DNA of 64,000 nucleotides from Polytrichum commune (lineage: Eukaryota > Streptophyta > Polytrichopsida > Polytrichales > Polytrichaceae). Shown one piece after another: positions 1 through 64,000 of this stretch (the stretch's first letter is position 1; every line of letters starts with the position of its first letter). The notes under the pieces were generated by a model. It did not search any database and was not told the DNA's origin. It saw nothing but the letters and a program-made list of their open reading frames with translations. The stretch lies in assembly GCA_950295325.1 (NCBI GenBank), contig OX485803.1:7192001-7256000 (forward strand), in the 5' to 3' direction. The position numbers and the translations under genes were made by a program.

Positions 1-3000
1 AATAGTGGACGGAATACTATAGCATTGCAAAATCGACTATGTTAGCAACAAACATTCCATACCTTCCATCTTGTCATTCAATCGGTTTTAATTAGTTATA
101 CCAATGCTAAACCATTCAAAACACAACCAATAGCACTTGAATACTAAATAGAAGGTTACCAATAAACATGGAGATAAAAAAATGTTCAAGCTAACATAAA
201 CAAGTTGTAAACGCGGATAGAACAAAACAAGAAATACAATCAATTATCACAAGACATGAAAATTTGCACAACTATTTACTCCAAAAATAGAAGATTACAT
301 TAAAATGAAAGAAAGCTAAATACAAAAATTGAAATCATTTATTTTAATTGTGTTCACAAACACATTCAACCTTGTATCAAATATTTATAATGTGGAGGGT
401 TAAGATAAAACTATGCACCCTCTAATATATGTTAAGGTACATGTCAATATCCTCTACAATCTCATGATAAGACTAAAAAATTTGAAAAGGTTTAACACCA
501 ATGATGACGAATAATTAAAACTAATTATTGGCATGAGACGGGCAACCTTCAAAGTCCCCAACCACTCCAACACGTCTTCTTCCAAAGCAAAGGGCAATCC
601 TCCGAGTCTACCATGGTGAGGTTGCCAAATGTTGTAGCACACCAATCAATTATCTACAAAAGATTGTTATAACAAAAGCACAATTAATAGAATGTTGGCA
701 TATTAGACACTACTAGCAAGACAAGTAAGAGCAACAACAAAAACTGATGAAGAATGAACCATAAGCCAACTTTAATTCTCATAATTTCATGGCTTGAAAA
801 TTAGGTTTAGATTTAGAGGATTAAAGATGCTCAATCAAAAATCTATTCAAAACCAAATAACAAGAAAATGTGCAAATTTAAGTTTTAGGAGTACATAGTA
901 CCTAACTTCCTTCAAATTTGGATTAAGAGTTAACTCATCATCTTCATGCATTTGAAAAAACGAATACATGCTTATCACTTCAACCATCCAATGCTCATTA
1001 ATAAATGACATCTTTGAATGAAGCAAGAAAATTTTATATATGAGATAACACCTACCAAATTAGAAAACATTTTCTACAACAATTATTCATAATTTGTACA
1101 CTAGAAAAGAAAATTATTTATTTTGTGGTATGAATATGGGGTCACAACCAATATCCTACATCGCTATCAATTTCACGTAAATTTCTCAACAAACTCATTC
1201 AAGGAATTCTTATCAACTGGATCAAGATCAAAGACATCCCTCTCTACATCAAATGACATAGTCATTGTGCAAATTATGCTATCTACATCAACCCAAATAG
1301 AATCCAAGTGGTTAGAATTGAATTTGAAATGTCCATGGACTTTTCTAAAATAAATAAGATAGACCATAAAACCAGTTTTGGCAATACTTGTTTATTTACC
1401 TTTGTTCACCTCCCGATTGAGACGGTCAATGGGATGCCTGCAACTTTCCCACTTTGTACCTACCTTCCGTCTCATTTTTTGGACTCATCATATATACCAC
1501 GTGCCTTGGTTAACTCCATTGAGGACACATATAGGTTGCAGATTTTTGGAAGGTCTTTCCTTAGTCCTCTTAACAACCGATTTAACTGTAGATGAGATAA
1601 TTGTCATATTGCTCTGCATAAAATACACTCCACAATCTATCCCAAGACCTAACATTCTCTCTGTAGAAGATGAAGCATTGATGTAATCATCAATATCTTA
1701 TCTTTTTACGCTTACATTCAGGTCTTGTAACTCTTCATCTTTGTACATCCTACATTTAGGAGGGCGTTGGAAATCAATAGTTTGACGTAAAAAATTGATA
1801 ATAAAAGGGGAAAATCAAAGAGGTGGAGTTTGAAATCGATTCTTACTGCACGATAGCGGAGCAAGCTGAATCTTCGATGCTTGTGAAACACCTTGTATGA
1901 ATACTATGGAGCAAAGAAGAAAGCTCCAAAAAATATGTTTTACCTACCGCTTTCACGCCACTATGCTTGCCCAAACCCTAAACAAGCCCAAGGGCCATTG
2001 AGAAGTCGCAACATTCCTTCCCCAAACAAAATCCACAACATTTCCCTCCATACTAACGCATTTCATTCAAATTTGAACAAAATTTAAACAACATTCATCC
2101 AAGTAGTCAAACCCATTATATTCTATTGATCTTACTACATAAATTTGGGGGAGTCTAATATCTATGACCCTATTTTTTTCTATTAATTACTAAAATGAAG
2201 GATTTATTCACCACCTTATTTTACATATAATCATGTAGGGGACATATTTCCAATGCTATGGTAGATCTAACAAACTTAAAAAATTTACCCTCAACGAATT
2301 AAATTGACCCTATGTTTTATCTCATGTGGTTTCTAAAATTCCGATAGTCACCTCCCCGAGTTCGGATCATTGTTCTCCTTCAAATTTGACTTGACAGTGC
2401 CCAAGAAGGTGTGGATGCAAATAATGCCAACACATATGCAAAAGCATGACATTTTGAAACGGTCGCATCCCACGTAAGAATTGATTGTGAAGGAGGCTAC
2501 TCATGGATTGCTTTTGTAGGCTCCTATTCACAGCATGTTGACCACTCCCACGACATAATTTATGTAAATATTGTGGGCATATGTATAGTGAGATTGACCC
2601 TTCGCATCCCTATAGTGTGGCCCACTATATACGTCATTACACATGAAAATTGTAGTGTGCAATGGTGGTCACACTTGAATCTTCAACCACTCACTATGTT
2701 CTCATTGTTTAGTGTTGTGAGTGAAGTATCAATTAAAAAAAATTGCAGATGTGATCTCAAGATAACATAAATTCACTTCCTAACTTCAAGAATCAAACGA
2801 GACAACACCAAAATTCAACTTGAAGGTGTTTCTTGAAGGTATAGACATCTAATTTTTAAATGGTCGTTGTAGTCAAAGCGCTAAGAATTAGGATGCGATC
2901 TTTTTTTGTCTTTAAAGAGAGCACAAGAACTCTACATGATAGTTTGTTTGGATGTGAAAAATTGAACAAAATGTGAAGGAAATATCATTATTTGTTTCTT

Positions 3001-5650
3001 AGACCTTCGTTATCATATGATGTGGATTGGTGAATAGTGTCCACCCACAATTTATAGTGTGGGTATTAGTGTGGCCCAAAATAATTACCACACTCAAATG
3101 TAGCTATAAAAGGAAGATCATTCCAATAGATTGCAATTCAGTGACCTGCTACACACTACAACTACAATGTAACCCAATAATTCAAGGTGATCAAGTTTTA
3201 GTTCACAAGAAAATAGATAATAATAATAACAACAATAATAATAATCACCATTATCATGATTATAAATGTATTAGTATTAATTAGTGTGATGTGGAAATTC
3301 ATTTCGTTAAGACAGTATAGTACTTGTCATGAAGTTACACCCATGAAAAGATTGTAGGCTTTTGTTCAATACCCTTTGTATTTGATACGTACATAAATAG
3401 AACAAAGGTGGGGCGCCGCATATGTCTTGTGGAGTTGGTCAAGGGCAAAGGCTTTGCCATATACCTTGTTAATGGCACATTTCAAATGTATATAAAACTC
3501 AAACAATCTAATAGTGGAATAATGTCAACAAACGTATTGAAATGATGTGGAGCTTAGTTGGATTCTTGTTGGCTACCACGTGGCTCTCTTCCAACCATAC
3601 ATGAAAGAACTATTTCCATGTGCTAATAGAGTGTTATAATTATTAATGATATTATTGGTCCAAAAGACCAATGAGAATGAATTGGAAGTTTAGCTTGTCG
3701 TGACTTTGGTAGCTTGAGTACTACACCATGATCCCTTTAGCAGCCTTAAAACCCCGTATAATTAGGTACCTTTCTTTAACCCTTTTGTCCTACAAACGCA
3801 TGTGGGACATTCTTTTTCCGGAAAATCCTACTCATCGCCTTGTCATACAGCCAAGGTGGCGCCTTGGTGGCGCCCCTCTTGAAACACACATTCCATTGAG
3901 CTCCAACCATTAACGCGTGAAAGTTTCATGTGGATTTGACTTTGAATATATAGAGGAGGATCCTTTGATTTGTGGCTGGAGCTCATATGTGGTTAATGAG
4001 GTTTGAGGGTGAGGCAAATTTCTTTGTCCGTGGTCCCTGCCCATTAGGTATTAAGGATCAACTACACCATGTACCAAATATGTCCCAAGCATGGCATTCA
4101 CGCCTAATATGAGAGACATCCACCTCCTAGTCAATGGACTTCGACCTGGGCTTAAAATAGGCATATCATATCTAAGTTTGTAAAAACCAAAATATCATAG
4201 GTAATTATTCTTATTCAATTTTTATTTATTTTTAGCACTAGGATGTATCATATCGTCATTCAAAGCTACAAATAAAACTTTATTTTCACTAGTTGTCCCT
4301 ACACGAAAACTTCTACTTTGCAACCATTGGATCTTCTCACATTCAATCAAATTTTTGTGAAATTCTATTGTTGTCAAGATTGAGTACATGTGCCTAGAAT
4401 TGTTACTACTCTTTTGCCAACATCTAGTTTTGGTCCTAAAATTGTGCCCACTACCATTATGGATGGATCCCATCTCATCCAAGTTGGTTACCCCAAGTTG
4501 TAGGTATGAGTTCACAATGCAAACGTATATGGCATTGGACCCCCATACTCAATAATGAAAGGCTTAAATCCTTAAATAACTTTGCAGATTTTGTTAGGAC
4601 GCCTATGATTTTTTACTTTTTATTTTTTCCCGCTTATGTGCACCCAAACATTTGCAGAATTGCAAAGAGTTTTGTGGATTTGTTTTTACTTCTATAAGGG
4701 CACCGAAAGAGAAAGCTCGCTAGAAATGTCGTTTGTAGGCACACATACCTCAGATGCGTCTTGGAGTTAGCTACAATGTGAGAGTGACTCTTCATTATAG
4801 AATAGAACACAGAAAAGAGAAAGCATGGTGGCAAGTGGGATGCAAAATTGCAGGGTAAAATTCAAGAATCACAAATGACCGCACATCATAGTTTCTTCAT
4901 GCTGACCAACGTCATGTCATTTGTCTAGAAAAACGATAATCATTAGAAGAAGAGTAGACACCCCCCACGTCCCTTTGCAGTTGGCTGCAGTTGCATGCTG
5001 ATATATACACAGACGTAAGTAGCTGCTTTTGCTTTTGCTGTGTTGCTGCACTTTCAAAATTGGTGAAAAGCCCATGGATTGACAACCACTACACTTCTTC
5101 AGATGGTGGGGCTCCTCCTCCTTCCCACCCATTTCAATACAGTTGAACGACGTCGTCGTACAACAAAAATGGGCCAGCCTTCGATAGCAAGTATGCATGT
5201 AGGAGTGCTCCTACTAACTTCTGCCAAGCGACTGTGTGAGCTTCTGAGTCGTTAGCAGCGCTGCATGTTTTCTGTGAGCTTTACATGCACCATCATGTCA
5301 CTTTATTACCATGCTTCCAAACGAGTCCGCTGCAAAAAGGGGATTTGACTCGGAAGCATGGAACGATTGTGCATGTGGTAAGCAGGGAGGAAAACATTCT
5401 TCCCAACCTTTCTGTGTGGTATATATCACCGACCCCCCTGCAGATGTACTAGCTGGTCATGCATGCATGGCAACAGCTTCCCAGACTTCATTAAAATCCT
5501 TCATGTGCACTGTAAGTATCATCCCCATGTGGTGGATTGTTGCCTTGGCTTAACGACAAGCAAGGTGATCTTGTCAGGCTTATTATTACAAGGACATTAT
5601 ACACTTAGAAAAAAACGCTTGTCCATTACAAGCAACCGAGGTTACAATCG
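1..5650. other. A+T-rich intergenic DNA, no gene recognised
   Basis: The stretch has many short open frames on both strands. None has a recognisable motif, consistent composition or splice-supported continuation, so I treat them as chance frames. A short AAT/AAC microsatellite lies at 3216-3245. Motifs of the type AGTGTGGCCCAC recur (for example near 2620 and 3057) and are seen again elsewhere in the window, suggesting old dispersed repeats. Confidence 0.6.
3216..3245. repeat. AAT/AAC microsatellite
   Basis: The sequence is an imperfect trinucleotide run of AAT interrupted by AAC units. It produces a run of asparagine codons in one chance frame. Confidence 0.8.
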
Positions 5651-5677
5651 TCTGTTGTAATTTGCAACTCACGGTGG

Positions 5678-6212
5678 AGAATATATCAGACCTCGGACAG
5701 CTGCCGAAATAACTAGAGTTAACTAGATTTTTCTCAATAACATTTTAACTGTTAAAATCTCAAACCGATTTGAAGAACAACTATGGTTAACTATAAATTT
5801 TCAAGTATTATTATATATTGGGAGAAATTCGCCTCTTGATTTGCTTCAGTTGAGGGTCTTCAATATGCTCGGGCCACTGAGGATACATCAAGGAATGCCT
5901 TTATATGATCACTCACAGTGTTGGGCTCCATAACAACCTCCATGTACACCACCAACCCAAATAACACACTAGTGACACTACAACACTACAACATAATTTC
6001 GTGAACAGGATGCGCTAAACTTTAGTTAAATAGATATGAAGTTTACTAGATATGACTATAGCTAACTAGATTTTTTGGCAGACCAAATTTAAAACAACTA
6101 CAGTTAAGTACAATTTTTGACAGGTCAAATCGCGAATAACTATAGTTACAAAAGGCAACTAGTTAACTAATAGTTGAATTAGTTGGTTAGTTGTCCAAGG
6201 TCCGGAATATAT
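5678..6212. repeat. Possible MITE with weak terminal inverted repeats
   Basis: The left edge reads ATATATCAGACCTCGGACAG and the right edge, read on the other strand, ATATATTCCGGACCTTGGAC, so the ends match imperfectly in opposite orientation. The interior has many AACTATAGTTAACTAG-like subterminal repeats on both strands, as seen in some hAT-like non-autonomous elements. I find no convincing target-site duplication, so the class is unassigned and the call is tentative. Confidence 0.35.
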
Positions 6213-6522
6213 ACATGAATGACTTTAGTTGTCAACATGAGGTTTTTGGTTGTGGTTGGCAACCAAAAACCTCTGGTGGACAACCTATTTTGTTTATTTT
6301 TTTGCATTTCTTCACCATGAATTGTAATAGATGATTGGAATGGACAAGTTTTCTTCTAGTGATATCATACTAACTTCTAGCTAAAAAAAAACTTTGTGTA
6401 ATGTTTTTTATACCAATGTTGTTGCATGTCTATCATCTTGGAAGCCTGATTGCATGATCTGCAAATGAGATTGTTAGGTGTTCAAAACACTTGGGTGATT
6501 TTGCTTGTGATAGGAAGAGCGC

Positions 6523-6543
6523 TTCTTCTTCTTCTTCTTCTTC
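6523..6543. repeat. CTT microsatellite
   Basis: This is a perfect run of seven CTT units. Confidence 0.85.
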
Positions 6544-6825
6544 AAGACATGGCATTACGAGTGGCTTGGAATGCACCAAGCCATGTGAATCTCCCTTATG
6601 CCTTAAGCAAGTGAAGACATTTTGTGTTAGGCTTTCAAAAAATGTCTAGCCCTGCCTTCAAGGGCAGGCCCTTCTTTTTTGGAAAGCCCTCCCCTTGTCA
6701 CCTTCCCCTATACATTATGTTTTCTTTTGATGCGCCACATTTGTTGTAACTTCACTTCTCCTCTCCCAAAAGAAAAATCATAAAATTAAATTTGTTGTGA
6801 TTGAGGTTACTTATCCCAATCATGT

Positions 6826-7182
6826 GGAGGCCACACACATTTGAGAATGCCAGTTTTGCAATGGAGTTTGGTAACTCAAGGTAAAAGGATTTCGGCCTTA
6901 ACATGTGCCTACCTTCAAGGAGTTTGGTTTCAAGGTTGGTCCCTCCTGTATTTAGTATAAAAGTCTATTTCCAACTCCAATCCAAGAGGACGGCTTTGCA
7001 AGGCTTTTAAAATCTCCATTTCCAATCAGAGTTGGAAACACGGTTTTAGCCAAAAGGAAAGAAAGAGGGACCAATCTTGAAAGTGAGCTCCCCAAGGTTA
7101 GGCACATGTCAAGGCCCGAATTCTTTGACCTTGGCTCACCAAACTCTGTTTTGAAACCGGCATTCTTGAATGTGTGGTCTTC
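6826..7182. mobile_element. Fold-back MITE with arms of about 130 bp
   Basis: The left arm (about 6826-6955) and right arm (about 7050-7182) are imperfect reverse complements over about 130 bp. Shared blocks, read outside-in, include CACACAYT, GAATGCC, GAGTTTGGT, CATGTGCCTA and TTGGTCCCTC. The middle, about 95 bp, also contains paired blocks around the TTTCCAACTC / GAGTTGGAAA segment. There is no coding capacity. The long arms and small size suit a non-autonomous, possibly Mutator-like, fold-back element. I could not identify the target duplication. Confidence 0.7.
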
Positions 7183-7781
7183 CCTTCAGCCATAAGTGAA
7201 TATCAAAATATTGATTTCTGAAGCTTTTCAATGGATTAGTATTGAACCAAATTTCAAAGGCGTTCCATTAAGTAGGCAAGGGGGAAATTGTGTATGGGAG
7301 GTCAGGGTTTAGGTTCTAGGGTTTGACTCCCATGAGATGGTACGCATATATATATATGAATGCCAATTCTTTGCTGGCAGATATTGTGCTGAAAAAATAA
7401 GTTTGACCAGATTGTACGAGCAACAGAAATTAGCCAGGGTTGTACAATTCCTAGGACAAGTTTATTTAGTGTTTCCACTGATCCTTCAGCCACAATTGCT
7501 TGTTGAATACAAAATTAGTGCATACCATGGGTAGTAGTAACAACATGCCTGTACTAATTAAACACTAAGATAATTGCCAGAGTTTCCTGGGGCTTTCGAT
7601 TTTCTTGTGATTCTGAGGCATTCTTGGAACTGGACTCTTCATTTCTCCAGCGAGCTTGATAAATTCATGAAATACTCAAACAATGAATAGCCCTCCAACT
7701 ATTCTGCTCACTATTTCTGAACATGAAGTTAGTGGACCCCTACGGCAAGCAATCGTGCTGTGCTCTCTGCTGGGCAACTTA

Positions 7782-8109
7782 GGCCACTCACACACAAGCC
7801 CAGGGCCGTGACCATGTAGTTGTGAGGGCCCTTGACTCTCATCTAAAGGTCCTACTATGTGTTCACCAGACATGGTCTATCATATTTTACGATAGGCCTC
7901 GCTTGTGGGAGGTGGGTTTGGTGCAATTATCGACAGACCACGAAACATTATCCATAGTATGTCATGTAGGAATCCAAGCAAACTTTGCATCCAGGATAAA
8001 TTTTTTGGACCCTTAGACCTACACCTTCTAGCTTGGACGGTCTCAGCCTTTTCGACTGATGAGAGATTTTAGAATGTATTGGTCATGGGCCTTGTGTGTG
8101 GAGTGACCC
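7782..8109. mobile_element. Tourist/PIF-Harbinger-type MITE, copy T1 (short form)
   Basis: The element is 328 bp. It starts GGCCACTCACACACAAG and its right end, on the other strand, reads GGGTCACTCCACACACAAG, so the two ends are terminal inverted repeats. It is flanked by TTA at 7779-7781 and TTA at 8110-8112. A TWA target duplication is the hallmark of the PIF/Harbinger superfamily. Copies T2 (16770-17099) and T3 (48557-48909) align along the whole length. No coding capacity is seen. Confidence 0.8.
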
Positions 8110-8877
8110 TTAGGTTAAATTACTACTTAAGGTATGTGGGACCTTATGCAGTCACTTTCCTTAATTGGGCACCTAACTTATATTTGGGTGATATGCAGAA
8201 TAGACACCATAAAGACACTTGTTATAACAAGGTTTGATCAAGTGCTCGGAATATGAATATATATACATGCACACACATTTTAAGACTAAGAATTAGTGTA
8301 ATTGAGAGGGTGTGCATATATATCATTTTAAAAGAAAAGAATCTTCAATTTGACCTCTCACAAGCTCTGGATTTACGATTTTGAAACTTGAAATGAAAAT
8401 CTTCATGATTCACAAATTCTAACCACATGAGACAAGTCCCATCTCAATCCAACCGTCAGATTTGTCCGTGGAGTTGGAAGTGCCCACAATAAGGACACGC
8501 ATCGTACACCACAAGCTTCTTGAGGAAGTGGACACATCTTACCAGGTTTAAGAAACCAAGGTCACGTCGTGACCCCTGCAGTATTAATCTTGTGACTGTG
8601 CCTAGGAGTTGCAAACCAGCCAGCCAGCCTGCCTTGCCGCTGTATCACTAAAAATCAAAAGGACAGAAGACACCTGAGGCTAATTACAACCAGCCAATGT
8701 GTTCCAAGAGTAGAGATTATCACACGCCTGATGATACTATTATACAGACTGGGGTGAGGAGGAGCATCTTCAGAATGGGTCGTCGCCAAGATCATGGAAT
8801 TCCTTGAACCAGGCACGAGGCCTAAGCTTCGTCACAGGACAAGCAAAAAAGCAGGCAACAAAAGCTGGTAACCCAAA
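8110..8877. other. Unassigned stretch with one possible exon on the minus strand
   Basis: On the minus strand, about 8945-8776, an open frame reads from THFGNKSINYWSSFG through a hydrophobic segment (GLPAFVACFFACPV) to LRPRAWFKEFHDLGDDPF and a stop. Its composition looks more protein-like than neighbouring chance frames, and it resembles a last exon with one membrane segment. I do not recognise the family and find no partner exons. The array just to its right repeats sequence from its upstream edge. It may be an exon fragment of a decayed gene or chance. Confidence 0.25.
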
Positions 8878-9700
8878 TGATGACCAATAATTGATCGACT
8901 TGTTGCCAAAATGTGTCTTGAACCGAGAAACAGAAAATAAGATGGTCATTATTGAAGAAATAGTGAGCATACTTCAATTAACTCAAATGCCTCTGAATAA
9001 ACGACAAAAGGAAAAATTCCCTTTGCGATCCCCCGGGAACTTGTTTGGGCTACACGGAATTGGGTAAAATCCCTGAAAGTGACTTGCCACTGTCAAGTGA
9101 GAAACAGAAAATTAGATGATCACGATTGAAGAAAATAGTGAGCACGCTTCCATTAACTCAAAGGCCTCTGAATAAACGACAAACAAAATACACTTTGTGT
9201 TTGCAGGGAAGTTGTTTGGGCTACACGGAATCGGGTAAAATCTGTGAAAGCGACTCGCTAAAACATGTCAAACCAAGAGAAAAAACAAATGATCATGATT
9301 GAAGAAAATAGCAAGCATGCTCCAATTGACTCAAAGGCCTCTGAATTAACCCAATAATAAGCACATGAAATATTTAGTCAGATAAATAATAAATAAAATA
9401 AAACAAAATAAAATTATGTTCCCAAGGGAACTTGTTTGGGCTACACGGAATCGGGTAAAATCTGTGAAAGCGACTCGCTAAAACATGTCAAACCGAGAGA
9501 AAAAACAAATGATCATGATTGAAGAAAATAGCAAGCATGCTCCAATTGACTCAAAGGCCTCTGAATTAACCCAATAATAAGCAGATGAAATATTTAGTCA
9601 GATAATTAATAAATTAAATAAAACAAAACAAAATTCTGTTCCCCAGGGAACTTGTTTGGGCAACACGTAATCGGGTAAAAAATCCTGAAAGTAACCCGGA
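8878..9700. repeat. Tandem array with 171- then 220-bp periods
   Basis: The landmark TTGTTTGGGCTACACGGAAT begins at 9041, 9212 and 9432, and a variant at 9652, giving periods of 171, 220 and 220 bp. The two 220-bp units are nearly identical. A degenerate first unit starts near 8878. Each unit contains GCCTCTGAATWAAC and a short A+T-rich tract; the growth from 171 to 220 bp is an insertion of the AAATAAATAAAA-type tract. No coding frame runs through the units. Confidence 0.9.
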
Positions 9701-10640
9701 GCCCGGCTTGACACCATCCCCTCTCAATACTTATAGCCCCACCAATACACCTGCTACTTCACAAGTTCTCTGCCCTCCCGTCTGTCTCCTTGAGACCTCG
9801 CACTGCATATCTTTTGTGCTTTATTTCCGGCTGACATTAGATCGATACTTGGACGAGCTTCGTTTCTTGGACACCAAAAATTGGGAGTGAGCAAGGCTAA
9901 TATTGCGATGATCTCTCTTTGGCTTCCTGCACCCATGTTGCAACTCTTTTGAAGTTTGTGTTGGAGGCGAGGTAGTGGGAGTTGCTCTAATTCTCTGGCT
10001 ATGGGTAGTGTGCAATATCTGAGGACACTGATATCCATAATAGAAGGTGTTGGTGTAAATTAGGTGTCCTGCCGTGCTAATAATGGTTTTTGGGTGATTT
10101 CTGGCTTCAGTTTTAGAGCCTGCCATGAGGGTTGAATTTTGATAGTGTCTAAGCTAAACCACAATCCAATCACATAGCCTTGTAGTTGATAGGCACGAAG
10201 CACAGATGCTGATTGTGAGTATAGGGGAGCTAGAGATATCTGATTGCTTATTTTAATCCATAAGTCAGGTTGCAGGAGCTGGGGATTGTACTTCTGGATA
10301 TTGCCGCGATTGGCACAAACCTCATGATGTTGAGAATCGACTTCTGGTTAGGAGCAGTTGTCTTCCTAAGCATGCCTACATATGTGAACCCAAAGTTTTG
10401 GAACTTTGTTGACCGCAGGAAGCAGGAAGGTAATCTAAGCAGCAGCAACAGGAGGACTGAAACGTGCGTTTTTTTGCAATGTATGAGGTGTGGCATTCTC
10501 TGCTGTTCCACATGTCTATTTGAGGCGATGGCTTGCTCCATCAGAGACACGTGGGACAGCATAGAATGCGAGTCCTTATAGATTGAGTTTGGCATTACTT
10601 AACGGCATGTCGCAAGGAAGTAGTTTACAAGACAAGACTT
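9701..10640. other. Moderately GC-rich stretch with open frames, no family recognised
   Basis: This stretch is less A+T-rich than its surroundings and holds several overlapping open frames on both strands. The most exon-like is on the plus strand, about 10280-10428, between a TGCAG acceptor-like and a GAAG|GTAATC donor-like site. It encodes a hydrophobic peptide containing LGIVLLDIAAIGTNL and RIDFWLGAVVFL, ending in NFVDRRKQE. I do not recognise the product and see no compatible neighbouring exons. It could be a remnant of a membrane-protein gene or a chance frame. Confidence 0.25.
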
Positions 10641-10710
10641 GAAGGTAAGCTGCATAGATATAACTGTCACGACAGACTTATGAAGAGTTTGTTAAGTTTT
10701 GTGCATCATT

Positions 10711-11080
10711 TAAGGTAGATAGGTCTTAAATGGTGACTTTTTCTCGAAGTTACTAGCCTACTTCTCCTACGACATGAAACACACGATTCATACAGGTTGC
10801 TTAGCAAATCCAAATTGATGGTGTAGCCACTTTCCTCATAATTTATGGAGCTGATATGAAAATCTCATTCATTATCATAATGAAGATTTTCATGCTCATT
10901 AAATGGTCTTAAAGGCCCCCCCAATCATGTTGACTATTGAGCCTAGGATGATTATTATTTTTGGAGCATGCAGTTCAATCTTTTTAATATACAAATGTCT
11001 TTTTGAAGCCACACAAAACCACGTACCACTCAAATATAGATGTCTGAATTAGATAAGTAATTGAATTAGGCACGACCACC
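10711..11080 (+). repeat. Dispersed repeat family D, copy D1
   Basis: The copy shares an ordered set of blocks with 19905-20312 (reverse), 24140-24476 (reverse), 27555-28412, 50495-50820 (reverse) and the tandem copies in LACS intron 1. Blocks in order: GTAGATRGGTCTTAAATGG, GCCTACTTCT, AGCAAATCCAAAT, CACTTTCCTCATAATTT, GTGCTCATTAAATGGTC, GTTGACTATTGAGCCTAG, TTTTGAGCA, CACTCAAATATAG, AATTAGGCACG. No terminal repeats or open frame are seen, so the class is unknown. Confidence 0.75.
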
Positions 11081-13204
11081 TTAGGAGGAAGGTTCGATTG
11101 CCAGGGCAGTGGGATGCTTCTTGTAGAAGAGGAACCTTTCTAAGATAAAATTGTGAATATTGACAGTTGGTTTCTGATTACAAAATTGTCAAGCTTGATA
11201 AAAGCACATACTTTCAGAGTTGGACCAGTTCTTTGCTGGAATGTGTGCAATTCGGCAAATACTGTACATGTGCCTATCATCAGATGGGAGTGCAGGGAAG
11301 CCTATCAACCTTGTTGAGTGTAGCGATGATCCACCACCTGAGACATAACCTAATTACATAGTGATGTGTGTCCTTGATGTGGTGATATGTAAGTAATCAA
11401 AGCAAACATTCCATTTCTCAAAGTTTCCACATTCCACAATTTCCGTAACCTAGAAAATAGCTCAATATTCTCACATAGTCTCGTTTGAGATTTTTCAAAG
11501 GCTGAAAAGGTTGCAACAATTGTGCAAATGTTCAAAAGAATTATCCAGGGTCACATCCTAATGTTCAAGTCACCTTTTGTTCCTTGTGTCAAAATGGCAT
11601 GCACTTGAAGACAAAGTGATGAGAATCATTATCAATTTGATCAGTATCCGAGCAGAACCATCTGCTTGACCACACAACTCAATGCAGTTCACCTTTTGGC
11701 ACATGCAAACATGCTCAAGTGAACCACTTAAGGATTATGGAGAAACACATGGACTGTCAAACTTTCATCAAGTTCCACCTAGTTAGAATGTTTGATGAGG
11801 ACTTTGAAAGCCAAACCTGGTATAAATATGTTCCGTTTCCAGCCACAAAATCTTTTGAAAATCAGGGCTTACAAAAACCCTATTGATCAACAGGTGTGAG
11901 AAACTCTTAACCCTTATCAAGATTCACACGCCACATGATTGTGGGCCTGAACTCCTAGAAAACCTAGGATTGGTCATGACCAAGTCCATTAGCAGCCCAT
12001 TAGCAAGGCTATCAAATCAGTTAGCGAATACCCTGAATTAATGTTCATTCCTTCAACTTGCGGTCATTCGGAATGTTTGGGAGATGATTCAATCGAATCT
12101 TACAAAGCATGGAAAATGAGAGGCTGATGGAATATGTTGGAGATCGATCGCAAACGATTCAGGAATGTGCAGCGAATCCTTAAAGTTGTTGTCAAAGAAT
12201 TTCCTTATGACTCCACATGACGTGGAAGCCAAACAAGGAAGCGTGTACAAGTGATCATCCTCAACGAGAGACATGACTGTCAAGCATGGCTCTGCTGTTC
12301 ATATCCACATACTTACCAACAACAAGTACTCAAGGGACTAAATAGGACTTAACATCTAACAGGTACCCGGGGCTTAAGGCTACAATGGGTTATTCAAAAG
12401 TTCGAACCCAACAACTCGAGTATGAGGGCCATTCATAATTTAAGTTTGAACTTTAAATCAATTTTCATGGAATTTGCAGATTTAACTTAAGATGATCTCC
12501 ATCGACATTGTACTAAGGATGCTCCTTTTCCAAATGGGAAGTGGAAAGTGAGAGGCTGACAATCTCCATGTATTTTGTGGGATATTTTGCAAGGGTTGGC
12601 TAGCAGGTGTCAACATTCCTAGTGTGGCCCTCAATAGGCGGACAACAATTTTTAACTATTCACAAACCATAATTTCGGTAAGGCAAGCATGAGGTTAGCT
12701 AGATGTCGGTTTCCAAAGGCATGTTGTGAACAAGACTTAGGCTGAGTCCCGGATGAGTACTACTAATTCTGTAGCTCACTTCATGATTGTACAAATGAAC
12801 TAGTATCTTGAGCCCTCCCCTCACCTATAACATTATTCAACTAAGTGACTATGTTGGGTGGGGCCAGGAATATGTCATGTAAGGAATTATACCTCATGGA
12901 TGCTTGTTAATAAGTAGATTTAGCTTGAAAAGTGAGTGAGATTCGGGAGAAGCACTGTCACTGAATGGTATTAGAATGGGATGGTTGATAACAGCTGAAG
13001 AACCTTATGCCATCCACTCAATATGTCATCGTTGAACCACATCTACTAAATTGTTGGAAGCAAATTGCATTAGTGCCCATGGACCTAACCATGTGCAATC
13101 AGGTTGCAATCGTGGATAAACTACCTCTTTACTTACCCATGTAAATCAACTTGGGTCAAAACCAAATCACAAAAGCCTATAACTTTGCTTCTTCATCCGT
13201 ATAC
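11081..13204. other. Intergenic DNA, nothing recognised
   Basis: No gene, terminal repeat pair or tandem array could be supported here. Short open frames are scattered and lack motifs. Confidence 0.5.
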
Positions 13205-13280
13205 GAACCACATTATAATAATTATAATTGTATGTTGTTGCTATGACAGTAAATATTCAAAATAGTGTGGAAAGGCAATA
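13205..13280 (+). repeat. Dispersed repeat shared with 46150-46235 (inverted)
   Basis: The segment containing GTAAATATTCAAAATAGTGT matches the reverse complement of 46150-46235 over most of its length, including the flanking ATAATTATAATTGT-like tract. Only this core is clearly shared. Confidence 0.6.
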
Positions 13281-13904
13281 TATTAGCATGGGAAAACCTA
13301 GTTGCACATACTACATTAATTATCCCAATCAGTGGGGGAGGGCTAATAGTGGGTGTGGGAAATTAGTGAAGGTGATACTAATTTCTTCAAGCTCTGAAAT
13401 CATTTCCACCAAAATGTTTAGGAAATATTTTTCATCTTGGATTTTTTACTCAAAATAATATTCATAGTAGCACTATTCATTGACAGTAGTGGGAGTATTC
13501 ACGAACAATCATATGTTTGCATATAATTTCTTATTTGGTCACTCTACAAACCTTAGAGCATGCACTAATTTCTCTTGAAATGCATGGTAAATGAGCATGT
13601 ATTCATGAATTTAATATCACTCGGTATAAATTTCAACCCTCACAAATTTTGAGACTTGGCAAAGTAGTGTGTGTTTCAGGAATTAGTACCACATGCATTA
13701 ATTGGGATAACCAGTGCAGAGTAGCTCTCTACATGATCCTTACCTCAAGGTCAAGAAGTTGATCTGAGGACTTGTGCATAGGAATAGCCTATGCAACCTT
13801 AGTACAATGTCCCTCTACTCAATGCAAATTTTCTATAAACTAACATCTATTGTAGTTTCGTAGCTGCTTGGGCAAGTCTTTGCTCGATAATTAATTAAAG
13901 TGAC

Positions 13905-14330
13905 CAAAATAGTTAGGCAACCCAAAAAATAATATATGTAAATTGGGCAGTTTCAAAGCACAATTATAATAAGTTAGGCATTCATCCAAGTTTCTCATAC
14001 ATTTTTGGGATGGCTATTGCTAATTTATTGCTAAGGTGGTTGATTTACCTTGAACCCTTACCCTCACCTTTGAAGCTCCCATTAGTTACCCTAAACTCTT
14101 ATGTGACATGATTAGTTATGTGTGCGAGATATGTTGCATTTATAAAAGATTATGGATTAGAAGTGTTAGAATGACAAGACAAAAAAACTCACAAAAGACT
14201 TTGCAATATATGTTTAGACCTATTGATACTTAAAACCTAATGTATTGAATTACAACACATGTGAACCGAGCTTTTATGAATTAGGCATTCATCTGATCTT
14301 TTTTTATAAAAAAAAAAGGCAAACCATGTC
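13905..14330 (+). repeat. Dispersed repeat E, copy 1
   Basis: Blocks such as AAATTGGGCAG, AATAAGTTAGGCATTCATCC and the downstream poly-T/A tract recur in the same order at 17345-17720. Similarity is patchy and non-coding, and the class is unknown. Confidence 0.6.
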
Positions 14331-14682
14331 AATAATTTCCTAAAAAATTAAGCACCCTTTTATTTACATATTTTCTGCCCAAGCTCCTAAGGAAACTAAG
14401 GTACCAAGTTCTGTGAGGAGAAGTGAAGCATGATCACCATTGATAAGTGCACATATGTTATTTACACAATCTCCTTCAGACATGATGAGCTAAGTTATAA
14501 CCAAGTTCTCATGCTAGCCAAGTTCATGAGAATGTGTAAAGCAAGCTTGCAGGGGCTTACAGACCTTTCTTATGGACTCTCCAGTGGCAAACAAGGCAAC
14601 TAGAAAGACCAATATAACGGTTATGGAGGGGTGATGAACAATGGCAGATCGCAAATGGGATCACTGATATATGTATAGAGTA

Positions 14683-15266
14683 ATCCCCCGCTTAAGTTCG
14701 CACCCGTTTAAGAACGCATCCCGGTTAAGTGCGCAATTTTTTTGACAAAAATCAAGATTCATACTTTAATGTTTGAACATGTCATGCAGAGTCATTTGCC
14801 ACAAATGCATGAACTTTTTACGCTTGACTCTCAATGTCATATTGTTAACATTTTGTTGAAACGTCTCAAACGATCGTCGCATGCAATTCATCATACATTT
14901 GTCCAACTTCCAATGATTTCACATCGTTGGGCTAATCATACGATGTGAAATCATTTGGCATCATTAGACATTAGCGCCGTTCGTTGCAGTATATTCTCCG
15001 GATTGTCCCAGACTTTCCAGGTGGCGCCTTCACTGACTTCATACTCCCGCCCCAATGCCCGCTTGCTCGGTGCGTTTGGCTTGCTCAACTTTGCAATGAT
15101 TTCACATCGTTGGGCTTCGGTCAAGTGGGTTGCCTCAGGTTTCATCAGTTTCCCGTTGCAATACATTGCATCAAAGGGTCTAGAAGGCGATATGAGTAAA
15201 GTACACACCTACCAACTAAATGCACACCAACAACTCCGATTCAAAGTGGGTACTTAAGTGGGAGAT
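14683..15266 (-). mobile_element. Pogo/Tigger-like (Tc1/mariner) element, internally deleted
   Basis: The element is about 584 bp. Its left end reads ATCCCCCGCTTAAGTTCGCA and its right end, on the other strand, ATCTCCCACTTAAGTACCCA, an imperfect terminal inverted repeat. Both ends are bordered by TA (14681-14682 and 15267-15268), the Tc1/mariner target duplication. The body carries a transposase N-terminus on the minus strand (separate entry). Most of the transposase, including any DDE catalytic domain, is absent, so it cannot transpose by itself. A short piece of the coding region around AACGATGTGAAATCATT is duplicated in inverted orientation at 14916-14957. Confidence 0.75.
14951..15166 (-). 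pseudogene. Truncated pogo-like transposase, N-terminal HTH region
   Basis: A 71-codon frame from the ATG at 15166-15164 contains LTEAQRCEIIAKLSKP, then KRALGREYEVSEGATWKVW and ends RTALMSNDAK. This is the layout of the N-terminal CENP-B/Psq-type helix-turn-helix of pogo/Tigger transposases: a start helix (EAQRCEIIAKL), a short turn, and a recognition helix region ending in ATWKVW. The family's second DNA-binding domain and DDE nuclease domain are missing. It sits inside an element with matching terminal repeats. The frame is still open, so a short DNA-binding peptide is possible, but a remnant is far more likely. Confidence 0.7.
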
Positions 15267-16769
15267 TATTGTATGTTGGTGATATGGTCAACATGACGTC
15301 TATTATACATTTTGGAAGGCCTCAACGACAAGGGTGCATGTGTAGGGATGCAGTCCCCATTTCAAAGCTTCTTAACACTTTGTTGTCAACAACGACGACG
15401 ATGAGGGATGGCATGGAATATTGATTCATATGCACATGTGCATCGGGCCAGGATAGCACATACCTAAATTTGTAGCATTATACAATTTGACAAGATTTGC
15501 AATTTTTGTTGTCTCCGGTTTCCACATGTAGTTGCTCTATTAACCCCTAAGTGCCCGAGCAACCATATATGGTTGATCAAAAATTTCGGCTCGTTTGTGT
15601 GTGGGCAGGTAAAATTCCTTTGACCGCGTAAATTTTTTTGGCGGGCAGTATGGAAGGGCAACTTTTGGATTGAGGCATTTTTGACCAAAAAGAGTAAATA
15701 TTCGATTTTAGAGAGGGTCAGAAAGGCATATGTGTCCGTGAAGTAGGGAATGGGTGGAGAAAGTGCTTTACTACTTCCTCAATGTTTCAGCTAATTGGAC
15801 TATTGTACTTGTTTTTGACATCCAAAGAGTTCTCATTATTCATTTCTTTTGAAAAGTGTCGTAGTGGAAAGAGTAAAAAAATTCCGTATTTTTGACCGTT
15901 GAATATTAGTATTCACAATTACCAATGTGAAGTAATTTGCAATATCAAATCGTCAAGTGTTAAAATAAAGAAAATGCATTTCAAGAATTGCAAGGAGGAT
16001 TGCGAAATGATTGGGATAGCTCTATATGCATACATAGGGTCTTTGGAATCACATTTTTGTATTCTTTCACATGTTGGAGTTGTTCATGTCACCTCAAACT
16101 CCTAAAACACTTATGAGCAAATCATACCAACATTGTGGGGAGGGGCGGCATACAAAAAAAAGAATGTATGCATTTCTCCTGTTTGTATCTCACAACTCTT
16201 ATGCAATCTCGGTCTCAAAATTGGTATGCATACTAATAAACAAGTTCTTTAAACATCTATACGGTTAGATTTTGGATAAAAGACAAATTCCTCCATTGGG
16301 GATTGTATTAAAGCCATGCACATATTTCTTAGGAAAAGTGCATTCCGAAAGGCTTGGGCACTTAGGGGTTAAATCAACTTCAGTAATATATCAATGTGAG
16401 CACCTCTTAGTTGATGCTCATGCTCTGCAAACAACAAGACAATCTCCGAAAGCACTTGAGAGAAGCTCTAGGAAATTCAAAATGAGCAAACTTTGGAAGT
16501 ACTCCCAAGTCCTTGACGTCACTCCTCTTTGGAACCACCATAGTCAACAATTTTGTATGATTTTAACACCCCTAATTGCCTACATGAAACTATGATGAAG
16601 TATTAGAGTTACCAACATCATACATGTATATTAGGTGAAAGTCTATGCAACAATTAGCACAAGGAACACTTACACAAATCCTTCGAAGGTAGGGCAAGTC
16701 AACTATGTAACATTGTTTGTCTTGCAAACATGTTAGTGGTCACCTAGATTGTCTGCAAACCATCCCTAA
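15267..16769. other. Intergenic DNA, nothing recognised
   Basis: No supported gene or repeat. A plus-strand 107-codon frame at 16272-16595 has no motif and is taken as chance. Confidence 0.5.
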
Positions 16770-17099
16770 AAGTCACTTCACAAGAACCAAGGGCCCATGT
16801 CATGTGAGGACCCTTGATTCTCATCCAAAGGCCTTACAATTAACATAGTTTGCTAGAATTTGCATCATGCCCACCTCTTGAAGGTGGGTCCAACCCAAAT
16901 CCAGACATATCATGAAACATTGTTTATAATCTGCCATATAGGAATCCCTATAGACTTTTCATCCATATCTTATTCGTTAGACCCTTGGACCTTCACCTAC
17001 TAGTGTGAAGTGAACTTGGACAATCTTAACCTTTTTGACCAACAAGAGACCTTTGAATGCAATGCTCATGGGCGTTTGGTTTTGTGTGTGAAGTGGCCA
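16770..17099. mobile_element. Tourist/PIF-Harbinger-type MITE, copy T2 (short form)
   Basis: The element is 330 bp, starts AAGTCACTTCACAAGAACC and ends with the reverse complement of TGGCCACTTCACACACAAA. It is flanked by TAA at 16767-16769 and TAA at 17100-17102. The interior matches T1 and T3 in order (CTCATCCAAAGGCC, CCACCTCTTGAAGGTGGG, GAAACATTGTTTATA, TAGACCCTTGGACCTTCACC). Confidence 0.8.
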
Positions 17100-17344
17100 T
17101 AAGCATATTATGTTCATTTTTTTCAGATGAGTATGAATCACACGGACAGTATTTTTAAAATATTTTTTAAATAGATCTTTGTCAATCTAGTCTATCAATA
17201 ATCACTTTAGCTGGAGAATTCAACAATAGTACGTACTAACATGGATATGTAGGAACAGCATTTTGAAAGCACAGAAATATTCCAAAGTTGCAGTGGTCTA
17301 ATATTATTCATGTCATAGTACCAAGTGTCCAACATGTAGCGATG

Positions 17345-17720
17345 ATAAATTGCGAAAGTAAGTTAGGCAGCCCATAAAATTATTTTCTAAAATTGGGCAG
17401 ATTCAGAAAGCAATTTCAAATAAGTTAGACATTCATCCAAGTCATTTTTCTAATTCATGGATTGTTTTCTTAATTTCATCTATGATGGCTACGATTAAAC
17501 TAAACACTTTCCTTAACCAGCATTCCTTACCCTAAAGTTTGAGTGAGATTGATGCCCCGTAAAGTCACTGTTGAAGTTATTTGATATTACTTTGCTGGAT
17601 TCCAGTATATGTCACTTGCATTATTGTGACTTTAGGCACCCTTTGAATGTTTTTTTTTGGAGGGGGGGGGTCTCAACAAAATCAATTTCTCATCAATTTC
17701 TTTTTAAATTAATTATATTC
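17345..17720 (+). repeat. Dispersed repeat E, copy 2
   Basis: This segment matches 13905-14330 in ordered blocks, including AAATTGGGCAG and AATAAGTTAGACATTCATCC. It contains a G9 run at 17662. It is non-coding. Confidence 0.6.
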
Positions 17721-17756
17721 CGCCCAAGATGCTAGAGAGTTGTAGTACATGATATA

Positions 17757-18085
17757 TAAAGATTTGTACAAATCCCCAACAAATATTGAAACTATGTTTT
17801 ATCTAATGTATGATACCTAGTCATAATTAGGACAACCTATCAAAGAGAGGAAGTGATTTAAAAATTATATGTGACAACGATGATTAGATATATGTCACAT
17901 GTGTTTTATTCTAAGTCATTTAAAGAAGCTCAAATATCCTTATGATTTAATTTACAAATACACGTACTCTAATTCGCATGTAATGCATATGCTAAATGTG
18001 CATTTCTTGAACGGATCATGTTAGAACCCGAAAAGTGATCTTAGACTCCTTTGTATGACGCATTCAAACCCACAACGGGCCTCTT
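17757..18085 (+). repeat. Dispersed repeat F, copy 1
   Basis: Blocks TACAAATCCCCAACAA, ATTGAA, GTTTTAT, AAAGAGAGGAAGTGA and GGGCCTC recur in the same order at 59228-59640 inside intron 15 of the LACS gene. It is non-coding with no obvious termini. Confidence 0.6.
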
Positions 18086-19275
18086 GAACATGTTCATGCA
18101 CAAATCATTCCGAATTGGTGTTACAAAGTAGGCCCCGTGTCCACCTCACATGAGCACACAATAATTTGATTCACTCATAGCCAAATACTTGACCAATGTA
18201 GACTTGGCAAGACCTTAAGTTTGGCACAATTGTTGAAGCTCACTTATTACACTTTAAAAGGTCTATATTGTGGGCCACATTATTATTGAGCATAATATGA
18301 AGTTCACGATCCTTTCTTTTCCTTGGGTGGATGGCAATGAGTTTGAAAACTTTAGACCATTCTTAATGTCGATTCAAGACCATTGAAGCAACTAACTTTA
18401 ATATTGAAGATGTGAGGACAAAATTCTCTCTATATCAACAAGATTTGAGAAGATTGAATGGCCACAAAGTCATAGTTGGGGTAGCTACACTAAATATTGT
18501 ACTTAATATCATCAATTATATTTCTCTTGCTCAACGCTTATTTTAAATTGCTCTTGTAGTGTCACCAACACTAAATGTAAACCCAATATTAATTGTCATT
18601 TCTTGTAAAAACTTTTGGGCACTTTAGATTTAATAATGTTAGGTCCGAGATGACCATAAACTACCGGATGATAGTGGAGAGATACCCAAACTGAACAGAG
18701 TGGTTGGCAGTTCGACCCCTGGCCGTGAAGTCATCTCTTTACTTGACAAAAAACTAGTCAGGTGGTCAAGCACCTCTTGTGTTCCAAAATAAAACAATGA
18801 ATAAAAAATCCAAAGAATGTGCGAAATTTGTTTTTGTCAACGGTTTTATATCTCTAATAGTTGAATGTTGATAATTAATGGTCGTTTCACCATTCTCAGG
18901 GTCGTTAGATTCCTTTTAGGCAATTACATATTTTTTGTTTAGAATAAACAAATAAACAAACCACTAAGTTCTCATATGCAACAACATATGAAATAAATAT
19001 CCTCTTCAAATAGGCCAGTAGATAGCCTCTTCCAAAGAGATTGAAGGACATCAAATTCTTCTTCAAAACACCATCTAAAGAATGTTTAACCCTTAAAGGA
19101 TGTGTGCTCTCAATATATAACCATCTACACAATTTAAACATGGCTCACACAGTTTATTATATATTTATATTTAGATAAAACACTGATATATTTGCGGGAC
19201 ATTTGAAATCTTATCATATACATTGTCTTATGTCAAGGAGAAAATAAAAATGTACTCATACTTGACATATATGAT
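18086..19275. other. Intergenic DNA, nothing recognised
   Basis: No supported gene. Text near 18650-18760 (GAGATGACCATAAACTACCGGATGATAGTG and on) recurs near 28765-28880, so an anonymous dispersed repeat is present. Confidence 0.5.

Positions 19276-19281
<6 letters not shown>

Positions 19282-19314
<33 letters not shown>
19282..19314. repeat. AT dinucleotide microsatellite
   Basis: This is a perfect run of about 16 AT units. Confidence 0.9.
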
Positions 19315-19317
<3 letters not shown>

Positions 19318-19649
19318 CATCCAAGTGCTCCCATGTTGAGTATTTAGATTGAAATCTTCAATAACATCAAGTTATTCAACTAATTTAGGAAGTGCACTTG
19401 AACAATAAGTTGATTCTGTATAAGTTCAACAACTTTTGACATAACTAGCTAGTAATGGAAGTATGTAGCTCGGATACATGTTTTGAGCTTCGAGAGGCCT
19501 AGTCTGGGCCTTTTAGACTCTCATGGGTTAACACTTGCAAGCTCCTTCATTGCTCATTCATTGATTGCAGATATCAATAGACTCACTAGGAACGAAAATA
19601 AGATCCATGGTGAAATACAAAGTGTTTTCCTCTGTTTTTTGGACAATAT

Positions 19650-19860
19650 TGTTCTTTGGAAAGGTCCTCCACCGCCGGGGCTAGACGCCCACCTATTCGA
19701 GTTGGGCCCCACCAACACTACCCAAGGTGAAATTGCAAAGAACTATCTTATAGCATGTATAGATTATTTGCTTGAGACTATTAGACTATGTAATTAGCAT
19801 CAAATGCTTTGTATTATTCTTAAGGGATCCACATACAATGAATCAACAAGAATCCACAAA
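19650..19860 (+). repeat. Dispersed repeat G, copy 1
   Basis: The segment (GGGGCTAGACGCCCACCTAT, CCCCACCAACACTA, AGCATGTATAG, CATCAAATGC) matches 50865-51040 in the same order. A 104-codon frame at 19483-19797 overlaps it but has no recognisable motif. Confidence 0.6.
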
Positions 19861-19904
19861 GGGTCAAGCTTTTACTAGGTCTCCTTAACCTCAGTCATAC
19901 CTTG

Positions 19905-20312
19905 GTAGTAGTGGGGGGGGGGGCAACCCAAAGTGGTAGACATGCCTAATTGAGTTGCTTCTCTTGATCACACACCTACATTTGAGTGGCATGTGGTATG
20001 GTATAGATGCATGAACAAATGCCCAAAAACATGTGTCTGGAAGAAATTGAAACGTGTGCTCAAAATATGATGATCACTATGAGGTCAATCATCAACGTCC
20101 TTTTGGGGGAAGGGGGGGGGGTATTATGACCATCTACTGAGCACAAAATATTCACTTTGATAATTAATAAGATGTTTGTACGAAATCCAAAATTTGTGAG
20201 GAGAATGGCTACGGCATCGATTTGGATTTGCTACCCATCTCATATTAATCACGTGTTTCATATCCTAGAAGAAGTAGGCTAGTCGGAAAAAATAACCATT
20301 GAAGACCCATCT
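19905..20312 (-). repeat. Dispersed repeat family D, copy D2 (reverse)
   Basis: Read on the minus strand, this copy carries the family-D blocks in order from GTAGATGGGTCTTCAATGG to CAATTAGGCATG. It contains two homopolymer G runs (about 19915-19923 and 20112-20121) in places where D4 and D5 also have C/G runs. Confidence 0.75.
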
Positions 20313-22507
20313 ACCGTACATCATGATCTCAGTCTAGACCTCAAATGAAACTTTTTCAACTTCTATTTGTGGTGTAATATATATACCTTCATACATAACC
20401 TTGCTCTTTCGCACACCCACACCCTTCTCGAATTGAGTGATCCTTCATTTGCTTCCCTCCCCTCTCCCTTAACAACATCGGTGAATAAGGTATGTGGGTC
20501 TTAAGTGGCTTGTTTTCTTAATCGGAACCCTAGATTTGCTTGGTATGTGGTTCGGTGAGGATCAAAGGGTACTCATCACAAAGACACATGTATAAAAGAG
20601 ATTGGACCATGTCTTCAAATATTAATGATTATTTTACACTCAATAATGAACACAATTGGGAGGACCTATGTATCCATGTAAGAAATCAACAAACATGCAC
20701 TTACCATAACCTTAACTAAATCAAGGTAGATTCAATTTTCATTATGGTTTTTGCATATGTTTCATTATAAATTTGCTCATGCAGCACAAATTTGTAATGT
20801 AAATCAAATCGGTAGAAGTTGGAGAACATGAAAAACAAACCAAATAACAACAATGTACCTTAGTGTGGCATTGGTGTCATGAGAAGGTTGCCAGAACGAT
20901 GCACCGGGTGTTAGTGTCAATATATTTCAAGCATATCTACTTAACCGTAGAGTATCCACATAGCTCTCCAAACAGGACATGGTTGGTCCTTAACATTTTC
21001 ATACCTATAATGGGGCATTCCCACCTGACATTAGTTAGAAGTAGTTTTAGTCTAAAAGCAGTTTTAGTTGTCTAGGGTTCACACATACGGCTCTTTTTAG
21101 TGCCGAGCCTAGGTGGCAAATGATGTGGCATGGCTTAAAAGTGGAGGTTTTTAAGCCTCAACCACCCACCCTCCCATCGGTACCTAAACATGAGGCAAGA
21201 ATATAGGAACTTTAAAAGTGTCGCCTCCCACCCTTGTGATTGGTTGCTTTTTAGTCTTAGCTATGAGGGTACGAGGAGCTTCATTAACAAAAACCAATGG
21301 TAAGATAGGTGAGTAGTAAGGCATTTGGGGATGGGACAAAAACTACCCAACATTCATTGCTTGGTAGATAAAACCATGAACATGTGTGAAAGCTACTTAA
21401 CTAAAACCTACTTGAAAATCTCCAGAGCAAGTTCTTGTAGGTGCATTGGGATAGTCGGATGCCTCCGCTATAACCGAGGGAGCTTTAACCGGTTTTTAGG
21501 AAATACTTTGGGTCTTAACTAGTATTTCCATCTCGTTTCCTTACAAGACCTTGCCAAATCTCCTCATGAACATAACATTACTCAATGCCATGAAATGTTT
21601 TTCTTTTCTTTTTCTTTTTCTAAATCCAAACTAAAGTCATTAAATGAATTAAACATAAACATACCCTAGCCTATCTTACTACTTCCAGTAGGTTCATGTT
21701 CACAACACTTACCATTGTGGAGGGTAAAAATGTTGAATCCTATGTAAGTCCCACCAATTATTATTTTAAACCATTCTAACATCTAAATCAAGGTCATAGG
21801 TCCCAAATTAGTATTTATGAATCAACAACACATCTATAAAAGAAGACTTTTATTGCACCCCTGATGGTAGGTCTTGCGGAAAAAATTCCACACACAATCT
21901 CCCATACTGAGTATTGAATTTGGATGTGAGAGATCCCAAAAAGAACAGTGTTGGCACACATGCCAACTTATTCCCAATCCACAGACTCGTAGAAGTTGTT
22001 GGAGAAGCATCCATGTCTAGCAACTACAGTAAATAGTCTTATGACTGTGGGCCACAATAAGTTTCATCCTACAATAAAATTATAGTAGAAAATTGACGCC
22101 AGCCACATTACTTGTTTTTCAAGGAAATAGATGTGGGTGATTATTTTATTTTGTGCTACTTTTGTCCTAAAACTAATATTCAATGTGTTGGTAAGAAGTC
22201 TTCATGAAGACTTAGGAAAATATTTGGGATCTTGGACCCACGTTATTTCCCCCTTAACTATAAAATTAGTGTGGTCCACGTTATTTATTCCACGTTATGT
22301 TCCAACTCACACCAATAGGAGTATTTAGTGTAGTTTGTAAACCTTCCTTTCCTGCAATTAAAATGCGTTTTTGTCAACACCGTCACTCATTCGTAGAAAC
22401 CACAAAAATGTACATTTTTCTTTGCCTAGCAGGTGCAATGCCTTCTGATTTTACATTGTCTCCACGTCATTGTAGAAGGCTTCAATGCCAACAATTGTTG
22501 TAATTAA
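20313..22507. other. Intergenic DNA, family-D fragment only
   Basis: A partial reverse family-D fragment (GATTGGACCATGT and neighbours) is visible at about 20530-20690. Otherwise I see no gene, terminal repeat pair or array. Confidence 0.5.
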
Positions 22508-22651
22508 CATTACTTAGCACTTAGTGCTAGTTTAGTGGGCCCTCATAATATAATAGTCGGATGTTCAAAAACTATGTATGAACACTTAGATTTTAACTAA
22601 GCTCCTAACATCTTGTTGTTATATTATGAGGGCCCACATCGCTAAGTAATG
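22508..22651. mobile_element. Small palindromic MITE
   Basis: The element is 144 bp. CATTACTTAGC at the left matches the reverse complement of GCTAAGTAATG at the right, and inside it GTGGGCCCTCATAATATAA (left) matches TTATATTATGAGGGCCCAC (right). The left arm also has the perfect hairpin TAGCACTTAGTGCTA. Non-coding; class not assigned. Confidence 0.65.
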
Positions 22652-23069
22652 ATATGTGGAGCTCTCGCATAGAAAGAAGAAAAAAAGAAAGAAAAAAATG
22701 AACATCACTGACGAGGAGCTTTCACATACACATGGCCATTTCACAAGGGGTCCCAACTCCCACACACATTAGCAAGTCCCAACATGAAGGCAAAGTCCCA
22801 ACTTTTGAGGTTCAAGACATCATTTAAATATGGTTTATTATTGTCCCAGCTGGATCTTGATTATTCTATGCACAAATATTCACAAGACTTGTGTTGCGAG
22901 TTGCAATTCTCAACACAAGTCCCAAGCCTCACCTCCAAAAAGTTTTACCATGTAGGCATCCATGTCATACTTGGGGCTTGGAACTTGGGACCCCGTGTGA
23001 AGTGGTAAGTCCCAATTTTCATGCTCTCAACGGCTAAGATTACACGGATTGACTCAAGTGACTTGGGAC
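22652..23069. other. Intergenic DNA, nothing recognised
   Basis: No gene or repeat structure could be supported. Confidence 0.5.
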
Positions 23070-23072
23070 TTA

Positions 23073-23570
23073 GGGCCACTTTACACACGAGACTAAGAGG
23101 ATGTGACCCTTACACCTCAAGCATTCTCATTGGTGGAAAAGGCGGAGCCAATTTAAGTTCGCTTCACACTGCACTTGACAGACCAGCAGAGTATGCAAAT
23201 GCACCATGGATGCAAAGCCTACATGGATTCCTACATGGCATCAAATGGATCATATTTCACGGTTACTTGGACTATTTTCAAAACTTACCTCTTCGAGGTA
23301 GGCCTCACACAAAACCATGAGACCATGGCACTCCAAACGCTCACAACCATTGATTTAGTCTATTTTATCATGTGTAAGGACCCACATGAATAGAAATCCA
23401 TTGAAATAGCATTTGATCAAGGGCCCAATCACATATGACTTCAAACTACACTTAAAATTTGTGACCACACTACATGATTTTGAAGGTGTATTGGGACAAC
23501 CTTTGGACACTTTCTTTTGGACTCTCACAATTTCATGGTCACGGCTCTTGGCTCGTGTGTGAAGCGGCCC
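23073..23570. mobile_element. Tourist/PIF-Harbinger-type MITE, copy T4 (long form)
   Basis: The element is 498 bp, starts GGGCCACTTTACACACGAG and ends with the reverse complement of GGGCCGCTTCACACACGAG. It is flanked by TTA at 23070-23072 and at 23571-23573. Its right-hand end is the reverse complement of the left-hand end of T1-T3, showing that the short and long forms share termini. T5 at 26217-26805 is a diverged second long copy. Confidence 0.8.
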
Positions 23571-24139
23571 TTAGGACTTGGGACCCGTGTGAGCCGGCCC
23601 TTACTTATTCGGTTGGTGTTCTTGCATTCCTCACTAACTTAAGTTAAGGAATTGGCAATGCATTTCAACCTTTTTCTTTGTTAGACGTTTCGGCTGCGCT
23701 CAAATTGTGCACTCAAAGAATGAGTCAACCAACTTGTTCCAAGACGAATCCCAATACATCCAAAAGTTGGACCTTATGTCTTGGCGAAACTTATGGCGAA
23801 TCTACTTAAGTATCGCAAGTTAGTGCCCGCATTGGAGGACGACTAAATCTTCAACTTTTTGTCCGACTTCCAGTGTATGATTTAACAATCTTGTTGCTCA
23901 AGGTCAGCGTAAACAACCCATTATCCCGTTCGTTGATCTTCGTACATAACACTCAAATGGGTCATGTTATTCAGTCATACATAACAATTTTAAGCAATGT
24001 GCGTTCAATCATGTAGGCCTTGAGAAATATAAGCATCGGATGCCCCAACCTGGTGTAAATTTAGATTTAATAAACTCAAAACGTGGTTCAGAATGTTTAC
24101 AATAATCAATCTGAGATAGACAACTAGTCTACTGGTGCG

Positions 24140-24476
24140 TTTTTTTTATTAGGATGTCTATATTTAAGTGGCAGGATATGACTACGTGTGATTCCAAGAG
24201 CGGATATCATAAATACATGTGCTTTGAAGAGATTGGACCGTGTGTTCAAAATATGATAACCATTTTAGTCTCAACGACCAACATAGTCAAGGGGGAGCTA
24301 CATGACCATTTAATGACCACAAAAGTTTTTACTTTGGCATTCATATGGCTCTACAAAATTATGAGGAAAGCGACTACAACCTCAATTTGGATTTGTTAAC
24401 CATCTTATACTAAACGCATGATTCAAATCCTAGAGAGTGGCCTAGTCGGAAAGACGAACTATGTGAGATCCATCTC
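24140..24476 (-). repeat. Dispersed repeat family D, copy D3 (reverse)
   Basis: On the minus strand it carries GTTAACAAATCCAAATTGAGG, a TCCTCATAATTTTGTAGAGC block, TTAAATGGTCATGTAGC and ATTTTGAACACACGGTCCAATC, in family-D order. Confidence 0.7.
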
Positions 24477-26213
24477 CCTTATTGTTGTAGGAAAAGAGGC
24501 ATACTAGGTACTACACTAATTAACCAAATTAGCGCATGTGGTCCTCATTCCTGGCACATGCACTATTTTGCCAAGTCTCAAATCCAATGAGCATGAACTT
24601 TCACATACTAAATTCATGAATACATGCTCACATAGGGAGGTCACTAGCTATGTACTTTTGTAAATTATGTGCAATCGGGAGTTATTTAAAGATGGGCTAT
24701 TTATCTAATTTTCTTGAATAATTGGCACCCTATTAGTAGATGAAATGGCACTTTAAGGTATTTTTCAAGACCCTATAGGTAAATATAATATACACGGTGA
24801 ACTTATTTTATAAACTTCATTTTATTTGTAAATTTTATTATTTATCAAAATCTTGGAATATTGACAAAATTGATGTTAATCTGTAATAAAAAAATACATT
24901 AATGAAAATTTCCAAGATTAAAAATTGTGCTCAATGCTAAATGTTGCAGTTTAGTGTGGTTATCTTCAAAAACATAAACAAAAACTTTAAAAAAGGAAAA
25001 AAAAATGGTTTTCACATTCAAGTTATGTGTGCAAAAACAAAACCAAATGAACCTACAACATGAGTCGAATATCCCACATTATTATATGAAAAGAATAATG
25101 CCCAACAATATTCTCTACAAGGGGCATGTGTTCAAGCTTGATTAGCAACAATGCAATTCTTACAACTATGATTTTCCCACAAATTCATCTAAGTTTTTAG
25201 CATCTAGAAGATTGAGCATATATATCTTCCTCATTGGATCATACTCCATTGTCATATTTGACATAATTGAATCATATACCCACTTACAATATGTTTGGTC
25301 ATGATGGAATTTGAGGTGTCATGGAGTAAGCATATAATAAACCATCATGATTTCACAGGTTAGCATGGAAACTCCCTTTTTATATGTAACCTTTTTTTGG
25401 GGGAGGTCAATGAGTTACCTTCACAATTCCCATTTCGTGCCAAATTTCCTCTGCATCATCTGAACCCGCCCAATGCACCACATACCACTGCCAACTCCTT
25501 GGAATATTGAAGTTGGGGTGTTGTTCTTGGTGTTGTGTTTCTTGGCAATTTTAAATGTTGAAGAAATTATAGTTTAATTTCTAGACACAAAAAAAAGATG
25601 ATCACATCATATTCCAATCTGCCCAACATGGAAGTGGGTGAGGAGGAGGCATTGATGTAGTTGTCATTGTTATTGAAGTACATTGAATTTGTAACTTGCA
25701 TAAGCATGTCCTTAAACAAAAATGGGTTGGCATTAAGTTGGGAAACCAAAATGGGCTTGAAGATTTTGATGTTTGTCACACTCCACGATCGACATAACTT
25801 TCACGATTGCAATACTAGATTCTCTAGACACTTCATCACAATCCAACATATTTGAAATAACATGTTGTGTTTCATCCTCAATAATGAGTAGAAGAAGCAT
25901 AGTCTCCTCCATGACTGTGTCCTCTAGCATACACTCAAAGTTTTCATTTGCTTCTTTCATTTCAACCCTCAAAACTTCAACATCACCATCATTCACCATT
26001 GTAGGCTTATTGTTTGGGTTGTATTCTAGATGAGTTGGATCAGCTCTTTCTACAGTCCACGAAGTGTGGAACCATGCTTGTTGTGAAGAGGTGGTTGCAA
26101 CTTGTGTCTCAAACTTCGTTGGCTTTGCGTCGAAGTTGCAGATCGACTTGCAAGATCCAAAAGCCGGGTCACATAAGACCCTTCATGATCCAAAACACAT
26201 CCTCCAATAACAC
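24477..26213. other. A+T-rich intergenic DNA
   Basis: No gene is supported. Overlapping frames at 25567-26033 on both strands have repetitive, low-information composition (Ser/Ile-rich on plus, Glu/Val-rich on minus) and no motif. Confidence 0.5.
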
Positions 26214-26216
26214 TAA

Positions 26217-26805
26217 ACTTCCTCAAAAGCACACACAAAACTCAGGGCCCACGACCATTACACTTCAAGCACTTTCATTGGTGGGAGAGGTAGTTGCAAC
26301 TTGTGTCTCAAACTTTGTTAGCCTTGTGTTAAAGTTGCATGACAGTTGCACTTCAAGCACTCTCATTGATGGGAGAGGTGGAGCCAGTCTAAGCTTGCCT
26401 CACAATATGCTTGAGGGACCAATGGAGTAAATGAATGCAAGATTACTAAAAAATCTACATGGATTTCTACATGGTATCAAATGGATTAGTTTCATGGTCA
26501 CTTGGATTATTTTCAAAAGCCACCTCTTGGAGGTGGGCCTAACACAACACTAGAGACCAAGGCACTTCGAAATCTCACAATTATTGATTTATTATATTTT
26601 ATCATGTGTGAGGACCCTACATCAATAGAAATTCCTTGAAATAGCATTTGGTTGAAGGCCCGGTCACATTTGACCTCACACTACACTTGAGGGCATGTGA
26701 CCACATTACATGATTTTGGAAGTGTCTTGGAACGGCCTTTGGACACTTCTTTTGGGCTCTCACAATTTCATGGTCGTGGCTCTTGGCTCGTGTGTGAAGT
26801 GACCC
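26217..26805. mobile_element. Tourist-type MITE, copy T5 (long form, rearranged left end)
   Basis: The right part (about 26365-26805) aligns with T4 throughout and ends GTGTGTGAAGTGACCC followed by TAA (26806-26808). A TAA at 26214-26216 may be the left duplication, but the left terminus is degenerate. A segment around GTTGCAACTTGTGTCTCAAAC occurs both at about 26093 and 26293, indicating an internal duplication. A 138-codon frame across it is a by-product. Confidence 0.6.
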
Positions 26806-27415
26806 TAAACCATGATATCCAAATGCAAACTTTTTAATTGGATGACTTTTAGTCAATTAAGGAAATTTCTCATTCAATTCAAATACATACATTGAACCTC
26901 AAATAAATTTTGTGTTCGTCCAAATATTACATACACTACTTTATTAATAAAAAATAAATACCACCTATACTTTTCACCTACCCTACTTTAGATGTTATTT
27001 TTTATGGGCCATTTTATCCAAGCTATAATAATTCCAATTTTTAAAAAATAAAAATTTCTCTGTTGAATTAAAAATACCCTATTTTTTCCTTGAGTGGTCT
27101 AATAGAATTTCGACAGTGACCTCCATGTACATGCTCACTTCCCATGCATTTCAAAAATTAGTGCGTTCCCTAAGGTATTTGTACATTGATTACATATATT
27201 TAGTGAATAGTGTTGTGATGAACAATACCTCCCTCACTAATTGATAGTCTACATCTATAAATAGTGACAAATACTCAACAAATTGTAATCTATGAATTTT
27301 TCCAATTCCTTAATTTTGATGTGATTTGTGAAGTGACATTATAGGTACATCACCAACTGAAAGCCAAAAGTCACAAAGGGAAAATCACCCAACTTTCCCT
27401 TTGTCAACTCATCAT

Positions 27416-27419
<4 letters not shown>

Positions 27420-27449
<30 letters not shown>
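27420..27449. repeat. TC dinucleotide microsatellite
   Basis: This is a perfect run of about 14 TC units. Confidence 0.9.
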
Positions 27450-27451
<2 letters not shown>

Positions 27452-27554
27452 ATGGAACAAATTGGGCACATAGTTGGTTACGGTGTGAGACCATTTTAGA
27501 TGTTTCACTCCTACATGACTTCTATTATTGGCAATATACATTACTACACTAAAT

Positions 27555-28412
27555 CTAAAAGGTAGATGGGTCTTAAATGGCTTTTTTTTTTGACCAGCCG
27601 ACTTCTGCTAGGATATAAGACACGTAATTACTAAGGTAGAAAAATAGAAAATGGTGAAAATAAGTTGATTATGTCAAAAAGAGTGGCTTGAAATATGTGC
27701 AATATATTTCAAAGATGGAGCAGAAGAAGTGATGAGCAATGCAAGTTGTTTCATAGTTTTATTCTTTGTATTCAAATAGTTACATTTCCCACATAGGCAT
27801 GTAAGTCGAACCCCCTACTTTTATAGTAAAGTCTTTTTTTACCATCACAATATCCTACTTTGCTTACGAATGAACGCGAAATTGTCAACTCATTGGCACC
27901 CCAAAGTGATTCTAGGTGGTGTGAAACATGACCTATCCAACCAATCATTGCATCCGACCTATCGATGCATCGTTTTCATGCCATCCTTTTTACAATTAGC
28001 CATTTTGGGTCCACACAAGAATCATTCTACTCCTACTCTAGTGCACTGGTCCTGCACCAATAGTTTCATTCACCGTTTTCCATTTTTCTACCTAACGAGA
28101 TGGTTGGCAAATCCAAATTGAGGCCGTACCCACTTTCCTCATGATTTTTGGTGCTCAAATGAATAGCTTGTTCATTGTCAAAGTACATGATCACATGCTC
28201 ATTGATTGGTCGTCTACTATAGCGCCCCCCCCCCTCCCCTGCGGCCACATAATGTTGACTATTTTGATCTTAGAATAGTTTTCATTTTTTTGAGCACACA
28301 ATCCAATCTAGTTTAAAGACATGCATTTTAGTACCTGTTCTTAGAGCCACACCACTCCACATAACACTCAAATATAGGCATCCAAATGATAAGTAACCAA
28401 ATTAGGCACGTC
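27555..28412 (+). repeat. Dispersed repeat family D, copy D4 (interrupted)
   Basis: Family-D blocks run from GTAGATGGGTCTTAAATGG to CACGTAATTACTAA (27634), stop, and resume at CGAGATGGTTGGCAAATCCA (28096) through to AATTAGGCACGTCC. The gap is exactly the inserted element at 27635-28092. A C-rich run lies at about 28225-28240. Confidence 0.75.
27635..28092. mobile_element. TIR element nested in repeat D4 (PIF/Harbinger-like)
   Basis: The element is 458 bp. The left end GGTAGAAAAATAGAAAATGG and the right end, read on the other strand, GGTAGAAAAATGGAAAACGG match at 18 of 20 positions, and the match continues a few bases. TAA flanks both sides (27632-27634 and 28093-28095). Removing the element plus one TAA restores the family-D sequence order, so the boundaries are supported independently. 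No transposase frame is seen, so it is non-autonomous. Confidence 0.85.
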
Positions 28413-29179
28413 CAACTTAAACATACAATTTAATGTGGTCCACACTATTCATGGATTATTCAATATCGACCCACATGAATTGTCTTGCAATCAATGGGCG
28501 ACAACTAGAGGGGGTGTCATATGATGCTTAGTGGTGTATGACAAATCGTGAAGACCACTCCAAATAACACAACACACCAATTTTAATGCTACACTAAATT
28601 CATACTTATTACAAGTGACCAAAGTAAATAACTTGTGATTAAGAATGCACTTTGGAAAGTTCTTCCGCACCTAACGATTGACTCTTCCATTTGAGCTGCA
28701 ATTTGAATAGCTTTCATAAGTGGAAATGTTTTGGCTACTCATACCAGGTGTGGTAACAATCCAAGATGACCCTAAACTACCGGATGATAGTGAAGAGGTA
28801 CTCACTACCAAATGAAGTGGTTGGTGGCTCAATTCTTGGCCGTGAAATCTTCTCTCTACTTGACAAGAAAACTATCAAGGTGGCCTTGTGCCCCCCTTTG
28901 TTCCCCCCCCCCCCTCCCTCCCCCTCCTAAAAAAATACACACACACACACACACACACACTAGGTGTGATAAAAGCCAAGCTCGTAAATCGACTACACTA
29001 CACATATGATCTAGTATTGAAATTGATGTACCATGTTGGGGGTTTAGGGTTTAGGATGTACCAAATTGGTCTCTGTGATTGGTTGTAGCAACAAGTGTCT
29101 CATACCACCTTTCTCTGGCTACCACCCAGTGTTCACAATATCATTTAGTTCGATTGATGACAATTAAATGCACACCACA
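28413..29179. other. Intergenic DNA with homopolymer and CA tracts
   Basis: It holds a C-rich run (28888-28925), a perfect CA microsatellite (28936-28961), and a two-unit telomere-like GGGTTTA run near 29040. The text at 28765-28880 is a second copy of sequence near 18650-18760. No gene is supported. Confidence 0.6.
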
Positions 29180-29690
29180 CTAAATCACATGTATAATGTA
29201 GAGAAACTTGATGTCTCGTTTAAGGCATCTTTGATTGCTGCAAGATAAAGTTATATGGGGCCATGCCTTAAACCCCTCAAGGACCGGTGGGTCAAATTGT
29301 ACAGTGAGCGTAAAATGCAATGCAATGTTTTGCATTCCGAGACTGCATTTGGATACTACATGGACTCGTTTGTCCTTGGGATTTTCGTGAAGTCTCCTTC
29401 GATTGTGGCTCATCAGTTTCAATCGGTTGCTGTGCGATCCACATTCGCACAAAAAGTATGGAGAAAATCGAGGTAGCCGTCCTCGGATTCGGCACAATTA
29501 CACCTTTGCACGTGGCATACGACTTGGTATTTGGGGGTCTACAATTCACACACATAATAATTCTAACAAAGATAAGTAGATACTTGGGTGGGTTCAAAAG
29601 GAGACCCCCATCCAATAAATAGTCTTCGCCTACTATGTCATTTGGTGACCAAACAAGCAGGTAGTATAGTGTCACTTTGCCCTCGTGTCG
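29180..29690. other. Open but unrecognised segment
   Basis: Overlapping frames on both strands (127 codons on minus 29675-29292; 100 codons on plus 29320-29622) cover this less A+T-rich segment. I see no domain motif, membrane segment or splice pattern in either. It may be a captured or decayed gene fragment, or chance. Confidence 0.2.
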
Positions 29691-30813
29691 TGGTCCAGGC
29701 CAATGGAGACTCTTCTCACGACACCAAATATGATATTTAGAGTGACTGACTATTTTTGGATTTACACAATGTTGTATCTTTTTACTTATTGAAATATATT
29801 TTTACCAAATAAAATTATCAATGTTCTATAATGCCCAAACTACCAATTGAACATTTGTTGGTAAAACATGAGATGTACAGTAAATAGATATAGCATTGTG
29901 TAACTCCAAATATCATATTTAGTGTAACAGCAAATGTATTCTAGTAGGCTCCCTTCAGCTATAGGAAACCCATGATACTGCCTATCCCTTGAGCACGCCG
30001 TCAAGGGTGCCGCTTTTGTTTAGCTGACAAAGGTGGCTGTTGAAACAAATGAAACTTGCATGGGTCGTGACTGACCAAGATTTTGCCATGAAGCTAATTA
30101 TCATTCGGAACAGCATGTAACTACTAACTACCAACTACCAACCGCATTCTTCTTTGTTTTGTGGAATCTAAAATCTGGATACTCTAGAAAGTCGGATATT
30201 TAAGCATTCTTGTCAATGTAGATGGCGCAAATGTGTTATCGGGGAACACAAGAGGGTGTAGTCAAGCAACTGCATGAAAAATGAAGAATTTAGAAGCCTA
30301 TGATAGGGACTGTGCAGATATATTCCAAATGCATGATGATTCATTATATACAAGTGAGCATGATTAACTAACCTAGAAGGTTGTTCCTAATTAAATGCCC
30401 ACTTAGGGCGAGCGGCTAACATCAATGATCCTAATAGATTGTCTTATATGACTATTGATTGTCATAAACAGTGAAGACCGTGCCACGTACATTGAGGTTT
30501 CTGCGTCCGCTCTTGTTTGTGACGAAAACTTAGAATGCTTTAAGTTTTGCGTTCGTGGCCGTGGCGAGGGTAGAAATAGAATCAATTCAAACCTTGAGTG
30601 AGCATACTCAGAGGTTGTCACTTTGGGAAACCTTTTTTGATAGCAATATGGAGTTTCTGTTTGTTTCTCTGTAAGTTGCGCGATTGTATCCTAGTTGTTG
30701 TGGGTAGGTGGTTCATTTTAGCACTTGAGACCGATGGAGTTTTGATGAGAATTGGTGGAAGTTCTTCAGTTGATCCTTGCAGCTCAACATGAATCAGTCC
30801 AACTTTCTATGGT
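29691..30813. other. Intergenic DNA, nothing recognised
   Basis: No gene or structured repeat could be supported. Confidence 0.5.
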
Positions 30814-32108
30814 CTATAGGAAAAGCCAATGTCTCCTTGTGAATAATTTCATTTTTGTGATCCATTTCAAACCGAGTCGAGCTCTCAACCTCTCGAATGT
30901 AACTATGCCCAATGGCTTACTCAAAATGACAGTCAATTGGTCTCTAGTAGAAACATAATCTAGAGTAACTCGACCTAACTCCATTTTTTCTCGAATGAAA
31001 TGGTGTCTAACATCCACATGTTTTGTCTGGGAGTGAATAATTGGGTTGGGAACTAGTAACATATTTCCCTGATTCTCGCAAAAATCATTATTCGAGTTGT
31101 GCCTTGCAATACTTGAATTTCTTGGAGTAGCATGCGCAACCATATGGCATGTTTCATACATTTTGTAAGTGCCATGTATTCAGCTTCGGTTGAAGAGAGT
31201 GTTGATGTAGTTTGGTTTTTATTGTTCCAGGTAATGGGTGCCTCTCTCAACCTAAAAAGATATCATGTTGTGGATTTTCTATCATGTGAATCTCATGCCT
31301 AGTCTGCATGTACATGTCTAGTTAAGATGTATGAATCTCCTTGTTTGTAGCACAAACCTAGGTTCGTGGTCCCCTTTAGATATCTAAAGATGTCTTTAAC
31401 TACTAGCGTATGAGGTACTTTAGGTTGGTTCATGTATCTACTAACAATGCTAAGTAAATAAGCTATGTCAAGTCTAGATTGAATTAAATAGATAAGTTTC
31501 CCCACCATTCTTTCATATAGTTTTGCATCAACATAGGGTTGCTCCACATTTATCTTAAATTTAGTCCCTTCCAACATAGGAATGGGGGAAGGATTGTAGT
31601 CAATGAATCCAAAGTCCTCCAATGTAGTTGTTATATACCTCCTTTGAGTCATAGTAATTTCACACTCATGAAATATAAACTCAATTGCTAGTGAGTGAGA
31701 GAGAATTCCTAGGTCTATCATAGAGAATCGGTTTTTGATTTCTTCTTGTAACTAATTGATTTTCTCAACATGTCACCAATCATATAGAGATCATCTACGT
31801 ACATAATGAATATAGTTATTCTCCTTCCTTCTTTAGAATAATAGAGATTGTAGTCAACATATGATTTTAACAACCCTTTCTCACTTAGAAAGGAATCTAT
31901 GTTACTATACCAAGCTACGGGGGCTTGCTTAAGCCCATAAAGAGCCTTAAGAAGCTTGCATACACGTTCTTTTTTCCTTGGCCCTTTGGTTGCTTGGTAT
32001 AGAGATCACAAATAATGTCTCCGTTGAGAAATGCAGTGACTACATCCAAATGAATTTTTTTTCACCCCATGTGAGCAACTAGAGCCATTGATGTGCATAG
32101 AGTGTTCC

Positions 32109-33330
32109 TATGAGCCCAAAATGGTTGCTCATATTTGTTTTATGTTTAGAACTTATTTAGAATTGCATTTGAGGTCATTATTGAAATATCAAAAAGTATA
32201 AAAAGAGTGAGGCTTGGTGTGGATTTATGTTTTAGGCCTTAAGCCTATTTTGTGTGGTTAATTAGAAGCTTAGTGGCATTAGAGAGTGTGTTGGTTAAGT
32301 AAGTAGTGTTTGATGAAGCAAGGGGAAGGTCCTTCGGTTTAAGTGTTTGAATTGGGATCTATCTTGTTGGTTTAGGGGGTGAGGGTTTAGTGGATAGGAT
32401 AAGGTCCTACTAAGTAGGAGAGGGTTAAAGGGTTTGTGGTTTTGGGTGCCCTCTCCTCCTCTTCTTTCCTCTCTTCTTTTTTTCTCTCTCTCTCTCTCTA
32501 GGAAGTTGAGCTCTTAGAGCTCGGAAAAAAATGTGGGAATTAGGTAGGGGACTTAGTAGAATTAATGGAATTAGGAAGGGGAATTAGGTAGGGGACTTAG
32601 TAGGAATTAGTTAGGAGCGGCTGGGATTAGTGCTACTACTAAGGCTCTCGGACTGCTGGGATTAATGCTGGAGCAAGGCTCTCAGACTGCTGGGATTAAT
32701 GCTGGAGCAAGAGCTCTCGGACTGCTGGGATTAATGCTGGAGCAAGGCTCTCGGACTATTGGGATTAATGCTGGAGCAAGAGCTCTCGGACTGCTGGATT
32801 AGTTCTACTGCTAAGGCTCTCGGACTGCTGGGATTAATGCTGGAGCAAGAGCTCTCGGACTGCTGGATTAATGCTACTCCTAAGGCTCTCGGACTGTTGG
32901 GATTAATGCTGGAGCAAGGCTCTCTGACTGTTGGATTAGTGCTACTGCTAAGGCTCTCGGACTACTGGGATTAATGTTGGGATTAATGCTGGAGCCGGGT
33001 ATGGGCCAGGTATGGGCCGGGTAGGGCCAAGGGCCAAGGGCTAAGGTCTTAAGGGGGATTTTGCTCCACAATTAGAGGGTGGTCTGGGGGGTGAGCTTTT
33101 GGTAGTGAGTGAGGGTTGGTGTGTAAATTAGTGTAGGGGGAAGGGGATAGATAGGGAAGAGCACTTTTCAATGCTTGTACTCTCATTATGGAATAAATTG
33201 GTGTGCAAGAATTGATGGGAATTGAAATGGAGCTTTACTAGTTGGTAAGAGGGAGCTATGCGAACATGAATGTGATACCCATTCCCTCACCCGGACTAGG
33301 ACGCTTAAGGGTGGGCGGTTTGGCCTCACA
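32109..33330 (+). mobile_element. Solo-LTR-like insertion with 5-bp target duplication
   Basis: The insertion is 1222 bp, begins TATGAG and ends CTCACA, that is, near-canonical TG...CA ends with short inverted repeats and one G-to-A change. It is flanked by GTTCC at 32104-32108 and 33331-33335. The flanks are adjacent parts of one copia reverse transcriptase frame on the minus strand. A TATA-like TATAAAAAG lies at about 32199, a CT-rich leader at 32480-32500, and an AATAAA at about 33192, fitting LTR promoter and polyadenylation signals on plus. There is no internal coding region or second LTR, so I read it as a solo LTR or a very small non-autonomous LTR element. Confidence 0.75.
32630..32996 (+). 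repeat. Minisatellite inside the solo LTR, two alternating monomers
   Basis: Units of about 33-36 bp begin GCTCTCGGACTGCTGG. One type continues GATTAATGCTGGAGCAAG, the other ATTAGTGCTACTGCTAAG. About ten units alternate irregularly. A GGGCC-rich short repeat (GGTATGGGCC and GGGCCAAGGG) follows at 32996-33045. A chance frame through it is repetitive for the same reason. Confidence 0.85.
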
Positions 33331-33979
33331 GTTCCATTTGACAATTGATGCAAAAGTCCCCTTCCTTTTGATGGAACCCTCTAGCTACTAGTCGAGCCTT
33401 CAATTTTGCATTATTTCTTGTTTGCTCCTTTTTCCACCTTATACACCCACTTGGTCATAATAGGAGTACGGCCTAGGGGCAAAGGAACTAATTCCTTGTG
33501 TGACTATCATAAATTGATTGCATTTCCTTAACCAGTTGCTTGCCACCCTGGATGAGTAGCAACCTTGAAAAAGCTTTGAGGTTCTTGAACCGAATTAAAT
33601 GCTATAAGGACATCATAACAAATATCTAGGGAAGAGAGAAGAGCGGAGGACACCAAGAAATTGAAGGATGGAGCAATGGCCCCTAACTCATAGTTTGCAA
33701 GGCAAGAAGGAAGAATATTGACACGCATGCTTCTGGTTCTAAGGCCATGAACGGATGGTAACTCTAATGGCCGAGGCCTTCAATGCCAAGTGCGACGAAT
33801 TGACGAGCAATTAGGAGTATCTTCCCAATGAATTGAAATTTGAACGTGAAATTGTCCATGGGATAATTTGATAGTCAAGGATCTCACGATGGGGTAAGTC
33901 TCTTGATTCTTGGACATGTTCACTAAAATTAGGTGCATGAGAACAACAAACCTCCACTTGCAGATAATAAAGGTACAGT

Positions 33980-34226
33980 TGCAAAGAAAGATACACAACA
34001 CATAAAGTTGGTCATGGCCAACTTACAACAACTTATTGATATCCAAATTCTGCTTGGAGATTATTGCCTTTTGCCCATGTTGAGGTCTCTGCATTCCTTG
34101 ATGCAATTTGCTCAATGTCGTGACTTGCTTGTATGTGATTATGTGGCAATGATGCAATCATGTATGGCCGAGATCGATATTTCCGAGGTTGATCCAAGCA
34201 CCACCTTTGCCCAAAATGTATTATGA
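33980..34226 (+). pseudogene. Possible hAT-like transposase fragment
   Basis: The plus frame contains DYCLLPMLRSLHSLMQFAQ, CRDLLVCDYVAMMQSC and VDPSTTF before a stop at 34224-34226. The spacing of LLP...L...FAQ.RD..VCD..A resembles a conserved stretch in hAT-derived, zinc-finger-862-like proteins common in plants. This is recognition from general pattern only. There is no catalytic motif, start or second exon, so it is at most a short remnant. Confidence 0.3.
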
Positions 34227-34334
34227 GATTACAATTCACTCATCATATGAAACATGAAGCAATTCCAATGCCATGGATTCCAACGGATGCCCATGGGTTG
34301 GACTTGAACACCAAGGGCTTAGGGGACTTGTATT

Positions 34335-34666
34335 CACTAGTAAAAAATTGTGCCCCAAAAAACCGCAGTCAAAATCAGCTGCGGTTGTTTTGACCAACCT
34401 GATTTGCAGTCTTTAAACGACTACAAATTTTTCTTTTTCTTTTTGTGGCTGCAATTTTAAAATTTTGGGGGGCATGTAATATACCGTTGGAGTGGTATTT
34501 TCAAGACCTTCCCAACAATATATTTCATGCCTCCAAATTCTTGAACTTTCAGTCGCTAAACCAAAAAAACAAATATGCAGTCTTTTAGCGATTGCAAATC
34601 ATGTTGGTCAAATGAACTGCAACTGATTTCAGTTGCGGTTCTTTTTGACATAGTTTTCTATTAGCG
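34335..34666. mobile_element. CACTA-type MITE
   Basis: The element is 332 bp. It starts CACTAGTAAAAAATTGTG. The right end on the other strand reads CGCTAATAGAAAACTATG, a mutated CACTA end. ATT precedes the left end (34332-34334) and follows the right end (34667-34669), giving the 3-bp duplication expected for CACTA elements. The arms are imperfect reverse complements for about 75 bp, with shared blocks AACCGCA, AAATCAG, TTGACCAAC and TGATTTGCA. No transposase is present. Confidence 0.75.
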
Positions 34667-34700
34667 ATTTCACTCCAATAAACCACAACAACACGATATT

Positions 34701-34741
34701 CAATATTTTGAGAGAGTAGGATCCTCTCAAAATAATATTGG
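34701..34741. repeat. Imperfect hairpin
   Basis: CAATATTTTGAGAG and CTCTCAAAATAATATTG form two arms around a GGATCC-containing loop. Confidence 0.75.
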
Positions 34742-34745
34742 CCAT

Positions 34746-34779
34746 TTATCAACCTAAAAGTCATGTTAGGTTGATAAAT
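34746..34779. repeat. Perfect hairpin
   Basis: TTATCAACCTAA and TTAGGTTGATAA are exact reverse complements separated by eight bases. The TTAGGTTGA core is shared with the monomers of the neighbouring fold-back element. Confidence 0.85.
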
Positions 34780-34800
34780 ACTAGATTATACTTTAGACGT

Positions 34801-35249
34801 GTAGTTTCCATTAAAATGAGAGTATGTTAAGCTGGGAAATCGACTCATTTAGGTTGAGTCGACCTAAATGAGGACAATATTTTGTCAATTTAGGTTGAGT
34901 CGACCTAAATGAGAACATTATGTTGTCAATTTAGGTTGAGTCGACCTAAATGAGGACAATTATGTTAGTCAATTTAGGTTGAGTTGACCTAAATGAGGAC
35001 ACTATGTTAGTCAATTTAGGTTGAGTCGACCTAAATGACGACATTATGTTGTCAATTTAGGTTGGGTCGACCTAAATGAGCACAATATTTTGTCAATTTA
35101 GGTTGAGTCGACCTAAATGAGGACATCATGTTGTCAATTTAAGGTTGAGTCGACCTAAATGAGGACAATTATGTTAGTCAATTTAGGTTGAGTCAACCTA
35201 AATGAGTCGATTTCCCATCTTAACATACTCTCATTTTAATGGAAACTAC
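34801..35249. mobile_element. Fold-back element made of nine palindromic monomers
   Basis: The element is 449 bp. Its outer arms (34801-34865 and 35185-35249) are reverse complements with about three mismatches in 65 bp, starting GTAGTTTCCATTAAAATGAG. Between and including them are about nine tandem monomers of 41-43 bp. Each contains TTAGGTTGAGTCGACCTAA, a near-perfect palindrome centred on a SalI-type GTCGAC half-overlap, joined by GAGGACAATNTTNTGTCAA-like spacers. There is no coding capacity and I could not find a target duplication. It can fold as a whole and monomer by monomer. Confidence 0.85.
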
Positions 35250-36200
35250 GGCGGAATTTACGGCGGAAAATAAAATGTTATTTTTTTACTTGTACTCTAC
35301 AACTTTCTAGTGGTTTTCACTTCATTCTTGGATTAATAGTTTGCTTTATGTACTCTCAATTCACTGGAAAACTCTCATTTTAATGAATATTGTGTTCAAC
35401 ATACAAGCCTTTTATCAAGATCATGCACTTGAGAGTCCATGTGTTGTGACTTGTTCCACGTATGAGGCGATTTGTGATGACTTCAAAGTTTTATGTGAAA
35501 GGTGATCCATAATCTTTAATATCTTCAATAAGTTGTTTCCTTAAAAGTTACTTTGAGCTTGTATATGTGGTTGTTTGGTATCAAATTTTCCATTAAATTT
35601 TGAGTTATGTTGTGCAAATCTGTTGCAGGTTATGCGGAGAGCTCAGTAAGTGAGCTGGAAGTATGCTTCCTTGCTTGCATTCTCATGGATGCATTCGGTT
35701 TTGTTTACCCTCAGTATTGGATGGCAGCTAGTGTCGATGAGTCCTTTGATTGTCACCTGGTTGTGATGGGCACCTGAAGCCACATGGAACCACAAACCAT
35801 GTGAAGACATTGGATCATGTATGTCAATTGATACATGGAATTGTTAAATCGACCATGTAGTTTGTGAGATGCATTGTGACGCACTGTGAGATGACAAGAC
35901 TTGTCAATATTTGATTTTTCGTTGCACATATGAAGAGCAAGATATCAACTCTATGTTAGAATTAATAAACTTGGTCAACTTGGATGACTAGTTAAAGTCT
36001 AGTCGACACCTTATATATTCACTTTGGTCGTTTTAACCAATGTGTGGTCGGTTTGACAATCCCCTTGATATATTGGATATGCATGCATCTCTATTTAAAT
36101 TGACTACGAAGTCTTACTCCGAGGCTAAGAGGAAACAGTGAGGAATGAGAGTTGATGTGGCCTCATAATAATGTCTCCCGAGGCTTCACACTCAATACTA
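35250..36200. other. Intergenic DNA, nothing recognised
   Basis: A short echo of the fold-back element's arm (ACTCTCATTTTAATG) occurs at about 35366. No gene is supported. Confidence 0.5.
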
Positions 36201-36246
36201 GGAGGAGGAGGAGGAGGAGGAGGAGGAGGAATAAGAAAAAGAAGAA
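36201..36246. repeat. GGA/GAA microsatellite
   Basis: A perfect run of ten GGA units is followed by A/G-rich sequence. Confidence 0.9.
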
Positions 36247-36339
36247 GTTCATGTTGATTCCATATGTGCAAAGCTATAGGCGAGGATTTGTTTTTCCTAC
36301 TTCCACAAGTAAAACCTTCTCGAAAGTTGTTCCACCAAA

Positions 36340-39300
36340 CTTGCCACCATGAATCAACCCTATAATCTTAGCAAAATGTCCACCACCAACCACCAACAAG
36401 GATCTAAACCAATTTGCATCTCAAACCGTAAACAAGCTCCCAAAACTATTTAACAATATTCCTCACACTCACTACGAAGTACACTGCCCCCAACCACTGC
36501 TATACCTAACCCTAACTCAAGAACATATCCAAATCATCCCAGAGGTCTCATATGGAAATTTACAAAAAAAAAAAAACCCACCTCTTACCATGCAACCTAC
36601 ACAAACCACTGCCAAGATCAGGAGCACTGGCCCATACACAACAACAAAATCCCTGCATCTAAAAAAAATCATAATGACTACAATACAAAGAAGCAAAACG
36701 CCAACTGATACAAACAAAACCAACCCCACAATCCATCACACCATCCTCCTCGTTCCTACCAAAAAAACACCTCACACCTTGCCAAGACACCATTTTTGAT
36801 CGCACACCTACAAACCACCTCACAACACAACAAAGCATCCCCCAAACTTTAAAATAATAATAAAATAATAATAAATTGTAGATACAATACACATACAACC
36901 TTAACTCCTGGTTGGCACCAAAATCACCAACCACTTGATACGGACCACCGCCCTCAATCACATACAATTAAATATCAACAAATCCATCAACCAAAACAAC
37001 ATCACCAAGCCTACCAATCTACAACTGCAATGATGAAGATTAAGATGCGCACTTGCCACTCCCGGCCTCACCATCGCCTCAAGCGTAAGGAAATTCTCGC
37101 TCAGTGTTACCTCAACTCCAATATGTTGGACAACTTGTCGGATGACCTGCATCCTTGCAGACTTGCATCAAACTATCGAAACCCTCTTCGAAAGCCCCTT
37201 CTGGCCAACATCAACTTCCACTAATGAGTCTCACAACTAGTAGCAAACTGGTACTTATCCATTAGGAGCTTACAGTCGTGATCTCAACAACAACCTCAAC
37301 ATCAACCCAACACATTTTACCTTAGTATCTGCTATCTTAGTTTTGTTACCTTACTTATATTACTTAATTAGAGGCTTAGAGGCATGAGGTAGAGATAGAA
37401 GTTGGTAGTTAAATATAGAGTTAGTGGTTAGTGACAAAGGTAGAGATTAAGTTAGTGACAAAGTTAGATATTAAAGCTAGAGATTAAAGCTCTAGCTTTA
37501 GTCTTGATTGAGTTTTGGCTTGGAGGGTGGCAAATAATCACCCATCCGAGTATTATTTCTCGGAATGATGACTTAACTCTCAACACTTATATTACTTGGC
37601 CAACCCAACCAAGGGTTTAGGGTTTAGGGTTTAGGAGTTGGGTTTAGGAGTTAGGTACTCCCATATAACAACCCTAGACCTACTCAAATAAATTATCAAA
37701 TGGGCAAGACTAGCCACACACACCGATCACAACTCCACTAAATTTCTTACCATCACACACGATGAACAATCCAACCAACCCACTTCAACAACCACATGTA
37801 ACTCCTATACTTACCATCCCGCCCTTCATTTTATAATATACCGAAACATTGCATGTTCCCACATACTACAACATCAAAGAACCCCTACTCACCTCCATTC
37901 TAAAAACTTTTCCACACACCTAACACACCACAAATACCCATCTTCCTCCAACAACTCCCTACAACACTCCTCCCCACTTGCACCACCTACCCAACCACAC
38001 CCACCCCCCTTGTTTCCCCTATGCTTCCCACCCATCCAATCTTACTATACAGATGGCTCATTCACAACACCGCATGGAGAAGGAAAAGACAATAACGCTT
38101 GAGCCATAGTTTTCAATGGACCACTACAAGTCAATATCATTGGTCACCTACCCGGATACCCCAATATTCTCATAGCATAATTATACACACTCTTGGTCGT
38201 TGCAGAACACAACAATATGCTCCCAAGGGATACATTCATATTCACAAATAGCCTCAACAACATGTATCTTCTCCTCAGCCACGCAAGAACCCCAACCTCC
38301 CAATATAACCACCTAGATAAGCTCCTCATAACAAGCTCCTCATAACCCAAATAGTAAATAAGCTAAATACCTTCCACCACAATATCACCATCCGCAAAGT
38401 CAAAGCCCACACAAAACATTGTTGGAAATGACGAGGCTAATAAATTGGCCAAATAAGAAATAGAACAACCCCGCATCGTAGAAACTCCTTTCTACTTCAT
38501 CGGCCATCACACACCGTATTGGCCATCTATCCCCCTGACATCTACACAACATGATGGAACAATCCACAACTCAAAAAACTACACAAAAGAAGAATACATA
38601 AGTGCATTCATCTCTCATGCAAAACATACAATACCCTATATAGACAGATAACTCTCCAACATAAAGATACACATAAAATGGTCAAGTTTATTAAGGGTTG
38701 CCCTTTGGATTACCGATGCTCAAACAACACAAACCCTCGGATTTAGATATGGAAGCTACTTAAGGAACTACCCAAAAGAACACATCCTCAAACAAGACAT
38801 ATCCCCAACATGTAATATGTGCATATCCCACCAAAATGACAAATGCCTCCACCTACTATCATGCTACATTAATAAACAGATAAACATTTTAAGGACAAAT
38901 CGACATAATAAAGTAGTGCACGCACTAGTAAACACACTACTAGCCCACCCCCATTACCCATTGTTTTACCCTAATCAACGCCGGTAACGTTAAAGACCGC
39001 ACACCTAACAACACCATACCTTCATGGCTACTCCCATGCACATGCTATCTACCAAGATGTAAATGCCCAACTCGACTTAGACCCAATATATTATGCATTG
39101 TAGGAGCCCCACCTATAGATAAACCACCCTCCACGCCTAGTCCCAAGCCTCAAAGTACACATATTTGAATTCACTTACTACAACGATAGGTTCCCCGCAG
39201 AAGCCACTAACCGAAAATTTGATAAACATGCCATTCTCCACCCAGACCTATCCCAACTAGGGTGGATAGTACTACCACTCAATATAATCACGGCAGGGAT

Positions 39301-39490
39301 AAGGGGCACTATACATACAACAACTATTAGACTCCTCCAAGACCCTCAAGTCCCCAACTCCAAAATCCATAAACTAATGGAATCCTTCTCCCAAATCGCT
39401 ATGAGGTACCTAAACACACATAATCCTAAACAACAGAAGATTAGAAAAAGGAACAAGCCCCGGTTCCACTTGACTAAACACACTTACTAA
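36340..39490 (+). pseudogene. Decayed LINE-type retrotransposon (RNase H and C-terminal region)
   Basis: On the plus strand, YYTDGSFTTPHGEG (from 38043) followed by an EHNNM and FTNSLNNMYLLL segment (about 38200-38270) has the order of an RNase H domain: Asp-containing first strand, Glu-containing helix, TNS/TDS strand. Further on, FEFTYYNDRFPAEATNRKFD (about 39165), GWIVLPLNIITAGIRGTIH (about 39260) and LMESFSQIAMRYLNTHN match the C-terminal signature I associate with RNase-H-bearing plant and protist LINE polyproteins. Many stops and frame changes break it. The reverse transcriptase core is not recognisable. The whole interval is A+C-rich and G-poor on this strand, so I extend the element left on composition only. 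Confidence 0.6.
37614..37668 (+). repeat. Interstitial telomere-like repeat
   Basis: Three TTTAGGG units in a row are followed by degenerate TTTAGGAG/TTGGG units. This is the plant telomere repeat type, inside the LINE-like interval. Confidence 0.8.
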
Positions 39491-42055
39491 CACCAAAAAC
39501 CATAACTAAACATAGAACACATAGCCCTAGCACTAACCACACAGTCCACCTATGAAAGTAGGCACTAAACCACCCCACTCTCATAGTCACGTAGACATGA
39601 GAGGGAGGCAGCGAACATACATCGCATGTCAAAGAAAAAAACTTTGACACCCTTTTTGCCTTTTCTTTTCTACTCCCATACTAACATGAAAGGTGATCTA
39701 CCCCCGAAACCACCAACTTGTTTGTGGTACAAAATTGATGCACCAAGGTTGCTTCAACATCATTTGTTCGCATTCATAAAGATCAACGAATTTGTCATCG
39801 AAGCAATTAATGCTTGGTTGCGTTGAAGACGAGTGGACTTGTAGCTCTCTCTCTCTCTCTATGAAGAACAAAATCTAGAATCGGATGTCACCTCGCCTCA
39901 TCTGCCAATGGTGGTTGGCATGCATGCTCATCAATTCCACAAGCTTCATGACTTCACAAACGATGTTGCTTACGACAACACGGAAAAGTAGTCTGGTTCT
40001 TCTATGTCCGGGGAGAAACTGGCAGTTACTTGCAGATGAATCGGTTGCGTTTGAGAAATAAATGGTTGAAGTTCAAGACTTCAGGAAATTTACCGATCAT
40101 TTTAGAGGAATCTATAGAATATACCCCAACTGAATAAAGCAAATCCGGAAGATGGCAACATGTAACCAGTTGGATTTAGAATCACTAGGATCTTGACCAA
40201 CTATATATGCCCAAAAACTTCCCGGGCACTAGTCTGGTTGTGTTCAAAGAGATTTGGTTTGATTTGGTAGGGTTATTCGTATGTTCATTGTTGTTGTGGT
40301 GAATTTTGCAATAAGTTTCGGAGATATGTAATTTTGTGTGAGGCTATAGCATGTTAGGTAGCGTCGTCCACATACATGAGGTACAAATTGTCAACACTTG
40401 AAAATTTTGTTTTTTCAAATTGTTTTGGAGTTGTAGCCAAACATTTTAGGTCATATCCACAAGAACGTCAGTTGTATCACTTGTATCACCAACCACAGGC
40501 ACCGATTTCTTGAAATTATGAAGCCACATAATTTATATCTATTGTATGAGTTGGCGGCTTATGATCGAGGTGAAGCATCCCTCATTCATGCCACCTTCTT
40601 CTCTTTAAATAAACAAAATCCGAAAGGGTCAATTTTTTTCACACGGGCCCCACACAACAGTGCCATCCAAGCTAAACATATGTTAATCAATACGAATTTC
40701 AAAAATTATGAGGAAATTACCTATGGCCGTGATTTAGATTTACTGCTCATTTGGCGCCAATCACATGCATCATACCCTACGAGTAGCAGGTGCAAAATTA
40801 AAAACGTGTTAGTGAACGGTGCCATGATAGTCAATAGATTAAGTACATTGATTATCCCAACGAGTACATGTTACTATTCGGAGTTACGCAGTGCAACCAC
40901 ATCTTACTCAAGAGTTCATTTTATCACTTAACAAAAGTTTGTTAAGTTGCTTGGACGTTATATAACATGAATGACTTTACTTGATAAAATATTCCGTTCC
41001 CATTAAATAGTTATGGCACTCGGTAACTCCGAATAGCAACACACACTAATTGGGGTAAGCAGTGTAGTGGATAAGTTTCTCACTGGTGCCATGATGGCAT
41101 GACTTGGACAATCTCTTCTAGAAAGTCGGCTCTCATATCACTCCATCTTGTCAAAGTAACTGTACATTTGACCCAGCTAAATAGGCCACGCAACATAACA
41201 TGAGTTGTTTGTCAATTTGAAGATCTACATTGTTTTCTCTAATTAGTGTGGGTTACCAATTGAAGTTACGTGTTGCTATACTTTTAATTGAGAGTATTAT
41301 TATTTTTACCCAAACAACATAAGTACATTGTTTTGTCTAATTAGTGTGGGTGGGAAATTCATGTGGGATGGGATTCGGTGTGGTCCATATCAATTTTATA
41401 GTACTTGCCTTGCCTTGAATTTTCATCCACAAATGCATAAGAAAAATCCCGCACTAATTTTTCACAATGGGCCACTTCAAATTATAAACATAAACAATGT
41501 GGGTAATTGGGAATTAATGTGACACACACCAATTAAACAAAAAAATTAAACTATGTAGTTAGTATGCACACTAAAGAATATGATATAACTTAATTGGTGA
41601 AAAAACAATAATGTCAATAAAAAGTTATAGCAACTGCCAACAGGTAACTCCAAATGGTAGCCCCACACTAATTAGACAAAATAGTGTAGTTATCTTATTG
41701 AATATCAACTTATTGTGTGCGGGTTACAAGCATCGATTTATAATAACTAAACTAAATATGATATTTAGTGTCACTTACTATATGGAATTACACTTTACTC
41801 TTTTTATTACTATTAATGTGATTTTTGTACCAAGTAGAGATGTTAATGCTCCACAATGTCCAAAAAACCAATTCAACCTTTTGAGTAAATATTGAGATGT
41901 ACATGACATGATTATAGCATTGCATAATTTCAAATAGTAAGTGTCACTAAAGATCATATTTACAGTACTATCCACTAAAGAAAAGAGTGTAGATTCCTCA
42001 TTACGAGTGTGGCCCACAATATTTGTTGTGATTTGTGGGACCACACAAACGCCAA
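39491..42055. other. Intergenic DNA, nothing recognised
   Basis: A 137-codon frame at 40518-40931 overlaps a partial reverse family-D fragment (about 40690-40830) and is not considered a gene. AGTGTGG-type repeat motifs recur at 41240-42030. Confidence 0.5.
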
Positions 42056-42520
42056 AAATATCCGGATTGGCATTTTTAAATGCCTAATCCGGTTTTGTCC
42101 GGATGACCCTAGTATCGTCCAGGGATTCTGTGAAGTGTAGGAGTTCTAGAACTATCCGTACCCGCTTATCTTCTACTCCTTAGCCGAATTTCCGGAAACC
42201 CCGATTTCCGGACTTTCGGGCTTTTGGACACTCTTCTTCTTCCGGAGTTTGCCTTTCCGGATTATATCTCTAGGTCATAATTATAATACTCACCCCTCTG
42301 ATCTAGATTTACCCCTCTACATTCTACCCTCTAGAATAGGTGATTTCTTCCGGTGAAGACGTCCCTTATAAGATTGGGATCCGGGTCTTCCCTCACAACC
42401 AATCCGGATTGGCCAAATCCGTCTTGGCAGGTCACACAGGGAGATCCGGATTATATCTTAGGACCACAACGACCGGAGTATTCCAGATTCCAACCGGAGA
42501 TCTGACTCGACGGGATAAGT

Positions 42521-42968
42521 GGGTGATCCATACCACTTTCCGGATTGTCCCGTCCACAAGCGGTGAGACCTCTTCAGAAGATCAGTTTGGCGCAAGTCCG
42601 GATCCCTTCCGGATCTTTGCCCAGTCCTCCCCACGGCTATCTCACCTAGACGTAACCCAGACATCCGGACCAATGAGGTTCCCTTCCCGCTACACTCCGG
42701 AGACGGCCTCCAACATGGAATCCTAACTGTTCCGGTCCTTCCCTCCTCCTTCTGACGGATCGATCCGGCTACCACTTCCTGGGATTCTACTCAATCTGAG
42801 CTAACTGGGTGATCCGTACCACTTTCCGGATTGGTCCGTCTAAGGGCGGTGGGACCTCTTCAGAAGCTCGGATGGCGCAAGTCCGGATCTCGCCCAATCC
42901 TCCCAACGGCTATCCCACCTAGACGTTACTCAACCATCCGGAATAGTGAGGTTTCCCTCCCACTACAC
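42521..42968 (+). repeat. Direct repeat, offset 286 bp
   Basis: About 42521-42697 and 42807-42968 align along their length, both starting GGGTGATCCRTACCACTTTC and sharing GACCTCTTCAGAAG, GGCGCAAGTCCGGATC and CACCTAGACGT. Identity is moderate, so the duplication is not recent. Confidence 0.85.
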
Positions 42969-43444
42969 ACAGAGAGGATCCGCAAGGCAATAACTAGTTC
43001 TGATCAGGGTCTCTTCTCCTCTGCCCTATCCGGAACTCCTATCCACTCATGCTCTCCCTCCTCCGCTAACAATCTCATAATCATTCGTACGCAAAATCAA
43101 ACAAGGATAGTCAAGGAGTGAGAGATCAAAAAAGAATTTTTTAGAGTAGGAGCAATAAAAAAAAACAATGGAGAAGAGACCCTTCTCCAACTCCTTATTC
43201 AGCCTTAACTAGAGGCCCCTAAATCCCTAAACTGAGGGCGGCGGCCCTGGCGGCCGCCGCTAAGAAAACCCTAACTGCTTCCGTCCTCCCAGATTTCCCG
43301 GATCAAGATCCGGATTTTCCGCTGACAAAACCCCAGGGAGATTTTTATTCCTCATCTTCAAAAACTCCTAAGTCCTATCTTCCTACCTCTATTCTGCCTA
43401 ACTAATCTAGTTACCATCCTAAGCTAAGAAGAGCGGTGCTTCTT

Positions 43445-45460
43445 CTAAGCTGCTCCCTCCTTCGAATGGCTGTCGAGTCCACTGACGACGGATGAGCCCC
43501 CTCCCGGCGACGCCTTCTGTAGCCGCGTAAGCATCCTTCTCATGTTCGGAGAAGGGGCAATCTCATCCTCCGAGTCCACTGCTCCTTCGGTCCGCGGTGT
43601 TCCGGAAACTGTATTTCCCTTCCGGATGCTCCAGATCGGGGAAAGATCGCTTCCGGTGCGCTGTTCCGGATTTTGTCCGCCCGAGATCGAGGCAGTCCGC
43701 GGATCCATGTTGGAGGCCGCCCTTGAGGGTGGCGGAGGGAATGGGCTAACCATTTGGCAGTCCGGAGGAGACGACGGCGAGGCTTGGGTCATAGGGGCCT
43801 TACCCCTACTCGGAGTTGCCTCTCGATCCGAAGTCTGGTGCCTTATCGGCGTCCTAGCTCTATCCGGAGTCCGGGACCGATCCGAGGTCCGCGGAACAGG
43901 GGACTGACCTCATCCGGATTTAACAGACCCGGTGCTCTTCCGCCTCACCTAGGGAGAGCGGATCCTCTCCGGAGCTCTTCCGAAACTAGCAGGCCGAGAG
44001 CCGCCTCCCTGCTGGTTGGGTCCTGCAGATGTTGGCGGATTCTGGACCAGGGCAACTTCACCAACCACCTCGTAGAGGGTTCCGGTTGGTGACCCAGGCG
44101 GACCCGGATAGAGTACCCGCCGGGGTGTTCCGCTTGGCGGAACCACCTTCTGGATTTCCGCCAGGAGATCCTTCATCGTCCGTGAGTATTTCACGAGGAT
44201 GGGGAGGGTCTGCCTAGCGGAAGCGGGTTCTCCGGACTCCATCATCCGGTCGTAGAGATGCGCCTTGTTGACGATCTCTGCCGGATGCCCCACCAGCTCC
44301 CGGATCCGACTGAAGACCAATGCCTGCTCCGCGTGGTACTTCCGGATCTCCTCGCTCTTCTGACTCAGCTCCTGAGTCATGGCCGCTACCTGCGCGGTGA
44401 GGTGAGCATTCTCCGTCTTGGCTTGCTCGAGCTCCTTCATGTCCGCCCTCTTTGCCAACTCCCGGAGAATATTTCCGGGTCCGCAGTCGTCCAGGGCCTG
44501 GTTCGCTCCTCGGACAATGTGTTCTAGCTGGTAGTACTGGTTCTGCAGGTCCTCCAACCCCTCCTGGACCCGCTTGAAGGGATTTTCCGGAAAGTCCCAA
44601 GCGGAGAGATCCACATTCCGCCAAGTGGTCTCCCGGTTGGGTCCGGCTTCCGGATGATAATGAGGGGGGAGGGAGAGCTTGGCCTCTGGAGGGTCGGCGG
44701 CGGGCTTCCGGGTGAAGAGGGAGGCGCTTCCGGTATGATGGGGTCGCTGGAAGTCTCCGTCTCGAGGTCTTCAACTTCCGGATGGAGCTTGTAGGTGACC
44801 TCGTCCGCTGCTATCGTCAGCAGGTCCTCCTCCTCGGCCGTGATACAGTCAAAGTGCTGATAGAGGTGCAGAATGAAGGGGGAGAGGAAGGAGGGTTTCC
44901 GGCCTATATGGGGGAGGGCCCGCCCTACTATCTCTTGAATTATCAACCCCCAATTCACGGGCCGGACTCCGGACATAGCACCGAACAGGGTGTTAGCCAT
45001 GGTAAGGCTAATACGCTTAGGCTTGTCCGGGTTAAGGATGGGCAAGAGGAATTCTAACACCCTCCGCTCTCTAAGGTTCCGGCAGTTCCCGGGGTGGAAG
45101 CCGTCCTTCGGGTCCGCGTCCCCTCTAAATTTTCCGGCGAGCAGGCCATCGCGGCGGCCGGCCCATCCCTCTGCAATTCCCCTCGGGAACCCGTAGACCC
45201 TATTCCAAACATCCGGAGTCCAACTATCCGGATCCCTCCTCTTGGTCCTAGCCACTGATTATCTCTCTCGAACTTGAACTCCCGGAGGGTATCTTCCGCT
45301 CGGAGGTTCCAGGGTTTGGCGAGCAACCCGCGCAACCCATAACCCGGAGATCCTCCGCTAGCTCCTGGAGCTCCCCGTCCTCCCTCGGAATTGCGGGGAT
45401 GAGGGCTTTTAGCGGAACCGGGATGGGTTCCCTCCGATCCTCTTCCCGTGCTTCCGGCAT
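43445..45460 (-). pseudogene. Frameshifted gag-like / plant-transposon-type protein gene
   Basis: Reading leftward from the ATG at 45460: segment A (to about 45340, MPEAREEDRREPIPVPLKAL), segment B (to about 45250, KPWNLRAEDTLREFKFERDN), segment C (to about 44640, DVWNRVYGFPRGIAEGW, then ILNPDKPKRISLTMANTLFG and KPSFLSPFILHLYQHF), segment D (to 43949, a coiled coil with KELEQAKTENAHLTAQVAAM). Segment E runs in the same frame as D past stops at 43949 and 43916, is Ser/Arg/Pro-rich, and ends at 43445. Three frameshifts and two stops imply decay. Segment C resembles the plant domain annotated as putative plant transposon protein (Transposase_32-like), found fused to retroelement polyproteins; that assignment is from pattern memory. 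No protease, RT or integrase follows. Confidence 0.6.
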
Positions 45461-45535
45461 TTTCCTCTCTTCTCTCAACTTCCGTCTCAACTACGGAAAC
45501 TCTCTCCCCTCCGGATACCCTCTCTTCCGCTCAAC

Positions 45536-45614
45536 TACTACGGAGTCCCGGCAAGCCAACTGCCGGTGACTGGAAATTACGGAGTCCCAGCAATCCAACT
45601 GCCGGCGGCTCGAG
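45536..45614. repeat. Tandem duplication, 39-bp period
   Basis: Two adjacent units begin TACGGAGTCCCRGCAAKCCA and include ACTGCCGGYG. They lie in the leader of the gag-like gene. Confidence 0.75.
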
Positions 45615-45688
45615 AAAAAAACAGCCTCACCACTCGTTCTCTCGACAATTTTTCTTCTTGCAAAAAGTGGAGAGGAGAAGGAAGGGAC

Positions 45689-45890
45689 CCTTAAATATCC
45701 TTCCCCCCTCTTCCTTCCCCTTATACCGTTAGGGTTTAACGGAAAACGGTTGCCAACCGTTTTCCAACGGTTTTACCCCAACCGCCATAAGTCCGTTGTA
45801 ACCGCCACTTCCGGACCGTTGGTGAATCTTGGCATAACCGTTACTAGGTCCGGACCATTGATCCAACGGTCCCCCCTAGTCCAATTTGCC
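45689..45890 (-). promoter_or_regulatory. Putative promoter of the gag-like gene
   Basis: On the minus strand, GGATATTTAAGGG (45689-45702) is a TATA-like box about 230 bp upstream of the ATG at 45460. Upstream of it (45725-45885) are at least eight AACGG/CCGTT cores, several in palindromic pairs, and a telobox-like AAACCCTAA at 45729-45737. AACGG is the core bound by MYB proteins, including three-repeat MYBs at mitosis-specific elements. The cluster lies where a plant promoter would be, but activity is inference. Confidence 0.5.
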
Positions 45891-46757
45891 GGACCGGTAA
45901 TAATACCCTTTTTATCATTTTTATCGTGCGAGGCGGATTTAGAACGCCTTATTTTCTAGAACAATTAATTTTAACCTAAGAGACCCTATTATCCCTATAT
46001 GAGCATGGTAAAATATGGAAAATGGATCCATATTTCCATATTTTCATATTTTCGTAGAATAGTGGGCTCCCACATGATCAGTGAAGACAAATTTCCAAAA
46101 AAGTGGCACCTTTGTACATGGATATGTGCAATTATGTTGCCCATCCTAACTCATTGACATTCCACACTATTTTGAATATTTACTACCACAGTAACAAGAT
46201 ATTGTTTAATATAATTGTTGTGGGGTTGAATAGTAGACAATGTTATAAGTTGTTTGTAATCTAATATTGACTCAAAGTGATTTGCAAACATAACAATATT
46301 CACATCCATAACATTGTTATGTGGGACTAACAATATTCCATAGAATAATCTCCACGTTCAATATGAATGCAACCTAATAACTTCTGTTCGCCAAGACAAT
46401 TTAGTATAGAATTCTCAGTTCTTTGTAAAACCTTTTATTGGATGCTTTTGAAATGTGTCCTGTTAAAAGCGGAGGAGGTGTAATAAGTACCCGGTGTTGG
46501 TGCAAATGCCATTTCTCCTCAACTAGGACAAGGACCTTAAGAATTCCACCTCACCTCCTATATGGTAACCACCTCCACCACCTTCTACACATTCAACCTT
46601 TTGAAAAGTCCACTTTTTGAAGTATAGCTCTAGTGCTACCTTCCATTTTTGGCATACCTGGGAAAAAGGAACCTCCAAGCATCATCAGTGACAATCGAGA
46701 AATCATCCCATCTTCTTGGTAAATTTACATGGGAGAGAGGGCAACATGGTACACTCT

Positions 46758-46813
46758 AAACTCCGTAGTATCACACCTGTGGCAACCAAAGTGCATGTGA
46801 TATTACGGAGTTT
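46758..46813. repeat. Hairpin with 17-bp arms
   Basis: AAACTCCGTAGTATCAC and GTGATATTACGGAGTTT are reverse complements with one mismatch, separated by 22 bases. Confidence 0.8.
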
Positions 46814-47219
46814 TGTAGTGTTAACATGGATGTGTGATATTATAGAATTAGTGTAGCATGTGACACTATGGAATAACACAAAGGAGATGTGAGAACAATT
46901 TGAATTTGTTCTCTAGTCACCTATGCTAGTGTGATGTGGCGGATGCATGCACCAACATTTAACAAGTGGCATAAGAAGACGAAGAAGAAAAAGAAGAATA
47001 AGAAGGTGACACTCCACATGTTGACACATGGCACAATGCAAGGGTGTGGGTTGACTTCTTTGGTGGTTTGCATAAATGGCAAAATTCATGATAGAAGGGG
47101 GAGAAATGTGACAATAAGGAGTGAGATTTGAACTACAAACATATGTTCCATAGGGTATCATAAGCAAAAAAAAGTGTGTGACATGATGGAGGTCGATATG
47201 ACGGAGTTTAGGGTGTATA

Positions 47220-47513
47220 TGAGAGTATGTCTCATTCATTCCAACGTAAAAGCCTTGAAAAAAGTCCGCTCAACCTTATTAAACACCGAAAATTGTTGCC
47301 CCATGCTAGATCACATCTTCATTCAGTTGGGCCATGCCCCGCCCATGCCTCCTTCATTGTCCGGTCTTCCCCATGTCCCCTGCCCGAACCTACGTGTGAA
47401 CTTTTTCTCGTTGGGAACCAATGCGAGGGAAACATGATACATGAGAGTATCTCTCATTCATCCCAACATAAAAGCCCTGAAAATAGTGCGCAACCTTATT
47501 CAACACCGGAATT
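47220..47513 (+). repeat. Direct repeat, about 72 bp, offset 222 bp
   Basis: Both copies start GAGAGTATSTCTCATTCATY and share CCAAC, AAAAGCC, TGAAAA and CAACCTTATT before diverging. Confidence 0.75.
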
Positions 47514-48144
47514 TACTCTAAAGACCCGGAATCAATCTACTTGAGATAGTAAGTGTGTTACTTTGATGTACTTATTATATGGGATTGAGTTCTAATGTTG
47601 GATGGAGTAAACATACGCTCGTATACGATAACTATTTCTCTACTTACAATGAATGCTCCGGAGAGGGGCAATTATCCCATACGAACATATTTCTAATCTA
47701 TCCAACAATAGAACACGACCTATAGGTTTGTGACCAATGTATATCGAACGACTTGGACTAGACTGATTTTGGATCTTTAAAACTAAATCCAGTGTCAAAT
47801 CAACTAAAAGTTTAATAACTTCCGGTCGCATATTGTTCTAGAGCTTGTAAGTTGTTGAATAAGAGGTATGTTATCATGTGATTGTTTTCTCTCTCCATCT
47901 ACTCCTCTTTTTGAGAAGGGGTTCCCAATGTGAGAAGGATGGGTTATATATATATATATATATATATCCAACCGAAGGACACTTCACATGTTTCGCAGGC
48001 CACCTTGTGAAACAAAGTGTGATCAGGTCAAACTTATTTACTCAACCTCTCATCTTTTATTACAAATGTTAGAAGTTGTCAATGACCATTCAACATCAAA
48101 TATTGACCTTTCACATCTTCCACACCTACTCAACAAACTTGAGA

Positions 48145-48515
48145 GATGACTTTGATGTTGTCACCGGCGTGGATTATGGTGTTGCTCGTCGTCTAACTTA
48201 GTTAGTCTAAGTCTACGCGTAATCATGAAACATGTATTACAATAGATAACTTAGAAAGGCCACGAAGGCTATTGCCTTCTTTCAAAGGTGAACACATTGA
48301 ACATGCACAACGAAGCATGCCAAAACCCATCTCCCCCAAAAGCAAGCTCTGCCATTCCCATACAGTTGGCTAAACATATATGGTTCACCCAAGCACCCCC
48401 ACTATAACTGGGTGGACCATAGTTAGTAGGGTACATGGAAACCAAGTGTTGGGAAGGTCACTCATCCTAGTACCACTCCGGCCTTAGGCCTTTGCATCAT
48501 TGGAATCCCAAGCTT
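48145..48515 (-). repeat. 5S-rRNA-derived dispersed element, copy 1
   Basis: On the minus strand the first about 75 bases (48515-48440) resemble the 3' half of plant 5S rRNA. GAGTGGTACTAGGATGAGTG corresponds to the internal control region around GAGTAGTACTAGGATGGGTG. The following about 290 bases match 55800-56070 in the same order. This composition fits either a 5S-headed SINE or an LTR of the Cassandra TRIM family, whose LTRs contain 5S sequence. I cannot separate the two from two truncated copies. Confidence 0.65.
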
Positions 48516-48556
48516 GCACCTGAACCATGTGCCCAAGGAAACCTTGAAGACCCTTA

Positions 48557-48909
48557 GGGTCACTTCACGCACGAACCAAAGGTTGTGACCACGTAATTGT
48601 GAGGGCCATTGACTCTCGTTCAAAGGTTGTGCTAGTTGTCTAAGGCGCTTGACTCTAATACGGTTTGCCAGAATTGGTGTCTGGCCTACCTCTCGAAGGT
48701 GGGCATGACACAAATTCTAGCAGATCGTGAAACATTATCCATGGTCTGCCATGTGGGAATCCATGTCAACTTCTCATCCATGATAATTTCTTTGAGCCCT
48801 TAGACCTTCACCTTCTAGTGTGAAGTGAACTCGGATGGTCTCGGCCTTTTGGGCCAATGAGAGATCTTAGACTGGTCACGGGCCTTCACTCTTGTGTTGG
48901 ACGTAGCCC
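48557..48909. mobile_element. Tourist/PIF-Harbinger-type MITE, copy T3 (short form)
   Basis: The element is 353 bp, starts GGGTCACTTCACGCACGAACC, and aligns with T1 and T2 throughout. TTA (48554-48556) precedes it and TCA (48910-48912) follows, a target duplication with one mismatch. It lies about 40 bp from the 5S-derived element. Confidence 0.75.
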
Positions 48910-50494
48910 TCACATTCCAAACGTTTTACAACTCGGGGTTCAAGAGAAAAATGACCACATTTTGGTTGATGTTTGTGTGATGTTTTGTTTTGTTGGGAAG
49001 CCCACCAGAACACACGAGAAATGGCCACCTACTACAAGACTGAAATCCTGTGCGATCGGAATATGTCCAAGGACATGCAAGCGTTTGCCACAGAATATTC
49101 GACTTTTTCCAAAAACGTGCAAGTGTTTGGTAAGGGAATATCTAATAATTAATGTGCAAGCCAGGGACACTATAAATATAAAGAGAGGTTACAGTCTCCC
49201 ATTTAAGGTAACATGAATTCAGGCAGTACAAATTGCTGGGAAGTTTTCTTAAAGGTAACATTTGGGGAGTTTCATGGTTAGGTCACAAAGCACTAAAAAA
49301 AGAAAACTAATAGAATTCAATTTGTTCCTGAGGCATTGGTCTTCAGTTTCTTCAAAATTTGGACATGCTTCAATTTTTGCTTGTTTATTTATGAAACGGT
49401 GATTGTAGGGTACACTGAACCGCATCTTTGGTTTAGTGTGGGCCAAGTTATTCATTAAAGACCCACAACAATGAACAAAAGACTACTTATTGTGGGTCTT
49501 GTTATTTTTCTAATAGCACATGTCAACTTGGAATTTAGGGTTAGGATTTTTTTGAATCCATGGATGCAATAAGAGAGTATAGCAACAATTTATGGGGGTT
49601 TTTTTTAAAACTCTTACAATTAAGTTATGATTTTTCAAAGTCAAAAATCTTAGGGCCAAAAAAAAAAGATAGGTTCTCTGAACTATGTTGACTATAGTAT
49701 ATTGAGTCTACAATGATTAACAAAATTAAGACTCGTAGTCTAGTCTCTTTCAAACACATGATACTTTTTTGGTGACCGTTTTCCTAACCACACCTAACCA
49801 CACGCCACTAAACTATAGGTGTATGAATATATAAGACAAGTAAATTGAATTATGCATGTTTGCCTTAGATCTTAAACACCATGTTCTTGTTCTTATTATT
49901 CTTATTATAATACATTTTGAGAATTTAAAACATCGAAGACACATGGGCATTGACACAATAACCATTCCAAAGTTAAAAAATGTTGGCCATCAACGACGAC
50001 AACATTGTCAATTTGGGAGTAAGAAGGACCTCACTACATATCTTCCTAAAGCCAAGTACACATCATATTGGTTCTACAACCTTATCAAATCATGATCCAT
50101 ATGCACTTTTGTAATGGGTTGGGTACTTAACCCAACTAGTCTTGTACATGCTCTCTTTGATTTAGTATGGCATCAAAATTAACATGCCACAGTTTTATCG
50201 CAAGTCACACTAATTAATCAAACTCTTTAAAATTGATGTGTTGTCTTCTTTCAAATTACTGATGCCTCTTGAGTTATTGCCGTAACCCCTCATATTGGTC
50301 GTGTCATTTGTTACAATTCTTCTTCTACCAATCACAATGTCTCCTCCACTTGTCACAAATTCGCCTACTCTGCCCCACACTAATTTATGTTCATGGTAGA
50401 TCATGTGGCCCACAATAACTTTCATTAGTGTACTTAACACTAATGACAACCCTTATTTTTTTATTTTTTTATTTTTGTGTGGTACCTATATATT
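48910..50494. other. Intergenic DNA, nothing recognised
   Basis: No gene or structured repeat is supported, apart from AGTGTGGCCCAC-type motifs near 50200-50420. Confidence 0.5.
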
Positions 50495-50820
50495 CAGTGG
50501 TATGTGGTTTAGTGTGGCTCCAAGAACGTATCCCAAAAATACACGTTTTTTAAATAGATTGGATTGCATGCTCAAACAAGATAATCATTATAGGCTCAAT
50601 GGTCAACATAGTTGAAGGGGGGGGGGGGTTGGCTTATATGACCAATTTACGAGCACAATTTTTGAATAGAGATATTCATATGAGTTCCAAATATTATGAG
50701 GAAAAGTGATTGTGGCCTTGATTTGGATGTGTTAACTATCCCGTACTTATCACGTTGTTGTATATCCTATGAGAACTCAACTAGTCGTATAAGAAAAAAG
50801 AAGAAGATCTTTAACCATTT
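50495..50820 (-). repeat. Dispersed repeat family D, copy D5 (reverse)
   Basis: On the minus strand it carries TTAACACATCCAAATCAAGG, CACTTTTCCTCATAATATTTGG and TTGACCATTGAGCC in family-D order. A G12 run (about 50618-50629) sits where other copies also have homopolymers. Confidence 0.7.
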
Positions 50821-50864
50821 GGCACTTGAGGTGGTGTTATGAGCTTGGTGCCATGATGATTTTA

Positions 50865-51040
50865 CATAGGTGCTAGGACTAGACACCCACCTATTTGAGA
50901 TGCCCCCCACCACTATTACTCAAGACGAGAACACATTCAATTCTATTGTAGCATGTGTTGTTCTCTTTAAAAATAATTTGACCCTGGAATCAATATCAAA
51001 TGCCATGAATTACTCTTGGGACGTCCGGCATAGATGAATT
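50865..51040 (+). repeat. Dispersed repeat G, copy 2
   Basis: The segment (GACTAGACACCCACCTAT, GCATGTG, CAATATCAAATGC, ATTACTCTTG) matches 19650-19860 in order. Confidence 0.6.
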
Positions 51041-51377
51041 GGCCATAATTCTATAAGGGTAAATTTCTTACGAAACCCCTTTTACTTGTCAATAATAGTG
51101 AGGGTCCGTTGCCCAACCCTAATAGCATGCCCACACTAGGACCGGTGACTGGTCCATGATAGGTGGAAAGTTTTCATCTTTATAGGAGCTACTATCTTGT
51201 ATGCAGTGAAGGGAGTGGGCGAGATTGCAACACATTGCATCCAACAAGGTTGACTTGCGTAGGACGAAAACTCCTTATTGGTAGGAGTAAATTTTGTAAA
51301 GAGATGAACTTTCCCTATCAAAAGGGGCTTCTCCTAAGAAGCAACGATTGGCCCTAGTGTGGGCATGGCATAATAAG

Positions 51378-51411
<34 letters not shown>

Positions 51412-52280
51412 TTTAACCCCTAATGTCCTATGCGACCATAATTTGGTCATGAGCAATTTGCTTTGACCCCTTTGACACTCGTTCAGATGTTTTTTTGATT
51501 GTTTCAACTACTCCTCTTGTTCGTGTTCAAGTATGCTACGTTTTTCCGCACGGATACTTTTGATTCAACAAAGTTAGTTATTTTTGGATCAAATCTAACA
51601 TGGGAGTGTGCTCTCAACTGGTTTACATCGGAACCGGTCCATGAACCAAAACTTGACATTTGTCACGTCTGGGGTTTAGAGACAACAAATCCCAAACTTT
51701 GTTTTTTTTGTTTTGGTTTTGGGTTGATTCCTACGTGCTAATGATTCCCAATTCATATGAAATTTTGCATGACACTCAAACGCAACATATCCTAAACATC
51801 TATCGTTGGAGGTTATAATTGGACATGTGTTGGTGGGTGTAAATCCATGTCGAAAGTGTGCAGTTGTGGCACCTCTGCCTCAAATTATGAGGCTTCCCAA
51901 ATCATTAGAAAATAATGGTTTCAAGATTTGTGAATTGATTCGAGTAGATATATTGCCGTTCGTTTTGAACGAGGGTAGCATTTGGTCATTGGAGGTGGTT
52001 TCAGTGGAGGTTCAATCAAAACACCAACCCTAATTTGAATTTATGAACTGTTGTCCTTGAAGACCACTATTGACATCCCTATTATAATCTCCTACATAAC
52101 AGAGGTGCAGCGTGTAAAACTTGGATTGTGAGTAGTCACCTCTAACCTGCAAACATCTACACGATTGGGATTGGATTTGTCAAAAGAGGTGAAGTTCTTC
52201 AGCCATGGTCGCTGAAATCGCGGTCACATTTTCTGGCCAAATTTGAGGGGAATTGGGCTTGGGTAGTTAGGGGTTAACTT
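51041..52280. other. Intergenic DNA upstream of LACS
   Basis: It contains a perfect TG microsatellite (51380-51409). Otherwise I see no gene or repeat structure. Confidence 0.5.
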
Positions 52281-52297
52281 GTGACTTCCCCCTCCCC

Positions 52298-52741
52298 GCT
52301 CGCTCGCTCGCTCGCTGGCTGGCTCTCACGTGCCTCCCCCGCAAACTCGCACAAATAGAGGAGCCCGATCATAGCCCATGTCTGCCACAGATTAGCCAGC
52401 CGCACGCCACGCCATTCCATTCTAGCTGCCTCCACCCACATAACTTTTATTTGGCATTCCCCTCCTGTGGCACATTTTCTAAGCTCAAACTTGGTACAAT
52501 AGCACCGCACAAACACACAAAGCCGTTCGGCGACGGACCTCTGCAATTTCCAAATCTTGAGATCTTCTCAGACCCGTCACGCATCTCGTCGGTTGGGTTG
52601 TGCGCGCACAGTCATCCAGACAGATTGGTTCGTCGAGTGGGCGGTGAATCCGAGGTGGAGACAGGCAAGCACAAGGCAGGAGAAGTCGGAGGCATACATC
52701 TTGTGCCTGAGTTGGTTGTAAGTTAGAGACGAGAAACAAAA
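52298..52741 (+). promoter_or_regulatory. Proximal promoter and 5' leader of LACS
   Basis: The stretch is GC-richer than its surroundings. It starts with a CGCT/GGCT tetranucleotide run (52298-52323), then a perfect G-box CACGTG at 52327-52332 and pyrimidine-rich sequence. A weak TATA-like ACAAATAG lies at about 52351. I cannot place the transcription start. The leader before the ATG has an in-frame stop TAG at 52724-52726, and the start context ACAAAAATGGCG (A at -3, G at +4) is favourable. Confidence 0.5.
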
Positions 52742-55700
52742 ATGGCGACCCAATATGAGTACCTGTGGAAGTCTGGGGAAGCAGAGGCAGCGACGGAAGG
52801 AGTGCCGTCCAAGGGACCGACTTACAGGAGCATTTATGCCAAAGATGGCTTCCCTGCGCTCCCCGCTAACATGCACTCTACGTGGGACCTGTTTGTGTAA
52901 GCCATCGCTACCACTTCGTCTCCTTCTTTCTTGAATCATTCACCTTCTTGTTTCCCTTGCATTCAAGTCTCCATCCTCATTTGGGAAGCAGTCGCCTCGG
53001 TTGTAACGTCGCGCGCGCTTGGCATTTTGGCGGGGGGGAGCACAGTGCCCACAACGTGTGGAGGGTTTAAGCCCAAAACCCCGGGGTCATGGCAGCTTGT
53101 TCCAGGATGTGAAACATCATAATTAGAATCAAGTATGAGATGATTAGCAAATTCAAATCATCGTTCCCTCCGTAGCTATTTTCCTTTCCTCATAACTTTC
53201 GGAGGTTATATGATTATCTTACGCATTTGACAAAGTGAGGATTCTTGTGCTCATTAAATGGTCATATAGGTCGGCACACTTGTGTTCACTATTGTGCCTA
53301 GAATGCTTAACATCATAAGTCAAGCACGTAGTCTGATCTCGTATCAACACACACACATGGATTCAAACCCAAAACCCGGGTCACAGCTTGTTCCAGGATA
53401 TGAGCACGCAAGCACCTAGTGCAAGATGATTAGCACATTCAAATCGTTCCTGTAGACGTTTTCCTGGAGCTTTCGGCGCTCATATGCATATCTAATTTAC
53501 TTGGCAAAGTGAAGATTGTTGGGCTCATCAAATGGGCATAATAGAGGTCCGCACAATTGTGTTGAGTATTGAGCCTAGAATGGTTAAGTATCATATTTTG
53601 AGCACGAAGTAGTCCAATCTCTTCTAAACACACACATGGATCCATGCCCAAAACCTGGGTAACTGCTTGAGCAAATCTAATTTGTGCCCAAAGCCAATTT
53701 CCTCATAATTTTCGTCGCTCATAGGAATATCTTATTCATTAGTCAAAGTGAATATTCTTGTGCTCATTGAATGGTCATATTCGTCCCCCAATGATGATGT
53801 TGACTGTTGAGCCTAGAATGGTTAACAAATTTTGATTGAGTACTTAGTCCAATCCATTTTAAGTTCATGATGGCTTTTTGGTTCCTAGATTCACACCTGA
53901 CCACATACCATTCGAGTACAGGTGTCCACAGTTTTGGGGATGTTGGATCAGTACCGGTCTAGCTTAATGGTTTATGGTGAAGGAAGTGGCATCTGTATAC
54001 TTGGGTTTATTTCCTATTAGTACTATTTTTCCTCCCAAACCAGCAACAAGCTTGAGACTGGATCGTGTACATTTTGAGGTGTGAGAAAATTTGCTATCAT
54101 ATGTAAAGGCTCAGTGGTTGGATCACACCCTGGGTCACAGCTTATTCCAGGTTTCATCAGCCCGGCTTCTTGGTTCCCGGGAGACAATGACGACTGCATT
54201 TGGAAGTAGGCCAAATTTTATAAGTGATGCAGGAAATTATGAGTAAATTTGAATCACTTGATCCCATACGCTATCCTGCCGTCCACGACACATAGGCTTC
54301 GTCGTGCACTTCATTGATTGCCAGTGTTGCAGATGAAATCAGGAGGTCCAACCTTTACTGATCGTTCCCTCAAAGTAGTCGCTCTGTATGGTATTCTGCA
54401 TTCTGAGCACAAGTACTTGTGATCATTGTTGATGGTAAAGGCATTTGTATCTGTCCTTCTCTTCCAAGTTCTACTTTCTCCCAAACTATTAACAAGCTGA
54501 CACTTAATTTTCATTCAATAGTTACAGATTGGGTTCACCTAGAGATCAGAAATAAGTCGGTATTAATGACTAAATGACAACACCTTTGACCTCGTAAAAA
54601 TTATCATCGTCCACGTCTAGGTCACACAGAATGGATGCGAGTCCCATCTCGTATGTAATCGTGTCATTTGTTCAAAATTTTACAATCGCATATGTTTCTG
54701 TATTTAATGCATATGTGTGTTGACATCATGTTGTTTCTCCCATCTTTCAAACAAAGTGTTATTTTGTTTACGTGCTGAATTTTATCTAGGCATTGATGCT
54801 CATCATTTGTTATTTCAGAGCATCCAAAGACAAGTATGCAAATAACAAATTGCTTGGTCATCGTAAGATTGGCGCTGATGGAGTGGTAAGTTTCCTACTG
54901 TATGCTTTATTTTTTTTTTGGTAAATGATGTTTCGGGACGATTCAATGTTGTCTCGATCAGTCTTGACGTCTAGTTTTAGTGACAATTTCTGTGTGATGT
55001 GCAGGCTGGGGAATATGTCTGGCTGACATATCAGGAGGTCTATGACATTGTGATCCTGCTCGGTTCTGCAATTCGCCACATGGGCGTTGAACCTGTATGT
55101 TGCTGCTCCTTTATTGGCTTGCATTATTTAGTAGGAATTTGATTAGTGGAGTTACTTCAATGTGACTCAGTAATTCTACTTAACAGCATAATCGAGAAAA
55201 TATAGTACCTATAAATATATCTATTCCAGCATTGTAAATTTGATTAAAAACAAGTGTACCAAGGCAGGGTTTGATAAAGTTGACTTGGCTACAGAATTTG
55301 ATGATTTCTTGCACCGTTTATTTTGCAGAAAGAACGTTGTGGAGTTTATGGAGCCAATTGTCCAGAATGGTTCATGGCCATGGAGGTGGGAACCTATTCC
55401 ACCATAATTAAACTGAGATGCCATGAAGAAAGAGAACACACCTTATTGCACTGCTTATCATGAAACATCATTGTGCTCTGACTTCACTGTCCTGTTTGAA
55501 ATGCATATGTTTATACAATAATTCCTATTGTCTATCTAATTCTATGCATGTTGGGTTCTTTAGCTGAGCAGAATTTTCTGCTGATTTTGAGCAACCAAGT
55601 TGATATACATTGTGTGCTATTGGAAATTACAGGCATGCAATAGTCACAGCATGATGTGTGTACCTCTTTATGATACCCTTGGTAATTTTTCAACTTAACC

Positions 55701-58700
55701 ACCCTGTTCATGACCGCATTATGCATGTACAATAAGCATAGTTTCACCCAGGTAGCTTCTTTTGCCTCTCTTAAACAAGAGAAAATGAAAGAAAGAAAGG
55801 CAACTCCAATGTTGCCACTGGTGTGAATTATGGTGTTGATTCATTTTCAAGTTGGTCTAAGTCTATATGTAATTCCGAAACATGTATTACGAGAATTAGA
55901 GGCCCCCCAAAGACTACTGCCTCCTTTCGAAGGTGAACACCTTGAACGGGTGGGGACAAGCCGGTTGGCACCTATCTACCCCCAAGGGCAAGTCCCTAGT
56001 TCCCACATGGTTGGTCAAATAGATTTGGTACACCTGGATACCCTTACTATGATTGGGTGGACATGAAATCAAGTGCTAGGAAGGTTGCCCATCTAAGTAC
56101 TATTCTGATCTTAAGCGGCTCAACTTTGGAGTTCTTATGGGATCCGGATTAAGACCTTGGTTTAAGCCACCCTTGAGAGAAAATGAACAACATTGTCATA
56201 TGACTTACACCTTGGTATGAATTTTGATGTGCTCTAGGTTCTGAGGCTGTGGAGTTCATCATCAACCATGCTGAAGTTGCCATCGCCTTTGTGCAAAGTA
56301 CAAAGCTTGATATCGTAAGTATGCCTTTGCACAAACACTCATGTCTCCATAAGTTTTCCATATCATCACTGTGATTGGGAATGACTGCATCATCATTAGA
56401 TTGAGCTTGTATTCAACTATTCAGCTACACCAAATTCTAGATGAACTCTCCTACACTTATTGCTGACAAAGATTTGTGTACCCTGTATTGCAGATTCTCA
56501 CCTCTCTTCCCAAGTGTACAGAGTACTTGAAGAGTAAGATCTTCTCATTTACCAACTTCTTGCAACATAGTGCAATTCACAGTCAAGAGCTTCTAATGAG
56601 AGTACATTTCTGGTCTTCTATTTCAAGCAAATGAATTCTCCTATCAGAATAAATCTCTTTTGATAATCACTCTTACATGGCTATGCAACTCCCATATTGC
56701 AGCGATTGTGAGCTTCTCAACCATCACAGATGAACAGAAGGCTACAGCGAGTGCTTCTGGTGTGAAGCTGTATGCTTGGGAAGATTTTGTGGCTCTGGTG
56801 GGTACACATGGTTGAACATTTCCCAGCGGATTCTTTTATAATATATATTCCATATAAATCACAAATCTGAGTCAAGTGCTTTTGCACATATCTTTATGTG
56901 TTTACACACCCTTTTTTTGTTAGTCATTTTGCTGAAGGCATGTGTACCAGCTAGAATTTGCACATTTACAAAGCGAATAGTGGATGATTTCAGGGTGTGA
57001 GTAACCCAGCGCCCGCCTTGTGCCCACCAACTTCTTCTGATATCTCCACCATAATGTACACAAGTGGAACAACTGGTGAGCCTAAGGGGGTGCTCTTAAC
57101 TCACGAGAATGTCTTGACCTGTGTCAATGGCCTTGATTACTTCTTAAAGTGTAGAAACGAAACTGTAAGTAATCCCCTTTGCCTGCCTACTTGACTCTGC
57201 ACATCTTGGATCTTATTACGAAGATTTCTGTTGAAGTTTTGTACTTGTCACAGGTTTTACTAAGGTTTTCATCAAAATCAGGAAGATTGATACGATTGGA
57301 TTGGGTTGAGTGGATTATCTGTTGTATTGGTGTGCATATATATGTTTGCATTTCGGACACAATCTATACATATTCCTACTGTGACTGATCTTCCACATGT
57401 GGGTTGTCAAAAATTTCAGCTAAATGAGAAGGACGTATACTTCTCATTTTTGCCTTTGGCTCACATTTTTGATCGTGTGAGCGAAGAATTCTATGTTTAC
57501 ATTGGTGCTTCAATTGGTTTCTGGCAAGGAGTAAGTTTGATCGTCCCTCCCTATTAGGTTTAGGCTACTTTCTTGAGGATAGTATTTGTTCAGCTCTAAT
57601 TTTGCAATGCCAGCTAACTTTTTGGTTTTCTCAAATGTGGAATGTTTACATGTCCAGGAAGGGTTGGTTAATTTTTTGGGTTAATGCTTTTACCATTTTC
57701 ATGCAGGACATCAAGAAAATCACCGAGGATTTGGCAGAGTTGAAGCCAACAATTTTCATTGGAGTTCCTCGAGTCTTTGACCGAATCTACACAGGTGAAC
57801 TCCACTGTAATGTCATACAATTGCATTTTTCCATTACCATACCTTAAAAGATGGATATCTGTAATCTTCATTCAATCAACCAAGATGTGCTGGGTGTGTT
57901 TGAATGGCAGGAATATCAAGTAAGATTACTACTGCTGGTGGTATCAAGAAGTGGCTGTTTGATCTTGGTTATTCGCTGTAAGTTCTCAAATATGTGCAAC
58001 ACTATGTTTATGTCTTTCCTTAATAGCTGTATCCTGGAGCATTAGTTTGATCGTCAATGGTAATCTGATTATATATGAGGTTGGAAGAGCTTTTTCTTGG
58101 ACTTGTTTCTCTCCTCCATTGCAAATAAGAAATTTTATTTATTATTCTTAGGCACTCTGCAAGTGAGGTGCCTTTTAACATGTCTGACTTGACCTTTCCC
58201 TGGCATTGGTCTTTTTCAGCAAATTGAAGTCACTCTGGAAAGGCAGCAAGCAAGAAAAAGCTTTCCCTTTAGCTGATAAGATAGTATTTAATAAGGTTTG
58301 TTTTTCTTTTTGCTGCCTATCACTTTCTTTCACTACAGTAGTAGACAGATTTCTGTGCTTGTTGGACTTGTTTATGCTTGCATCCATATTGGCGCTGATG
58401 AAGTGGTAACTCACTGTCAGGTGAAAATGGGACTTGGAGGGAATGTTCGCCTCATTATTTCAGGAGCTGCACCACTTGCTACCCATGTGGAAGAGTTTCT
58501 CCGAGTTGTGACTTGTGCACCAGTGGTCCAGGGCTATGGTAATTACACCATTTTCTTTTGTTTAAACATGGCATTCCTTTGATTTTGATTGGCCCTGAAT
58601 GTTTGTTGGAATGTACTTAGTTTTTATTAGCTATGTTGTGCACAGGAATGTGGTCGAATTTGATGGAACTCTCCATCCTTTGGTTATGGTTTTTATTATA

Positions 58701-60973
58701 GCACCATATGCCATAGTTTGTGTCTACTATCATCACGAATGTATCCACCGTCCTACAATTTCCAACGACTTCAAATTTAAAGATCAAAAAGACATAACTC
58801 ATGCTTGTATCCCACATTTGGATGTAAAAGGGAACACTTGATAGTCACAACAAGTGGACAAAGTGTTGTTCAATGTGAAGGCAAGTGATGAGCAGGAAAT
58901 CAGTTCAAACATTCGTTGACACTGGTAACGTTTTCCTCTTTTCCAGGATTAACCGAGTCCTGTGCAGCGAGCTTCATCCAGATGCCAAATGTCATCAGCA
59001 ACCATGGAACAGTTGGGCCACCCCTGCCTAATATTGACGTCCGGCTGGTGTCTGTTCCTGAATTGAATTATGATGCCCTCTCAGATCCTCCAAGAGGAGA
59101 AATCTGCATAAAGGGGAAGACATTGTTTTCTGGCTACCACAAACGTCCTGACCTCACTGAAGAAGTGCTTAGTGCTGATGGTTGGTTCTCAACTGGTAAG
59201 CTTCTGCGGTGACCTTTACAAAAGGACTGGAGATTTGTTTAGATGGGATACGTGACAATTTATACAAATCCCCAACAAGTATTGAACTAGTGTTTTATTT
59301 GGTCTATGTTGTTATTGAAACCACATTTAGCACTACGTATAGAAAAGAGGAAGTGAATGTAAAGTCATATGTGAAAATGGTGATTATAGACAGGTGGTAT
59401 GTATTTGAATCTAGGTCATGCCCTTAAATCTCCCTATCATTCATCCTACATATATTTATGCCCTGATTATAATGCACACAATAAATGGGCCAGTCTTAGA
59501 TAGGGTTACTTTTGACACTTTTAGCTATGAATATGAAGAAGTAATCTCCAATCCCTCCATATGACATGTTGAGGCGCAGAATGGGCCTCACAGACCTTTG
59601 AGGGTTTATGTCATGAATGTGAGTCTAAAATGTGTCTCTTAGACACTCCAGCTACATCGAGAAAGAGCTGAAACTTCCTGAGTTGTTACATGTTCCAAGG
59701 CGTGCTTGAATTTCTCAAACTTATCAAACAATCTCAGTGCATAGTTTGGGATTCAGGTTGTACTTCACATTATGTCCGGCTTTTTGGCTGTATCACAATT
59801 TTCATTTGTTCCTCCAATTCAGTTCAATACTCCTGGCCAGCTTGTGAAAAAAGATAGTTACTCTTGATAACGATGTTTCTATGTATGACAGGTGATATTG
59901 GGGAATGGCAGAAAGACGGCTCCTTGAAAATCATTGATAGAAAGAAAAACATCTTCAAACTGTCACAGGGTGAATATGTTGCTGTGGAAAATCTGGAAAG
60001 CATCTATGGTCAATGTGAAGCCGTGGATCAGGTTAGAGCACTTAATTATTAATGTTGAACTGTCTTTCAAATACTGTAGAGTGTTGATAGCTAATTTCCA
60101 TTTTGGATATGGCACGTAGCAATAGTGTCCATGAAATAGTTCTTTTGTGTTGAACCCTCATTACTCTACAGTATAGGTAGTGACAGTAGAACAAATACCA
60201 GAAACTCATGTGATCATGTTGGCGACTTGTTATGCAGATTTGGGTGTATGGAAACAGTCTAGAGTCCACACTACTTGCAGTCGCCGTTCCCAATGAAGCT
60301 GCGATTAAAGATTGGGCAAAGAGTAATGGTGGCGAAGATGACATGGCTAAACTTTGCCAAGACCCAAAGGCGCAGGCCTATATTCTCTCACAGCTCAATC
60401 TCACAGGAAAAGCCAAGAAGGTAAAATATGAATGCTAACAATAAGCACACAAATATTCGATCTTTGCAGGCATCTGTCATATTCTATCGAGTAAATCATG
60501 TCAAAGTCTATTGTTATGTTTGGTTTTCGGATCATATGTCTTTGAAATTCATTAGTCCTTGTGTGAATTTAGTAGGTCAAGTGCAAACACTATGTATCAT
60601 CATGGTTGTAACTATTTTGAAATACTGTCAGGTGAAGGGATTTGAGGCTCTCAAGGGGCTGCACTTAGAGCCACTCCCATTTGATGTGGAGAGGAATCTA
60701 GTAACACCTACCTTCAAGCTCAAGAGGCCTCAACTCCTCCAATACTACAAAGTAAGCTTCCTAATCTTGACACAATTTCCAGATGCTTCCCATAATTTGA
60801 TTCTGGTTAAATCTATTTTAAAGAGCAGGCAAGGATGTTTCTGTTTTCACAAAGTTTCTTTTTTCAATGATTTGGACAAAAAGTATCCAAAAGTGAGTTG
60901 TAATCACCATTTGTGATGGGTGGTTGTACAGACCCAGATTGATGCCCTCTACGCAAATCAAAAGAAGCTATAG
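52742..60973 (+). CDS. Long-chain acyl-CoA synthetase (19 exons, 664 aa)
   Basis: The enzyme activates long-chain fatty acids with ATP and CoA to acyl-CoA via an acyl-AMP intermediate, feeding membrane lipid, wax/cutin, storage lipid or beta-oxidation pathways. The spliced product starts [20 protein letters not shown]. It carries the P-loop-like AMP-binding motif [11 protein letters not shown] (residues 232-242), [10 protein letters not shown] just after, QGYGLTES (418-425), the FACS-type linker DGWFSTGDIGEW (498-509) and [19 protein letters not shown] (518-536) with the conserved lysines. Length equals the usual plant LACS. No N-terminal plastid or peroxisome-type extension is seen. It ends YANQKKL; KKL is not a canonical PTS1, so ER-type (LACS1-5 clade) placement is most likely. 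All key residues are present and no stop or frameshift is found. Clade placement is by resemblance only. Confidence 0.96.
53060..53935 (+). repeat. Three tandem family-D copies in LACS intron 1
   Basis: Copies of about 290 bp begin near 53067, 53357 and 53650. Each carries TTTTCCT, CATAAYTTTCG, AAAGTGARGATTSTTG, GCTCATYRAATGG and TTGAGCCTAGAATGGTTAA blocks. The third is followed by the family's far end (GACCACATACCATTCGAGTA). Elsewhere in the window family D occurs only as single copies. Confidence 0.75.
55800..56150 (-). repeat. 5S-rRNA-derived dispersed element, copy 2 (LACS intron 5)
   Basis: On the minus strand the head (56150-56070) reads CCGGATCCCATAAGAACTCC, then a degraded AGTTAAGC region and AGTACTTAGATGGGCAACCT, matching plant 5S rRNA from its A-box region through the C-box. 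The body matches 48145-48440. It lies antisense within intron 5 and is flanked by a purine-rich tract at its distal end (about 55775-55800). It is too diverged to be a functional 5S gene. Confidence 0.7.
58388..58409 (+). repeat. Echo of the exon 2 splice junction inside intron 13
   Basis: These 22 bases match 54868-54889, which span the last 18 coding bases of exon 2 and its GTAA donor, at 21 of 22 positions. A GCATCCA block just upstream also occurs at the start of exon 2. It lies 12 bases before exon 14 and is spliced out in my model. Confidence 0.7.
59228..59640 (+). repeat. Dispersed repeat F, copy 2 (LACS intron 15)
   Basis: The segment shares TACAAATCCCCAACAA, TTGAA, GTGTTTTAT, AAAGAGGAAGTGA and GGGCCTC blocks with 17757-18085 in the same order. 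It accounts for most of the extra length of intron 15. Confidence 0.6.
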
Positions 60974-61509
60974 GACTTGGTTTAGGGCGAGCAGTTTCTC
61001 TCCAGGTGGAATCACCTAGGCACCAGAAATGCCAAAGTTTTATTTTTTCTTAAAGAATGTAGAAGATACACATCCACATTCTTAGCTGCTCTTTTGGTCT
61101 TGCATGCATAGCGTAGGCGACCAAAGGCTGCCACATTGCTGTAAGTTATCCCGGAAACGAAGAACGTTCAGCTGTCTGTCTTAATGAGCATTATCATCCA
61201 CAATACCCTTGAAAATTAACTTAATATTCTGGATGACTAGGACCCCTCAGTGTAGTTGGAACTTAGGTTGACTTAAGACTAGGGAGCATTGATTTCAAAC
61301 CAGATCTTCCAAGTTGTCCACTAAGTTAGCCTCATCTTGGAACATTTCATCATCGCATTTCTATGAGCGACCATGTACCTTCTCAATCATTGTAGATACC
61401 AACAGCAACAACAATTTCATGCATAAAATTTAAAATTTTGTTCAGATCTCCGTATAAGACCTGGTCCATCCTCGAACTGTTATATACATATACTCCCTAA
61501 ACTCCACTA
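60974..61509. other. LACS 3' flank
   Basis: This should contain the 3' UTR. No clear AATAAA is seen; T-rich sequence follows at 61037-61055. No further coding exon is supported. Confidence 0.5.
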
Positions 61510-61847
61510 CACTAAATAGGTAGATTAGTGTTAGATGAAGATTAGTGTTAGATGCAATAGTTACCTAAAACACTAATTTTCAACTGATATTACAATTAGT
61601 GTTTGAATAGGGTTTGAACAAATTATACCTTTTACGAGGTTCTCAATTTCTTCTTCCTTCAATTCTTCATTCCAAGATTTACAAAATATTATCTAACACT
61701 AAATGCGCTCATGTAAATATTTAAAGTTACTACTTGGTACAAATAGTGTTAGAGTTGACATTTAGTGTTCTAACACTATAGAGACAATTTACATTTAGCG
61801 TTTTCGTCGACTATTAGTGTTTCCAACACTAATCTACCTATTTAGTG
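61510..61847. mobile_element. TIR MITE downstream of LACS
   Basis: The element is 338 bp. CACTAAATAGGTAGATTAGT at the left matches the right end perfectly on the other strand, continuing to GTT. TA flanks both ends (61508-61509 and 61848-61849), suggesting a Tc1/mariner (Stowaway-like) class, although the CACTA start also recalls that superfamily, which would need a 3-bp duplication. The interior has further ATTAGTGTT/AACACTAAT copies in both orientations. It is non-coding. Confidence 0.75.
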
Positions 61848-64000
61848 TAGTTCATACATGTGAAATCTGAGGAGGAAATGAACAATGCTTTCTATTTTAC
61901 TTGAAAATGAGATATTCGGGTTACAGCAGCTCAAAATCTCTAATATGGTTTGGAATTTGATATGTTTTGCTCTTGATGACTACATTGGGCGGACACTGGG
62001 TTGGTGGTCATGAACACAAGTTAAATTGGTTAATCTAATTAAACAACCCATTAGCCCACATGGGAGAGTGGGAATTCTTGTATACGAATATACCTCATCG
62101 ATCCAACATAGAACTTTGACCCTCTATAGGTTTGCCGCCTTTCATCTCAAATGACTTTAAGTAGAATATTATGGGTTCTTTAAAACTAATTCTGGTGTCA
62201 AATCAACTAAAAACAAGAACCTCTGGGCTCCATTCTAATGCACAGCTTTTATGTCGGATGATTGAGAGGTCGTGTACACTTGTATAAGATAATTTCCTTT
62301 CCCTGCGTGCATGACATTATAGATATGTAGCCCATTGAAACAAACCTTCATTCTTCTAAGCTGTTTTAAATAATATTTGGCTCACCAAACCACGAGGTTT
62401 GTGGTCTCCACTGAACCTCAAATATCAGATTATTAAGTCATAAGATGAAACAGTCCTTTATGTTCCAGTCCACAATGATCAGTTATTTTAGGTTTATTCA
62501 AAATTAAACATTAATGATAAAGTGCAAACTAATATTGCAAAAATAATGAACTCTACGGTTTTACTTTAAACTCAATCTAGACTATTGTTATCGTAGTTAT
62601 AGTCAACATGTACTTGTAATGGCGCATGTTACATCAATTGTATATCGGGATTGTGACCACCTAATCAAGTATCATAGAGCTGCCATATGAAAAATATTGG
62701 ACTCCATTTCAAGTTGTCTATATCAAAATTGTAGGCAATGTGTGGCCATAATAGAGGTCTCTTTTCACTCATCATGAATTTCAACAAGGTTAAAAGTGTT
62801 GTAATGGCTGCCAATTGATCAAGCAATTACGGTCCTCCACAAAGAGATCAAAAGTAGATGTTAGAATTTGATCATTGTTGGAAATAAATGCGTCTCCCTT
62901 ATAAATTATCAAATGATACCGTAGTGGCCGACATGCACCCCTATCTTCTAATAGATCGACCCTCCTACTGCACATGGAAGTGCTCGGATATCACAATGTT
63001 GAGATATCTTGCACAAGGTTCCATCCATGTTAGTTGCCTTCATTGCAATCATGGAGACGGGGAGTTTGAACTTATTTTGGATTACTTCTAGGAAATCACA
63101 AATGTCACATAGCATTTTATAGGTATACTTGAATGAATACTACTAACGATGGTTCCCTCATGCAAGAGCATCCCGGAGCCCATAAGCACAACACACCGAG
63201 CAAATGCCACGATACAAGACAACAATCATCACCAAAACCAAAAAAAAAAGATGAAGCACACAAGAAACAAGCTAAGTCGAGTGACAAAACAACGATACTA
63301 GCCAAGAAACAAATGTATACATTACATCAACAAACCTACTTCACACATTAAAGCAAGCATCCCAGGAGTGTAGAAATGTTCCAAACACTACTCCTTCCAG
63401 TGAATACCTTAACTCTAGTTGGCAATACCCTCAGACAAACATACACAACCACTCCTTGCATGAACAAAGTATTGAAGCACAATAGAACCAAAGATCAAAC
63501 TGCACAAGCAAATAAACATACACATAAGCATATGAACAATGTTTGGAGTGAGATGATCATCTCCACTCTTTGCCTTGCCCTATATTGCATTTTCCTCCTT
63601 GGTTCATACAATGCATATAAGATATCTCAACTCCCACTTCCCACTAACCATATTTAAACCTTATTCAATCTTTTACCTTTAACAATCACCATCCTATGGG
63701 TATAAGCAACCTAATGCTCTACCTTCAACACAAAGCCTCGAAGACACCCCCAACAAATATCATACATGATAGCCATGCAAGGGAGTTGGAGTTTGTGCAA
63801 ACACCATTAGGATTTGCACATGACACATATGAACATGAGTGTGCATCTGGAGTTGAGGAGCCACTACACCCACCAACACAAGTGGACTGCGACTTAAATA
63901 GCCACCACCTCCGTGGATGCACATCCACCAACCCACATCCAATTCAAAACGAATGTAGCTCGCCACCAAAAAAAAAAAAAAGACCGCAATCCATCACTAA
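61848..64000. other. Intergenic DNA, nothing recognised
   Basis: No gene is supported. A 93-codon plus frame at 63376-63657 ends in a hydrophobic stretch (ISTLCLALYCIFLLGSY) but has no recognisable family, splice context or promoter. The last 900 bases are A+C-rich on plus, like the LINE-like interval at 36-39 kb, but I see no LINE motif there. Confidence 0.45.

Follow-up and report, generated by a model that had tools for sequence, protein, structure and literature searches.

A fold-back MITE with a variable array of palindromes in Polytrichum commune, probably a deletion derivative of a larger DUF7869-bearing transposon

Structure of the element

We analyzed a stretch of 64,000 nucleotides of Polytrichum commune DNA (assembly GCA_950295325.1, contig OX485803.1, positions 7,192,001 to 7,256,000 of the forward strand), referred to here as the window; positions given without a contig are those of the window. 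It contains a 449-bp fold-back, which forms the internal core of a 707-bp transposon at 34690–35396, with the following features.

34686–34689: left target-site duplication (TSD), CAAC
34690–35396, plus strand: whole non-autonomous DNA transposon (MITE), 707 bp, delimited by the limits of homology among the fetched copies and by the TIRs and 4-bp TSD in complete copies
34690–34702, plus strand: left TIR AACACGATATTCA, 13 bp
34690–34800, plus strand: left module m5, also found, with identities of about 89% and 79%, at one end of the two large relatives that bear DUF7869
34744–34779: subterminal hairpin ATTTATCAACCTAA / TTAGGTTGATAAAT, with TTAGGTTGA common to hairpin and monomer
34801–34869, plus strand: left fold-back arm, 46 bp plus the first palindrome
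34836–34841: putative deletion junction, matching the large element's left end leftward (to GGAATC) and its palindrome zone rightward (from GAAATC)
34847–35203, plus strand: array of nine palindromes, starting at 34847, 34888, 34929, 34972, 35014, 35055, 35096, 35137 and 35181
35181–35249, minus strand: right arm, an inverted copy of the left arm, missing from asymmetric copies
35250–35396, plus strand: right module m3, whose terminal part repeats the motif ACTCTCATTTTAATG, present in both arms too
35384–35396, minus strand: right TIR, 13 bp, TGAATATTGTGTT (equal to AACACAATATTCA on the minus strand)
35397–35400: right TSD, CAAC

The inverted arms, the tandem array and the nine palindromic monomers described in a sequence-only reading of this DNA were all recovered, with arms measuring 69 nt (34801–34869 and 35181–35249, 96% complementary). 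That reading had also taken the 449-bp unit to be bounded by its arms, which proved incorrect: the sequence beyond the left arm is common to all of the first 20 loci fetched and that beyond the right arm to all 18 with a located right end, which rules out the arms as element termini and places 34801 and 35249 inside the element. Over 48 copies (L047 was left out, and L039, included among the 48, has no right arm), the 46-bp consensus of the left arm pairs at every position with that of the right arm, and the progenitor was therefore probably a perfect fold-back.

Ends, target-site duplications and copy number

The assembly searched comprises 408 Mb in 64 contigs, and the matches listed fall on contigs C1–C7, the window itself being part of C1. 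A search with an 85-bp arm query yielded 302 candidates, 40 of which were scored. The set of complete copies amounts to 49, consisting of 18 from L001–L020 (the incomplete L007 and L020 were dropped), 30 from L021–L060 (10 unrelated loci were dropped) and the copy in the window. Target duplications at the copy ends, which had been suggested as a check, are indeed present: a perfect 4-bp TSD flanks 43 of the 49 copies (41 with exactly 4 bp, one with 7 bp in a microsatellite, and L047, whose TAAA was read by eye from the flanks), and the other six (L010, L025, L030, L031, L039 and L044) match at three of the four positions. L047 (C1:59716016–59719207) carries 23 palindromes, and an insertion of about 1.6 kb splits its right module, with TAAA still on both flanks.

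The dispersed copies have TIRs at both ends, as expected of a MITE, and the element termini are of the AACACRATATTCA type, beginning and finishing with AA...TT. Across the genome, exact matches to the 13-mer end number 277 + 282, compared with 43 + 30 for the reversed pattern. The first 100 places listed all fall on C1 and include 28 neighboring inverted TIR pairs, 27 of them spaced 490–790 bp apart and one 26 kb. Lone exact 13-mer TIRs were discounted: among 14 fetched from C1 (out of 44 listed), 4 belong to the family and 10 are unrelated. Using 44-nt patterns with up to three mismatches, we found 250 left ends and 247 right ends, with no matches for the reversed controls; the arm pattern occurs at least 472 times (control 0), and the exact 23-mer palindrome 1,029 times (reversed control 0). 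These counts are mutually consistent and correspond to about 250 copies in the genome, nearly all with the fold-back; the structure is not unique to this locus, the outcome that would have refuted the sequence-only reading.

The same counts bear on the possibility that the array is an independent satellite, or a fold-back unit without a defined element. The inner arms are partly made of monomers, as such a unit would predict, but the copies share sharp common ends with TSDs, and the palindrome number is close to the prediction from the number of elements: about 1,080 exact palindromes are expected (250 copies × 6.8 palindromes × 0.64 exact) for the 1,029 found, so free satellite arrays are not required. 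We consider an independent unit extremely improbable.

The palindrome array

TRF delineates the array at 34847–35206 with a period of 41, 8.6 copies and 88% matches; the nine 23-bp palindromes of the element in the window are spaced 41–44 bp apart. The palindrome ATTTAGGTTGAGTCGACCTAAAT is an imperfect dyad with a T/G mismatch at positions 9/15, and the monomers therefore have a direction: in the 49 oriented copies, 326 of 327 23-bp palindromes read in the direction of the element, none against it, and one is undecided. Counting by alignment gave 332 palindromes in the 49 copies, 2–23 in each with a median of 6, as anticipated by the suggestion that monomer number might vary, and 211 of them match the consensus exactly.

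Most spacers belong to five types. Of the 49 arrays, 39 start with type a and 29 finish with type e; the order a-b-c-d-e is exact in L002 alone, with its steps recurring in other arrays. Spacer adjacency carries 0.62 bits of information, whereas 500 shuffles averaged 0.087 and never exceeded 0.159. Because the steps recur and the adjacency information exceeds that of the shuffles, the arrays look as though blocks of one shared order had been duplicated and lost. Outside CpG sites, divergence from the consensus is 1.2% in the palindromes and the left arm and 2.0–2.1% in the left module and the right part. These low values fit a recent burst, and the lower divergence of the palindromes may reflect homogenization of the array instead of function.

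The two commonest palindrome variants alter the single CpG, G to A in 28 cases and C to T in 17, and 46 of 49 changes at palindrome CpG sites are C to T or G to A. At the level of base pairs, 117 are altered on one side and 1 on both sides, indicating that pairing is not visibly under selection; no covariation of the palindrome halves was detected in 304 palindromes of 23 bp (L047 left out).

These patterns allow for a different account of the array within the same MITE, namely a passive minisatellite generated by hairpin slippage during replication or repair, with no role in transposition. The range of 2–23 monomers and the absence of covariation between halves are what it predicts, and four copies with only two palindromes (L012, L049, L051 and L058) keep perfect TSDs. 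On the other side stands the behavior of the palindrome in larger relatives, described below, and on balance we regard a passive array as a genuine but less favored possibility.

The sequence-only reading had further proposed that a transcript would form one long duplex or a row of short hairpins, and the former agrees with computed RNA folding: the 449 nt are predicted to adopt one long hairpin of −254.6 kcal/mol, compared with a mean of −99.65 for 100 shuffled sequences (z = −27.6). Folding this extreme would suit an array kept for regulation, either as a platform for host factors or as a source of hairpin RNA such as small RNAs or miRNA-like precursors, and the CpG decay of the palindromes fits methylation. 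Weak matches to plant miRNA precursors in Rfam also point in this direction, but all 13 matches up to E 1 fall under the gathering thresholds and were discounted; any hairpin array might reach scores of this order, for example 48.5 where the gathering score is 211. Given also that covariation is absent, a regulatory array appears unlikely.

Asymmetric copies

Searching for odd TIR extensions identified L062, a 467-bp relative without the right arm. Its middle segment, a query that itself contained one degenerate palindrome, matched all eight scored candidates, comprising L062, six more MITE-sized copies (one of which, L069, is L039) and one large locus. The seven MITE-sized copies without the right arm keep a different, "old" right segment, also found in the large relatives, and are organized as left module (partial in L070), left arm, palindromes, the different right segment and right module. 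Five of the six asymmetric copies having both ends are flanked by a perfect 4-bp TSD.

End modules diverge most in L062, L070 and L071, and these three copies are all asymmetric; the end modules of L066–L069 are no more divergent than those of symmetric copies, and in a FastTree tree of end modules L066–L069 are scattered among symmetric copies with weak support. In this tree, the long branch of L058 probably arises artificially from the deletion of its right module. Both ends of L071 are AACCTTATATTCA, and L070 has a right end of this type; the termini of this subfamily changed together, possibly reflecting altered transposase specificity. The divergent L075 and L077 have one full arm only, and L075, L076 and L077 are divergent relatives with odd arrangements, such as the two partial right modules of L075 and L077.

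Large relatives and DUF7869

Two large loci share parts with the MITE. The first (L073+L074, C1:46793800–46805400) is about 10 kb long and has a left TIR-like end AACCTGATATTCA, a left module of about 89% and a left arm of 91% identity; nearly 10 kb from this end lie palindromes together with the old right segment. The second (L084, on C5), at least 5 kb long, has a left end of this kind (79% for the module, 95% for the arm) and eight palindrome matches about 3.8–4.7 kb from that end, six of which are 145–155 bp apart. In both, the old right segment is present and the right arm absent. They also share stretches of up to 1.5 kb with 75–90% identity that do not occur in the MITE, so insertion of a MITE into an unrelated gene does not account for them.

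The large relatives weigh against a passive array, as they keep the palindrome within a different repeat of about 145–156 bp, in which the palindrome is better conserved than the remainder: comparing the L084 units with the C1 unit, 108 of 115 palindrome sites match, compared with 512 of 646 sites in the rest of the repeat, although the five units are related and the comparison is suggestive. The eight matches to the old right segment also have palindromes, but the query held a degenerate one.

Because the most divergent copies are asymmetric and the large relatives carry the old right segment, asymmetry is probably ancestral and the symmetric fold-back a later form, for which the end-module tree is too weak to serve as proof.

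Pfam identified a DUF7869 fragment in each large relative (E 4.1e-10 on C1 and 4.8e-34 on C5) and DUF7869 at two further loci (E 1.9e-44 and 1.2e-45). Pfam and NCBIfam scans of the first ORFs from the C1 relative returned no transposase family; another of its ORFs is the DUF7869 match. A 235-aa ORF of the C1 relative matches L084 with 65% identity. Reading frames are broken in both relatives and a right terminus was found in neither, so the search did not arrive at an intact mobilizing element. On C3, two right ends enclosing 8.5 kb (L061) gave the appearance of an autonomous element, but the interval consists of two MITEs in opposite orientation, and a 13-kb interval on C3 (L063/L064) showed neither a common TIR extension nor matching flanks.

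A genome search with the 235-aa ORF gave 1,690 candidates, and among the 150 scored many contain open frames of 692–1,031 aa with near-identical scores; L080 and L083 are examples of these genome-wide DUF7869-related loci. Such coding sequences may constitute a major group of transposons that was recently active in this genome. Alignment of the DUF7869 proteins revealed the acidic motifs HDKMD, QMDN and GHTHED/GHTHDD, with HNRMD in place of the first motif in the C1 relative; these motifs are possible candidates for catalytic residues. A PDB sequence search with a 670-aa DUF7869 ORF gave no matches up to E 10, and the word DUF7869 was not found in the literature searched. Two near-identical DUF7869 loci on C3, examined for element ends, gave neither ends nor a TSD because both lie inside a segmental duplication, which extends over at least 19.8 kb with 99.9% identity (C3:44.48–44.50 Mb and 44.71–44.73 Mb; L089+L087+L085 and L090+L088+L086).

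Comparison with known elements

The element is short, with TIR pairs spaced 490–790 bp apart, and shares parts with larger relatives, as is typical of MITEs derived from a larger element. Like fold-back elements of the FB/Tetris type, it has variable internal tandem repeats, but its long inverted repeats do not extend to the ends: 111 and 147 bp separate the 69-bp arms from the ends, and the terminal repeats are about 13 bp. Judged by the excerpted text of PMC10741241, the 4-bp TSD is that of Sola elements, which encode DDD transposases and are uncommon in flowering plants; by the same text, Ginger (TG...CA termini, TSD of 4–6 bp) is excluded by the AA...TT termini, PIF/Harbinger and CACTA (3-bp TSD), Mutator (7–12 bp) and hAT (8 bp) by the 4-bp TSD, and Tc1/Mariner, as described there, by a TSD length that does not fit. 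The link to Sola consists of TSD length and the acidic motifs read in the DUF7869 proteins, and we classify the superfamily provisionally as Sola-like, by TSD length, with a putative partner protein matching Pfam DUF7869.

Three known systems, each as described in excerpts of the respective source, are comparable. MtPH-A6-4, a PIF/Harbinger element of Medicago truncatula, is likewise a plant TIR element with variable internal tandem repeats, of which there are 2–35, able to nearly fill the interior, a variation ascribed to abortive gap repair (PMC2213677); it differs in its 3-bp TSD, 60-bp repeat and PIF/Harbinger transposase, compared with a 4-bp TSD, a palindromic repeat of about 41–43 bp and a DUF7869 relative here. 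Tetris of Drosophila virilis is also a non-autonomous fold-back element with variable internal tandem repeats, but has TSDs of 8–10 bp, repeats inside long TIRs and satellite-like arrays of its own, whereas the array described here lies well inside short-TIR ends and the counts need no free array (PMC4079207). The repeats of Galileo are said to hold extra transposase sites (PMC4079207). BrickBuilt of Porphyromonas gingivalis is another MITE with a minisatellite, but it is bacterial, has 19 copies in one strain and is built of 23-nt units without a spacer (PMC4596501). A literature search of titles and abstract openings found no prior description of the present element, although one may exist.

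Proposed origin and mechanism

Starting at 34799, the MITE in the window follows the left end of the large element as far as GGAATC; from GAAATC onward it corresponds to the palindrome zone of that element, and the two matches overlap at 34836–34841. In the large element, a later palindrome is followed by a spacer resembling a MITE spacer. As the junction matches both parts of the large element, we propose an internal deletion at a short overlap with subsequent amplification. A large DUF7869 transposon would have lost its interior at the GGAATC/GAAATC overlap, joining its left end to the palindrome-rich zone. As the excision gap was repaired, slippage or template switching would then have multiplied the units of palindrome plus spacer, and an inverted copy of the left arm would have overwritten the old right segment, giving the symmetric fold-back. 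This form would have been amplified, with a DUF7869 transposase mobilizing it in trans. The transposase, or a factor encoded by the element, may bind the palindromes as dyad sites, and the array would owe its instability to their hairpins.

We estimate a probability of roughly 70% for this five-step account as a whole, in which the element is a non-autonomous cut-and-paste DNA transposon (MITE), a deletion derivative moved by a DUF7869 transposase. The array would be a minisatellite prone to repair and possibly bound by the transposase, and the palindromes are plausible candidate binding sites for a dimeric protein. A broader version is offered tentatively and with considerable doubt: DUF7869 proteins might be the transposases of a large, recently active, little-described plant family with 4-bp TSDs (Sola-like), the palindrome might be their binding site, and the MITE might be a parasite that multiplied it into a tunable, hairpin-driven array.

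A single genome thus appears to hold the stages of a fold-back MITE, from the gene-bearing element through deletion, palindrome amplification and inverted duplication to the burst, connecting 4-bp target duplications to proteins known only as DUF7869. The natural series of 2–23 potential binding sites can be used to ask whether site number drives transposition.

Other features of the window

Elsewhere in the window, ORFs at 31299–32005 on the minus strand were read as fragments of a Ty1/copia-like reverse transcriptase and RNase H. Tandem arrays lie at 8928–9680 (173/220-bp units) and 32641–32980 (34/69-bp units). A G+C-rich block spans 42001–46000, with 53–57% compared with a background of mostly 34–44%, and within it three overlapping ORFs of 186–243 aa are located on the minus strand at 43949–45255.
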